Assembly: GCA_031263485.1 (NCBI GenBank)
Contig: JAISFS010000236.1
Span: 1 to 52,753 of the forward strand
Source: Deltaproteobacteria bacterium
Lineage (GTDB): Bacteria; Desulfobacterota; Desulfarculia; Adiutricales; Adiutricaceae
Direction: 5' to 3'
Length of the DNA stretch: 52,753 nucleotides
Below are positions 1-52,753 of the stretch, piece after piece; the stretch's first letter is position 1; each line of letters begins with the position of its first letter. Made by a program: the position numbers and the translations under genes. A model generated the notes under the pieces. The model was not told the DNA's origin. It made no database searches and worked only from the letters and a program-made list of their open reading frames with translations.

Positions 1-340
1 GCCCAGGGCAAGCCCCCGGCGGCGGCCGCTCCGGCCCAGGGCAAGCCCCCGGCGGCGGCCGCTCCGGCCCAGGGCAAGCCCCCGGCGGCGGCCGCTCCGG
101 CCCAGGGCATGCCGACCGCTCCGGCCCAGGGCAAGCCCCCGGCGGCGGCCGCTCCGGCCCAGGGCATGCCGACAGCTCCGGCCCAGGGCAAGCCCCCGGC
201 GGCGGCCGCTCCGGCCCAGGGCATGCCGACAGCTCCGGACCAGGGCAAGCCCCAGGCGACGGCCGCTCCGGCCCAGGCCAAGTCCCTTGCCATGCCAACG
301 GCTCAGACCCAGGGCATGCCCGCCGCTCAGGCGAAAGCCC
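1..340 (+). repeat. In-frame 33-bp/24-bp tandem repeats encoding Pro/Ala-rich units
   Basis: The 33-bp unit (AQGKPPAAAAP) starts at 1, 34, 67, 124 and 181, with a diverged copy at 238. The 24-bp unit (AQGMPTAP) starts at 100, 157 and 214 and alternates with it. Degenerate copies continue to about 340. Both unit lengths keep the reading frame, and several 33-bp copies are identical, which suggests recent expansion. Confidence 0.93.
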
Positions 341-2823
341 AGGCGGCGCCGTCCGCCGTGCCCCTGGGGTCCCCCCAGACGCCGACCCTGGAGGACTACC
401 AGAACCTCGAGCTGGAACTGAGAAGGCAACGCCGGGAAACGAAGACCGTCATCCGCCAGTACACCTTCCTCCAGGAGCTGATGCAGAGGACCAAGGCCGC
501 GACCGCAGGCAACATGAACCTCTCGGCCGTGCTGGCGGCCGAGCGGAGCACCAAGGAGATCTTCTTCAACCTGGTGATGCAGAACAGCCAGAACATCATC
601 ATGGTGTTCGACGGCCGCAACCGGCTCCTGTACTGCACGAACTTCTTTCTGCACCTGGCCGAGCTCTCCCACTCGGGGCTGGTCATAGGAAGGACGCTCC
701 GCGAGATCTTCCGGCGCTACATCAGCGAGCCTGACCTCACCAGCCTGGAGCAGATCTTCTTCCAGGCTGTGCATAACAAGCAGCTCATAAAGTACTCGGC
801 CGTTATCCCCTTCAAGAAGAGCGACCGGCCCAGGACCTACTCCATCAACGTGACGCCCCTCATGGACCCGGACGTCACGCTCTCGGGAACCCTTCTCCTG
901 TTCCACGACCAAACGGACGTTCTCCAGGCGCGCCAGGCCGAGGAGGCCAACCGGGCGAAAAGCGTCTTCCTGGCCAACATGTCCCACGAGATCCGCACCC
1001 CTCTGAACACCATCATGGGGCTTTCGGACGTGGAGCTCCAGAACGACCTCCCTGCCAAGACCCAGGCGAATCTGGAGAAGATCTACTCGGCGGGGGCCAA
1101 CCTCCTCTCGATCATAAACGACATCCTGGACATCTCCAAGGTCGAGAGCGGGAAGTTCCAGCTTCTCCTGGCGCCCTACAGCTACCCGAGCCTCATCTCG
1201 GACGCCATAAACCTGAACGCCTCCCGCATCGCCAACAAGTCGATAGCCCTGGAGCTCGAGATAGACCCCGACACGCCGGTGACGCTCAAGGGAGACGAGG
1301 TGCGCATCAAGCAGATCCTGAACAACATCCTATCCAACGCCTTCAAGTACACGGACCGCGGCACGGTGAGGCTCAAGAGCTCGGTCACCCGGAGCCCGGA
1401 CAACAAGACCTGCTTCCTCACGTTCAGCGTGAGCGACACCGGACGCGGCATCCGCTCGAAGGACCTGGACCGCATTTTCGGGTATTACGTCCAGCTGGAC
1501 CGCCGCGCCAACCGCTACATCGAGGGCACGGGCCTGGGGCTCTCGATAACGAAGACCCTGGTCGAGCTGATGAACGGCACCATCAGCGTGCGGAGCGAGT
1601 ACGGCAAGGGCTCCACCTTCACCGCGTCGGTCCTCCAGGAGATAATGGACCCCTCCCCCATCGGATCCCAGACGGTAGAGAACATCAAGTCCTTCCGCTT
1701 CACCGAGAACAAGCTCACCCAGTCCAAGACCCTCACGCGGAGCTATATGCCCTACGGCAAGGTGCTCCTGGTGGACGACGTCGCCCCCAACCTGGACGTC
1801 GCCAAGGCGCTCATGGAGCCCTACGGGCTGACGTGCCACTGCGCCACCTCCGGCGAGGAGGCAGTAGGCCTGGTCCGCGCGGGCAAGGTGAAGTACGACG
1901 TGATCTTCATGGACCAGATGATGCCGCGCATGGACGGGCTGGAGGCCGCCCGCATCATAAGAAACGAGGTCGGCACCGAATACGCCTCCTCGGTGCCCAT
2001 CATCGCGCTAACGGCAAACGCCCTGGTCGGCATCGAGGACATGTTCATCAAGAACGGCTTCCAGGGCTTCATCTCCAAGCCGATAGACGTCCTGCAGCTG
2101 GACTCCGTACTGAACAAGTGGATCCGCGACCTCCAGGACGAGGAGACCCTGGCCAGGGCCGAGGAGGAGTTCCAGGAGCTCGTGAACCGCCGCAGGGCCC
2201 GGGCCGAGAAGGCGGACCACTCCTCCGTGCTGGAGGCGCGCTACATTCCCGGACTCGACATCAACGAGGGGCTCATGCGCTGCGGCGGCCGCGAGGAGCA
2301 GTACCTGCCGCTTCTGGAGTCATGGTCCCGCCACACCCGGAAGATCCTGGAGGAGATCTCTGCCCCGGACGCCCTGGAGTCTGGCGACTACGCCATCAAG
2401 GTCCACGGGCTGAAGGGCGCGAGCTACGGCATCTGCGCCCACAAGGTGGGCGAGTACGCCTCCGAGCTGGAGATAGCCGCCAAGCGCGGGGACATGGACT
2501 TCCTGCGGACAGCCAACCCCGGCTTCATCGTGCTGGCCTACGCGCTCATCTCCGACATCGACACGCTCCTGGCCGACCTGAAGCCCAAGGGCCTGGAGAC
2601 GGTGAAGGAGACCAGGCCCGCCCCAGACCCCTCGGTCCTGAAAAGCATCATGGAGTCCTGTGCCGTCTTCAAGACCACCCAGATCAAGAAGGACATCAGG
2701 GAGCTGGATCGCTTCCACTACGCGGAAAACGGGGAGCTCGTGAGCTGGCTCAAGGAGCAGGCCGAGAACCTCGAGTACGAGTCCATCCGGGACCGCCTGG
2801 CCGATGTCCTGAAGAACTCCTGA
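1..2823 (+). CDS. Hybrid sensor histidine kinase with PAS, receiver and HPt domains (5' end outside window)
   Basis: The frame is open from base 1, so the gene starts upstream; the ATG at 109 lies inside the repeat and is not a convincing start. Codons 1 to about 115 are Pro/Ala-rich repeats (AQGKPPAAAAP and AQGMPTAP units). Next come a short charged, probably coiled-coil stretch (about 130-165) and a PAS-like region (about 187-303). The HisKA H-box HEIRTPLN has its phospho-acceptor His near codon 329. The HATPase follows with an N-box (NNILSNAF, about 441), DTGRGI (about 480) and GTGLGLSI (about 510). The receiver has acidic residues in LLVDD and phospho-acceptor Asp in FMDQMMP near 638. The HPt domain has HGLKGAS with His near 802. 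This is the layout of an intramolecular His-Asp-His phosphorelay. No transmembrane segment is visible, so it is probably cytoplasmic unless the missing N-terminus anchors it. The input signal and output partner are unknown. An 11-bp duplication creates the stop codon. Confidence 0.92.
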   Translation, partial: AQGKPPAAAAPAQGKPPAAAAPAQGKPPAAAAPAQGMPTAPAQGKPPAAAAPAQGMPTAPAQGKPPAAAAPAQGMPTAPDQGKPQATAAPAQAKSLAMPTAQTQGMPAAQAKAQAAPSAVPLGSPQTPTLEDYQNLELELRRQRRETKTVIRQYTFLQELMQRTKAATAGNMNLSAVLAAERSTKEIFFNLVMQNSQNIIMVFDGRNRLLYCTNFFLHLAELSHSGLVIGRTLREIFRRYISEPDLTSLEQIFFQAVHNKQLIKYSAVIPFKKSDRPRTYSINVTPLMDPDVTLSGTLLLFHDQTDVLQARQAEEANRAKSVFLANMSHEIRTPLNTIMGLSDVELQNDLPAKTQANLEKIYSAGANLLSIINDILDISKVESGKFQLLLAPYSYPSLISDAINLNASRIANKSIALELEIDPDTPVTLKGDEVRIKQILNNILSNAFKYTDRGTVRLKSSVTRSPDNKTCFLTFSVSDTGRGIRSKDLDRIFGYYVQLDRRANRYIEGTGLGLSITKTLVELMNGTISVRSEYGKGSTFTASVLQEIMDPSPIGSQTVENIKSFRFTENKLTQSKTLTRSYMPYGKVLLVDDVAPNLDVAKALMEPYGLTCHCATSGEEAVGLVRAGKVKYDVIFMDQMMPRMDGLEAARIIRNEVGTEYASSVPIIALTANALVGIEDMFIKNGFQGFISKPIDVLQLDSVLNKWIRDLQDEETLARAEEEFQELVNRRRARAEKADHSSVLEARYIPGLDINEGLMRCGGREEQYLPLLESWSRHTRKILEEISAPDALESGDYAIKVHGLKGASYGICAHKVGEYASELEIAAKRGDMDFLRTANPGFIVLAYALISDIDTLLADLKPKGLETVKETRPAPDPSVLKSIMESCAVFKTTQIKKDIRELDRFHYAENGELVSWLKEQAENLEYESIRDRLADVLKNS

Positions 2824-2831
2824 AGAACTCC
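2810..2831 (+). repeat. 11-bp tandem duplication at the kinase stop codon
   Basis: TGAAGAACTCC is repeated directly at 2810-2820 and 2821-2831. The second copy supplies the in-frame TGA at 2821-2823. With one copy removed, the frame would read on for four codons (Leu-Lys-Gly after Asn-Ser) to a TAA, ending NSLKG. The duplication therefore probably trimmed the C-terminus slightly. Confidence 0.7.
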
Positions 2832-3683
2832 CTGAAAGGGTAAGTGCCGCAGGCGCCATCCGGCCCGGCCCAACGGGACTGCCCCGGAACGCCGCATGGC
2901 ACTCAGGGACGCTTTTGGACGTCCGGGGACACAAGAAACCGCCCGGAATCCGCTCTTCCGGAGCCTCCCTTGACGCCAGGAGGCACCGGGAATCCCCGCG
3001 GGCGGGAGCGTTCCGGGGGCAACCGATCCGGCGGCTCCTGTGCCCAGAAGCCAACTGTGATTTCCTTCCGGATAAGCCGCGCAGTCTGCGTAGAACGCCG
3101 AGGCGGCAGAATGATCTCTCGTGATGGCGCGACGGCTCCGTCACGAATATGCCCTTACCAGGGGAACTTGGCAAGGCAGCGGCACTGATGAGACCTCACG
3201 AAACTTGAGTGGGCAACTCAGCGGGATTATTATGGATTTGGGCGCATCTTTCACGGAAGTTTGTGGCAGCGGAATCGGCCATAAAGCAGATATCGCCGAG
3301 TTTCGTAAACGATAACGTGCAACAAATGATCGGGTCAACCCCAGAAGTCATGGACGCCGCAGACGAGCGTTACTGGCCAGCCATGGGCGAAGACATGACT
3401 CTTCCCAAGGAGCGTGTCAGCTCTGTCGCGACTGCGGGCGAATCCCTTATGCATCGGCTCCGCGGAATCGGCCGGGAGTGTTCCGGTATACGGGACATAC
3501 GGGACATACGGGACATACGGAATGAGGAGTGAGACGACGGCTCTTCCGAGGAGATGGTTCCCTGTACAGCGCTGCATACTCCGCTGTCGAGCCGGCGTAA
3601 GGAGACTGCAAGATTCGTGAGGACCGGGAAGAACAAGAAACGCCTACGCGCGGCGGCACCGGACCGGGATGCGTAACCGTCTG
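2824..3683. other. Intergenic region, no gene recognised
   Basis: About 860 bases between the kinase and the convergent AAA-like gene. Several short frames are open on both strands, but none has a convincing start or family signature. The only clear structure is the 9-bp repeat at 3488-3520. No obvious intrinsic terminator for either flanking gene was seen. Confidence 0.5.
3488..3520 (+). repeat. 9-bp tandem repeat (ATACGGGAC)
   Basis: Three perfect copies of ATACGGGAC followed by a partial ATACGG. It lies between genes. Confidence 0.85.
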
Positions 3684-5663
3684 TCACTCATTGTCAGTTA
3701 CTTCCCTGAAATCGATCTTGACATCAGATCTATCGACTATGGAAATGGCAACGGCATAAACCTTGTTGCCTTGCCAAAGGAATTTTCTGGCGTATCTAAG
3801 GTTATATATCTGGTTGAAAGCTGAATTAATGCCTCTGTCTAGGCACTTCTTGACAAGTTCGTCATGCGAAAACCTTTTTTTTGGCGGCTTTTGTCTCGAC
3901 TGCTTGACCTCATCGGACGAAGTCTTAGAAGAGGCATCGAGTCGGAGGGGATTTAGGGAGCCGAGCACTGACCTTTTCGCGTCATCATCGACGTCATGTT
4001 CGCTATACGGATCTATCGACTCTTCAGTTTTGAGCTCTGAAATCAGTCCATCAGTTTTATTGTACTTGACTTCAACGACGAGTACGGTCTTATCGCGGAA
4101 CTTGAAGACAAAATCCGGCCTGCCATCACCAGATCTTGATTCCTCCAGCATAAGGCCTTCCATGAATCTGAAGGCTCTGGACAATTCATGTTGGAAAAAA
4201 CGCTCTTCCGTTTTGATGTGTTCGGCAGGAAAGTTGGAAAGCAAGGTCGAAAAAATTTTTGAAGCGGCATCCACGTTCATGCTTGACATCGCATCGCCAA
4301 ATTTTTTATATAATGCTGAAATTTCGTCAACTTCTTTTTCGGTGGCTCCAGGATATAACCTATCGATCAGGTGATCCTTCGCGAAAGACATCTTGACTTC
4401 TTTGTTGGGGATGGAAAGATGGTAAAATATACTTCCTTCTACGTCCCGAGACTTGTCGATTTTCCTGACGCTCAGATATCCTGTCATAAGCAAGGCCGTA
4501 GGTGCCGAAATTTTGGTTAAATCGTCATCGGTGATTATCTCTTCACTGACAGTATTTTTTGCATATATTTTGAAATAGTCGACATCATGGATGTCCAACT
4601 GACGAAGGAAGCCGGGAGCACCGGTTCTGTACCAATATCGGCTGAATTCCTTCGAATCCAAAAACTGCAACACAGAATGTGGGTTGAGAACCTCCGTTTC
4701 CCCGTCCCAGCTGTAGCCGTCGTACCATTCTTTAAGATCAGAAAAGAGGTCTTCTACAGAGGAATGTTGTTTTGCCGCAGGCATGGATTTTCTTGCTTCA
4801 AATGCCGCGTTCAGATGATTTTTAAATGTTGCGTCAATTTCATCAGGAGTGAAGCCACATATTTGCGAATATGAAGAGACAAATGTGATGTCACTTAAGA
4901 TGTTCATGCCGGAATCAGCGAGCAGTTCTTTGAATCTGGTAATCCCGGTTACCAGGAGAAAATCTATTCGACCTTTATCACGAGCTCTTTTCAGAGCCGT
5001 ATAAAATTCGGACAAAGTGCTCTGAACGGACCTGAGTTTTCCAGGGTTATTGTAATTAGCTAAGAGGGGAAAGTCTGACTCGTCTATAAGCACCGAGACT
5101 TTTTTATGGTCGGCACAAGCCTCCAAGCCATCAAATAACACCTTGTCACCGTTGCTCCTCAACACAATGTCGCCATAAGAGTCATAAAGAGCGTTGATCA
5201 GCTCCATAACCGCATCCTTGCTCGTTGTGGAGCAAAGGGTTACGCCAAGTTCTTGGGCGGTGCGATGCAAGCTGGCAGTCAGGCTTTCATCAAACCCCTG
5301 CTTTTCTTGAGTGCTGTCCACAAGACTCAGTTGGATCACATGGCCTTTTTTCCATTTGAAATCGAGTTTCGGATCAGCGATATCCAATCCCTGGAAAAGC
5401 TCCTCTCTTCCCTGAAGAATCGCCTCAACCGTGCTCATCAGAAGAGTCTTGCCGAACCTTCTCGGCCTCGAGAGGAATACCGCTTTGGCATTATTTTTTG
5501 TAAGCAGTCTATGGATAATTTCTGTCTTGTCCACGTAGGCGCGTCCCTCAGAGCGCAATTCAGGAAAATACCCGTCAGCTACCGGCAACTTGGGTAAATT
5601 CCGGTTAGTCTCTTCGTTGCACGAGTTGCATGAATCATCGGGACGTGACGGTTTTCCTTCCAT
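3684..5663 (-). CDS. AAA-ATPase-like / PD-(D/E)XK nuclease fusion protein, copy 1
   Basis: 659 residues of the AAA-ATPase_like (PF09820) plus PDDEXK_9 (PF08011) family, formerly DUF1703. The N-terminus has YVDKTEII. A Walker A variant SRPRRFGKT lies at about 65-73 and Walker B VLIDESD at about 191-197. YDGYSWDG near 314 is typical of the family. The nuclease core has GRPDF (Asp about 517) and VVEVKY (Glu about 531, Lys about 533). An unusually long charged linker of roughly 80 residues separates the EVK motif from the C-terminal block containing VYAVAISI, so the protein is longer than many relatives. The ATG at 5661-5663 has GGAG a suitable distance upstream. The gene is less GC-rich than its surroundings and stands alone, which suggests transfer. 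The biological role of the family is not established; it is common in gut bacteria and often multi-copy. A defence-like or selfish role is only a guess. Confidence 0.9.
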   Translation of the reverse strand: MEGKPSRPDDSCNSCNEETNRNLPKLPVADGYFPELRSEGRAYVDKTEIIHRLLTKNNAKAVFLSRPRRFGKTLLMSTVEAILQGREELFQGLDIADPKLDFKWKKGHVIQLSLVDSTQEKQGFDESLTASLHRTAQELGVTLCSTTSKDAVMELINALYDSYGDIVLRSNGDKVLFDGLEACADHKKVSVLIDESDFPLLANYNNPGKLRSVQSTLSEFYTALKRARDKGRIDFLLVTGITRFKELLADSGMNILSDITFVSSYSQICGFTPDEIDATFKNHLNAAFEARKSMPAAKQHSSVEDLFSDLKEWYDGYSWDGETEVLNPHSVLQFLDSKEFSRYWYRTGAPGFLRQLDIHDVDYFKIYAKNTVSEEIITDDDLTKISAPTALLMTGYLSVRKIDKSRDVEGSIFYHLSIPNKEVKMSFAKDHLIDRLYPGATEKEVDEISALYKKFGDAMSSMNVDAASKIFSTLLSNFPAEHIKTEERFFQHELSRAFRFMEGLMLEESRSGDGRPDFVFKFRDKTVLVVEVKYNKTDGLISELKTEESIDPYSEHDVDDDAKRSVLGSLNPLRLDASSKTSSDEVKQSRQKPPKKRFSHDELVKKCLDRGINSAFNQIYNLRYARKFLWQGNKVYAVAISIVDRSDVKIDFREVTDNE

Positions 5664-7972
5664 GACTCTTTCTCCATTTCATGGGACGTGAGTTCAGGGA
5701 ACCTAATTCTAATCATTTTGCCAGCTTTGAACTGGCTCACTGTCAGCCCTTTTGGAAAGGGAGCCGTAGCCTTGCTCCCGGTGCATTGCAGTTACAAGAC
5801 ACTTATATGAGGTATGTGTAAAAAGTATGAACCGGACTTCACAGAGATAACACGCCTTTCCATCCAAGGGGTACCCCTAACGCATCTGTATTGACCGCAG
5901 ACGCGATATTTCGCCCAATCCGACTTTTGAAGCTCGACCTGGTGATAGGCATGAACTTTTGACCTTCTCTTCAGGCTCGGAAGGGCTTTTTTCACAGACC
6001 TCTTATATCTAACATATCAAATTTCTGATGTCAAGAGGAGATGTCAGGCTGCCCCAATACCGGCTTCCTCCCCCTGCCGGGTAGTGCCCCGTCCATATCG
6101 ACAAGGATCGCGACCTGAGTGAAGGAGGGAATTGGAGGTCAGCCTTTCCGGAAGATCACGTACGTCCCAGTCGCATCTTGCCGCTTCATATGACTTGAAC
6201 AAGGCAGGGAGATCGTCACGGTCTATTCGTGGAGGCGCAGGGAAGAACGCTGATTCAGCCCGCGCAGGCGAAAACAAATTATGCGAATGGTCGATTTCCC
6301 GACCGCCGATAATTTAAGATCCCGGTTCCTTGACGAATCAGTCGCAGAGAGGGCTGTGGGCGAGCTTCTCCGGTCTGTTTATCGCAGAAAGTTCATACGC
6401 CTGTATGGTGTCAAGATATCATTGTCAAAAACAATTACCTTGAAATATTTTCTTCGAACTTATGGTATACAGACATCGAAGATTAAGCCCTTGAGTGCCC
6501 ACCCCGCGTTTCCATTTCCAGGTTCTGAATAAGGCATAGCTCGAAAAGAGGCAGGCGACAGGGAGACAGAACATCTTTCGTTCAGGGGAACCAAGGGAAC
6601 ACGTTGCTTTGAGGAAGCACTGTGATTTCCGGACATCCGGACTGATAGGCGCAGACAATCTCTCTGCCTGACCTCTGGAGTTGCAGTTCAGTCGCGTCAG
6701 CTCTCGTTCACAAGATCATACGCCAGTTCTGTCCGGGCCAAGAGATCGCACCTGGATCCAGTGAGATGGCATTTCAGTGGCCAAGGCCAATCGTGGGGCT
6801 AGAAGACAATGATTCGGACTATATTGCCTGGCAGGAGGGTTATTTTCGTTCAATAACGTCCTTGCTACACCTGCAATGGGCAAATGGCGGCTTACAGTCT
6901 GGGGGGGCGATGAAGGAAAGACATCGGATGTCCGTCAAGTTGTGTCGAACCAGAGCATTACGCGGCTCTTCGCCGGAACGCTATCGCGGATCGTGCCGAG
7001 TTAGCCCGGCCTTTCAGGCCGTCTTTGGGACTGCTTTTGGACATGCCAGGGAGAGTCTTCGGTGTCGGATAGCCAGTGTTAAAGCAATTTCAGGCGGTGC
7101 AGGGGAAGCCCAGCTGATTTCAGCCGCTGTTCTCCCGAGGCAAGCCTCTGGCCCCGGTTGCCGAGTCCGCCTTCGGTCCAGAACGACGGTGGAAAGACTA
7201 TTCTGGATTCGGCATCCGTCCCCCAAAGCGGACCTCGGTCTCGGTAACCCGAGTAAGGGGACGGTCGCGGGCGACTTAAAGCGAAGACTCGGCAGGTTGT
7301 GACATATCCTGCCTGACGGATGGATTCCGTCTTGGACTTGCCACATGAATCCTCGACATGCCAAGAGATTTGACGGACTCAGGCGGGAGAAGATTCATGC
7401 CATCACATAGGACTCGCGGCCGGACGTCCCGCAGGCATTTCCAGCCTCAACCGAACCAGGCGCCTCAAGCCACGCCGGAACAACCGCAGGCGACTCAAAC
7501 CCCGACCGGACTGGCCTCAGAAGCCTCAAGCCCAGACCGGATTGATTGGCTGCGGGAGCCTCATGCCACGGAAGGACTTCCATGGCTACTCCGGCCCCGA
7601 CCGGATTGATTGGCTGTCGGCGCCTGAAACCGCGGCATGACTGGCCGCAGGTCCCTCTTGCCCAGCCGGACCGCATGCGATCCCTGCCCCGGTTGGACTG
7701 GCCCCTGAAGCTTCCCGCTCTTCGTCAGACGGTCCAAGGGCGCGTCAGACCATAATGAGGCTGAAACGGCGCGGGCCCTGACGGACAGCGGAAGCCCTTC
7801 CGACACGTTTCCCGCTGGAGCCCTCAAGCGAACGATCGGGGCCTCGCGGCTTGGAGCCTGTCGCATAAAGGGTTTTGAAGAAGGGAGTGGCGCCGGACGT
7901 GGTTGGCAGGAGACAAGCTCAACCCAACCACCAGATTCACGCCTATATTGTAGCGATCAATGCAACAGGCTC
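5664..7972. other. Long intergenic region with degenerate repeats
   Basis: About 2.3 kb with no gene I can support. The first 1 kb is mixed in composition. From 7500 to 7700 there are degenerate direct repeats (listed separately). Small open frames exist on both strands but lack start signals and family resemblance. The composition and scattered stops suggest decayed sequence. Confidence 0.45.
7504..7710. repeat. Degenerate direct repeats containing GACCGGATTGATTGGCTG
   Basis: GACCGGATTGATTGGCTG is exact at 7535-7552 and 7599-7616, a 64-bp spacing. Diverged copies begin near 7504, 7669 and 7694. The following bases (GCGCCTGAA or GAGCCTCA) are also partly conserved. It appears to be an old, eroded tandem array. 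Confidence 0.6.
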
Positions 7973-8575
7973 CTAAGGCTTGAGCCTCTCCGCCAGATAG
8001 GCGCTTATGGCGGCATCGTAGCGGCTCGTCCGGGTGAAGGCCGCCTGGGCGAGTTTCCGGCGGGAGGCCTCGGAGAGCCAGCCGTCGTTCTTCTTGAGCT
8101 CGTCACGGATCCAGCCGTAGTCGTCCGGGTCGGAGACTGCGACCACATGGGAGTGGTTCTTGGCGGCGGCCCGGAGCAGGCAGGGGCCGCCGATGTCTAT
8201 GTTCTCGACCGCGTCCTCGAAGGTGGTCTCGGGCTTCCTGATGACCTGCTCGAACGGATAGAGGGTGACCACCACCATGTCGATGCCGTCCCAGCCCATG
8301 GTCTTCATCTCGCCGGCGTGGGCTGGCACGTCCCTCCGGTAGAGGATGCCCGCGTGGACCTTGGGGTGGAGGGTCTTGACCCGGCCGTTCAGGAGCTCGG
8401 GCGAGCGGGTGTAGTCCTCCACCTGCACGACCTTGATCCCGGCCTCCACGAGGGTCCTTCCGGTACCCCCGGTGGAGAGGATCTGGGTGCCCAGCTCGTC
8501 CGCGAGGAACTTCACGAACTCCACGAGCCCGGTCTTGTCGGACGCGGAGACCAGGGCCTGCATAACTTTAGCCAT
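7973..8575 (-). CDS. purH: Stand-alone IMP cyclohydrolase (N-terminal PurH domain)
   Basis: 200 residues matching only the MGS-like inosine monophosphate cyclohydrolase domain, which closes FAICAR to IMP in the last step of purine synthesis. Visible motifs are LVSASDKTGL near the start, STGGTGRT, NGRVKTLHPKVHAGIL, VVTLYPFE and ENIDIGGPCLLRAAAKN. The usual bifunctional PurH is about 520 residues, with an AICAR transformylase domain after this one. Here the frame ends cleanly at LAERLKP and no transformylase lies nearby, so that step must be encoded elsewhere, as in some anaerobes with split PurH functions. The ATG at 8573-8575 is preceded by AGGAAAGG. The enzyme is cytoplasmic. Confidence 0.95.
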   Translation of the reverse strand: MAKVMQALVSASDKTGLVEFVKFLADELGTQILSTGGTGRTLVEAGIKVVQVEDYTRSPELLNGRVKTLHPKVHAGILYRRDVPAHAGEMKTMGWDGIDMVVVTLYPFEQVIRKPETTFEDAVENIDIGGPCLLRAAAKNHSHVVAVSDPDDYGWIRDELKKNDGWLSEASRRKLAQAAFTRTSRYDAAISAYLAERLKP

Positions 8576-9541
8576 AAGGCGCCACCTTTCCTGAGATTAG
8601 CCTGTAGGGGGAACGCCCGGCCTTCGCCTTCCGGAGCGGAGGCGTCCGCCGGGGCATAGCCGGGCGCGGGGCCCGGGAGTCTTGAATCAGGGCCCCGAAG
8701 GGCTCTGCGAAAGTCCGGTCCGGGGCCTGCGGGGGGCACCGGTCCGGATGGTCCGGCCAAGGGCCGACGCGCCTGGGCTCGTCGGGAAAGCCGGAAGGCA
8801 TGGGGCCGCAGGACGCGGCTGGAGGGAGAGCGAACTCTGGGTCCTGGTAGATCCCGGAAGGCCAAGAAGGCATCCCGGGAGGCTCCGAAAGCCTCCGGAA
8901 GACTCCAGAAGGCTTCCGAAGCATCCGAAAGGCGGAAGCATCCAGGAAGGCTCCGGAAGCATCCTGAAAGGGGCTCCGGAGTCATTCGAAACAGGCTCCG
9001 GGGACAGTATAGGTAAGGCTCTGAAGGCACTCGAATAAGGCTCCGGAGAGATTTCCGGAAGGCGCCGGCTCAGGTCTTTGCCTGAGGAGGATTACGGCGG
9101 TCCCTGGCTCAAGAGTTCCGGTACGGGGCGGGGTCTCGGAACGCCATGGTTGACCCGGACGGGCTTAGTGGCTGTTTCGGCCTAAGAAAACAATCGTCCA
9201 GGAGGCCTGAAAACCGGACCTCGACAGAAGGAGACATAGGCAGTAACGGGTGTCGCACGGGCCGGGGCGCTGGAGCCGCGACATGGGAAGCCAGGAACTG
9301 CGGCGGGAGGGCCGCTACGGAAGCCCGCGAAGGTTAGAGGCGGGGGGCGACCGCCGTGAGGTGCCCGCGAGGGCTTGGAAGACAGGGAAGCCCGCGACCG
9401 GAAGCGGTCACGGAGACCGAGACGAGCTGGCGGGTGGACCGGGAAGCCTGCGGAGGAGACTGCTTTGCCGTGCGGTAGAGGGCCGCGGCTGGCAACGGCT
9501 GAAAGTCAGGCCCGATGCCCGGAGTATTCCGGGGCGGACGC
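8576..9541. other. Intergenic region rich in short GGAAG/CTCCGG repeats
   Basis: About 965 bases between the hydrogenase-like gene and purH, both on the minus strand. From about 8850 to 9060 it is built of irregular GCCTCCGGAAG-like words, which leave all frames open on both strands. Between 9280 and 9470 GGAAGCC words recur. I see no gene. Confidence 0.5.
8850..9060. repeat. Irregular interspersed GGCTCCGGAAG repeats
   Basis: Words such as GGCTCCGGAAGC, GCCTCCGGAAG and GGCTTCCGAAGC recur every 12-25 bases without a fixed period. Many copies are self-complementary (CTCCGGAG, TTCCGGAA), so the region could fold in many ways. It recalls the 30-bp array near 20.5 kb, which also contains CCGGAA words. 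Confidence 0.55.
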
Positions 9542-11350
9542 CTAGCCCAGCGAGGGGCTGTCGTCCATGGCGAGGAAGGACCCCTTCAGATCTAGATTTA
9601 TCATAAAGGAAGCCAGGAGATTGCTGCACACGCTCACGACTGAGAGATCCTGGTCGGTGAGCGGCGCCTCCTCCTGCTTCAAAAGCGAGATGAAGCCCCA
9701 GAAGTCACCCTGGGCCAGGATGGGCGAGAGCACGATGGAGTTCACGTTGCGGCCCAAAAACTTCTCCTGCTCCGCGCTCGTCATGGCGGACTTGGTGCGG
9801 ATGATCGAGTTTCCCTCCACCAGGGTCTCCAGCCACCCCGGCGGGTCGTCCATGGTGACGACGTTGAAGCCGTGGTTCAGGAGCATGGCCGGGAAGGAGG
9901 CCACCCGACTGCAGGATGGCCTCTCCTCGGAGTCGTAGGTGTTCTTCCACAGGGACGCCGCGAAGGCGTCCATGGCGTAGCACAGGGCCAGGAGCGCGTG
10001 CTCCACGCTCCCAGAGACCTCCCCGCCGGCGCGGTTCAGGAGGTTCTCGGAAACGCTCCTGATGAGCTCTATGTATGCGGTGATCTTGCGGGTGGAGCCC
10101 TCCGAGACCTGGCGCATCCTGGTCACGCAGTTTTGGGGGACGTTAATGTGGAGGGCGACCTTCCTGGCCATCTCCAGGCAATTGTCCGAGCCGCAGAAGC
10201 CGCAGTCGAAATTCCGCGAGCCGTCCGGGGCCTTTCCCAGGAGCCGGAAGGCGGCGTTCAGGTCCTCCGGGGTGACCGTTTCCCTTGCCTTGCCGAGGGG
10301 GGGGCGGTCGACCAAGAAGCGCTCGAGGTCGAGCTGCTCGTCGAAGAGGCGCTGCTCCTCCTCGGCCTCCTCCCGCTGGCCCTCCTCCCAGCGGGCGTCG
10401 TTGAAGCGGATGGCGTTGGCCCGGAAAAACGAGTTGCCGCGGCACGCGGCAGTGCCCATGTCGCAGAAGGGCGAGCAGAAGGCCGCCGTGAGCACCTGGG
10501 GCACCACGTCCGCGGGGGCTTCCAGGTACTCGTCCAAAAGCCGGTAGATCTCCGGACCACGCAGCCCGTCCGCGCGGACCTCCTTGCCCAACCACCGCCG
10601 GACGCCCTCGTTCACGGCCAGCGGACGGGGCATGATCTCCTCCACGCCCTCGTCCCAGCCCTCGTCCCCGTCCTCGGGCGGCAACGCCGTCCCGGTCCGC
10701 TCCAGGTGCTGCTGGAGCTTCTGGAAGGTGACGTTGTAGCTCACGGCCCCCGTCTCGACAAACTCCCGCGTGGCCGCGATGCACGGGGTGAGCGCGGCCA
10801 GGAGGTGGCCCTCCGGGAGGCGGTCCCTGAGATAGAGCCCGTGCACGGTGAAGGGCGTGGGCACGGGCACCAGGCGCTCCAATAGCTCGGGGCGGTAGAT
10901 CCTCGCGTAATACGTGACGACCGGGCAGTGGGTCGCAAGCGACGAGAAGGGCCGGTAACGGCGGATGTAGCCTGCGGTCGCCCATTCGAACAACGAGTAG
11001 CCCAGGCTCCCGTCTAAGATCCGGTCCACGCCCAGGTTCTTGAGCCACTTGAAGATCCTGCGGTATTCCGGGAAGTTCATGCGCACCGAGGGCGCGGCGA
11101 TGACCGAGATCCTGCGGCCTTCGGCCAGGTCCCTCAGAAAGACGTTCAGGTCGTCCCTGTAGCCCCGGGCCCCGTGACTGCAGGCGCCGATGCAGGAGCC
11201 GCAGGCGATGCACTTGGACTGGTCGATGGAGACCCGGATCCGGTCAGGGGAGTCCTGGAGCACCACGTTGGCCGGACCCACCGGACAGGCCCGTGAGCAC
11301 CTGTTGCATCCGACGCAGCGGGAGTTGTTGGTGAGGACGATGGGTTTCAT
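9542..11350 (-). CDS. [FeFe]-hydrogenase-like iron-sulfur protein with C-terminal GAF-like domain
   Basis: About 602 residues from the ATG at 11348-11350; an upstream TTG at 11357-11359 is also possible. Two 4Fe-4S ferredoxin motifs lie at the N-terminus: Cys 12, 15, 18, 22 and Cys 47, 50, 53, 57. A domain resembling the [FeFe]-hydrogenase large subunit follows. Its three H-cluster loops are recognisable but divergent: ATHCP (Cys about 142), TPCIAATRE (Cys about 190) and FCSPFC (Cys about 292 and 296). A CxxCx4Cx16C iron-sulfur domain follows (Cys about 383, 386, 391, 408), as in RnfB-like 4Fe-4S domains. The last 150 residues look like a GAF sensor domain. The layout fits a redox- or hydrogen-sensing protein of the sensory hydrogenase type better than a catalytic hydrogenase. 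No hydrogenase maturation or partner genes are adjacent. Confidence 0.8.
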   Translation of the reverse strand: MKPIVLTNNSRCVGCNRCSRACPVGPANVVLQDSPDRIRVSIDQSKCIACGSCIGACSHGARGYRDDLNVFLRDLAEGRRISVIAAPSVRMNFPEYRRIFKWLKNLGVDRILDGSLGYSLFEWATAGYIRRYRPFSSLATHCPVVTYYARIYRPELLERLVPVPTPFTVHGLYLRDRLPEGHLLAALTPCIAATREFVETGAVSYNVTFQKLQQHLERTGTALPPEDGDEGWDEGVEEIMPRPLAVNEGVRRWLGKEVRADGLRGPEIYRLLDEYLEAPADVVPQVLTAAFCSPFCDMGTAACRGNSFFRANAIRFNDARWEEGQREEAEEEQRLFDEQLDLERFLVDRPPLGKARETVTPEDLNAAFRLLGKAPDGSRNFDCGFCGSDNCLEMARKVALHINVPQNCVTRMRQVSEGSTRKITAYIELIRSVSENLLNRAGGEVSGSVEHALLALCYAMDAFAASLWKNTYDSEERPSCSRVASFPAMLLNHGFNVVTMDDPPGWLETLVEGNSIIRTKSAMTSAEQEKFLGRNVNSIVLSPILAQGDFWGFISLLKQEEAPLTDQDLSVVSVCSNLLASFMINLDLKGSFLAMDDSPSLG

Positions 11351-12206
11351 AAGGCTCAAGGCGCCGCCGTTCGGCCGACGGCCGGTACGGGCGTCCGTGG
11401 ACGCCCCGGCCCCCGCAGGGGCACTGAAGCCGCCCCCGCAGGGGCATTGAAGCAGGTCCCGTCAAGGTCCTGGAAGCTCGGCACCGGCATATGGCCGGGA
11501 AGCCAGACGTCGGCAGGGACCGTAAATGCCGGTGAGGACGGGGCTCCGGAAAAGTTCGCGCCTGAACCCCAAACCCGGAATGCAAAGCGCGGAGCCTGCC
11601 CGTTTGGGAGGGACGGGACGGAGGGCCCGCGATCACATGGGAGCGCCTCCGGGCGGCGCAGGCGGGGACGACCTCCATGTGGCCGAGGCGATGGAGCCGC
11701 GCGAGCCCGGAAGCAAACTGAGGCAGGCCCTCGGGGCGAGGGGGCCGGATCGGGACGTTCCGGGTGCAGGTCCTGCAGGAGGCAACAGTGAGGCCGCTGG
11801 GCTCGAAGTCGTCGAAACTCGGCAGGAGCGCTCCCTGGAAGGTCACGTCGATCCCGCTCGGGAACTCGGTCGACTCCCGCACTTCGGTCAGCACACCTAC
11901 GGCCACGCTTCGTGGGGGACCTTGCCCCGCCTCCTTCCTCCGGAAGAGCCGTTCCGCAGGGCGGAGCCTCATGCTCTCGAGCATTCCCGAGGGCGCGAGC
12001 TCGTCCGGTTTGCGACGTGAGGCTGGGTTGCCGGACTTCAAGGTTTGCAATAAGCTTTCCTCCAGGGAGCCCCGGGGACGGGACGGAATCAAGGAAAAAC
12101 GCGAGAACGGAAGCCACGCCGCGGACCAGATGCAGCCTGCGGCGGGGCAGGGGATAAATCCATCGACCTTCATCGATGGAAACAGTAAGATTAATGCACT
12201 GTCAAC
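11351..12206. other. Intergenic region, no gene recognised
   Basis: About 850 GC-rich bases upstream of the hydrogenase-like gene. Frames are open on both strands, as expected from base composition alone. The 23-bp tandem pair at 11409-11454 lies close to the gene start. Confidence 0.45.
11409..11454. repeat. 23-bp tandem pair with CCCCGCAGGGG dyad
   Basis: Two near-identical 23-bp units starting at 11409 and 11432. Each contains the near-palindrome CCCCGCAGGGG followed by CA(C/T)TGAAGC. Related CCCCTGCAGGG words recur at 35551-35582. Confidence 0.75.
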
Positions 12207-12278
12207 CTCTTTGCAAGCACTATTATCGAAGTTCGAAGAATCGAAGCGGAAAGCGACGCGGATGCCCCCAAGAAGCTG

Positions 12279-12806
12279 GTGTTCGACCAGCTGGCCAACC
12301 ACGCCCCCCACATCCATGCCGTCTGCGGGAAGACGCGCCACTTGAGTCCGGAGACCCGGCACAATCATCTGATGCGCTTCTTGGAATTCGACCACGACGG
12401 CGCGATTGTCAACCAGCAGGCCATGAGGCAACTGTCCAGGTGCTATCACGGGAAGCCGACGTTCCGGATGGCTTCATGCCATTTCCTGACCGACTTAAGG
12501 ATCCGCGTCAGGGGCTGCATCATCGAGGACGCCGCCGGGACGATCTTGAGTGAGCTCAGAAAGGGACTCTCAGGGCAATTCGTCGGCATCGAGGCCGAGC
12601 TCGAGGAAAACAGCCTCACGCCCAGGATCGGCGGCGTCTTCGGCCTCGTGAAACCGGAGAAACATGCTCATTACCTCTATGAAGTGGTCAACGACCTCTT
12701 CTCGCTCACGAAACGGTTCAGGGACATTCCCCAGATTTTCCGCATGGGGAACTTCGGCATCATGGCGAGGATCCCCCGCGAGAAGGGCGCCGCGATCCAA
12801 GGCTAG
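12279..12806 (+). CDS. Unassigned protein, probably the intact part of a broken gene
   Basis: 175 residues from a GTG at 12279. The same frame is open back to a TAA near 12190 and codes for plausible sequence there (IEVRRIEAESDADAPKKL), so the true N-terminus may be lost. The sequence has balanced composition and charged helices (for example LFSLTKRFRDIPQIFRMGNF), unlike nearby shadow frames. I do not recognise the family. Its last dozen codons (REKGAAIQ) are the first unit of the 46-bp array that follows. Because 46 is not a multiple of three, the array changes frame at every unit, and the gene was probably truncated when the array expanded. Downstream sequence to about 13.3 kb also has gene-like stretches broken by stops. 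Confidence 0.4.
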   Translation: MFDQLANHAPHIHAVCGKTRHLSPETRHNHLMRFLEFDHDGAIVNQQAMRQLSRCYHGKPTFRMASCHFLTDLRIRVRGCIIEDAAGTILSELRKGLSGQFVGIEAELEENSLTPRIGGVFGLVKPEKHAHYLYEVVNDLFSLTKRFRDIPQIFRMGNFGIMARIPREKGAAIQG

Positions 12807-13055
12807 GGGGAGGGGGACGCCACGCGAGAAGGGCGCGATGATCCAAAGCGAGGGGGAGGGGGACGCCACGCGAGAAGGGCGCCGCGATCCAAGGCGAGGG
12901 CGAGGGGGACGCCCCGCGAGAAGGGCGCGACGATCCAAGGCGAGGGCGAGGGGGACGCCCCGCGAGAAGGGCGCGATGATCCAAGGCGAGGGTGAGGGGG
13001 ACGCCCCGCGAGAAGGGCGCGATGATCCAAGGCGAGGGTGAGGGGGATGCCCCGT
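12770..13055 (+). repeat. 46-bp tandem repeat array, six copies plus a partial seventh
   Basis: Units begin at 12770, 12816, 12862, 12908, 12954, 13000 and 13046 (partial), exactly 46 bp apart. Each contains CGCGAGAAGGGCGC and GATCCAAGGCGAGGG. The inner copies differ by only a few bases, so the expansion is recent. The first copy overlaps the 3' end of the open frame that ends at 12806. Confidence 0.93.
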
Positions 13056-13700
13056 AGGTCGACCCGAAACCTCTGAAGGAGGTTGCCTCTGACTCGCTCC
13101 GATGAATCTTCGACTCAGGTGTCACCTACGGCGCTCCCAAGGGAAAGGGTTACCGGGTCCACCTGTCCGAGGCGTTCGACATGAAATTCCGCTTCGACAA
13201 GGGTGGCGACTGAAGCTCGCCCGCCAGCATCTTCTACCATTGGGGATTGGCGTACAAGCACGATGGCGAGGCCTATGCCGGGGGATCGTGGCCGCAGGGG
13301 AGCTGAGGGTCGAAGGCGACGTCTGGCTGGCGGACACGTTTTGCTGAACCGAGAACAAGGGCCTGAGGCCCTGAAGCAGGATAAAAGGATTGTCGCGCCT
13401 GCACGCTCAAGGCTCACAGCGAAGGGGGCAAAAAGGCGGGCGGGACCTGCAACCCTACGGACTTCGAGGAAAGTCTCCAGCCGTCTCCCATTAAGGACAT
13501 GACAGCTTGTTGCGGTGCTGGGAAGGACGGCGGCCCCATCGGCGAGCTCGACCATCCTGATCGGCAGGCCTGCCCACGCCCGGTACGGTGACTGGAGACC
13601 GGGAAGCGCGGCCCGCTCGTCGACGGGAAGACGCTTGACGACATGCGGCGGGGGGACATGATTACGAAAGAGGCCAGCGCATTGTACAGTTACCGGTTAG
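13056..13700 (+). pseudogene. Decayed coding sequence after the 46-bp array
   Basis: One forward frame from about 13110 reads gene-like sequence (GVTYGAPKGKGYRVHLSEAF) interrupted by TGA at about 13210 and again near 13300. More plausible coding stretches follow in other frames (CNPTDFEESLQP, GELDHPDRQACP). It may be the continuation of the gene at 12279, split by repeat expansion and point mutations. The family is not recognised. Confidence 0.35.
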
Positions 13701-14365
13701 GGTGAAAGTCCCCGCACAACCGCATGAAAAACAGACTGGGTATGGGACTGCTCAGGAAAAGGGAACTAATGCGGGCGACCCTCGCCATAAGGGTGATGTC
13801 AATTGCCGCCAACTTGCAGCGGATTTGGGCTTGCAAGCGGAAAAATAAATGCGGAATGAGTCGGCAACGGCGAGAGAAAAATGATAAAATCATGGAAAAT
13901 CAGATTATTTAGGCGTTTGGGTAAATGCCGCTGTTTACGGCTCTTCCCTCGCTCTTATCGTGAGATATTCTCAACAATAAACTTGACAGTTCGATTTCTG
14001 GCCGGTAATTCGCTCTGCCCCTACTCCTGCTTCCATTGAGTTTGTAAGGAGATTATTCATGCCGGAACCGTAATTATGTCGGAACGGCAACACGCGGAAG
14101 GCATCGGCCCTTGGTCATTGGCCTCAAGGAGGCGTAAGGGCAGGGAAAACGTACCGATTTCGGGGGCATGACCCCCAGTCGGCCGGCTGTCCCTCCGCCG
14201 CCTCATCCGGCTCTTCATGAATCCCTTGCTGACTTATTACAGTGGCATCATCCATATTTCTCTTCTTTAGCTCGCTATCGCCTTCTTAACATTAATGAGG
14301 GGGGGGTACCCATCCACTAACCCCCAGGCCGCCCGTGAACGGATACCATCTTTTCATGACATCGG
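13701..14365. other. Intergenic region containing a dispersed repeat copy
   Basis: No gene is supported. GC content falls toward the AT-rich island that starts near 14.3 kb. The stretch contains one copy of the dispersed element at 14063-14225. A TTGACA at 13983-13988 lacks a good -10 partner. Confidence 0.45.
14063..14225 (+). repeat. Dispersed repeat, copy A (about 165 bp)
   Basis: It aligns by eye along most of its length with 50788-50955. Shared blocks include CGGAACGGC, TCATTGGC, AAAACGTACCGATT, GGCATGAC or GACATGAC, CCTCCGCCGCC and CATCCGGC. The two copies are about 70-75% alike with small indels. It may be a decayed mobile element or a conserved gene fragment; the copy at 50805 keeps a 65-codon frame, while this one is broken by a stop. 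Confidence 0.6.
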
Positions 14366-14394
14366 TTGACATTTTCGAAACATCATGATATTAT
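14366..14394 (+). promoter_or_regulatory. Near-consensus sigma-70 promoter of the AlbA_2 gene
   Basis: TTGACA at 14366-14371, a 17-bp spacer, then TATTAT at 14389-14394. Predicted transcription start is near 14401, giving a leader of about 45 bases before the ATG at 14445. It is one of the strongest promoter matches in the window. Confidence 0.75.
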
Positions 14395-14444
14395 CGTAAA
14401 GGATAGAAATAGCTCTAAAGTTAATAATATTATTTAGCAAGGTT

Positions 14445-15782
14445 ATGGGTAAAATGTATAAAGAAAGCATGACTGAGGTACTTTGCCCGCAAATCACGGA
14501 AGACATCAAAAGAAACGTCATCGCGCTAGTCAACAGCCGCGGCGGGTCGGTTTATGTCGGCATAAACAACAAAGGCGATATTGTTGGGCTTGCCGATCCG
14601 CATACTGAACTGTCCAGAATAGAGGGAATGATCAGCGAAGAAATCAAACCTGACGTAACGCAATTCATACAAACAAAAATCGAACAAATCAATGACATAC
14701 ATGTGATACTGATCACTGTCAAAACAGGCACACAACGCCCATACTTCCTTGCTGACAAAGGTTTAGGCCCGGAAGGTGTTTTTGTCCGTCTTGGCTCGTC
14801 TTCCATGCCTGCTACAAAAAGTTCGATTTTCAAAATGATAAGCGATACTGACGGTGAAAAATTTGAAAACCAACGCTCAATATTCCAAAATTTGACTTTT
14901 CTGGCTGTTGAAGAGGAATTTTCCCAAAAGAATCTTCCATTTGGTAAATCAGAAATGGAAGAATTTGGTCTGTTGAACTCAAACAAACTGTACACGAATC
15001 TCGCTTTATTACTCTCAGACCAGTGTGAGCACGCGATACAGGTGACAGTGCTTCCTGACACAAATCAGAAAGGATATCAAACCCGCCGAGAATTCAATGG
15101 TTCACTGTTGGGGCAAATGAAAAAAGCATATCGTTTTCTTGATATTAATAATTTTAAACGGATGTCGTTTTCAGGTCTGTACCGTATTGACTTCAGGGAT
15201 TATCCTGAAATTGCCATATTTGAATCATTGCTAAATGCCGTAATTCACCGTGATTATTCAACAAATTGGAATATGCTTATCAAGGTTTTTTCAGATCGAA
15301 TTGAATTCGTTTCGCCTGGCAGTCTGTTAGGAGGCATCAAAATTGAAGAAATAATAAAGGGTTTTTCTGCGTCTCGTAATCCAGGATTAGCAAAATTTTT
15401 CTATGGATTATCTTTTAACGAAGGATATGGTTTAGGAATTCCAAGAATATTCGAGGCTTATGATGATTGTCCATTGACACCCAAAATTTTAGTGTCGAAA
15501 AATGTTTTCAGAATGATTTTACCAAATACCTATACAGTTACACCCAAAAATCCTGTCAGAGGATTGCCGTCACCTGAAGAAACTCTGATGCGGACAGTGT
15601 ATGAGCAAGGTTCTATTAACCTTATACAGGCTGGAAGAATTCTTGGATTATCTCAGTCATCAACATCTCTTGTACTAGACAAGATGATTGAGCTTGGAAA
15701 ATTAAAACGTAAAGGTGAATCTGATAATTTGCAGTATTATTTTGGTAAAAGCCATGACGATATCAAAGGTGCTGCAATATAA
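14445..15782 (+). CDS. AlbA_2 / HATPase-domain ATP-binding protein with winged-helix C-terminus
   Basis: 445 residues of the widespread Schlafen-AlbA_2 (PF04326) plus HATPase_c_4 (PF13749) type, usually annotated as putative ATP-binding or transcriptional regulator. The N-terminal AlbA_2 block has NSRGGSVYVGINNKG and ends near LGSSSMPA. The ATPase-like block has LLNAVIHRDYS and RIEFVSPGSLLGG. The last 60 residues look like a winged helix (AGRILGLSQSSTSLVLDKM). The EFK motif common near the AlbA_2 start, present in the broken paralogue downstream (VEFKS), reads EVLCP here and is degenerate. The ATG at 14445 has AAGG very close; the ATG at 14454 is an alternative. The gene is AT-rich against a GC-rich background, which suggests horizontal transfer. 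Proposed roles (DNA/RNA binding, defence, regulation) are not demonstrated by the sequence. Confidence 0.85.
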   Translation: MGKMYKESMTEVLCPQITEDIKRNVIALVNSRGGSVYVGINNKGDIVGLADPHTELSRIEGMISEEIKPDVTQFIQTKIEQINDIHVILITVKTGTQRPYFLADKGLGPEGVFVRLGSSSMPATKSSIFKMISDTDGEKFENQRSIFQNLTFLAVEEEFSQKNLPFGKSEMEEFGLLNSNKLYTNLALLLSDQCEHAIQVTVLPDTNQKGYQTRREFNGSLLGQMKKAYRFLDINNFKRMSFSGLYRIDFRDYPEIAIFESLLNAVIHRDYSTNWNMLIKVFSDRIEFVSPGSLLGGIKIEEIIKGFSASRNPGLAKFFYGLSFNEGYGLGIPRIFEAYDDCPLTPKILVSKNVFRMILPNTYTVTPKNPVRGLPSPEETLMRTVYEQGSINLIQAGRILGLSQSSTSLVLDKMIELGKLKRKGESDNLQYYFGKSHDDIKGAAI

Positions 15783-15818
15783 AAATACGAACATCGATAT
15801 TCATTATCACAGAACATT

Positions 15819-15834
15819 TTATCAGTTCTGATAA
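15819..15834. promoter_or_regulatory. Inverted repeat TTATCAG-TT-CTGATAA
   Basis: A perfect 7-bp inverted repeat with a 2-base centre lies in the 74-base gap between the two AlbA_2 paralogues, about 23 bases before the second start. It could be an operator or a small RNA hairpin. No T-run follows, so it is not a typical terminator. Confidence 0.35.
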
Positions 15835-15856
15835 CGCAGGGATTCAGGGATAATTT

Positions 15857-17094
15857 ATGGAAATTTTAGAAAGTTTAACTGTAGAATTCAAGTCTAATGT
15901 AACACCAAAAATCAAGAATGAAGTTATCGCTTTTACCAACACTAAAGGCGGGACTATATACATAGGTGTGGATGACAAAGGGAAAACCGTAGGCTTAAGC
16001 GATCCTGATGGTGATTTTGACAAAATAGTAAATATGCTACGCGATGGCATTAAGCCAGATATAATGGAATTCATTGCAATCCAAATCGAAGAACATGATG
16101 GGAAAAGGATTATCACTGTTAAGGTTGAAACTGGATCGCAACGGCCATAACTATTTGTCCGGAAAAGGCATGACTCCAGCTGGTGTATATACCCGTCAAG
16201 GCACATCTTCAGTTCATGCATCAGACATAGCGATCAAAAAAATGATCGGTGAACATGCGGATTATCTGTATGAAGGCGGCATTTCAAAAAATCAAAACCT
16301 GACCTTTTCGCATATTAAATCAGCATTTCTCAAAAAACAGATAGCTTTTGATTTTCCACAAATGATCACTCTTGGCGTAATGAATCACAATGATTTATAT
16401 ACCAACCTAGGATTACTTCTAGCAGATCAGTGCGAACATATCATTAAAGTCGGAAAATTCAAAAACCATTCAGAAGTGGAGACCGAACATCAAGAAGACT
16501 ATGGGGGATCTGTTTTACAGCAAATAGATGAAGTTGGAGACTTTCTCAGCTTAATAAATGTTAAGCCCTAAAATTTTGATTATAATAATATACTGGATTC
16601 CAGAGATTATCCAACGGAAGCGCTACAAGAAGCGTTGATTAATGCCGTCGTTCATCGTGACTATAAGTCAAATCGCGATATTTTGATAAAAATTTATGAT
16701 GATCATATCGATTTTTTATCGCCAGGCACGATTTTTGGTAATCTCAGCCTTGATGACATACTGCATGGTAACGCATCATATAGAAATAAGCATTTAGTAT
16801 CGAGCCTACATCGTCTTGGTATCATTGAGGCTTACGGCACAGGTATGATAAAAATATTACATTCTTATCATTCTTCACTATTACGACCGAAAATTTTGAC
16901 ATCCGAGTCAACCTTTTCAGTAAAGTTGCCTAACCGCAACAATTTTTCTTCAAAAATTGTACATATATCTACGGCTATACAAGAAGAATATATTTTGGAT
17001 TTTATCGAAAAAAAATGGTTCTATTACTCGCAAAGATGTTGAAATCCTACTTGAGATTTCAAGTGATATGGCAGATATCTTACTCAAAAAATGA
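15857..17094 (+). pseudogene. AlbA_2/HATPase paralogue broken by frameshifts and a stop
   Basis: This is a tandem paralogue of the gene ending at 15782, starting at ATG 15857 with AGGG upstream. Three lesions are visible. One extra A near 16149-16150 breaks the frame where the paralogue reads RPYFL; removing it restores RPYYLSGKG. An in-frame TAA at 16569-16571 lies between the AlbA_2 and ATPase blocks. The A8 run at 17008-17015 shifts the frame; with one A removed, the reading becomes EKNGSITRKDVEILL and ends at the TGA at 17092-17094. It keeps recognisable VEFKS, NTKGGTIYIGVDDKG and INAVVHRDYKS. The homopolymer lesions could in principle be sequencing errors, but the TAA could not be explained that way. 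It probably shares the upstream promoter. Confidence 0.85.
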
Positions 17095-17373
17095 CGCTGT
17101 TTCAGCAGATAAATTGCAAGGGAAATTCACCAAACGAAGAATATTTTTTAGTGTAAGACTAATTGAATGCTTGGCAAATTAAAAAGCAGCTCTTCGAATA
17201 AATCAAATCACCGGATCACAGATATCAAGACTAAAATTTTAGTCAAATTAATTCTCCAAAAAAATACCGTTACAGATAATCTAACGGACTCATAATGTTA
17301 TGTTAAATACAGATCCTATATTCATAGTAAATTAATCCGTTGATTTATCAACCCCCTCAGTACCTGCCAAGGA

Positions 17374-17621
17374 GAATGATCCACGCTGGACATCAAAATG
17401 AGTAACGTAGGGGCGTTACCGCCTTTGCCGCTCACTCACGGTTATTTTACTGAACTACACACCGATGGTTATATCTATGCAAAAAAACCAATCTTATCCG
17501 TTATCTGCTGACTCACCACGCCTTCTAGGCGCTCTTCCTTTCCAGACCTCGTAAGTTCAAAACCCTTCTAATCAGCACGATCAAGTCGATTCTTCAGGGA
17601 AGTTTGGAGGAATGATCCACG
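17374..17621 (+). repeat. 12-bp direct repeats flanking the AAA-like fragment
   Basis: GAATGATCCACG occurs at 17374-17385 and again at 17610-17621, bracketing the gene fragment. This could be a recombination or deletion scar, a target duplication, or coincidence. Confidence 0.45.
17425..17614 (+). pseudogene. Fragment of a fourth AAA-ATPase-like gene (N-terminal part)
   Basis: The forward strand reads LPLTHGYFTELHTDGYIY, matching the start of copy 1 (LPVADGYFPELRSEGRAY). After a one-base shift in the A-run at 17481-17487 it continues TNLIRYLLTHHAF, a TAG at 17526-17528, then ALFLSRPRKFKTLLISTIK. That last block is the Walker A region with the Gly codon of FGKT missing. It ends ILQGSLEE and a TGA at 17612. 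Only about 63 codons remain and the ATPase and nuclease cores are gone. It is clearly dead and belongs to the same family as the genes at 3684, 32239 and 43926. Confidence 0.85.
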
Positions 17622-18514
17622 TCCCGCACCCCTTTCACAAATCATCTGGTCATACGGTTCCTGATTTCCATAACCAGGGCCGCCTTCCAGCTGAAGTCCT
17701 TAATGCCGTCCGTCATGGCAACAAGATTTTGAAAATGCGTTACGGATCCGCTTGCGCTTTCTAACAGGCAACAGTTCACCATAAATTCCAAGCCAGCATA
17801 GGTTCATCGTCAACTCCCCCCCGTATCTCACGATATCTTCTTAAGAAACTATACTCAATTCGTGTCCTGCAAGACCAGTACCTCACCAGAAAAAAACCTC
17901 TCACTCTCGGCACCGGCGATCCGAACAAGCTGCCGTCCAAAAGAGTCGTGTTTTCCCGCCATGGTACCATTATCGGGCTTTCGACTCTCAGATCCCAAAA
18001 TTCTGTCCTTATCCCCAGAAAGACTTCGCCTAAATTTCCCGAGAAATCGTTGCGGAAACAGTTCACATCGCGCCAGGCGATGCGGGGGATTTCTTCAGGG
18101 TCTTATCCAGTATTGATTGGACAGCGAAAGCCGGAGATAATCGAGTACAACTGAGTTCTCGTCGGTCCTTGACAACTTGAAAATGACTCCCTCGGGAATC
18201 AAACGCCTAAGACCCGAAAATTTGCTACCCTCCGCGCCCCTAATCAAGCTACCACCTGAAACCCGTTCCTGGCACCGAGTTCAGCGGAGAGGGCCGACTT
18301 CAGGCACTTCAGGGACTTCAGCCAGGATGTCCAGTCTCCGGGCCAGGCATCTGAAATGTATCCGCTTAACGGTCGATGTCAACGATTTTTTGGAGTCTAT
18401 GGCTGATAATCCTCTGATATTATTAATTTTTCCGATAACGAAACAAAGCCGTTCCGCCATTCGGCCTTTCGGCATTAGGTCGTTGATATTGGTCATGAAA
18501 CGGCTTCATGCCGC

Positions 18515-20146
18515 CTACATCCCCGCCACGTGCGCTGCCCTGCCGGAGGCAAGGATCCGCGTCTTCCAGAAAATCCGCTCGTCCGGGCCCTTGGCGGGAT
18601 CCAGATCAAAGAATGCCAGCCATCCCTCGTTAGCGCCCTCGGCGTCCATGGCGGCCGCGAGCTCCTCCAGATATGCCTGATGGCCGGGCCCCCCGGGCCT
18701 TTCCAGGACAGCCAGCGCCGGCCGGGTCCTGGAGGCGCCGCGTACGGCGAGCGCCAGGCCGCCCTGGGCCGCCGAGGGACCCTTTTCCAGGATCGCGCCC
18801 TCCGGGAGCGCGGCCTCCAGGAAGGCAAGGAGCGGGAGCTTCTCGCCCGCGCCAGGGATGTCGGATAGGGGCTGGCGCCAGGACAGGGAGTTCCAGCGCC
18901 ACTGCCTCTGAAACTCCTGCAGCAGGAGCGTCAAGTCCGGCCCCTCTCCCTCGCCGCGGCAGACCTCCCTGAGGCCTGCGGGCGGGCGGATGTGCGAGGT
19001 GAGAGCCCTCAGGACCAGCTCCCGGCAGATGCCGCCAGCAGGCCTTAGGCGATCGTCCCAGCCCGCCGACAGGAGCCCCGAATCGAGCGCGAGCGCCGCG
19101 CCGCCCCCCGAAAGCGCCTGGCCCGCGCCACCGCCGCACAGCGCCTCGCAACAGGCCCGGCGGGCGCCGGGATCGGCCAAAAGGCCGGCCAGGCCCCTCA
19201 AGTGCGCTGGGGTCTCGCGCAAAAGCGCCCTGGCCGCCTCGTTTATGGCGGCGGCGGTCACCGGGGCCTTGGGGTCCCCGTGGAGAACGAAGTCTATCGC
19301 GTTGGCCATGACGGCGTTCACCAGCCACGGCGCCCCTTCGGTCCAGTCCCAGAGCCTCAGCTTGGCTTCCTCCTCCGTCGGCTGGCCGCCGGTTGCGGCG
19401 TGCAGCTCGCAGAGCTTGTCGATGTCGGCGAAGCTGAAGGGCGGGAGGGTTATCTCCCTCGCCATCGCGAAGGGGCTCAATCCCAGCCCGCCGCCCTCGC
19501 TGCGCCCGCGGCGGTTCCTCACCGCCGCGCCGCCTCGTGACGCGCCCGGAACGCGGCGTTTCGTGGCCCCGTGAGGCGATTCTGGCTCGGGGCACCTCAA
19601 GCCGAACAGGCCGACGGAACGGGGGAAGGAATCAGGCCTTCCGGCTGCCAGGCCGGTCGCCAGCTGGTCCGAAAGCGACTGGAGCGCGTTTCCGGAAAGC
19701 ATATCCACATCGTCCACCAGGAGCGCCAGGGGCCTGTCCAGGGACGCGCAGAGCCACGCGAGCGCCCGGCGCACCGCCGTGCGCGGCTGAGCCTTGGGGT
19801 CGCGGGGCACCTCCAGGCCCGCAAGCATCGGGTCCGGATGGGCCTTCAGGGCGGCATCGAGGGCGTCCAGGAACAGCCTCGCCCCTTTCCTGCGGGACCT
19901 TACTCCCCGCGCTTCCCTGAGAGTTAGGTACAGGGCGTGGAAGCGCCCGCAGGCACCTATCTCGCGGGCGAGCTCGAGCGCCAGGGTGGTCTTCCCTGAC
20001 TGGCGGGGCCCCTTGAGGAAGAAGCAGGCCCCGTCCTCCGCCATCTGGCGGACGACCGGCGCCCTGTCCACCGCGGGCACGAGGTGGTGCCTTGACGGGC
20101 GGCAAGGGCCGCAGGCGTTGAAGAACTTCTGGAAGGCCTCCTCCAA
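18515..20146 (-). CDS. AAA-family ATPase with degenerate nuclease-like C-terminus
   Basis: 543 residues. Walker A GPRQSGKTT lies at about 46-54 and Walker B LALLVDDVDML at about 140-150. The N-terminus (VDRAPVVRQMAEDGACFFLKG) and C-terminus (AMDAEGANEGWLAFFDLDPAKGPDERIFW, split by position) resemble the AAA-like proteins whose C-terminal PD-(D/E)XK-type domain ends in GWLVLFD and ER-(I/V)FW motifs. Here the expected EVK is replaced by VLERPGG, so nuclease activity is doubtful. A Gly/Arg/Pro-rich insert of about 40 residues (about 186-226) interrupts the ATPase between GLFGLRC and SPFAMARE. The start is a TTG at 20144-20146, chosen because AGGAGGTG lies just upstream. The gene is GC-rich like the host, unlike the other AAA-like genes. 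Its role is unknown. Confidence 0.8.
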   Translation of the reverse strand: MEEAFQKFFNACGPCRPSRHHLVPAVDRAPVVRQMAEDGACFFLKGPRQSGKTTLALELAREIGACGRFHALYLTLREARGVRSRRKGARLFLDALDAALKAHPDPMLAGLEVPRDPKAQPRTAVRRALAWLCASLDRPLALLVDDVDMLSGNALQSLSDQLATGLAAGRPDSFPRSVGLFGLRCPEPESPHGATKRRVPGASRGGAAVRNRRGRSEGGGLGLSPFAMAREITLPPFSFADIDKLCELHAATGGQPTEEEAKLRLWDWTEGAPWLVNAVMANAIDFVLHGDPKAPVTAAAINEAARALLRETPAHLRGLAGLLADPGARRACCEALCGGGAGQALSGGGAALALDSGLLSAGWDDRLRPAGGICRELVLRALTSHIRPPAGLREVCRGEGEGPDLTLLLQEFQRQWRWNSLSWRQPLSDIPGAGEKLPLLAFLEAALPEGAILEKGPSAAQGGLALAVRGASRTRPALAVLERPGGPGHQAYLEELAAAMDAEGANEGWLAFFDLDPAKGPDERIFWKTRILASGRAAHVAGM

Positions 20147-20428
20147 GAATCACCTCCTCGTGCCGGAAACCGTGTCTTAGCAGACATTTCAAAACTTTTT
20201 TAACCCATTACGCCCCCAAAATCAAACTTGTCTACCCGTGCTCCCGTGCGGCGTAGCCTTGTATGGCTGGACCTTGGGAGACGGGAGCCTCGACCGGCCC
20301 GCTGACTGCCCGAGATGCTCTGATCCGATGGATTCGGCGGTCCGGGTTGGCCGGGCATGACAACGGTCCGGCCTGGTCGTAATGAGCGAATCGAAAGGTC
20401 GGATCCAGAGGAACGCACCGGAAGTGGC

Positions 20429-20640
20429 GGTTCCGGAACAGGCACGCCGGAAGGGGAAGATCCGGAAGGAATGCCCGGAAGGTGAAGATCCGGAAGGAAT
20501 GCGCCGGAAAGGGAAAGATCCGGAAGGAATGCGCCGGAAAGGGGAAGATCCGAAAGGAATGCGCCGGAAAGGTATGATTCGGAAGGAAAGCGCCGGAAAG
20601 GAGAAGATTCGGAAGGGATGCGCCGGAAAGTCCAATCTGA
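20429..20640. repeat. 30-bp tandem repeat array between genes
   Basis: The phase marker GAT(C/T)CGGAAGG begins near 20459, 20487, 20517, 20547, 20577 and 20607. The period is 30 bp except for one 28-bp unit. The unit contains GGAATGCGCCGGAAAGG. Because 30 is a multiple of three, all frames on both strands stay open, so an expressed 10-residue repeat peptide cannot be excluded, but no start signal supports one. Confidence 0.88.
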
Positions 20641-20848
20641 AGAAACTTGCCGGAATTGACATAAAGAGATGAGTACTGCAACGTATCGTTTTCCGGGATA
20701 CTCCACCTTATGCGGACAGGGGATCCCGGCCCCGGGAGAAGACTCTTTGCTACGAAATGTTATTGATGTCGAGCTTCAAATTGCAAATTCACCTTTTACA
20801 CATTGTTTGGCATCAAACGACCGTGGACGTCTGTGATGTCCGATCAAG

Positions 20849-21070
20849 CTACGTATCTGCCGTCATAAACTTTATAAAATAAAATGTTCCGCAGTTTCCT
20901 AAATAGCTTTCATAAAATGCCTTGAAAGACAAGAGATTTAAGGCTACATTTTCAAAGCCCCGAATCGCGTCTGACACGCCAAATTTGAAAAAATTACTGC
21001 CGGCTTCTGGACAAGGTCCATCAACGGGGTTATCATATGCGCAAGAAGCGTAGGCGGTGACGCGGAAATC
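20849..21070 (-). pseudogene. Possible 3' remnant of an unassigned gene
   Basis: The minus strand reads about 70 residues of plausible, Phe/Tyr-rich sequence ending at 20849, including YASCAYDNPVDG and FKAFYESYLGNCGTFYF. This stretch is less GC-rich than the DNA on either side. The frame continues upstream but becomes low-quality. No start or RBS was found. It is weakly reminiscent of the C-terminus of a secreted or pilin-like protein; this is a guess. Confidence 0.25.
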
Positions 21071-21620
21071 CGCAGAGGCCGCCCCGTCCGCAGGGACACG
21101 GACGGATCCTTCCGTCACGTTCCCGAAGGCTTGCGGACCCTCTCTCCCGGAGGCCTTCATTCGCGACTGGCCCGTGGCCTCTTGCCTGACGCTTCTCGTT
21201 GCCTGCCCAGGTGCAGACCGGGCGTCAAGCACGATTCACCCCGCCAGGGCGCGGCTGCGGAACGAGGACTCCCTCGCGCCGCGTCCGGGCGGGGTGTCTT
21301 TTGCTTGAATCCGCACGGATTTCCGCCATGCCGTACACCGTTTCCAGACGGCCCCTTGCGCCGCGCCTCCAGGCGCGCCCTCTGCCGCGACTCGGGACCG
21401 CACCTCCTGCCCCCCACCGCCCTTTGCATCCCCTCCCGCACTTCCCCCTTGCCACTCCTCGGCCCCTCTTCGCAACTTCTTCGACCCTGCTTGCGCCTCC
21501 CCTCCCCTTCGCCCTCTCCCGGACCCTCGGAGGAACCCCGGCCAAGTGGCCAGATATGCCCGCGACGGCAAGGCCCCCCGCCGCGCCGAGACGGCGTACG
21601 GTCGCTGAAACGGAGGAAGC

Positions 21621-23456
21621 ATGCTGAAGGACAATCTGCGCGGATACCTTTACAAGCCCAGCACGGCCTACATCGTCTTCGCCGCTGTCTCGGTCCTGCT
21701 CTTCGCCGCAGGCCTGGCAGCGCTTTTCGCCGCGTCAGAGCCGCCAGAAGCCACCGATCCCGCCGCCGGTCCGGTCGCGATCGACACCTCGAGCGACTGG
21801 ATCGTTCCCGGGCCTAGCGCGACATTCGCCACGGACGAGCGATACGGCGCCGAAGGGCGCACCTCGGAGAAACGTCAGCCCACGGACGGCACGGGGCTCC
21901 AGGAGTCCACGCCGCGATACCCGGCATCGGCCCTGCCCGGCTACCCCACGACCTCCCAGGCGACTCCTGCCGATGTAGCCCCGCCGCCGGTCCACCCCGC
22001 AGCCCCTCATCTCTACTCGGACAGCCTGGTCCCGAAAGAAGAGCTGCCTCCTTCCGACACGCCGCCCGACCCTCAGGATTTCCAGCGAATCCATCCCCAC
22101 ACGGCAACGGGGGCTGACGGCTCATCACCCACGCTTTACACGGACAGCCTCGTTCCCGAATCGGAGCCCCCAGCTTTCACGAAAGTTCGTTCGGACCATT
22201 CCGACGAAGCACCGGGCGACGCGACCACTTCTCCGGCACCCTCGGCGCAAGCGACTTATGGGGCCATGCTCACGACTTTAGACTCCGCCGCTCCCGCCGT
22301 CCCAGACATGCCGCCTCCGGCAACTGCCGTTCTGGGAACGGCGTCTGTACAGGACGCAACGCCTGGGCAGAACAACGCCCCTGGCCAGAACAACGCCCCT
22401 GGGCAGAACGCCGCGGCTGAACAGGACGCAACGCCTGGGCCGGTCGACAAGCCTGAGCCGAACGCCGCGCATGAGCAGGGAGTATCGCCAGATCCGAAAA
22501 CCACCGCCAAAACGCCCGCGGCTCCACCTGCCTTCGCAGGTCCCGGGCTTGCTCCCGAGGCCGCAGAAGGCCCCCCTCCCCGCGACGGGGGGTCGAAGAT
22601 GAAGTCCGCCGCCCCCCGCAAGGCGGCAGAGCTGAGGCGACTGGGATTCAACGGCGATTTGGAGAGCCAGTTCGCGCTGGGGCTCCTCGCCGCGGATCCC
22701 AAGCTGGATGAGGATGGCCTCGAAGAACTCATGGGGGATCTGGCCAGGGCCACAAGCCTGCTCGCTAAGGCGGCCGCTTCCGGGAGCCCAGAGTCCCAGA
22801 ACGCCCTGGGGCTCTGCTACGCCGGTGGCCGCGGCGTCAAGGAGGACCTGAAGGAGTCCGCGAGACAGTTCTCCAAGGCGGCTAAGTCCGGCTTCATCCC
22901 GGCCGTGGTCAACCTCGCGCTGGCCTACGGTAACGGCGCCGGGATCTCGCTCGACTACGACATCGCGCTGGAGCTCTTCGAGCAGGCCGCGCAGGCCGAC
23001 AGCCCCGTCGCCTGGTACAACCTGGGGCTCGCCTGGTACAACGGCATCGGCACCGCCGTAGATCCTGAGGAGGCCGCGGTGTGCTTCGAGAAGGCCGCCA
23101 AGGGCGGGGTTCGGGACGCGTTCTCGGCCCTGGGCTACTTGTTCCTTGAAGGTTCCAAAATCGAGCGAGACTGCGGACGTGCCGTCTCGAACCTGGAGCA
23201 GGCCGCGAAAATGGGCTCCAATGACGCGATGTTCGCGCTGGCCACCGTCTGGCACAACGGGGAATGCGGCCCGGCCGACCAGGCAAAATCCATGGAGTGG
23301 CTGACGGCCGCGGCGGATGCCGGCCATCCCCTGGCCGAGGAGCTCATCTCGGAATCTGACGGCGCCGGGGAGCTGCGCCTCGGGTCCATGCCCACCGCCC
23401 ACAGCAGACCGCCCGTGTTCTGCGGGCCACCGTCAAGGATCCGTCCCACCATGTGA
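21621..23456 (+). CDS. Membrane-anchored Sel1-repeat protein
   Basis: 611 residues. A hydrophobic segment at about 18-39 (AYIVFAAVSVLLFAAGLAAL) with basic residues before it suggests a single inner-membrane anchor with the bulk in the periplasm. Residues 40-330 are a Pro/Ala/Asp-rich low-complexity region. It contains two copies of an LY(S/T)DSLVPxxExP motif near 133 and 173 and PGQNNA repeats. From about 365 to 575 there are six or so Sel1-type helical repeats (for example LGLCYAGGRGVKEDLKES and LGLAWYNGIGTAVDPEEAA). Such repeats act as protein-protein scaffolds, so the protein may organise an envelope complex; partners are unknown. The ATG at 21621 has GGAGG at good spacing. The final 25 residues after the repeats look unstructured. 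Confidence 0.88.
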   Translation: MLKDNLRGYLYKPSTAYIVFAAVSVLLFAAGLAALFAASEPPEATDPAAGPVAIDTSSDWIVPGPSATFATDERYGAEGRTSEKRQPTDGTGLQESTPRYPASALPGYPTTSQATPADVAPPPVHPAAPHLYSDSLVPKEELPPSDTPPDPQDFQRIHPHTATGADGSSPTLYTDSLVPESEPPAFTKVRSDHSDEAPGDATTSPAPSAQATYGAMLTTLDSAAPAVPDMPPPATAVLGTASVQDATPGQNNAPGQNNAPGQNAAAEQDATPGPVDKPEPNAAHEQGVSPDPKTTAKTPAAPPAFAGPGLAPEAAEGPPPRDGGSKMKSAAPRKAAELRRLGFNGDLESQFALGLLAADPKLDEDGLEELMGDLARATSLLAKAAASGSPESQNALGLCYAGGRGVKEDLKESARQFSKAAKSGFIPAVVNLALAYGNGAGISLDYDIALELFEQAAQADSPVAWYNLGLAWYNGIGTAVDPEEAAVCFEKAAKGGVRDAFSALGYLFLEGSKIERDCGRAVSNLEQAAKMGSNDAMFALATVWHNGECGPADQAKSMEWLTAAADAGHPLAEELISESDGAGELRLGSMPTAHSRPPVFCGPPSRIRPTM

Positions 23457-23890
23457 TCTCGGCGGAGCGTCTGCCCGGAAGGCTCCCCGACGCGGAACGG
23501 GCGTTTTCCCGGCACTGCGAGCCGCGGATAGCCGCCTGCGGCTTGCCGCGCCACGCGCGCCACCTCCGGTTTTGCGACCCTTTTCGTCGTCCGCGCATGG
23601 ATATGCAGCGCGAAACGTCACGCCTGGCGGCTTACGGCTTGAAATGTCTGTCGCGCGAGACTTAACTGCGCTAAACGCGCGCCTCCGGCGACCCGCAACC
23701 CGCCGCCCGGCCCCACGCAATCCGCCGCCCGAGTCCTGCTGCCCGCATCCAGCGAAAACCGCACCGCCCTTCGAAACCTCCGGAGCCCGGACACGTCCTC
23801 GCGGACATGCCCGGGCCCTTCTCGGATCACAACGGTTCGGAACCGCGGCTTTGCGCCGCGCTTCGCCGCGCGACGCCTTTCGGGCGCCGC
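23457..23890. other. Gap between convergent genes, no gene recognised
   Basis: About 430 GC-rich bases between the Sel1 protein and the unassigned minus-strand gene. Open frames on both strands have atypical Arg/Pro-rich composition and no start signals. No clear terminator hairpin with a T-run was found. Confidence 0.4.
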
Positions 23891-24904
23891 CTAAACCGCC
23901 CGGCGTTCCTCCAGCGCCGCCGCAACCGCGACCGTCTGGGGCGCGGCCTCCCCGGCATTCTCGGGGGGGGCGGGCTTCAGGTAGACCGGCGCCTGGAGAA
24001 GCCGCACGATGGGCTCGTCCCCTCGGCACAGAGGAATCGTCTCAGAAGCCAGGCCCGTCTCAGGATCCCTGGCAGAGAAGACCGCCACCGCGAAGTACCC
24101 GTTGCCGCTGCCCCGCTCCGCGCAGGCCTCCCGGATCTGCGCCCAGTTGCCGGGGGGCTGGGCATCGGCGTCCGGGAGCCTGGCCGCCCTCACCATAACC
24201 CACTCCGCCCCGGTCTCGCCGCGGTACCATACGGACGGGCTGACGGAGGGGTGCGAGCTGGAGCCTAAGATCTTGCGTCCGCCAAGGCCGCGGATCACTG
24301 CCTTCACGGCCGCGTCGTGGAGCTCCCAGTCCGTGTACGGCACGCGATCCGAGGTGACCAGGCGCCTGGGGTCCACCGGCTCGCGGGTCCTCGCGTCCAC
24401 GAGCCCCCACCCCGGCTCGGAGGGGAGCCAGATGCCGCCCGTGTTGCGCATGGGCATGACGAGCGGGATACCCGCGCAGGCCTCGGAGATCTCCATGAGA
24501 CCCGCCATGGACCCGGGAGCCGTGAGCCTCCCCTCGGAATCCTCGAGCCTCACGAAGAAGAGGCCGTTGCCCAGCCTGAAGGAGAAGTGCTCGAAGAGGG
24601 GGGTGGAGAGCCTCCCCTTGAACCAGCTGAGATCCCCCTCGCCAAGCCTCTCCACGTAGGAGGCCGCCATGGTCCACAGTGCCTGGAACTCGCGGCTGAC
24701 CTGGCCGCAGGGCGTCATGTCGAACATTACCGTGTCACCGTCCAGTTCTTCGATAAGGCCGCGGCCCGCCGCACCGGAGGCTCCGGCGGCTTCAGGGCAT
24801 CCTGGCCCGGACCCTCCGCAAGGGGGGATCCTCTTTCCAGGGAAAACCTGATGCAAACCCCAAGCCAATCCGTTGGCCGAAAATGGGGAAAAGTATCCGT
24901 CCAT
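23891..24904 (-). CDS. Unassigned protein
   Basis: About 337 residues from the ATG at 24902-24904. A GTG at 24932-24934 would add ten residues; neither has a good ribosome-binding site, so the start is uncertain. The composition is protein-like (LFEHFSFRLGNGLFFVRLED, WLPSEPGWGLVD, GYFAVAVFSARDPETG) and contrasts with surrounding noise. A Gly/Pro/Ala-rich stretch near residues 27-50 resembles the low-complexity inserts seen in other proteins here. No signal peptide, membrane segment or known motif is apparent. Neighbours give no hint: the Sel1 gene converges on it and a repeat-rich gap lies upstream. Confidence 0.6.
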   Translation of the reverse strand: MDGYFSPFSANGLAWGLHQVFPGKRIPPCGGSGPGCPEAAGASGAAGRGLIEELDGDTVMFDMTPCGQVSREFQALWTMAASYVERLGEGDLSWFKGRLSTPLFEHFSFRLGNGLFFVRLEDSEGRLTAPGSMAGLMEISEACAGIPLVMPMRNTGGIWLPSEPGWGLVDARTREPVDPRRLVTSDRVPYTDWELHDAAVKAVIRGLGGRKILGSSSHPSVSPSVWYRGETGAEWVMVRAARLPDADAQPPGNWAQIREACAERGSGNGYFAVAVFSARDPETGLASETIPLCRGDEPIVRLLQAPVYLKPAPPENAGEAAPQTVAVAAALEERRAV

Positions 24905-25307
24905 AGTCCTTTGGGGAGTCACGCCAAGTCTCACGAATTTTTGTCCGCTTCCCGCTTAAACAACGAAAAGCCTTATGCCTCTTTCTATCTGCGATGCAGG
25001 AGCCCGATGAGCCGCGCCAGTCCTAGTCCGCCCGGCAGGTGGCCGGAGACGCGTCAGCAATCTGCCCCGCAACCAGAACAAAGTCCCGTGCGGTTTTCCG
25101 GCACGGCCTTCATGCCTTGAAGGACCTTATCCCCCCCAAGGCTTAGAGCCTCGCGAAAAGCCCTGCCATCCGCGAAGCGCCCCGTTCTTCGCAAAATTCC
25201 ACGATCGTCTCAGTTCAGTACCGTTCCTTTCGCGGAAGACGGAATTCCGATGGCTCGGCCAAAAATCATCCGGCAACATTGTTATAAGGCGTCCATCAGT
25301 ACTGTCC

Positions 25308-25425
25308 GACCGAGCCAGACCCTCCCCCTAACCCGACCCAGGCCCTCCGCCTTACCCGGCCCAGGCCCTTCGCCTAACCCGGCCCAGGCCCTCCGCCTTA
25401 CCCGGCCCAAGCCCTCCGCCTGACA
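25308..25425. repeat. 23-bp tandem repeat array
   Basis: ACCCGGCCCAGGCCCTCCGC-type units begin at 25331, 25354, 25377 and 25400, exactly 23 bp apart, with a diverged copy before the first. The last base of each unit varies between TTA and TAA contexts. The array is pyrimidine-rich on the plus strand. Confidence 0.88.
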
Positions 25426-25568
25426 CGCACAGGAACTGCCCCTGGCCCGCTCCATACCTCCCGCCCGGACTCCGCCTGTCTTTCCGTCCACCTCCCCATG
25501 CAACTCCCCTGGAACCGGAAGCGCGACGGGTTCACCCCGCCAAGCTTACGAGATTCATTTCAACGACT

Positions 25569-25740
25569 CGTTTCAAACCCTGAGTCAGCATTCGATTCAA
25601 GCCCTGAGTCAGCATTCGATTCAGGCCCCGAGTCAAGGACACGATTCAAGTCCTGAATCAATGGCTCGATTCTAGTCCTGAATCAATGGCTCGATTCAAG
25701 TCCTGAGTCAATGGCTCGATTCATCCCCTGAGGGACGCCC
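25569..25740. repeat. 24/25-bp iteron-like array, each unit with an internal dyad
   Basis: Seven units start at 25569, 25593, 25617, 25642, 25667, 25692 and 25717. Typical units contain GATTCA-N5-TGA(A/G)TC, a 6-bp inverted repeat with a 5-base centre. Spacing is 24 bp for the first two and 25 bp afterwards. Regularly spaced dyads of this kind suit a dimeric DNA-binding protein. The array lies about 570 bases upstream of the radical SAM start. Confidence 0.88.
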
Positions 25741-26305
25741 GGCAAAAGCTTCCTCCCTTTCTCCCCGAACCTTGCCGGAAGCCCTCAAGCTTTCCGGCGG
25801 TTCCGGAAGGTCCCCGTCGAGACCGTCAGCGAGTTCGCGCGAAGCAACAAACGAACCTTTTCATGGCCCTTGCCGAGCCCTGAAGCGAGAGGAGCCTTGG
25901 CTTCACCTCGAGTCCGCCCGGAGACGGACCGCGAGCCGTTTGTCGATTTCTTTGGCACCCGTTTTGCTTAATCTGGCGGCTGCCGCCGGCCTTGGCTGCG
26001 GCGCGTCGGCCTCAGGTCTTTTGCCTCGGGCTGCCTGCCGTAAGCCGTCGGCATGCCTCGGATTGGCTGCTGCAAGCCAGCCGTCGGCACGCCTCGGACT
26101 TACGTCATGATGCCATGCGGATTCGGCATCGTGACCAGCAAAGCCCGGCGACCGCGGCTACCCGATGACTTCGACAATCCTATCGTCCTCCGGTGCGCAC
26201 TCCAGACCGCGCACGCGCCAATCTACCGGGAGTGCGGAACGCACACGCGTGCGCCGTCGGCCGCATTTCCGGAATACGCCTGAAGGAGGGACGGGCCCCC
26301 GCACC

Positions 26306-27454
26306 ATGAATGATCCCCGCGGGAAAATCGCCAGAAGCGCCCTATGCGCCGCAGCCGCGTCCCCGGATGCCGCGCTCGCGTCCGCATTGGGACGGGCGTT
26401 CTCCGATTACCGCGCGGCGTTCCGGAAGGCGGAGGCGGGCGAGCTCCCTCCATTCCCGGTGCATCTGGATGCGGACGTGACCACCCGTTGCCAACTCCGC
26501 TGCCCCATCTGCCCGGCCGGGGCGGGAGGCGGAATCTATCCCGGCATGGGCCTGGACCTCGACTTCGGCCTATACCGCAAGGCGCTGGCGGAAGGGTCGC
26601 CAAACGGCCTCCGGTCCGTGAGGCTGGGAGTCACGGGCGAGCCCCTTCTGGCGGACTCCCCCGAGGCGTGGGTCGCGGAGGCCGTAGGCCGCGGGATCAC
26701 GGACGTCTCGCTTATCACGAACGGCCAGCTGCTCTCCCCGGAGGTCTCCCGGAGGCTCGTCGGGGCTGGGCTCACCCGCCTCATGATCTCCGTGGACGCC
26801 GGCTCCGAGGAGGGCTACCGCTCCGCCCGGCCAGGAGGGAACTTCCGAAGGCTCACGGAAAATATCGAGGCCTTTCTGGCCGTGCGCGGATCGCTCCGCC
26901 TTGCCGTCCCCGTGCTCAGGCTGAGCTTCGTCGAGCGGGAGGGGACCGAGGCGGAACGGGAGCTCTTCAGGGAAAGATTTTCCCCGCTCGCCGACTACCT
27001 GAGCTTCCAGAGCTACTCCCCTATCCTGGAACGGGGCCGCCTGGCCCGTAGCCTGGGCCTTGGCGCGGAACGCGGATCCGGCGTCCTCTCGGAGGGACGC
27101 GAACGCGGATCCGGAGGACCTCCGGTGGGACGCGAAAGTGCCGAAGCCGACGGAAGGACTGAGAAGGCCGTGCCGGGAACGGCTTCCCATCCTGGAGTCC
27201 CGCGCCATGGCTCCCCGATCCCGTGGTGTTCCGAGCCCTTCGTCAGGATGTGCCTGTACGCGGACGGCGGGCTTTTCCCCTGCTGCTCCGATTACGGGAG
27301 GCTTATGCCCGCAGCAAGGATCCAGGACACGACGATCCGGGAGGCATGGCACTCCTCCGCCGCGGCCGCCGCCCGCGAGCCGGGCCCGCCTAGGCACCCC
27401 GCCTGCGTTTTATGCCGTGGGCAGGCGGGCTCCCTGGCCGCCGGGGAGTACTGA
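26306..27454 (+). CDS. Radical SAM protein with SPASM-like C-terminal cysteines
   Basis: 382 residues from the ATG at 26306. The AGGAGGG upstream is about 15 bases away, rather far, so the start is moderately sure. The radical SAM motif CQLRCPIC gives Cys 62, 66 and 69 (CxxxCxxC), which bind the 4Fe-4S cluster that cleaves S-adenosylmethionine. GVTGEPLL and SLITNGQLL are typical of the barrel. The C-terminus has several Cys (PWCSEPF, MCLYADGGLFPCCSD, ACVLC), consistent with a SPASM domain binding auxiliary clusters, as in peptide- or sugar-modifying enzymes. A Gly/Arg/Glu-rich insert of about 50 residues (about 250-305) separates the barrel from the SPASM part. It is the first gene of the glycosylation region, so a role in modifying a surface molecule is likely but unproven. 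Confidence 0.88.
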   Translation: MNDPRGKIARSALCAAAASPDAALASALGRAFSDYRAAFRKAEAGELPPFPVHLDADVTTRCQLRCPICPAGAGGGIYPGMGLDLDFGLYRKALAEGSPNGLRSVRLGVTGEPLLADSPEAWVAEAVGRGITDVSLITNGQLLSPEVSRRLVGAGLTRLMISVDAGSEEGYRSARPGGNFRRLTENIEAFLAVRGSLRLAVPVLRLSFVEREGTEAERELFRERFSPLADYLSFQSYSPILERGRLARSLGLGAERGSGVLSEGRERGSGGPPVGRESAEADGRTEKAVPGTASHPGVPRHGSPIPWCSEPFVRMCLYADGGLFPCCSDYGRLMPAARIQDTTIREAWHSSAAAAAREPGPPRHPACVLCRGQAGSLAAGEY

Positions 27455-27982
27455 TTCCCAAGCGGCAGCTACGGCCGGGGCAGCTTGATGCCGGATCCCT
27501 GAGCAGGGATCCCGGACCGCCGACTGCACGGCGACGGAATGCAAGGTCACCGAAGCCCTGTCCGCGGTATGCGGACCGTCCCATGCCTGTGACCAGGCAC
27601 CGGACGCGGACGCCGAAGCGGACAGGTCACTCCGCCCGACGCGGGCGCAACCGCCGTCAGAACGGCGGGCACGGAACATGCAAAGGCTGAAGCTTGAGGT
27701 GAGGTTCCGGCAGGAACTTCCGTCAGGCGGGCCTGGCAGGCCGTTTCGGAACGCGCGCGCCGCCAACGCCCGGATCATGGGCCGAGGCTTGCCTTGCCGC
27801 CTGAAGCTTAAGGGCCGCGCCCGGACGGCGGTCCACGGCGCAAGGGCCGCCGCCCCGCTCGAACCGCCGCCCTTCGCAAAGCCCCGTCATTCCGCTGACC
27901 CCGCCATTCCCGGGGCTTTCCCTTCCCCGGACCCCGCCTCCCCCCGGCGCCCCCGGGCGGACCGACGCTAAGGAGACAGATC
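27455..27982. other. Gap within the glycosylation region
   Basis: About 530 GC-rich bases. A GGATCCCT-GAGC-AGGGATCC hairpin at 27493-27512 lies about 40 bases after the radical SAM stop. No T-run follows, so it is at most a weak terminator. I see no gene in the rest. Confidence 0.45.
27493..27512 (+). terminator. Hairpin after radical SAM gene, no T-run
   Basis: A perfect 8-bp stem (GGATCCCT / AGGGATCC) with a GAGC loop starts 39 bases past the stop codon at 27454. The lack of a following T-run makes it a doubtful intrinsic terminator; it could stabilise the mRNA 3' end instead. Confidence 0.35.
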
Positions 27983-29530
27983 ATGCTCATCTTATGCCTT
28001 GGGAGCGAGTACTTCCACGAGGCCTTCCAGAGGCTGGGGCACACGGTCATGGCCCCGCCGCACAAGGAGGGCTATCCCGTGGACGCCCTCTTCAACAACC
28101 TCCGCGACCGCCCGGATCTCATCGTCTACACCGACCACCTTGGCATCCACGGCTGGCCGGAGGGCATAGCCGACCTCCACGGCGTCCCCCGGGTCTACTA
28201 CGCGGTGGACACGCCCATAAACCTCTGGTGGCAGAAGCATTTCGCGAAACTTTTCGACTGCGTCTTCGCCGACCAGAAGCCCTGCGCCGAGGAGCTCTCG
28301 CACTCGGGCCTACGGGCCCACTGGCTCCCGGTCGGCGTGGACGCCAAGAGCTACCTGCCCGCCGCCGGCGAGGACCAGGGCAAGATCTACGACTTCGGGT
28401 TCGTAGGCGTCATGGACGAGGCCAGGCGGCCCAAACGGGCCAGACTCATGAACCTCATCTCTCAGCGCTACACGGTCAAGACCGCTGGCGCCCGAGGGGA
28501 CGGCTGGATCGGCCCCGGCGAGTCCGGCCAGCTCTACCGGCAGTCGAAGCTGGCCTTGAACGAGAACCTCTTCCCCGGAGTCACCATGCGCATGCTGGAG
28601 GCCATGGCCTCCGGCGCGGTGCTCTTCACCGAGAAGGCCGGCGGTGACCTGGGGGAGCTCTTCGCCCCCGGCGAGGATTTCGCCTGGTTCGAGCCCCAGG
28701 AGCTCCTGGACGCGGCCGATCTGTGGCTGGGGGACGAGAGGCTGAGGAAGCGCACCGCCAAGCGTGCCTCGGAGAAAGTCCAGGCCTCCCACGACATCGT
28801 GAACCGCGCCGAGAGCTTCCTCAACTCCATCCAGGGAGTGAACCCGGGGGCCGCCCTCTCCGGCAAGGCCGCCGCGGACGCCGAGGGGCGGTTCCTGTTC
28901 CTGACTGCCATGAGGTGGCCCCGGGAGGACGGCCAGAAGCGGATCGTCCGTGCGGAAAAGCTCTTCAAGGACGCCGACTCACGCGGCCAGCTCTCTCCGG
29001 AAGGACTCTTCATGCTCGGGCACATCGAAAGGCTCAAGAAGCGGCCCGAGGAAGCCAAGGGGCACCTCACCCGCGCCTGGGAGGCCGGCGAGATCCGGGG
29101 GGCGCTGGGCATGGGCATCCTGTGCCTGACGCTCCAGGACACCTCCGCCGCGTCCGAATGGCTGGGCCGCTTCACGGGCCGGGGCGACTTCCCGTCCCTG
29201 ACGCTGGGCTCCCTGAGCTTCCCCGCGGTGAAGCTCATCGCGGCAAGGCTTCTCGAGGCCGGCGAGGACGTCTGCCCGGGCTTCTCCCGCGGCCAGCACG
29301 ACCCCGCCGTCTGGACGGCCTTCGAGTACTACCTCTCCGCCTTCCAGGCCGACCCCTCCGATCTGGAGACCGCCCGCGCCCTGTGCGGGATCCTCTTGAA
29401 CCGCGGGGCCGCCGCCGAGGCGCTGGAGTTCGCCCAGAAAGCCATGGAGCACCACCCGTCGGACGAAGTCCTGGGCGCCGTCTTCGCGGAGGCCGGACGC
29501 GCGACTTACCTCACCGTCAACATGAACTGA
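27983..29530 (+). CDS. CgeB-type glycosyltransferase with helical C-terminal repeats
   Basis: 515 residues. The first 275 resemble CgeB/GT4-like transferases common in flagellin and surface glycosylation clusters. They include DLIVYTDHLG, YYAVDTPINLWW, YDFGFVGVMDE and a sugar-nucleotide domain motif LNENLFPGVTMRMLEAMASG followed by LFTEKAGG. The C-terminal 215 residues are helical and TPR-like (GLFMLGHIERLKKRPEEAKGH, LNRGAAAEALEFAQKAME, each partial). The ATG at 27983 has AAGGAG at good spacing. A transferase acting in the cytoplasm on a nucleotide-sugar donor is the likely activity; sugar and acceptor cannot be read from the sequence. It is separated from the Maf gene by 326 bases. Confidence 0.85.
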   Translation: MLILCLGSEYFHEAFQRLGHTVMAPPHKEGYPVDALFNNLRDRPDLIVYTDHLGIHGWPEGIADLHGVPRVYYAVDTPINLWWQKHFAKLFDCVFADQKPCAEELSHSGLRAHWLPVGVDAKSYLPAAGEDQGKIYDFGFVGVMDEARRPKRARLMNLISQRYTVKTAGARGDGWIGPGESGQLYRQSKLALNENLFPGVTMRMLEAMASGAVLFTEKAGGDLGELFAPGEDFAWFEPQELLDAADLWLGDERLRKRTAKRASEKVQASHDIVNRAESFLNSIQGVNPGAALSGKAAADAEGRFLFLTAMRWPREDGQKRIVRAEKLFKDADSRGQLSPEGLFMLGHIERLKKRPEEAKGHLTRAWEAGEIRGALGMGILCLTLQDTSAASEWLGRFTGRGDFPSLTLGSLSFPAVKLIAARLLEAGEDVCPGFSRGQHDPAVWTAFEYYLSAFQADPSDLETARALCGILLNRGAAAEALEFAQKAMEHHPSDEVLGAVFAEAGRATYLTVNMN

Positions 29531-29856
29531 CCCGCCGCAGGCCCCGGGCCGACACCCGGGGCCCCTCCCGGGCCTGCGTCCGGGCCTTCCGCACCGCGCC
29601 GCCCCCGCAAGGCAACCGGCCCGCCCCCGCAAGGCAAGCGGGCCCCTCCAGACCGCACGCGGCAACACCGGGTGACACCGCCGCTAACACCAACCGAACC
29701 CGCTCCGCCGACTCACAGATGCCTTACGCCGCGCACCCGACAGCTTCCGCCCCGGCGACCTTCAGGCGCCGCACGGGGGCTCGGCCCCTCACTTCACCCC
29801 GTCCCCCGGCGAGGCCCGCCCGCACGGCGGACCCAGCACCCACACGGAGCGACCCT
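29531..29856. other. Gap upstream of the Maf-type gene
   Basis: 326 bases, strongly GC-rich. The Maf frame stays open through it and far upstream, overlapping the CgeB gene, but that extension is Arg/Gly/Pro-rich and is not coding in my view. A GC hairpin lies at its start. Confidence 0.5.
29540..29563 (+). terminator. GC hairpin just after the CgeB-type gene
   Basis: A perfect 9-bp stem (GGCCCCGGG / CCCGGGGCC) with a 6-base loop starts 10 bases after the stop. No T-run follows. It could pause transcription or protect the transcript end. Confidence 0.4.
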
Positions 29857-31500
29857 ATGCCTGAGACAGATTCCGCCTTTCCCGCGACCGCCCCCGTCAA
29901 CCACGCCGCGATGCAGTTCCAGGTCGTCCCGGGACCCTTGGGCCCGGGGCTCGTCCTGAGGGGCCATACTGTGCATTCCAACGACGACCCCGCCGCCGAG
30001 GCCGCCTCCTGGGTCAAGGAGGTGGTGGGCCGCTGGCAGGGTGGAGGCGGCACGCCAGAGCTCGCGCTGGTCTTCGGACTGGGGCTGGGCTGGCACCTGA
30101 GGAGGCTCAAGGAGCTCTTCCCGAAGCTCAGGGTGGCGGTTTTCGAGCCGGACAGGGAATTCGTCGCGACCTTCGACAGGTACAACGCTCTCTCGCTCGC
30201 GGACGCGCCCGTGATCTTCACGGATCTGGGCGAGTTCGACCGTTTCGTGTCGCAGGAGGTGGTCTACGGCGAGGGCGCCTTCCCACTCCTCATGGTGACG
30301 CCCGGCTATCACCTGGCCTTCCCATCGGAGGCCCAACGTTTCATGGACCGGGTGGGCGAGGAGATAACCCGCCTCAAGGTGATAGTGAAGACCCGCAAGG
30401 CCACCATGAGCTCCTTCATGGACAACCTGGTGGAGAACGCCTGGCTGGCCCCGAGGCTCCCTGACCTGATGCTCCTGAAAGGCCGTTTCATGCCGCGTCC
30501 GGCATTCGCGGTGGGCGCAGGCCCGAGCCTCGCCCAGAACGGCCACCTGCTGAGGGACGTGGGAGACCGCGGCCTGGTCATCTGCGCGGCCGCGGCGCTG
30601 AAGCCCCTCCTGCGCCTCGGCGTCTCGCCGGACGTGGTGGTGGTCATCGAGTCCTCCGACACGTCCAGGTTCCTGAAGCTCACCGACCAGGAAAGGGCTC
30701 TCATGAAGCCCGACACCGTGCTCGCGGCGGCTCTGGGGAGCCATCCGGCGCACTTCAGGGCGGAGGGTTTCGGGAAGGCGCTTTTTCACCTCTCCGGCGG
30801 CGAGGCCCAGCTGCTGAGCCAGGGCTATTTCCTCCCCCAGGGCGGGAACGCCGGGACCGCCTGCTTCGCCTTCGCCTACGTCTGGGGCCTCAATCCGGTG
30901 GTGCTGGTCGGCCAGGACCAGGCCTACCTGGGCGCCCAGCTTCACGCCGAGGGCACGGTGGACTCGCTGGTCGACCCCGACCGTATGGACAGCATCCGCA
31001 TCCCGGGCATAGGCGGGACCACGGTCGAGTCCAACACGGGCCTCGCCGCCTCCGTCAACTGGTTCGCCGAGGCGGCGGCGCTGATCCGCTCCAAGGGCAA
31101 GGGCCCGCGGCTCATCAACTCCTCCGCGCAAGGCGCCGCCGTCCGGGGCTTCGACGAGATCCCGTTAGAGGCCGTGATGAGGGCTCTCCCGGAGCAGCCC
31201 AAGACGTGGAAGGTCTCGGAGATCATGGGGTCGCTCCCCAAGCCCACGGCGCGCGAGCTCCGCGGGGACCTGAAGCAGATGTCCGCGATCCTCACCCAGA
31301 CCCGCCAGCTCGTCCACCGGAACGTGCAGCGGGCGCTCATCGAGATGATGAACGTCTCCAAGGTCTCGGCCTTCATGGGGGAGCTCCTGGCCCCGGCGCT
31401 GGCGGGAGGGAACCGGCAGGGCATCCTGAAGAGCATCGCCTGGGCGGACGGCGTGATCCTGAAGATGCTCGCCTCCCTGGAGAAGGGCGGGGAGCTCTGA
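29857..31500 (+). CDS. Maf-type motility accessory factor glycosyltransferase
   Basis: 547 residues of the MAF/DUF115 family (PF01973, MptE-like fold). In flagellated bacteria such proteins attach nonulosonic acids such as pseudaminic or legionaminic acid to flagellin. The core reads FAVGAGPSLAQN near 217-228, then ICAAAALKPLLRLGVSPDVV and VVIESSDTS, followed by GGNAGTACFAFAYVWGLNPV and VLVGQDQAYLG, all typical of the family. An N-terminal domain (LVFGLGLGWHLRRLKELFP) precedes it. I chose the ATG at 29857 because GGAG lies upstream and homology-like sequence begins soon after; the frame is open further but without coding character. Its presence implies that the organism glycosylates flagellin or a similar surface protein. 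No nonulosonate synthesis genes are in this window. Confidence 0.9.
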   Translation: MPETDSAFPATAPVNHAAMQFQVVPGPLGPGLVLRGHTVHSNDDPAAEAASWVKEVVGRWQGGGGTPELALVFGLGLGWHLRRLKELFPKLRVAVFEPDREFVATFDRYNALSLADAPVIFTDLGEFDRFVSQEVVYGEGAFPLLMVTPGYHLAFPSEAQRFMDRVGEEITRLKVIVKTRKATMSSFMDNLVENAWLAPRLPDLMLLKGRFMPRPAFAVGAGPSLAQNGHLLRDVGDRGLVICAAAALKPLLRLGVSPDVVVVIESSDTSRFLKLTDQERALMKPDTVLAAALGSHPAHFRAEGFGKALFHLSGGEAQLLSQGYFLPQGGNAGTACFAFAYVWGLNPVVLVGQDQAYLGAQLHAEGTVDSLVDPDRMDSIRIPGIGGTTVESNTGLAASVNWFAEAAALIRSKGKGPRLINSSAQGAAVRGFDEIPLEAVMRALPEQPKTWKVSEIMGSLPKPTARELRGDLKQMSAILTQTRQLVHRNVQRALIEMMNVSKVSAFMGELLAPALAGGNRQGILKSIAWADGVILKMLASLEKGGEL

Positions 31501-32238
31501 ACCGCCGCAAGGGCGGGTGTCGCCGCCGCAGGGAGGGTGTCGCCGCCGCTACGCCCCGCAGTCGATGCGCCCGTCCGAAATCTGAATTTCCGCTGGCCAG
31601 GAGCTTAGGCATCACGGCCCATCCGCCATGCCTTCCAGTCGCACCTGATGGCCTTCGGCGCACGCGATGCCATGTGATTTTCGCACCTTGGCATCACGGA
31701 TAAAAACAGGATTCCCTGAAACGCAAGGGGTTCCCAACTGATTGCATGCTTCGGCACCGTTTTCATGCCATCTAAACCTTGCGGCAACAAGGATGTTCGT
31801 CAGACATCTAGGCCCGACGTCGACCGTATCCGAGAAGGCCGTGACTGCGGGATGCCAGACAGGCTTCAGTTCGCGCAATCGATCCCCGCACATCAACCCC
31901 GACGGTCCTGAATCGAGGCGTCCGATTCAAAAGCCGATGGATCATTTCCGATTGTGACGCTCTCCGAAACATTCAACGGGGAACCTTAGGCCCTGCCTCA
32001 ACTTGATTTCAGCAAGCCTTTCCGGAGCGACATTGTTTTCCAGAATATGAACTGAGACTTCGGCAGAATTCCATTGGGGTACGGGGGCGACTTCGATCTT
32101 GAAAACTGCATCTGCAACCTTAAACAGACGATTTCTGACGGATGGATCCCTCAATGATGCCATGAATATGATGGCCGACAAAGTACAGGCATCTTCTTTA
32201 TACCGTTTCGACGGCGCACCATGAATGCCGTGCAGATG
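31501..32238. other. Gap downstream of the Maf gene
   Basis: About 740 bases. Two 21-bp CGCCGCAGGGAGGGTGTCGC-like units lie at 31502-31550. A short minus-strand frame at 31942-32181 (listed separately) is the only possible gene. GC content falls toward the AAA-like pseudogene. Confidence 0.4.
31942..32181 (-). CDS. Small unassigned open frame
   Basis: 79 codons from a TTG, or fewer from an internal ATG. It reads protein-like sequence (RDPSVRNRLFKVADAVFKIE and HILENNVAPERLAEIKLRQG). No ribosome-binding site or family was recognised. It lies directly downstream of the AAA-like pseudogene on the same strand and may be a fragment of a neighbouring lost gene. Confidence 0.25.
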   Translation of the reverse strand: MSAIIFMASLRDPSVRNRLFKVADAVFKIEVAPVPQWNSAEVSVHILENNVAPERLAEIKLRQGLRFPVECFGERHNRK

Positions 32239-34140
32239 CTAGAAATTTTCACTTCGCGTGATCTCATTGAACATGATCTTTACGCCAGTCCTGCCGACAA
32301 TCGATACTGCAACAGCCCAAGCCCTTTCTGTTTCTTTCGGGAACTCAAGGGCAAAAGCATAGATGAGAATCCTACGGAATGCTTCGGATATCCCACTATT
32401 CAGAAGCATGATGGACTGCCCATTCACGTTAGATTGTTCCATCCTCGCCCTAAACGAGTCATCGCCGTTGCCATTCCTGTTTTTGTCCTGCGCATCAGTC
32501 GCCTCTGATTCGCCAAAGTGACCGGATTTGCCGTCGCCTTCCAGGGTTTCCAACGGCTTGTACGGATTGTCAAGCGTGCCGTTGACGCAAGGATCATCTG
32601 ATTTCGAATATTTGACTTCCATTACCATGACTTGGCATCGTCTAACAATGGAGAAATCCGGTTGTCAGTCTTCAGAATGGTCTCCTGCGACGGCTAGTCC
32701 GCGCATGAACGCCAGGGCGGTATTCAAATGTGATTTATAGAACGATTCAAGTCCATTATGGCAATCATAAGGAATTATCGATAAAATAGAAGAAAGGCGA
32801 TCAGCCGCGCCGTCTGCATTGATGTCACACAAATTGTTACAAAATTTCTTCGAAAGATTAACAAAACCTGTCTGTTCATCATCAGATATATTTGGGAATA
32901 AACTGCCAACAATATGATCCTGGACGTACGATGCCCGAACTTCCATGTTCGGAACGGCAAGACTGTAAGTCTTGGAGACATGACCTCCGCCAGTGACGCC
33001 TTCGGCCTTGTCGACTGTCAGATAGCCCGTTGTCAACAGAAAACCTGCAGGTGACATTTTCTTGGTTTGAGGATAAGTGATTGAGACACGGTAGTCGCGG
33101 TTATTGATGAAATTTTTGAAAAAGCTTTCGCCGTTAATCTGAAATTCCTGAAGAAAACTAGATGATCCGGTATCATACCAATAGCGGCCAAATCTAAAAG
33201 AATCGAAAAAATATAACACCGATATTGGATTAAGCACCTTATTCTTTTCGTCCCAGCTGTAGCCGCTGTACCAGTCCATGAGCAGGTCAACGATTTCTCC
33301 TGATGAATCTTGACACCCGAGAGAATTGTCGGCTTTAAGCGTTTCACATGCTTGCTCAAGCTCATCTTTAAAATTGGTTTTGATTTCCTCTTTAGTAAAT
33401 CCGCAAATTTTTGAATAATCATGATCAAAAGAGATATCCCGAAAACGTTTCATGCTGGAAAATGACGTAAATTTCTCAAATCTCGTGATCCCGGTAATGG
33501 ATATCAAACGTGTCTTTTTGGACATGCTGTTAAGGGAAGCGTAAAATTCCACAAAAAATTTTAGCATTTTATTCAGGGCATTACGGTCATCCAGATTCAT
33601 GACAAGAGGAAAGTCATACTCATCGATCAGGACTGCAACGTAAGGACTATCAGCCTTAACGATATCATCGGCTCCATCCAGCGTGATATCCTGATAGTTC
33701 TTATAAAGTTTGCCGATTAACCCGGCAAGTAATGCCCCGCTTCCTGAACTGTAGAGATCGATTCCTGATAGATTTGCGATTTTCCACAAATCAACAGATA
33801 AGTCATGAGCGAAATTTTTTTCGTCTATTCCGTATCTGCTCATGTCCAAGCGAATCACGTGGGAGCTTTTCCAATCGTAACCTGAATCATCACGCCCTAT
33901 GTCCAATGTCTTGAACTTTGCCTTGTCTCCCTTCAAGATATGCTCTAAAGTGCTGATTAGAAGTGATTTCCCGAATCTTCTCGGCCTGCTCAACAGGACA
34001 GCACAGAACCTGTCGGCTAACAATTTCTGGATTATGCTCGTCTTATCTACGTAGATGTCCCCTGGACGAATTAACTTGGGAAAATTAGTATGTCCGGGAC
34101 GATCAAGCAAATTCAAAATTTCCATATCGTTGTTTACCAC
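32239..34140 (-). pseudogene. AAA-ATPase-like / PD-(D/E)XK gene, copy 2, with in-frame TGA
   Basis: The GTG at 34138-34140 (or ATG at 34123-34125) opens a 491-codon frame with YVDKTSII, Walker A SRPRRFGKS at about 51-59, Walker B VLIDEYDF and WYSGYSWDEKN. It stops at TGA 32665-32667. The same frame continues beyond with QPDFSIVRRCQVMVMEVKYS, the PD-(D/E)XK core, and ends ITRSENF at 32239, as in copy 1. The TGA sits where copies 1 and 3 have Gly before the (R/Q)-(P/A)-D motif, so one GGA-to-TGA change explains it. TGA is a normal stop elsewhere in the window. The product would be an ATPase without nuclease. The AT-rich gene interrupts the GC-rich glycosylation region, as expected for an insertion. 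Confidence 0.88.
32665..32667 (-). other. In-frame TGA at the nuclease core of AAA-like copy 2
   Basis: The plus-strand TCA is TGA on the coding strand. It is flanked by HSED upstream and QPDF downstream in one uninterrupted frame. It aligns with Gly in SGDGRPDF of copy 1 and KGRAD of copy 3. Confidence 0.85.
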
Positions 34141-34305
34141 AGCTTAACCGTCGTCCAGTTGACTCACCGCCGAAATGCGCGGGAATGCAGGAGGCCTTTT
34201 CATTATCTTTTTTCAGGAAGACGCCTCCGGCATCCTGAAATCCTTCGGTCAAAAACCGTCGGCAGGACATCACATCGAGTCAATGTCAGATTTTGTATAT
34301 CGACA

Positions 34306-34333
34306 AATTTATCATGGTATTTTCCGTTGTCAA
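34306..34333 (-). promoter_or_regulatory. Possible sigma-70 promoter of AAA-like copy 2
   Basis: On the minus strand TTGACA (34333-34328) is followed after 16 bp by TAAATT (34311-34306), four of six matches to the -10 consensus. It would give a leader of about 160 bases. Confidence 0.35.
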
Positions 34334-34508
34334 CACCAATCTGCTGTTAGTTTTGCTGCTACGATTGGCAAATATGAAAAATTCTGAAATATTAATATTT
34401 TCACTACACTCAATGTGTTGACGTCATTAACTCATATGAATTATTGATACAAATCCAGAATGAACTTTAAGCAAAATAATTTTTTGAGACACATAACACA
34501 CTGAGATT

Positions 34509-34524
34509 ATCATAACATTATGAT
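34509..34524. promoter_or_regulatory. AT-rich inverted repeat ATCATAA-CA-TTATGAT
   Basis: A perfect 7-bp inverted repeat with a 2-base centre lies in the AT-rich stretch about 370 bases upstream of AAA-like copy 2. The same architecture (7-2-7) occurs between the two AlbA_2 paralogues. It is a possible operator. Confidence 0.3.
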
Positions 34525-35519
34525 TATGAAAATTAAATTTTCTCCCGATAATTCCCGTCAGGGTACTATCAATCCGTTTCGGTACCAGTTCTCGGAACTG
34601 TCAGGGAATGCCTTGAAAAAGGGAAATGTTGACGGGGGCAGGCACCCGGGCGAAAAGGTCAGGCAGGCCTTCCCCCAATGAGCGGATACGGCAGGATGAC
34701 GTTTTCCTGCCCTCCTGCCCAACAAGCTGTTCTGGCACATCAGGGCAACCTCAGGCAGCCAGCAAGAGCAACCCCGGCCTGACGGCAGGCGATCGTCGCC
34801 TGCCTGGCAAGGAACGCCTCGCGGCTTAGGGAAGAAAGGCCGGAGCCCGGCAAGGATTTCCGCGTCCGACGGTCGAGCATGGTTCTGCGTGACGCGAAGT
34901 ACGTCAGACGATCACGGGAGAAAATCCCGGAAACCAGTTCAGGCGAACCTCTGCCTGAGGACGAAGGGCGAGCTTAGGGCGACCGGGCTCTCGCATCCTT
35001 GGGAATCATGACCGACATGCCGCGCGGCAACCCTTAAGTGCCGATCGGCGGGGCTTCATCCCGCAACAAGGGAATCGCAGGCATCTGCCGGTAAACGCCT
35101 CAGTCTCCTGGAGGAAATCCGCAGTCGCCTGGCCGCCTGCCGGGGAACGCTTCGACCTCCTGGCAGAAAGGCCTGAAGCCGTCTTCGGGGCGGCTTCCGA
35201 GCCGATTCCGGAAAATCCCTCGGGAGACCCGTCCGAATCGGTTCCCGGCATCCAAACGCAACGGATGGTATCCGGGATTTCAAGCCGGGCAACCTGACAG
35301 CCGATACGATCGATAAGGGGACGGATCCCTCCCCGAATCAGGCGCGGCGATCTCACTAGCTGTTCCGGAACGGCTCAGGCCCGCCGATCGAACCGCCCCG
35401 ATCCGCTATCGGGGTTGCTCGGCATGCCTCCGGAACTGACCCGCCCGACATGCCGTCTCGGCGCTAACCTGCCCGGAACCCAAGTACCGCCTCCGGTGAC
35501 GGCCCTGCCCAATGCAGCG

Positions 35520-35586
35520 TCCGTGCGGGGCTCCTCCCGTGCGGGGTTCCGCCCCTGCAGGGTGCCGCCCCTGCAGGGTGCCGCCC
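35520..35586. repeat. 16-bp tandem repeats with CCCCTGCAGGG dyads
   Basis: GCCCCTGCAGGGTGCC is repeated exactly at 35551-35566 and 35567-35582. It is preceded by two CCCGTGCGGGG-type units. The dyad resembles that in the 23-bp pair at 11409-11454. Confidence 0.75.
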
Positions 35587-36042
35587 ATCCCAAAGGCTCC
35601 GGCCCAACCTGCCGACCTCGGTCTCGGGGTACCCGGCCCGCTGGCTCCCCTCCTCCCTCGCCGACAGGGAACCGGCATCGCGGGAACCTTCCGGGGATCG
35701 CTCCCCCGTGGATCCGTCCGGAGGCCTTTACGCCCGGAAGACGCTGGCCGACATGATTTGCCCCATTAAATCTTGGCACGGCAGTTGAATAGCCATGTGC
35801 GGTCGATGCCCGGATGCTCGGGCTCCGGCCGCCCCGGACTGTCCGGCGCCTTAAGGATCGACTGCCCTGAAATGGGCCGCAACGCTCGTAGACTGGACTT
35901 CAGGGGGGCGAGAGCCCCATGCTGACATATGCCGACAGCGGCACCGGCGGTACGCGTTCGCCTCGCCGGCGGCCCTCGAGGCCGCATTGGCGCCAAAGGG
36001 CGCCAATGCGGCGCAGGGAAGGGGGCCGGAGGAAACCTCGAG

Positions 36043-37224
36043 ATGAAGAAACCCACCCTTGGCGTGAACATGATAATGAAGGACGAGGCCGAGAACCTCC
36101 CCAAGAGCCTCGCGCCCGTCATGGGGCTCTGCGACGAGGCCGTGGTCGTGGACACCGGGTCCAGGGACGGCTCCAAGGCCCTGGCCCGGTCCTACGGGGC
36201 CAGGGTCTACGACTTCCCCTGGAGGGGGGACTTCTCCGCCGCCAGGAACCAGGCGCTGTACTCGGCCCGCACGGACTACGTGCTCTGGCTGGACGCCGAC
36301 AACCACATCCCGCCTGCGAGCTTCGAGGCGCTCCGCGAGGCGCTCCCCCGCCTGAACGCCGCGCCGGCGATCATCATGTGCCAGGAGCGGGTGATCCCGC
36401 AGGGGGATCTGCTGTGGCAGAAGCGGGTCTTCCCGAAGCGGCCCGGAGTGCTCTTCTCCGGCATCGTCCACGAGCAGCTGGTGCATCCGGAGTGGATGGC
36501 GGTGAGGCTCGCGGACGCGGAGATCACGCACTGGGGCTACGCGGACCCGACCGAGGCCAAGCGCAAGGGGGAACGGAACCTGAAGCTGCTCCTGGACGCC
36601 CCGGGGACCATGGAAGGGGACTTCTACCACCTCTACCAGGCCGGCAGGACTCTCATGAACCTCAGGCGTTTCGCCGAGGCCAAGGGGTTCCTGCAGCGGG
36701 CGGCCCAGAGCCCGACGGCCAACCTGTCGCTGTGGTCCCACGCGGTCATCCTCCTGGCCGACTGCTGGAAAGCCTTGGGCGACATGAACCGTTCCGAGAC
36801 GGCCCTGAGGCACCTGGCCGAGACGCGCCCCGGCTACGGGCCGGGCAGGTACTTTCTGGGGAGATTCCTCTACGGCGCGGGCCGAGGGCGGGAGGCCGCC
36901 CCGGAGCTCGCGGCCGCGCTCGAGCTCGGGCTCTCCGATCCCGGCTGGGGTGCGGCGCCGGAGAAGCTCTCCTTCACCTGCGCGAGCGTGCTGGGCAAGA
37001 TCCTCTCCGAGGGCGGGGACGAGGCCGGCGCGGAGCGGGCGTACCTGAAGGCCCTGGAATTCTCCCCGAAGAACCCCGAGCCCAGGGTCGCGCTGGCCGA
37101 GCTGGCGCTCGTGGCCGGCCGCACCCTCAAGGCCCGCGAGCTTATCGTGAAGGCCCTGGAGCTCGCCCCCTACCACCGCAAGGCCAGGCACCTGGCCCGC
37201 GAGATCTCCGGAGGCCAGGCGTGA
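36043..37224 (+). CDS. Family 2 glycosyltransferase with TPR-like C-terminus
   Basis: 393 residues from the ATG at 36043, which has GGAGG about ten bases upstream. The N-terminal GT-A fold reads LGVNMIMKDEAENLPKSL, VVVDTGSRDGS and VLWLDADNH, where the DAD motif would bind the metal-nucleotide sugar. VHEQLVHPEW follows. From about residue 190 the protein is made of TPR-like helices (for example FYHLYQAGRTLMNLRRFAEA and AYLKALEFSPKNPEPRVALA). This combination is common in flagellar and surface glycosylation islands. It is the first gene of a four-gene unit: the next gene starts within its stop codon (GTGA). Donor sugar and acceptor are unknown. Confidence 0.92.
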   Translation: MKKPTLGVNMIMKDEAENLPKSLAPVMGLCDEAVVVDTGSRDGSKALARSYGARVYDFPWRGDFSAARNQALYSARTDYVLWLDADNHIPPASFEALREALPRLNAAPAIIMCQERVIPQGDLLWQKRVFPKRPGVLFSGIVHEQLVHPEWMAVRLADAEITHWGYADPTEAKRKGERNLKLLLDAPGTMEGDFYHLYQAGRTLMNLRRFAEAKGFLQRAAQSPTANLSLWSHAVILLADCWKALGDMNRSETALRHLAETRPGYGPGRYFLGRFLYGAGRGREAAPELAAALELGLSDPGWGAAPEKLSFTCASVLGKILSEGGDEAGAERAYLKALEFSPKNPEPRVALAELALVAGRTLKARELIVKALELAPYHRKARHLAREISGGQA

Positions 37225-38369
37225 GCCCGGTCAGGACGGTGGGCTTCTACACCGAAGGCCCCCCGTTCGAAGGGGACTCGGTGGAGCGGGGTCCCCTTGG
37301 CGGGAGCGAGACGGCCTTCGTCGAGATCACCCGCGCCATGGCGCGGCTGGGCTGCGAGGTGACCGCCTTCAACAACTGCACCGAGCCCGCCATCCACCGG
37401 GGGGTGGAGTATCACCCCTTCCGCTCCTCGCTCCCGACGCTCGCCAAGCGCCGCTTCGACGTGATGGTGGTGAGCCGCTTCTTCGGCTTCTTCAACCTGC
37501 CCATCAAGGCGTCCCTGAAGGTCCTGTGGAACCACGACACCCTGGAGAACCCGGGGGCACTGCGGAACATCCAGGACGAGATAGACCTCTTCTTCGTGCT
37601 CTCGCGCTTCCACCGCGACAACTACCTCACGCGCCTGCCTCAGCTGGACGATCGCATGGTGGTCACCCGCAACGGCCTGAACTTCGAGCTCATAGACCGG
37701 AGCGCGGAGGGGGCCAGGCGCGACCCGAACAAGCTCCTGTACGCGTCGAGGCCCGAACGGGGCCTGAAACCGCTTCTGGAGGAGATCTGGCCGCGGCTCA
37801 AGGAGGCCCGCCCGGGGCTCAGGCTCCACATCTGCGGCTACACGGTGGACCGCGCCAACCTGGATCCCCAGCTCCCCGAACTTTACGACTACCTGGACTT
37901 CCTGGCGGACCGGGACCCGGACGTCACGGTCCTGGGTGCGCTTCCCAAGCGCGACTACTACAGGCACCTCGCCGAGAGCGCGATGCTCGTCTACCCCTGC
38001 ACCTTCCCGGAAATCAGCTGCATCGTGGCCCTGGAGGCCCAGGCCCTGGGCACGCCGATCCTCACCTCCGACTCCTACGCGCTCTCCGAGTCGGTGGCCC
38101 CCCCCGAGTTCCGCGTGAAGGGGCGCCCCGGGGGCAACGAATGGATCCGGGGCTACGTCGAGCGGGCCCTGAAGCTCCTCGGGGACCCCGAGGGCACGGC
38201 CAGGACCGCCGCGAAGGCCCGTGAGGCCATCCGGGAAAAATACTCCTGGGACCAGGTCGCCAAGGAATGGATGCGCGTCTTCGAGCTGTCCCTGAGGGCC
38301 CGGGAGACCAGGAGACTCTTCGTGGAGAGCTCGACCTCCCAGAGGCCCCGCGATGGACTCCTGGTTTAG
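37221..38369 (+). CDS. Family 4 (group 1) glycosyltransferase
   Basis: 382 residues from a GTG at 37221 that overlaps the previous stop by four bases. GGAGG lies six bases before it, inside the preceding gene. The N-terminus has a Gly-rich acceptor-side motif (RGPLGGSETAFVEITRAMA). The C-terminal nucleotide-sugar domain reads KLLYASRPERGLKPLLE, LHICGYTV, and then VYPCTFPEISCIVALEAQAL, the E-x7-E region typical of GT4 enzymes. Its end overlaps the next gene by 17 bases, which implies translational coupling. It probably adds one sugar to the surface glycan built by this cluster. Confidence 0.92.
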   Translation: MSPVRTVGFYTEGPPFEGDSVERGPLGGSETAFVEITRAMARLGCEVTAFNNCTEPAIHRGVEYHPFRSSLPTLAKRRFDVMVVSRFFGFFNLPIKASLKVLWNHDTLENPGALRNIQDEIDLFFVLSRFHRDNYLTRLPQLDDRMVVTRNGLNFELIDRSAEGARRDPNKLLYASRPERGLKPLLEEIWPRLKEARPGLRLHICGYTVDRANLDPQLPELYDYLDFLADRDPDVTVLGALPKRDYYRHLAESAMLVYPCTFPEISCIVALEAQALGTPILTSDSYALSESVAPPEFRVKGRPGGNEWIRGYVERALKLLGDPEGTARTAAKAREAIREKYSWDQVAKEWMRVFELSLRARETRRLFVESSTSQRPRDGLLV

Positions 38370-41112
38370 GCGCAATCTCGCCCTCCTCAAGGAGAGGGAC
38401 GGGAGGCTCGCCTCCCTGATAGAACTCTTCGCCCCGCAACCGGCGGGGCTTTCCGCGTCCGACGGGGAAGCCGTCCACGCATCCGGGCCCCCGGCGTCGG
38501 TCCCCGAGCGGGAAATCCTGTTCGGGTTTCCTCCGGACGCCGCTCGCCTTTCCGAGAGCCTCCCGCCGTTGCCTCCGGAGGTCGCGGTCGAGCTCGCCTA
38601 TGGCCCGGAGGGCCCCGTCCTGTCCCTGGCCGCGCCCGTAAAGGCGCGGCTCACGAGCCGCTCCCCCGCCAAGGAGGACCGCGCCCTGGCGGACAGGTTC
38701 CTGAGCTCCTGCGGGGACATATCCCTGACCGGCGTGACCGCCCTGGGCCTCGGGCTGGGCAGGCACCTGGAATACATCCTCCCGGAACTCGAAGACGCCC
38801 CCCTGTGGATAGTCGAGGCGGCCCCGCAGCTCTGGGCCGCCGCCATGACGGCCGGGGATCTCTCGCTTCTCCTCTCCCGGCCCAACGTCGTTTTCCTGTG
38901 CGGCGCGCTGACAAGCCTCCCGCCCGAGGCGCCGGCGACCGTGATCGCCCGTCCGACGTCCCTGAAATACTTTCCAGGGATGTACCCGGACCTGCCTGCG
39001 CCGCCTGTTGCTGCGAACATGCCCGTCGCGGCGGACACGCGCGCTGCGGCGATGTCGGCAGACGCGAGCGCCTCGGCTATGTCGCCAGACGCGAGCGCCT
39101 CGGCTATGTCGCCAGGCACGAGCACCGCGGCGATGTCGCCAGGCTCGGCCGATGCGAGGAGGGCAACTGCATCTCCTGGCGTGACGGACAAGCGCGCCGA
39201 GGACGTATCGCCAGACTCCGCCGAAGCGAATGGTATTACGGGGGTACCCGTCGCCGGCGGCCAGCCGATCCCGCCGGACATCTCACTTGCCCGTTTCTTG
39301 CCTCCTCTCGATCGCGCGGGCGGTCCGGATGAGCGCCCGGACTGCCCGACTGGCCTGGCCGGATGCCTGAAGGTTTCCGGGGACGACCAGGCGCCTCGCC
39401 CGGGCCCCTTAACGGTGTCCGGGGATGACCCGTCTCATCGCTCGGGCCGACCGACGGTCCCCTCGGATGCCCCGTCTCATCGCTCGGGCCTCCAGACGGA
39501 ACGCGTCGGCGCTTCGGCGCCCAGGCGCACGCGGAAGCCTAGGGTGCTCTTCTTCAGGAGCGGCTACTTCCTGGACAGGGAGATCCGCTCCGCCTTGGCC
39601 AGGCTGGACTGGCCCTTCGCGCTGTGGGAGATTTCCGACTTCCGGGACGCCTCGAAGGACCGCGGCGCGGACTTCAAAAGGCTCCTTGAGACCATCAAGG
39701 GCTTCAGGCCGGATATCGCACTAACCGTGAACCACCTGGGCTTCGACAGCGACGGGGTGCTCTCGGGGATACTCGGACGTCTGGGGGTGCCTGCGGCAAG
39801 CTGGTTCGTGGACAGCCCTTGGTACATCCTGGGGGGGGCGGAGCTCAACCCCTACCGGGACCTCTGGGCCTTCTCCTGGGACTCGGACTATCTGGCGACC
39901 TTAACGGAGCTGGGATTCCAAAACGTCGCCTGGCTCCCGCTCGCCGCCGACGAGACTCTCCTGGAGGGGGACGCGGCCCGGGACGCCGCACCCGACGCTG
40001 GCAGCCTCGCCAGCGGGGCGGGAGAGCCGCGCCGGGGGCGGGACATCGCCTTCGTGGGGGACAGCCTGGACGCCGCCACCGCCAAGTATCTGGCGCTCGC
40101 GGGCGCGGGCCGCGAGATCCTGCCCGAGGCGGACGCCATTGCCGAAAGGTTCCTCGAAAGCGGCGAGCTCTTCCCGGACATGGAGGCGGCAGTGGCTGCC
40201 GCCCGTTTCGCGTCGGGAGTGACTGAATATGACAGCTGCGACGGCGTTTATGGGACGACGGCGAAGGCCGTCCTCCAAAGTCCGGCGGCATACTCTGCGG
40301 GCGGCAGAGCCCTGACGGAGATCCACGAAACCTGTGCGGCTGACTGCGAAGCCGGTGTAGCGAGCCGTAGCGCCAAGACGGCTGGCCGCAGGGCCCTGAC
40401 TGCAGACCGTGGAGCCCTGGCGGATGGTCAGGCGGCGCGGGCGACGAGCCGAGGAGTCATGGAGACGACCCGAGGAGCCATGGCGGCGGGCCGAGGAGCC
40501 ATGGCGGCGGGTTGCGGAATCCTGGCGCCTACACGCGGCTCCCTGGCCGGCATGTCCGTCAAGGGAGCCTCCTGTACACCTTCTCCTTTGGCGGGGGTCG
40601 CCAGGGACCCGCAGACGCTTTTGAACCTCTCCGCCCTGGTCACCTGGCGGGCCAGCCGCATGGCCAGGGTGCGGGTGCTCTCGGCCATGCCGCCGGGGCT
40701 GTTGACAGTCGCCGGGGACCCGGGCTGGAAGGGACTTCTTTCGTCAGGGGTAACCCTGAGCGGCAGGGTGGACTACCACGGTGAGCTCCCCGGCTTCTAC
40801 AGGGGAAGCAAGGTGAACCTGAACGTCACGAGCGCGCAGATGAAGACCGGCGTGAACCAGCGCGTCTTCGACGCGCCCGCAGCGGGCGGCTTCCTGCTGA
40901 CGGACCGCCGTGAGCAGCTGGAACGGCTCTTCGGGCCCGATGAGCGCTGCTGCTACTCCGATCCGGCCGAGGCAAGCGAGAAGGCGCTCTGGCACCTCGT
41001 GCGGCCGGAGGCTCGCGTGCGGACGGTCGAGGCCGCCCGCCGCGCGGTGGCGCGCCGCCACCTCTACCGCCACAGGCTGCCGGAGCTGACGCGGGCGGTC
41101 CTGGGAGGCTAG
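38353..41112 (+). CDS. CgeB-type glycosyltransferase with two low-complexity inserts
   Basis: 919 residues, much longer than typical members of 400-600. An N-terminal domain (to about 215; VTALGLGLGRHLEYILPELE) recalls the N-terminus of the Maf protein. The DUF3880/CgeB core begins near 394 (RKPRVLFFRSGYF) with VNHLGFDSDGVLSGILG, WFVDSPWYI and IAFVGDSLD. The C-terminal domain (LSGRVDYHGELPGFYRGSKV, NLNVTSAQMKTGVNQRVFDA) is the nucleotide-sugar part. Two inserts interrupt it: about 215-393 with four 9-residue AMSPDASAS units, and about 635-755 with 7-residue RGAMAAG units. The ATG at 38353 lies inside the preceding gene. The frame is intact through both inserts, so the protein is probably made and the inserts probably form disordered loops. 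Confidence 0.88.
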   Translation: MDSWFRRNLALLKERDGRLASLIELFAPQPAGLSASDGEAVHASGPPASVPEREILFGFPPDAARLSESLPPLPPEVAVELAYGPEGPVLSLAAPVKARLTSRSPAKEDRALADRFLSSCGDISLTGVTALGLGLGRHLEYILPELEDAPLWIVEAAPQLWAAAMTAGDLSLLLSRPNVVFLCGALTSLPPEAPATVIARPTSLKYFPGMYPDLPAPPVAANMPVAADTRAAAMSADASASAMSPDASASAMSPGTSTAAMSPGSADARRATASPGVTDKRAEDVSPDSAEANGITGVPVAGGQPIPPDISLARFLPPLDRAGGPDERPDCPTGLAGCLKVSGDDQAPRPGPLTVSGDDPSHRSGRPTVPSDAPSHRSGLQTERVGASAPRRTRKPRVLFFRSGYFLDREIRSALARLDWPFALWEISDFRDASKDRGADFKRLLETIKGFRPDIALTVNHLGFDSDGVLSGILGRLGVPAASWFVDSPWYILGGAELNPYRDLWAFSWDSDYLATLTELGFQNVAWLPLAADETLLEGDAARDAAPDAGSLASGAGEPRRGRDIAFVGDSLDAATAKYLALAGAGREILPEADAIAERFLESGELFPDMEAAVAAARFASGVTEYDSCDGVYGTTAKAVLQSPAAYSAGGRALTEIHETCAADCEAGVASRSAKTAGRRALTADRGALADGQAARATSRGVMETTRGAMAAGRGAMAAGCGILAPTRGSLAGMSVKGASCTPSPLAGVARDPQTLLNLSALVTWRASRMARVRVLSAMPPGLLTVAGDPGWKGLLSSGVTLSGRVDYHGELPGFYRGSKVNLNVTSAQMKTGVNQRVFDAPAAGGFLLTDRREQLERLFGPDERCCYSDPAEASEKALWHLVRPEARVRTVEAARRAVARRHLYRHRLPELTRAVLGG
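39049..39156 (+). repeat. 27-bp in-frame tandem repeat inside the CgeB-type gene
   Basis: Four units of 27 bp encode AMSADASAS, AMSPDASAS, AMSPGTSTA and AMSPGSADA. The first two are nearly identical at the DNA level. Confidence 0.9.
40450..40540 (+). repeat. 21-bp in-frame repeats inside the CgeB-type gene
   Basis: Units of seven codons (TTRGAMA, AGRGAMA, AGCGILA, PTRGSLA) with GGAGCCATGGCGGCGGG exact in two copies. They form part of the second low-complexity insert. Confidence 0.8.
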
Positions 41113-41113
41113 G

Positions 41114-43018
41114 ATGCTCGTCCAGGCGTTGGCCCCGGCCAGGCTCGGGGACTTCATCCAGGCCTCCGCGCTTCTTCAGGGGGTCCTGAAGGCGTATCCC
41201 GGCGCCCGGCTCCAGGTGCTCGCGCTGGACGCGAGCGTCCTGGAGGCGCAAAGGCTCCTCTTCCCGGAGGCGGAAGGGCTCCTCATGGACAGGGACGCTT
41301 TCGGCGCGGGAGCCGCAGGCGGCGCGGGTGAGACGGGCGGCGCGGGTGGCACAGACGCCGCAGGCGCCTCAGGCGGCGCGGGGGCCGAGAGCGGCGCAGG
41401 CGCTACGGGAACGCCGTACGGGACCGAAGCGGACGGAGTGAAGCTGGATGCCAATCCCGCCGCGGCAACTGCCAGAGTCGGCGGTATCCCTCGCGGAGCG
41501 GAACTCCTCGTGAACCTGTCGGTGGATCCGCGGGCAGTAAGCCTCGCCCGCACCCTTGCCCCGAAGGAAATCCTGGGCCCGCGTCCGGAGGGGGACGGCA
41601 TCTTCGTTCCCGTCGCGCAGAGGCTGGCGATAGCGGCCATGAGGCTGGACCGCAGGTTGGGCCGGCTGAACCTCACGGACGTCTGGCGGGCGCTCGTGCC
41701 CGGCTCGCCCCCGTGCCTGGCCCGGCCGGCCGCGCAGCCCGCCGCTAACGGCGCGGCCCTGGAGGCGCTGGAAGCGGCGGGCACCCTGCCAATAGTCTGC
41801 TTCCACCTCGGCGCCAAGGCCGCCTTGAGGCGCTGGCCGGTGGACTTCCACGCGAAAATGGCCGCAACGCTCTTCGGGATCACGCCGTTTCTGGCCGTGA
41901 CCCTGGGGAGCCGACAGGAGAGGGCCCTGGCCCTGAAGTTCCGGGACGTCTACGGTCGCGCGGCACCAGGCGCTCCCGTAGCCGATCTCTCCGGCAGGAC
42001 CCGGCTGGAGGACCTCTGGGCGCTGTTTGACAAGGCGGCGCTCCTGATATCATCGGACACCGGGATCATGCACCTGGGCGCCTCGCTGGGAGTCCCCCAG
42101 CTCGCGGTGTTCGCCGGCCCTGCCTACGCCCACGAGACCGGTCCTTACGGGGAAGGCGCCCTGGTGCTGCAGGGCCTGGCGCCCTGCGGCCCATGCGTGG
42201 AGAACAAGGGCTGCAAGAGGCCGGAGTGCCGCGCTCTGCCCCCCTGGGAGGCGGCCCTGCCGCTGGCAGGTGCGCTGTTGACCGCCGCGGCCATGGCTAC
42301 TGTCCGTCCGGCGAATGACGGCATGGCGCGCGATGGCCGAACGAACGAAGACATGGAGCGTGATGCCCTTGCGAAGGAAGGCATGGCTCGCGATATCCAG
42401 GCGAAGGAGGGCATGGAACGCGATGGCCAGGCGAAAGAAGGCATGGAGCGTGATGCCCTCGCGAAGGACGGCATGGCGCGCTACGGAGAGGAAAATGAGG
42501 CCTTGGCGGGGAACGGCAAACGTTTGCGAACGTTCGGGAGCGGCGCGGACAAGCCAGAAGCCGTAGGCTTCCCTGTCCCCTCCCCTCCTCCCGGAATGTC
42601 ATGGGAAAGCTGGACCACCGTCATAAGCTCCAGAGGGGCATCGCTTGTCCCTCGCGGCCCCTTTCCGGCGGTTCTGGACGAGAGGGCGCTTGCGGGCCTG
42701 ATGTTCCGGGAAGGCGCACGATCCGTAGTGTGGGGAACCGCGGAACCCGACGATGGACGGAAGAGCGGCGAGATGGGGATGTCTGACGAATCAACAGGAT
42801 CGCTCAAGGCGCCTGGATCTTCCGAAACGCAGGGAGCGTCCGAAGCCGTCTGCGCCGAACTGTCTCTCTACAGACACAGTTCTCGGCAGGAGCTTAAGAA
42901 AGTGAAGGCTTTCCTCTCCTACATCGAAAGGAAGGCGTTGGACGCCAGCGACAGGAAAGTATTCAGGATGGCCTGGGAAGAAGCGCTCGACTCGGCAGTC
43001 CGCCAGGGAATGCTGTAG
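41114..43018 (+). CDS. Family 9 (heptosyltransferase-like) glycosyltransferase with repeat-rich C-terminus
   Basis: 634 residues; family members are usually about 350. The GT9 core is present but split. The N-terminus LVQALAPARLGDFIQASALL matches the usual start of ADP-heptose transferases. A Gly/Ala-rich insert follows at about 63-115. The second domain has CFHLGAKAALRRWP, VTLGSRQE and SSDTGIMHLGASLGVPQLAV, then CGPCVENKGC. After about residue 400 come ten-residue repeats (KEGMERDALA type) and a C-terminal helical tail (SSRQELKKVKAFLSYIE). The ATG at 41114 is one base after the previous stop, with GGGAGG upstream. It is the last gene of the coupled unit. It could transfer heptose or another sugar to lipopolysaccharide or a glycoprotein. 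Confidence 0.9.
   Translation: MLVQALAPARLGDFIQASALLQGVLKAYPGARLQVLALDASVLEAQRLLFPEAEGLLMDRDAFGAGAAGGAGETGGAGGTDAAGASGGAGAESGAGATGTPYGTEADGVKLDANPAAATARVGGIPRGAELLVNLSVDPRAVSLARTLAPKEILGPRPEGDGIFVPVAQRLAIAAMRLDRRLGRLNLTDVWRALVPGSPPCLARPAAQPAANGAALEALEAAGTLPIVCFHLGAKAALRRWPVDFHAKMAATLFGITPFLAVTLGSRQERALALKFRDVYGRAAPGAPVADLSGRTRLEDLWALFDKAALLISSDTGIMHLGASLGVPQLAVFAGPAYAHETGPYGEGALVLQGLAPCGPCVENKGCKRPECRALPPWEAALPLAGALLTAAAMATVRPANDGMARDGRTNEDMERDALAKEGMARDIQAKEGMERDGQAKEGMERDALAKDGMARYGEENEALAGNGKRLRTFGSGADKPEAVGFPVPSPPPGMSWESWTTVISSRGASLVPRGPFPAVLDERALAGLMFREGARSVVWGTAEPDDGRKSGEMGMSDESTGSLKAPGSSETQGASEAVCAELSLYRHSSRQELKKVKAFLSYIERKALDASDRKVFRMAWEEALDSAVRQGML
42314..42493 (+). repeat. 30-bp in-frame tandem repeat inside the GT9 gene
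   Basis: Six units of 30 bp encode NDGMARDGRT, NEDMERDALA, KEGMARDIQA, KEGMERDGQA, KEGMERDALA and KDGMARYGEE. A degenerate seventh unit follows. The alternating acidic and basic residues suggest a charged helix or a disordered tail. Confidence 0.93.
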
Positions 43019-43925
43019 ATTACGGAGGAACGGCGTCGCCATAGCGGTCGGAAGGATAATGGATCAGCCCCAACAGAAACCGAAGAATTATAGTGACGCT
43101 TCATTCTGTCCGATCAGGAGGCAACGTTAATCAGTATTTGAAAATTTATTATTGAAATTTAACCATCATATATGAAAAAAAATATTTTATATATTTATAG
43201 TATATTCAGGCACAAAATGAAAATATGGTCACAATAATATGAATAATATTTAGATATATTTTGTTAAAGATAACCGGCAGCAGTAAACATTTGCTACACT
43301 TAATCTGAGCATCAATTCAAAGCATAAATAAAACCCTTTTGCTTTTCATGCTTGACAACAACATTATTAAACACCGTATCTACAATAACCAAAGCAAAAA
43401 AAATTATATGAAATTGATTTATGCTGGAGTGTTTTCATAATCATCGCTCGGATAAACGGCTATCGCGGCAATTGTTACCGGATCTGAATCTGTGTCTGAA
43501 GAAACAGAAGTCAAACCGAAGAAAAACTTAAGAAATTAATCAAACTCGATCAATGTGATTGGATCTTGGAGGCGTTGACAATCCCACTCAAATGAAGGGG
43601 CTACCGATTACCGTTTTACAGCATATTATTATCGGCCTATCATTAATGTTTTTTCATTGATATTTCAGATGATATGGAACGCGTGATATTTGAATCATTT
43701 TCGTTTGTGTCTTGACAGCTCCAGCAAAACAACGGAACATAGAACGCATGGTGACAGTTGCGGGAGCTCAAAATCCTAATAAATCTAAATGAAGGTGTGG
43801 TGGTGAACACATTAAAAATGTGCAAACGATTCACTAATTAAGGCTGAAGATTGAACTATGGGACAGGTCAGCTTCGGTGATCAGAACGCCGTAATTATGA
43901 TGAATTAGTGGTGAACGATTTCCAC
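43019..43925. other. Very AT-rich gap, no gene
   Basis: About 900 bases that change abruptly from GC-rich at 43.1 kb to strongly AT-rich, with many A/T runs (43.14-43.45 kb) and stops in all frames. No gene or clear hairpin. It marks the boundary between the glycosylation region and AAA-like copy 3. Confidence 0.6.
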
Positions 43926-45905
43926 TCAATTACCTGGAACTGCCACTAATTCAATTTGATCGGAAGTCTCGATTTTCCAAATGACGCGTTGGAATCTAAT
44001 TTTTACAAATGATGAATCATAGATTGCAACGGCAGCGGCAAAAACTTTTTCATTACCTCCTAAATATGGTGTTGAGTATCTTCTGTTGACTATCTGCTCA
44101 AAAGCCTTGATAATATTTTTTTCAAGACTTTTTTTGGCAGATTCGGGCATATTCATGGGCCCGATCTCGGCCGAAGGAACTCCAGGCGGTGGAATGACGC
44201 TGAATTCCCCAGGAATTGAAGATGTTTCGTGTTTTGATACAGGTTTTGTTTTGAGATTCAAGATACGAACTGAATTATCTGAATATTCCAGGTTGCTGAC
44301 ACCGGAGCTGACACCGGAGCTGACACCGGAAATAACTGTTGGGTTCCGCGGCTTTTCGTGCTTGACCTCGACAATAATCCAGTCGTTAGTTGGCGTTCTC
44401 AGGACAAGATCGGCCCTGCCTTTAATCATGACAGATTCACCGATCGGCCTGTTTTTCCCAATATTTAGGCAGTAAAACAAAAGGATACAGTAAATCCACT
44501 CTTCTGACAAATTGTAATAGTATGGAACAGATGTGATGAAAGACGTGAAAAGTTCTTCAGATTTTGTAATATCGAGTGAACAGAAGGCATTGTAGAAATC
44601 CTGATAGCGCTTATTCACATAATTTTCTGTTGTTTGAAATTCTATAGGGACAGTTAATCTTCTAATAAATTGGTTGAAAATCGAATCACATATCTCAGCA
44701 TTTGGAATTTTAAGGTAATATATCTTATCGTTATCTATCCCTTCAATTCTGTCGATAGTCAGATAACCCGCTTGAAATAGAATCTCATTTTCATTGATCA
44801 GATTATGTGTGTCAGAAACTGTTATATCACTTGAAAATGAAGGATCAGCAGAACCCTTACTCATTGAGAGATTATTCAAGAAAACTTTAAAATAACTATC
44901 CGAACCTAAACCAAGTTTATGTATAAAATACTGTGAACCTGATTCGTACCAAAAATCAGAAAATGTTCCAGTGTTTATGCAATTCATTACTGAAAAAGGA
45001 TTGAGCAACAGATTCTTGCCATCCCAAGAATAGCCATTGTACCATTTTTCCATTTTTACCATAAGGTCGTCCACGGTGGCGTTTTGACCGAATGCTCCTT
45101 CAGATTTCATTATTTCAAGTGCTGAATCAAGATAGTCTTTGAATGAAGACGATATTTCCTTACTTGTGAATCCACAAATTTTTGAAAATGAAGGATCCAG
45201 AGATATGTCTTTCAAATTATTCATTCCGGAAAGGACAGACAGTTGATCAAATTTTGTAACTCCGGTAATAAAAACAAATCTGAAATATTCATCGTTCTTT
45301 TTAATCACTGAATAAAAATCATGAAGCATAGATCTGATTGCTTCTGTCCTATCTGGATTTCCAATAGTTTTCACTAATGGCATATTATACTCATCAATAA
45401 GAAGCACAACATTCTGCGGAGAATCGTCTATAGGACCATCTTCGTGTGGGTTCACATAAGGCGCCTGCATTCTTGAAGTACGCGTTATCAGTCTGGAAAA
45501 GGCACTCTCTGGTGAAGTTGTCGGAATTGTTATGCCAAGATTTTCAGCGACTTCAACGAGATTGTCGGTTAATGACTTTGCAAATATTTCAGGGTTTGAA
45601 GAAACATCGCTCAAATCAATCCTGATCACCGGAAAATAATGCCAATCGTACCCGCTGTTCGATTGCCCTATCGCCATTTTTTCGAACAGGTGACGGTTGC
45701 CCAAGGCAATGTTTCTGATCGTGTCCAGAAGAAATGTCTTACCGAATTTCCTCGGCCTGGCGAGGAAATATGGGCCTTCATTCCTGTCCAACAAGTCATG
45801 GATCATATCAGTCTTATCTACGATAGGCAATCCCCTCCGTATGAACATGCCGAAAGTTTGACGATGGGTCAGCAAAGGCGGTAAACGCTTCAGTTTGGCA
45901 TTCAC
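43926..45905 (-). CDS. AAA-ATPase-like / PD-(D/E)XK nuclease fusion protein, copy 3
   Basis: 659 residues of the same family as copies 1 and 2, and apparently intact. It has IVDKTDMI, Walker A ARPRKFGKT at about 49-57, Walker B VVLLIDEYNMPL, WYNGYSWDGKN, and the nuclease core KGRADLVLR followed by WIIVEVKHEK. A linker after the EVK motif contains a 12-bp tandem repeat (SGVSSGVSSGVS). The C-terminal block has VFAAAVAIYD. The start is a GTG at 45903-45905 with GAGG about ten bases upstream. It is AT-rich and stands alone behind a perfect consensus promoter. Similarity to copies 1 and 2 is only moderate by eye, so they are not recent duplicates of each other. The cellular role is unknown. Confidence 0.9.
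   Translation of the reverse strand: MNAKLKRLPPLLTHRQTFGMFIRRGLPIVDKTDMIHDLLDRNEGPYFLARPRKFGKTFLLDTIRNIALGNRHLFEKMAIGQSNSGYDWHYFPVIRIDLSDVSSNPEIFAKSLTDNLVEVAENLGITIPTTSPESAFSRLITRTSRMQAPYVNPHEDGPIDDSPQNVVLLIDEYNMPLVKTIGNPDRTEAIRSMLHDFYSVIKKNDEYFRFVFITGVTKFDQLSVLSGMNNLKDISLDPSFSKICGFTSKEISSSFKDYLDSALEIMKSEGAFGQNATVDDLMVKMEKWYNGYSWDGKNLLLNPFSVMNCINTGTFSDFWYESGSQYFIHKLGLGSDSYFKVFLNNLSMSKGSADPSFSSDITVSDTHNLINENEILFQAGYLTIDRIEGIDNDKIYYLKIPNAEICDSIFNQFIRRLTVPIEFQTTENYVNKRYQDFYNAFCSLDITKSEELFTSFITSVPYYYNLSEEWIYCILLFYCLNIGKNRPIGESVMIKGRADLVLRTPTNDWIIVEVKHEKPRNPTVISGVSSGVSSGVSNLEYSDNSVRILNLKTKPVSKHETSSIPGEFSVIPPPGVPSAEIGPMNMPESAKKSLEKNIIKAFEQIVNRRYSTPYLGGNEKVFAAAVAIYDSSFVKIRFQRVIWKIETSDQIELVAVPGN
44299..44334 (-). 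repeat. 12-bp in-frame tandem repeat in AAA-like copy 3
   Basis: Three copies of CTGACACCGGAG (plus-strand reading) encode repeated Ser-Gly-Val-Ser in the linker after the nuclease motif. The third copy diverges at its end. Confidence 0.85.
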
Positions 45906-46378
45906 TGCAGGAAACCTCGGGGTTGACTTGAATCCAGGTGATATCAGTTTGTAATTATCGTACAGTTCGTTTGGAATAGGTATTTAAGGCATTGGTTTAT
46001 CAAAACCGTCAATCTTTATGATTATAATCAATAATTCTGCGATTGTCAACTGTTGTTTCGTTATCGCCTCAAATTTCAAAAACATTATCCTTCAAATCTA
46101 GATTTCCACACCCTTTACAACATATGTACCATATGATGAACCTGTAGTTTCATGTGCATCCTGCCGGCTTAAATCTCAGGATGAACGTCGAATTGAAGAA
46201 GGTTCTACTGACTGAATTTTCAAAATGGCTCTTTCCGGAACCGCTTTTGAACGCTACTCCGATACGAAATACCGTTTCCCTTTACGACCGAAACGAGAGC
46301 AGCCCGGAAAGCCATTGGCCGAAACGCCATCGAGAACATCTTCCCCTCGCCCAAGTCGGTACGGTTCCGGCTCCAGGC
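45906..46378. other. Gap with the promoter of AAA-like copy 3
   Basis: About 470 bases between the minus-strand TPR gene's 3' end and the AAA-like gene's start. The first 250 bases are AT-rich and hold the promoter at 46021-46049. The rest returns to GC-rich DNA without a gene. Confidence 0.5.
46021..46049 (-). promoter_or_regulatory. Perfect consensus sigma-70 promoter of AAA-like copy 3
   Basis: On the minus strand TTGACA (46049-46044), a 17-bp spacer, then TATAAT (46026-46021): no mismatch to the consensus. The -10 box overlaps the 10-bp palindrome GATTATAATC (46020-46029), a possible repressor site. The predicted leader is about 110 bases long. Confidence 0.8.
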
Positions 46379-47707
46379 TCAGTCGCCCGCTGCTTCAGCG
46401 GCGGCCAGCCTCTCACGGGACCTCGCCGTCTCCGGATGATCCACGCCCAGGGTACGCGTCCGAGACTCCATGACCTGGGCGTAGAGTTCACGGGCCTCGG
46501 TGAGGTCACCCAGCTCCGTCAGTGCCTGGGCGATGTCTTCCTTGGCCTTCAACGTGTCGGGGTGGTCGTCGCCCAGCACGCGCCTGCGGGACTCAAGGAC
46601 GAGGCCGTACATGTCCCGTGCGCCCTCGCGGTCCCCCATGCCGTTGAGCACGAAGGCGAGCCTGTCGCGGTACCTGTAGGTGTCAGGGTGGTCGGCGCCG
46701 AGCGTCCTCGCGAAGGACTCCGCGACCCTGACCAGAATTTCCCTCGCCGCCGGAAAATCCCCCATTTCGGTCAGGGCCTTGGCGAGCGCCCCGCGTGCCC
46801 TCAAGGTCTCCGGGTGCTCGGGGCCCAGCGCGAACGCGGCGGTCTCGGAGACCGCGCGGAGGGCGTCCGCCGCAGCCTCGGGATTCGAGCCAGCGGTAGC
46901 CAGCGCGAGCGAGCGCCTGGCCGCCAGGGTCTGCGGGTGATCGCGGCCGAGCGCCTTCTCGGAGTTGACCGCCAGGCTCGCGAACTCCCTTTCGGCGGCC
47001 TGAATGTCTCCCGCCTGAAGCTTGAGGCCTGCCGCGGTCTCCTCGGCGTAGAGCGCCTCGGGGGAGTCCTGGCCCAGGGCCCTGACCAGGCCGCTGGCCG
47101 CATGGTCTGCCGCCGCCTTGGAACTCCGGCCTGCGTCGCCGAGGTAGACGAGCGCCCTCACCTCGCGGCTCGTGGCCGCAAGAGCCCTGGGATCGTCGGG
47201 GCCGTAGGTGTCCTGGGCTTCGGCAGCAAGGCGGCCCCAGGCGTCCGCCGCCGCCCGGAACTCCGAGACGTCCGAGAAGCCCTCGGCCTCTCCTCTCAGC
47301 GACTCCAGCCCCGGGGACATGCCTTCCAGGGTCCAGATCGGCCTGTAGTGGTAGCCGTCCGACGGCTCGTAGGCTTCGGGCCGGACGCTTGGCGCGGCCG
47401 CATCGGGCGAGACCGCCGCCGGGGCTGCCTCGGAGGGGACCGCCCCATGGTCGGCGGCAGGGGAGACCGCCGCAGGGTCGGGGGCGGCGACACCTTGCCC
47501 CGGTGAGGTCTCGGCATCGGCCAAAGGTTCGGCATCGCCGGAGGCAGAATTACCGGGCGGGTCCTCCTGGGAGTAGAGGGAGTGGGCGGGCAATATGAAA
47601 AAGGCGCAAAGGGCCAGGGCTACGGCTACGAAGAGGTTCAGCCCTATGGTCGCTTCACTTGCGGTGGACGCGGGGAAGGCTACGGGGCGGATAGGGGATT
47701 TAGGCAT
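46379..47707 (-). CDS. Exported or membrane-anchored TPR protein (kinesin-light-chain-type repeats)
   Basis: 442 residues. A hydrophobic segment at about 21-41 (IGLNLFVAVALALCAFFIL) followed by PAHSLYS could be a signal peptide or an anchor, so the protein is probably periplasmic. A Pro/Ala/Asp-rich linker covers about 47-115. From about 150 onward there are roughly seven TPR units of 42 residues marked by LGxDHPxTL-type motifs (LGRDHPQTL, LGPEHPETL, LGADHPDTY, LGDDHPDTL, LGVDHPETA). These match the TPR_12 pattern and form a protein-binding surface. The ATG at 47705-47707 has GGAGGA six bases upstream, a strong site. The Spy-like gene lies upstream on the same strand, but a hairpin separates them. 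Partners are not evident. Confidence 0.88.
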   Translation of the reverse strand: MPKSPIRPVAFPASTASEATIGLNLFVAVALALCAFFILPAHSLYSQEDPPGNSASGDAEPLADAETSPGQGVAAPDPAAVSPAADHGAVPSEAAPAAVSPDAAAPSVRPEAYEPSDGYHYRPIWTLEGMSPGLESLRGEAEGFSDVSEFRAAADAWGRLAAEAQDTYGPDDPRALAATSREVRALVYLGDAGRSSKAAADHAASGLVRALGQDSPEALYAEETAAGLKLQAGDIQAAEREFASLAVNSEKALGRDHPQTLAARRSLALATAGSNPEAAADALRAVSETAAFALGPEHPETLRARGALAKALTEMGDFPAAREILVRVAESFARTLGADHPDTYRYRDRLAFVLNGMGDREGARDMYGLVLESRRRVLGDDHPDTLKAKEDIAQALTELGDLTEARELYAQVMESRTRTLGVDHPETARSRERLAAAEAAGD

Positions 47708-48140
47708 GTCGGGGTCCTCCGGCGCGAGGCCGGGTTTCTGGTGGCGAGGAATGGGACTAGACTTGCCTTATCACGAAACGCGCCCCCGGTCAAAGTGAAG
47801 TGGCTGCGACGCGTCCGGGACGCCCTCGGGCCAGCGCTCCGGAGCGTTCACGCAAGAGAAAGCCCCCTGTCCCGGAAGGGGCAGGGGGCTGGAGGAGGCG
47901 GGCATGCTCGCCAGGTGGCGCCTAAGGCGCGGGACCCCGCAGAAACCGGGAGAAATGCCCGGAAGCCGCAGGCGCCGCAGGCGCGAAATCGGCGCGGTAA
48001 AAGGCTATGGGACCCGCGGAAAAAGGCTCCCTGAGGAACCCCGATCCCGGACGTGGAACCGGCTCTATGATGGAGCGGAATCAATCGGGCGACGAAGGGA
48101 AGCCTATGCCCCGGCATAGGCAGGCGGGTCCGCCTGCACG
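47708..48140. other. Gap between Spy-like and TPR genes, with terminator hairpin
   Basis: About 430 bases. The only clear element is the strong hairpin at 47861-47890. Open frames on the plus strand here are shadows of base composition. Confidence 0.5.
47861..47890 (-). terminator. Strong intrinsic-type terminator hairpin
   Basis: A 13-bp stem (12 Watson-Crick pairs and one G-T) with a 4-base loop. On the minus strand it is followed by TTCTCTT. It lies about 250 bases past the Spy-like stop and 150 bases before the TPR start, so it probably ends the Spy-like transcript and may insulate the TPR gene. Confidence 0.65.
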
Positions 48141-48806
48141 TCAGCCGTTGTCTTCAGCGGGACCGGGGGCCGGGCCAGGACCGTGGCCCGGACCGGGCCC
48201 GGGGCCCCAGGGGCCGCCGGGACCGCCCTTGTGTCCCCAGCCTGACTTCCAGCCGCGGTCGTGCCGGCCGAATCCGTCGTGGCGATCGCCGGAGTGGCGG
48301 CCGCCCTTGAAGCTCTTGCCGCCGTCCCAGCATGGCGCGCCGTTGCCTCCCCAGCCGGCGTGCCCCTTGGCCCGGCGGTGGTGGCCCCTAAAGGCCCTGT
48401 CGGGAAGCCCGTTCTCGCGGAGTTGCCCACGGAGCTCGTCGCGGAGCGAGGACAGCTGGTCGCGGATCCTGCGCATCTCGGCCACTGAGCTTCTGATGTC
48501 GGCGACCGTGGCGCCGGGGTTGTCGGCCAAGGCTTCGTAGATGAGCTTCTGGTCGCGGAGGTCGGCCTTGAGCGGCTTAGCCTTCACGTGATAGGCGTCC
48601 ATGAGCTCGCGTCTCTTCTGGCGCTGCTCTGGGGTGAGCGACGGCTTGCCGTGGCCGGGACCTCCCGGGGGTGGCTGAACCCCGTTGGGGGCCGGAGGCG
48701 GCGGGGTCCCGCCGGGGCCCTGGGCAGGGGCGGGGACGGCGAAGGCCAGAGCCGTCACGATGGCTATTGCGCCTAGCGCGAGGGTTGCCGGAGTCGGTTT
48801 CTTCAT
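48141..48806 (-). CDS. Spy/ZraP-like periplasmic protein with Gly/His-rich tail
   Basis: 221 residues. A typical signal peptide (MKKPTPATLALGAIAIVTAL) ends near AVPAPAQG, so the product is periplasmic. A Pro-rich segment follows. The helical region at about 55-140 has LTPEQRQKRRELMDAYHVKA and later RDQLSSLRDELRGQLRENGL, consistent with the metal-resistance or Spy/CpxP/ZraP family of envelope chaperones and zinc-binding proteins. The last 80 residues are Gly/His/Trp/Pro-rich (GWGHKGGPGGPWGPGPGPG), suited to metal binding or low-complexity spacing. The ATG at 48804-48806 has GGAG at a longish spacing of about 12. A role in envelope stress or metal tolerance is inferred from the fold only. Confidence 0.8.
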   Translation of the reverse strand: MKKPTPATLALGAIAIVTALAFAVPAPAQGPGGTPPPPAPNGVQPPPGGPGHGKPSLTPEQRQKRRELMDAYHVKAKPLKADLRDQKLIYEALADNPGATVADIRSSVAEMRRIRDQLSSLRDELRGQLRENGLPDRAFRGHHRRAKGHAGWGGNGAPCWDGGKSFKGGRHSGDRHDGFGRHDRGWKSGWGHKGGPGGPWGPGPGPGHGPGPAPGPAEDNG

Positions 48807-49862
48807 AAGATTTTAGCTCCAAAGGTGGCAAAGGGTGTCATCGGGCAGAGGCCGTGCTGAGGCCCCGGGACGCCCGCGATGCGGGAAGGCCGTCATGAAT
48901 CAGCAAAGTCTGTGCCAACGCCCTATCGATGGCGCGTCCCCGCGCCGATACCGGTTTCCGGGACGCGCGTCCCCGACCGCCGAGAACCGTGCGCGGCCAG
49001 TTCCGTCCCCCATATTTCTCCTGCCTATAAGTTCAACACGCCGACTGAGCCCGTTCCGCCCCACCCTTCGCGCGATCGCGATCTGGCTCCGAACCCATCG
49101 TTTCCGACTTCCCGATGCCGCTCGCCGATCCGGTGCCCCGTACGGAAGGCTTCCGCCTTTGCTCTGCCGCTTTTTGACGGGTACCCCGCATCGTAGCCAG
49201 GTGGATAGTTATTACCCGCGGAAGGCGGGTAAAATGTACGCGTGCCAGGCATTCATCCCCAGATCGATCCATGCTGTCGGCTTGGACGTGACGTTTCGAT
49301 GTCGGTAAGGGCGGACATTTCTTCATGTGGAGTTACAGGCTGGATGAACTTCCACTCTTCTAACGCGGCAGAAGATTTGGAGGGAATGGCCGAAGAGGGC
49401 GGATCCGCCTGCATAGCGCCGGTCGCCTGTCCGGCGGACCGATGGCCTTCTCCGAGCCGATTCCGGAGCCGCCCTCGGCATTAAGGGAGCCGGCCCCGCA
49501 CGAGAGCTTCAAAGACCCGGCGGCAAGGCGGCGGAGATCGAACTCGGACGGCAGGATGGTCTCCGGCCCAGGAGGCCAATCGCCCGACATGCGCCGGTTG
49601 GCCGATGGGCATCCCGAACCCGTGCCCCCGTCAAAGAATCTTTCTGGCCACGCGCCATCCGCTCGTCCGGGCATCCGCTCCAGTGGTGCCGTAGCCCCGG
49701 ATGGACGGAGGGACCGCAGTGGAGTCCATATTCTCTTCCTGGATTACGGCCAGAACTCAGGCAGAATCCGGGACGCAGTATCCGGTCATGGGCGGGAAGG
49801 GTTCAATATAAGGTTTAAGATCCTTCAGCCTGTCAGTCTATAGCCTATAGCCTATCAGTTTT
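48807..49862. other. Intergenic region, no gene recognised
   Basis: About 1 kb of mixed composition upstream of the Spy-like gene. Frames are open in places on both strands, but none has a start signal or recognisable product. A CTATAGC tandem triplet lies just before the promoter near 49863. Confidence 0.45.
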
Positions 49863-49891
49863 TTGACTATAGCGTTATCCTCATCTAAAAT
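49863..49891 (+). promoter_or_regulatory. Near-consensus sigma-70 promoter
   Basis: TTGACT at 49863-49868, a 17-bp spacer, then TAAAAT at 49886-49891. The expected start near 49898 leaves a leader of only about 17 bases, ending in the AGGAGG ribosome-binding site at 49901-49906. Confidence 0.65.
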
Positions 49892-49914
49892 GATTTTAAG
49901 AGGAGGATTGGGAT

Positions 49915-50267
49915 ATGTCTGAACAGGTCCAGGAGGTTCAACAAGGCTCAAGCGGCTCCAGCGGGTCGTCAGTGGCGGCTCCTCCCCCGGGATTCTACAC
50001 TGCCTTCGAGATGGAATGGAATTGTCCCGGAGGGTGACTGAGCTCGAGAAAGACAGGGTACAGTTCGCAACCAAGAGCGACATCGAGGCGGCGATGGCCA
50101 AAATCTTGGCAGAAGTCGCCGGCCTCTGCGGCAAAGTGGACGGCCTCTGCGGCAAAGTGGACGGCCTCGACAGGGTCGCCGGCATACACACCGCTCTGTT
50201 GGTGGTCAACTTAGTGGCTATTCTGACAGGCGTGATCAGCTTGATCATCAAGCACTTTTCTGGCTGA
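49915..50267 (+). pseudogene. Small coiled-coil membrane protein, frame broken by a 5-bp duplication
   Basis: The ATG at 49915 has AGGAGG eight bases upstream and encodes MSEQVQEVQQGSSGSSGSS and then AAPPPGFYTAFEM before a stop near 50035. ATGGA is duplicated in tandem at 50011-50015 and 50016-50020. Removing one copy joins the frame to RRVTELEKDRVQFATKSDIE, two 7-residue units (GLCGKVD), and a hydrophobic C-terminal segment (ALLVVNLVAILTGVISLII). The restored protein of about 115 residues would be a tail-anchored coiled coil like DUF1640- or Bdr-type proteins. The ATG at 50016 could still give an 83-residue product with coiled coil and membrane segment, but without a good ribosome-binding site. 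A strong promoter and RBS suggest the break is recent. Confidence 0.65.
50121..50162 (+). repeat. 21-bp tandem duplication in the coiled-coil gene
   Basis: GGCCTCTGCGGCAAAGTGGA plus C is repeated exactly at 50121-50141 and 50142-50162. It adds one 7-residue heptad (GLCGKVD), the length expected for extending a coiled coil. Confidence 0.85.
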
Positions 50268-52753
50268 CAGGACCGAGCGCCCTGTCCCCCGCTCGAGTGA
50301 AAGAGTCGCTTCTGGCCCCGCCGCCTCAAGCGGTTCGCCGTGACGGCTAATCTCTACTTCCTTGCCCCCGCGCCTTGCGGATACCTCTCCCCCGTCAGAT
50401 ACCGCCAGCGGCCAGATCGGAAACACGGTCATAGCGGACATGGAAGATACCAGCGAAAATATTCTGATTCCGTTTCTGGAATGAAATACGACAAAATGTT
50501 TGAATTTAATCAGAGGGCATGAATCTCATCGGATAGACACGACAAAGAAGAAAAATCCAACCAAGAGATATTTGTTATCGCAAGAAGATTCATAAATTGA
50601 CTTGTATGGACATTTGTTTCAAAAATATTTCCTTTGGGATTTTGATTCCAATGTCAACAACTTAAGGCAGAAAAGCCTCGTTTCGTCGACGGAAAGCTCA
50701 TGTAATCAAGGCGTTATCCTTCTTCAGCTCCATTAAGTTGCTGGCATTGATTTTGAATCGTCATATCATATGGTCGGTCAATCATTCCATGACGGAGCCG
50801 TAATATGCCGGAACGGCTGCCCGAGGCAGGCAACGCCCCTGATCATTGGCGTCAGGGAGGCTCGATAGCGGGCAAAACGTACCGATTACAGGGACATGAC
50901 TTCCAGGTCGGTCTGATTGGACCTCCGCCGCCCCATCCGGCCCATCATCGTGAATACCTCGCCGGCTTTTATTTCGGCGGCGTCATTCCATGCCTTTCCT
51001 GATTATCTCCGATGGAGGTCTCCGTGTCTGCAACATGCCGGGACGATCAAATCAAACCGCTCCCAGGGGACAAGCCAGCTCGACGCCACCTGGAGGACGG
51101 GACTTAAGGACGGCAGATTACTTTTCTCCCGCGAGTTCATGCTTCCAGCGTCCCTGCCGTTCTAAAGCTTCAGCCCTTGCGGAGGACGACCGTCCTAGAA
51201 TCTGAGTGCCCTCTGTCCTGCCGCCGCGCCATCGCCTTGCGTGAGACTCGGTCCATCGGGATGGCCGCTGGGAAGCCATGTGTCGATCAGGAAGTCCGAC
51301 ACTTCCTCGGTGTGTCTGGCAAGGCGCACGACTCCCGAGCGCGCGCGTCTCCGCAAGGGCCATCAAGAGCCTCGGGAAACGGGCAACCGAGACCTGCGTG
51401 CTCGATATCGCCCGCAAGGCGATCACGGCGGTGCCTATGTTCCCGCTGGCATGGACGTCACGGACTCCTGGGCCGACACCGGCTTCCTGAAGCCTGACAT
51501 CTGGAAACTCCGGAGATGCGCCCTCTTCCGGACGGCGATCCCCTGTCACTTTGAGCCTGTTGTCTAAAGGGTTCAGACGATTAGACGATTCTAGCGATTA
51601 CTGACGAATAGACGAAGGGCATACCGGCGAATGTGTCAGACAAGAGGCATCCGGACGCTACCGGCAAATCTCAGCGGCAATGCCGGCGCGGTTCGTGCGA
51701 CAGGCTCACGGGAAGCTCAAAGCCGCCTGTCCCCTGCCCTGCGGGGCGACGGATGCCCGGATCAAGTCCAGATACGGTGCCGAGAGAAATGTGACCGCCA
51801 CCGCCTCGTGACGACGAATCCGTCCTAAAGCCGCGTCTGCCCCGCAGCGATGCCCGACGATGTCTGCCACCTCGCCGGGACGCCCGCGACAAGGCGGACG
51901 TGTCCGGGTCGGCAACGCGTCCCCGATCCCGCCGAAACTGTCCGGCGACTGGCGCGGCGTTGCCGCCTATACCGGGGACAGGCCGCATGAGGCCTCAAAT
52001 GACACCCGGAACGTATCGCCCGACTCCGACCGAAGCCCTTCCGGCCCGAGGCGGCACGCTACAGGGCACAGTGAAGACGGGCCACATGTTCCAGGTCATC
52101 GTGACCCGCGTGCCGGGCAGGCGGAGCGTTCCGTCCAGATCCAAGACGGATCCCGGCATCCGCGTCGATGACTGGAGGGCGTGCGCAGTCGCGCATCGGT
52201 GCCGTCCCGAGCCGCCTCGCGGGGCTGCTCCCCTAGGAAGGATCGGGAAGGAGCGCGAGCTTGGGGACAAGTCGACCGAGACGCCGGACGCGACTGACTG
52301 CCTGGCGACGAAGCCTGGCGCGGCCAGGCCGATGCCGGGCTTGCCGCGAGCGGGCGAGCCGACCTCATCGGCCCCGCGAACTATGGGCACCCGCCCGTCC
52401 CGCTGCCCGAAGCCTGGCCGGGGTGGGCCCCCGATCTCCCCGACGGAATTCAAGCGTGGCGATGCCGTTGGTGCCAGCGTTAGCGGGTCGGACCGGAAGG
52501 CCGTCCCGGCGTCCCGCCCGGGGCAACGTCCCGGAAGGCCCCCGCCGACCCGAGCGCGGCGAAGGATTCCCTTCCCGCGCACCGCAGGTCCCAGCGGCGG
52601 GTCCCGCTGGCAGCGCGTCCCGCTGGCGGCGGCGCGGCCCCTTTCTACGGACGGTCACAAGACCGGCGGCCCGCCAATGATATGCTGATGCCGCATCGCC
52701 AGGCATCGGTGCATGCCGCTCCCGCGTCCCGCCCCTTCGAGAGGGTTGATCGG
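50268..52753. other. Terminal 2.5 kb without a convincing gene
   Basis: It begins AT-rich (50.5-50.8 kb), then carries the dispersed repeat copy at 50788-50955, then becomes GC-rich to the window end. Forward frames near 51350-51460 read protein-like stretches (AIKSLGKRATETCVLDIARK, then DSWADTGFLKPDIWKL in another frame), which suggests a decayed gene I cannot name. Frames in 51.9-52.7 kb are Arg/Pro-rich and look like composition artefacts. Confidence 0.4.
50788..50955 (+). repeat. Dispersed repeat, copy B (about 165 bp)
   Basis: It matches 14063-14225 over most of its length with small indels. This copy keeps an open frame from the ATG at 50805 (65 codons, including AGKTYRLQGHDFQ), but no ribosome-binding site precedes it. 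It could be a small gene, a gene remnant or a non-coding element. Confidence 0.55.

Follow-up and report, generated by a model that had tools for sequence, protein, structure and literature searches.

Tandem repeats within or beside genes are known from several settings. At contingency loci, phase-variable simple repeats in glycosyltransferase genes shift the reading frame or the promoter spacing. In Plasmodium, housekeeping proteins carry repeat-bearing, fast-changing inserts between their conserved blocks, and it is debated whether these are neutral or selected; the low-complexity inserts are Asn-rich and encoded in AT-rich DNA. Rickettsia palindromic elements make in-frame additions to many unrelated proteins and are dispersed copies of shared families. 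In Methanobrevibacter ruminantium, mutually unrelated satellites are scattered across the genome at 28 per Mb (PMC6749651), and the table of that paper (Subirana and Messeguer 2019) has maxima of 23 per Mb among bacterial replicons and 89 per Mb in an archaeon.

The DNA analysed here, a window of 52,753 nucleotides that is one entire contig, belongs to a metagenome-assembled genome (MAG; 6.50 Mb, 337 contigs, completeness 82.8%) of a relative of Candidatus Adiutrix, which is placed within Desulfarculia. This genome is referred to as G000; G004 is a congener, and G001, G002, G003 and G005 are further congeners. The samples behind these genomes were presumably termite guts. Apart from the contig of the window itself, nothing nearly identical came up in the protein searches. 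A limited search found no literature on tandem repeats in Adiutrix, and no comparable bacterial genome is described in the literature searched, judged mostly from titles and abstract openings.

As at contingency loci, tandem repeats of the window lie in glycosyltransferase genes, but the gene-internal periods are multiples of three, and a change of copy number in the five arrays of these genes would shift neither the frame nor the promoter spacing. The inserts resemble those of Plasmodium in lying between conserved blocks and outside folded domains, and in not being conserved in orthologues, whereas here the organism is a bacterium, the DNA is GC-rich, the units measure about 9-150 bp and the inserts are rich in Ala, Gly, Ser and Pro. 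In-frame addition is common to the Rickettsia elements and the present arrays, but here almost each array has its own unit. With the satellites of PMC6749651 the arrays share units of 10-200 bp, a scattered distribution, the lack of relatedness between units, and a location partly in coding and partly in non-coding DNA. They are denser here than in M. ruminantium: under a rule that resembles the one of that paper without being the same (at least 4 copies of a 10-200 unit, with TRF as a different program), the sampled DNA of G004 has 302 satellites per Mb (72 in 0.238 Mb; 126 with a copy match of 80% or more) and that of G000 has 93 (26 in 0.279 Mb; 50 under the stricter match). Among the genomes given there, M. 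ruminantium is the nearest precedent, and the present genomes are a denser, bacterial variant with in-frame linker growth across orthologues. We consider it likely that the repeats in the two glycosyltransferases are the in-frame survivors of a genome-wide and probably phase-blind birth of repeats, which probably persist since flexible linkers tolerate them, and do not serve glycan variation.

Inserts in the CgeB-type and GT9 glycosyltransferases

The earlier note on this DNA had described two repeat inserts, with 27-bp and 21-bp units, in the CgeB-type gene, and a Gly/Ala insert plus 30-bp units in the GT9 gene; all of these were recovered as ORFs and TRF arrays (Table 1). TRF additionally reports a 42-bp array in the first CgeB insert, which was absent from that list. 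The periods of the five arrays (27, 42, 21, 18 and 30 bp) are all multiples of three, and all the arrays lie within the ORFs. The 27-bp, 18-bp and 30-bp arrays (4.0, 4.7 and 5.7 copies) have the four or more repeats of a 10-200-nt unit by which PMC6749651 recognizes a satellite, whereas the 42-bp and 21-bp arrays (2.8 and 3.2 copies) have too few. Each insert is only partly covered by its arrays, the remainder being non-repetitive and composed chiefly of small residues. First-order Markov resamplings of the same DNA, with the same dinucleotide make-up, produced no arrays of this class. The CgeB-type protein has another variable stretch close to its N terminus, and further glycosyltransferase genes adjoin the two genes.

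Table 1. Repeat arrays and array-bearing glycosyltransferase genes in the window
Feature	Position	Strand	Basis
57-bp array, 3.8 copies; its ORF has histidine-kinase and response-regulator domains	61..277	+	TRF, Pfam
46-bp array, 6.1 copies, mostly outside called genes	12774..13054	.	TRF, gene calls
30-bp array, 6.3 copies, not in called gene	20445..20630	.	TRF, gene calls
23-bp array, 4.7 copies, not in called gene	25315..25421	.	TRF, gene calls
25/50-bp array, not in called gene	25560..25731	.	TRF, gene calls
CgeB-type glycosyltransferase ORF, 919 aa	38353..41112	+	PF13524 at 783-912, PF12996 at 483-570
CgeB insert 1, residues ~214-388, conserved block either side	38992..39516	+	orthologue alignment, AlphaFold2
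CgeB insert 1: 27-bp array, 4.0 copies	39034..39142	+	TRF
CgeB insert 1: 42-bp array, 2.8 copies	39372..39490	+	TRF
CgeB insert 2, residues ~610-752, conserved block either side	40180..40608	+	orthologue alignment, AlphaFold2
CgeB insert 2: 21-bp array, 3.2 copies	40440..40506	+	TRF
GT9 glycosyltransferase ORF, 634 aa	41114..43018	+	PF01075 at 219-364
GT9 Gly/Ala insert, residues 61-126	41294..41491	+	orthologue comparison, AlphaFold2
GT9 Gly/Ala insert: 18-bp array, 4.7 copies	41302..41386	+	TRF
GT9 second insert, residues 391-493	42284..42592	+	orthologue comparison, AlphaFold2
GT9 second insert: 30-bp array, 5.7 copies	42310..42481	+	TRF

Elsewhere in the window, the unit of the 46-bp array is not a multiple of three in length, and the region of the 57-bp array extends to the contig start.

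The CgeB-type protein was matched in 51 of the 60 genomes searched and the GT9 protein in 39 of 40; the GT9 locus was retrieved from 19 genomes other than G000, and in all of them it shares a contig with the CgeB match. Across the family, the blocks that flank the inserts align in frame on either side, as the earlier note had expected, while the linkers do not align and are unrelated from one species to the next. Family-wide conservation of the cores, together with inserts that stay in frame, shows the proteins to be under selection; this part of the earlier reading stands. The first CgeB linker is 179 aa long in G000 (residues 214-392) and 36-179 aa in the six congeners, compared with 2-94 aa in 19 family genomes outside the genus. 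The second measures 147 aa in G000 (residues 610-756) and 135, 124, 122 and, in G002, 28 aa in the other members of a five-congener comparison from which G003 was omitted (contig end, 0 aa); outside the genus it spans 13-26 aa in 18 of 19 family genomes and 131 aa in G009, a member of another genus. The repeat units of this linker are mutually unrelated in G000, G001, G004, G005 and G009. In GT9, the Gly/Ala insert has 66 aa in G000, 18-58 aa in four congeners and 6-22 aa in 18 other family genomes, and the second insert has 103 aa in G000 as against 18-27 aa in four congeners. The 30-bp array was found only in G000 among the five congeners that have the gene. Gene calls in such genomes drop N-terminal parts at inserts.

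Structure prediction, which the earlier note had proposed for locating the inserts, placed most of their length outside the confident fold, in low-confidence loops. The AlphaFold2 model of the GT9 protein (20 sequences, mean pLDDT 79.0, pTM 0.77) has pLDDT below 50 at residues 70-122, 398-409, 450-482 and 543-566. It matches heptosyltransferases in Foldseek, including E. coli heptosyltransferase II (1psw; E 6.7e-12, TM by target 0.71), so that the predicted GT9 fold is left unbroken by the inserts. Residues 411-439, encoded by the 30-bp array, are predicted to be helical with moderate confidence. The CgeB model (14 sequences, mean pLDDT 59.6, pTM 0.50) falls below 50 at residues 27-103, 218-391, 542-559 and 625-747 and matches GT-B enzymes weakly (best E 4.2e-4, large rmsd); given this weakness, it shows only that the inserts are modelled with low confidence.

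Array density and unit diversity across genomes

Density was counted with TRF (period at least 9, copies at least 2.5, score at least 60) in samples of 53 to 400 kb each, on contigs chosen by number or by earlier hits. By this count G000 has 20.5 arrays per 100 kb (68 in 332 kb, window included) and G004 has 49.9 (119 in 238 kb), where arrays make up 10.6% of the sampled DNA; a pooled 53 kb of G001, G002, G003 and G005 gave 32.2. These values change little without the loci picked for glycosyltransferase hits (18.9 in G000, 48.4 in G004). Among other family members, G006 has 30.7, G009 12.0 and G012 7.8 arrays per 100 kb, and the high density thus reaches beyond the genus in G006. A same-family genome, G028, and a same-class genome, G042, have 2.2 and 1.7, respectively, and 100 kb of E. 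coli K-12 held 2 arrays, both of them domain-size long-unit repeats. GC content alone does not explain the density, because G042 has 66% GC.

Nearly every array has a unit of its own. Units of at least 15 bp fall into 62 clusters from 63 units in G000 and 103 clusters from 115 units in G004, where the largest cluster has 3 members. Such a near one-to-one relation fits the local birth of arrays; it rules out, for G000 and G004, a mobile element or a shared dispersed family as the source.

Reading frame, domains and protein length

Genes were called with a codon-usage caller written for this analysis, which requires an open frame, and arrays partly overlapping a gene (3 in G000, 4 in G004) were excluded from both classes. 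The period is divisible by three in 24 of 26 arrays inside called genes of G000, against 14 of 39 outside (Fisher 6e-6), and in 38 of 42 against 26 of 73 in G004 (Fisher 5e-9). Jointly this amounts to 62/68 inside genes and 40/112 outside, the latter being the third expected by chance; for five family genomes the counts are 82/90 and 65/169. Some of this contrast is built in because the caller demands open frames. The six gene-internal exceptions in G000 and G004 all start no later than residue 31 of their called ORFs, where the called start is uncertain. The fraction called as coding is 0.58-0.59 in G000 and G004, 0.80 in G028 and 0.84 in G042. The caller overlooks some genes, such as an AAA-ATPase-like ORF at 43926-45905 of the window.

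The arrays also keep clear of matched domains. For 26 arrays in 17 proteins, none overlapped a matched Pfam domain where 8.8 overlaps were expected, and none of 20,000 random placements matched this zero. Of the 55 called genes that bear arrays, 21 were scanned, along with one protein that has no internal array; this protein and four genes without a Pfam match were then excluded. Each family was represented by its best stretch alone, and the CgeB orthologue was counted twice. Array-bearing genes include those of the intracellular proteins MutS, RadA, DNA polymerase IV and a SufS-like cysteine desulfurase. In RadA (805 aa) the model spans residues 185-635 and the arrays lie at 164-174 and 682-796; in DNA polymerase IV the array sits in the C-terminal tail. 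The MutS linker at profile positions ~375 to 406 holds 8.1 copies of a 48-bp unit in G004 and 4.0 copies of a 24-bp unit plus 3.3 of a 30-bp unit in G005, and TRF finds no array in this linker in G000.

Some multi-domain proteins, MutS and SbcD, are strongly inflated. Measured as stop-to-stop frames, which are larger than the proteins (the MutS ORFs have 1097 aa in G000 and 1289 aa in G004), MutS spans 1155-1372 aa in the 6 congeners against 869-1227 aa in 20 other family genomes, a comparison that left out G008 (without a match) and G027 (in pieces), and SbcD spans 631-861 aa in 5 congeners against 421-518 aa in 11. In the four congeners where UvrA lies on a single contig, it is contiguous and not inflated. 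Inflation as a proteome-wide rule was rejected: in 57 gene pairs, restricted to non-edge genes that span at least 60% of the reference, the aligned span shows a median excess of 0. An excess above +20 aa occurs in 8/57 pairs against 4/49 in the control, and the median length ratio is 1.08 against 1.01.

Loss of repair genes was also considered as a cause and rejected, since MutL, MutS, UvrA, PolA, RecG-like and XseA proteins match in all six congeneric genomes. No RecG match in 25 genomes passed the family cut-off, the G004 MutS exceeded its cut-off only if its ORF was scanned alone, and the G001 MutL and the UvrA of both G002 and G004 are divided between contigs. SbcD matches in 5 of the 6, with none in G001 (74% complete). 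For these seven genes in the six congeneric genomes, the searches revealed no loss that could account for the rate of repeat birth.

Origin of the repeats and competing explanations

Mutually unrelated minisatellites across the sampled genome, with periods divisible by three in excess only inside genes, indicate that the repeats are likely to be tolerated mutational debris and not a surface-sugar device. Slippage at short direct repeats, or template switching there, may give rise to new arrays; those that shift a frame or strike a folded core would be purged, and the survivors would decay through point mutation into degenerate linker sequence. Further arrays could then arise, and linkers and tails would grow longer. 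Weak selection in a host-bound population may lie behind the high rate of birth or retention, although this is a guess. If upheld by long reads, this reading would place the genus among the most minisatellite-rich bacteria known and make it a natural test case for the origin of new protein linkers and tails from neutral repeats that are selected just for frame and fold. It also carries a warning: the in-frame repeats of one glycosyltransferase need a genome-wide baseline before they are read as antigenic variation.

Antigenic variation was the interpretation in the earlier note, whereby changes of repeat number in the glycosyltransferase linkers would alter enzyme length or activity and hence the surface glycan. 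The genes are indeed glycosyltransferases beside further glycosyltransferase genes, their arrays stay in frame, and their linker lengths vary across species. However, intergenic DNA and intracellular proteins carry arrays of just this kind, whose units show no relationship from locus to locus or from orthologue to orthologue, the GT9 30-bp array is confined to G000 among the congeners compared, and the inserts fall mostly beyond the confident fold; this role was not borne out, and we regard it as improbable. Still less credence goes to the idea that short-read assembly or contamination made or misplaced the repeats. Every source is a MAG, and in G004 contig ends lie in arrays in 14 of 38 cases against 8.7% of interior windows (the interior count in the Fisher test being rounded from this percentage), an enrichment seen only in G004 (2/35 in G000, 0/21 in G009, 0/14 in G006). 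Against such an artefact, copies inside one array differ, most with less than 95% identity, coding frames run through the arrays, several independent MAGs show the conserved blocks carrying on to either side, and selection for frame is not the same within genes as outside them. A bolder and rather unlikely extension of repeat birth is a self-feeding regime, in which unchecked birth would have swelled the genome and the linkers of its own repair proteins (MutS, MutL, SbcD, PolA, RadA and DNA polymerase IV), weakening repair and so generating more repeats; by analogy, and with no greater probability, such a regime would be a bacterial counterpart of the Plasmodium proteome.

It is also unlikely, if somewhat less so, that the inserts have a selected, non-variable function, such as a flexible tether, phase separation or protein binding, for which the repeat is a mere route of building. 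Several species, and G009 from another genus as well, have linkers inflated at identical sites, and the 30-bp array is in part predicted to be helical; yet units and compositions are unrelated between orthologues, the second CgeB linker of G002 is short, and the 13-26 aa of most family members suffice. Substitutions between repeat copies bear on the same question. The median pN/pS is 0.61 in the coding frame against 1.01 and 1.06 in the shifted frames, a tendency that would favor selected function, and the coding-frame value is the lower in 17 of 25 arrays, which is not significant (P=0.15). The pooled ratios are no lower in frame (0.91) than in the shifted frames (0.75 and 0.89). The lower median makes a mild constraint on the repeat peptides possible.

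Database gene calls of the two glycosyltransferases

The database gene calls from the window's own contig (window 38353-43018) are 659 aa for the CgeB-type protein and 459 aa for the GT9 protein, each 72% of its query. Judged by length, the former starts within the first CgeB insert and the latter downstream of the first GT9 insert, and the conserved N-terminal blocks of both proteins are thus lost by annotation pipelines.

Because of the 30-bp repeat, residues 384-454 of GT9 score 41.8 against the NCBIfam model 'pentapeptide MXKDX repeat protein', above its threshold of 41, and this match is likely to be compositional.

Arrays and other reading frames

The window's own contig starts within a tandem array. 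In the congener G004, 14 of the 38 contig ends fall inside arrays, so that array density in G004 is likely underestimated. In-frame arrays in the same MutS linker differ between two congeners. The cysteine desulfurase at L060, a sampled locus outside the window, resembles family 2A encapsulin cargo (717 bits, below the cut-off of 800) and carries an N-terminal extension of 548 residues with a 36-bp array.

Features in the window and at other sampled loci (L060, L184, L185)
Feature	Position	Remarks
Tandem array	window 1-286	contains the contig start
ORF, 659 aa	window 3684-5663	equal in size to the 43926-45905 ORF
ORF, 659 aa	window 43926-45905	matches AAA-ATPase_like PF09820; PDDEXK_9 weakly
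12-bp x3.0 array	window 44295-44330	inside the 43926-45905 ORF
MutS linker array	L184:1671-2055	
MutS linker array	L185:1536-1875	
Cysteine desulfurase	L060:10066-12924
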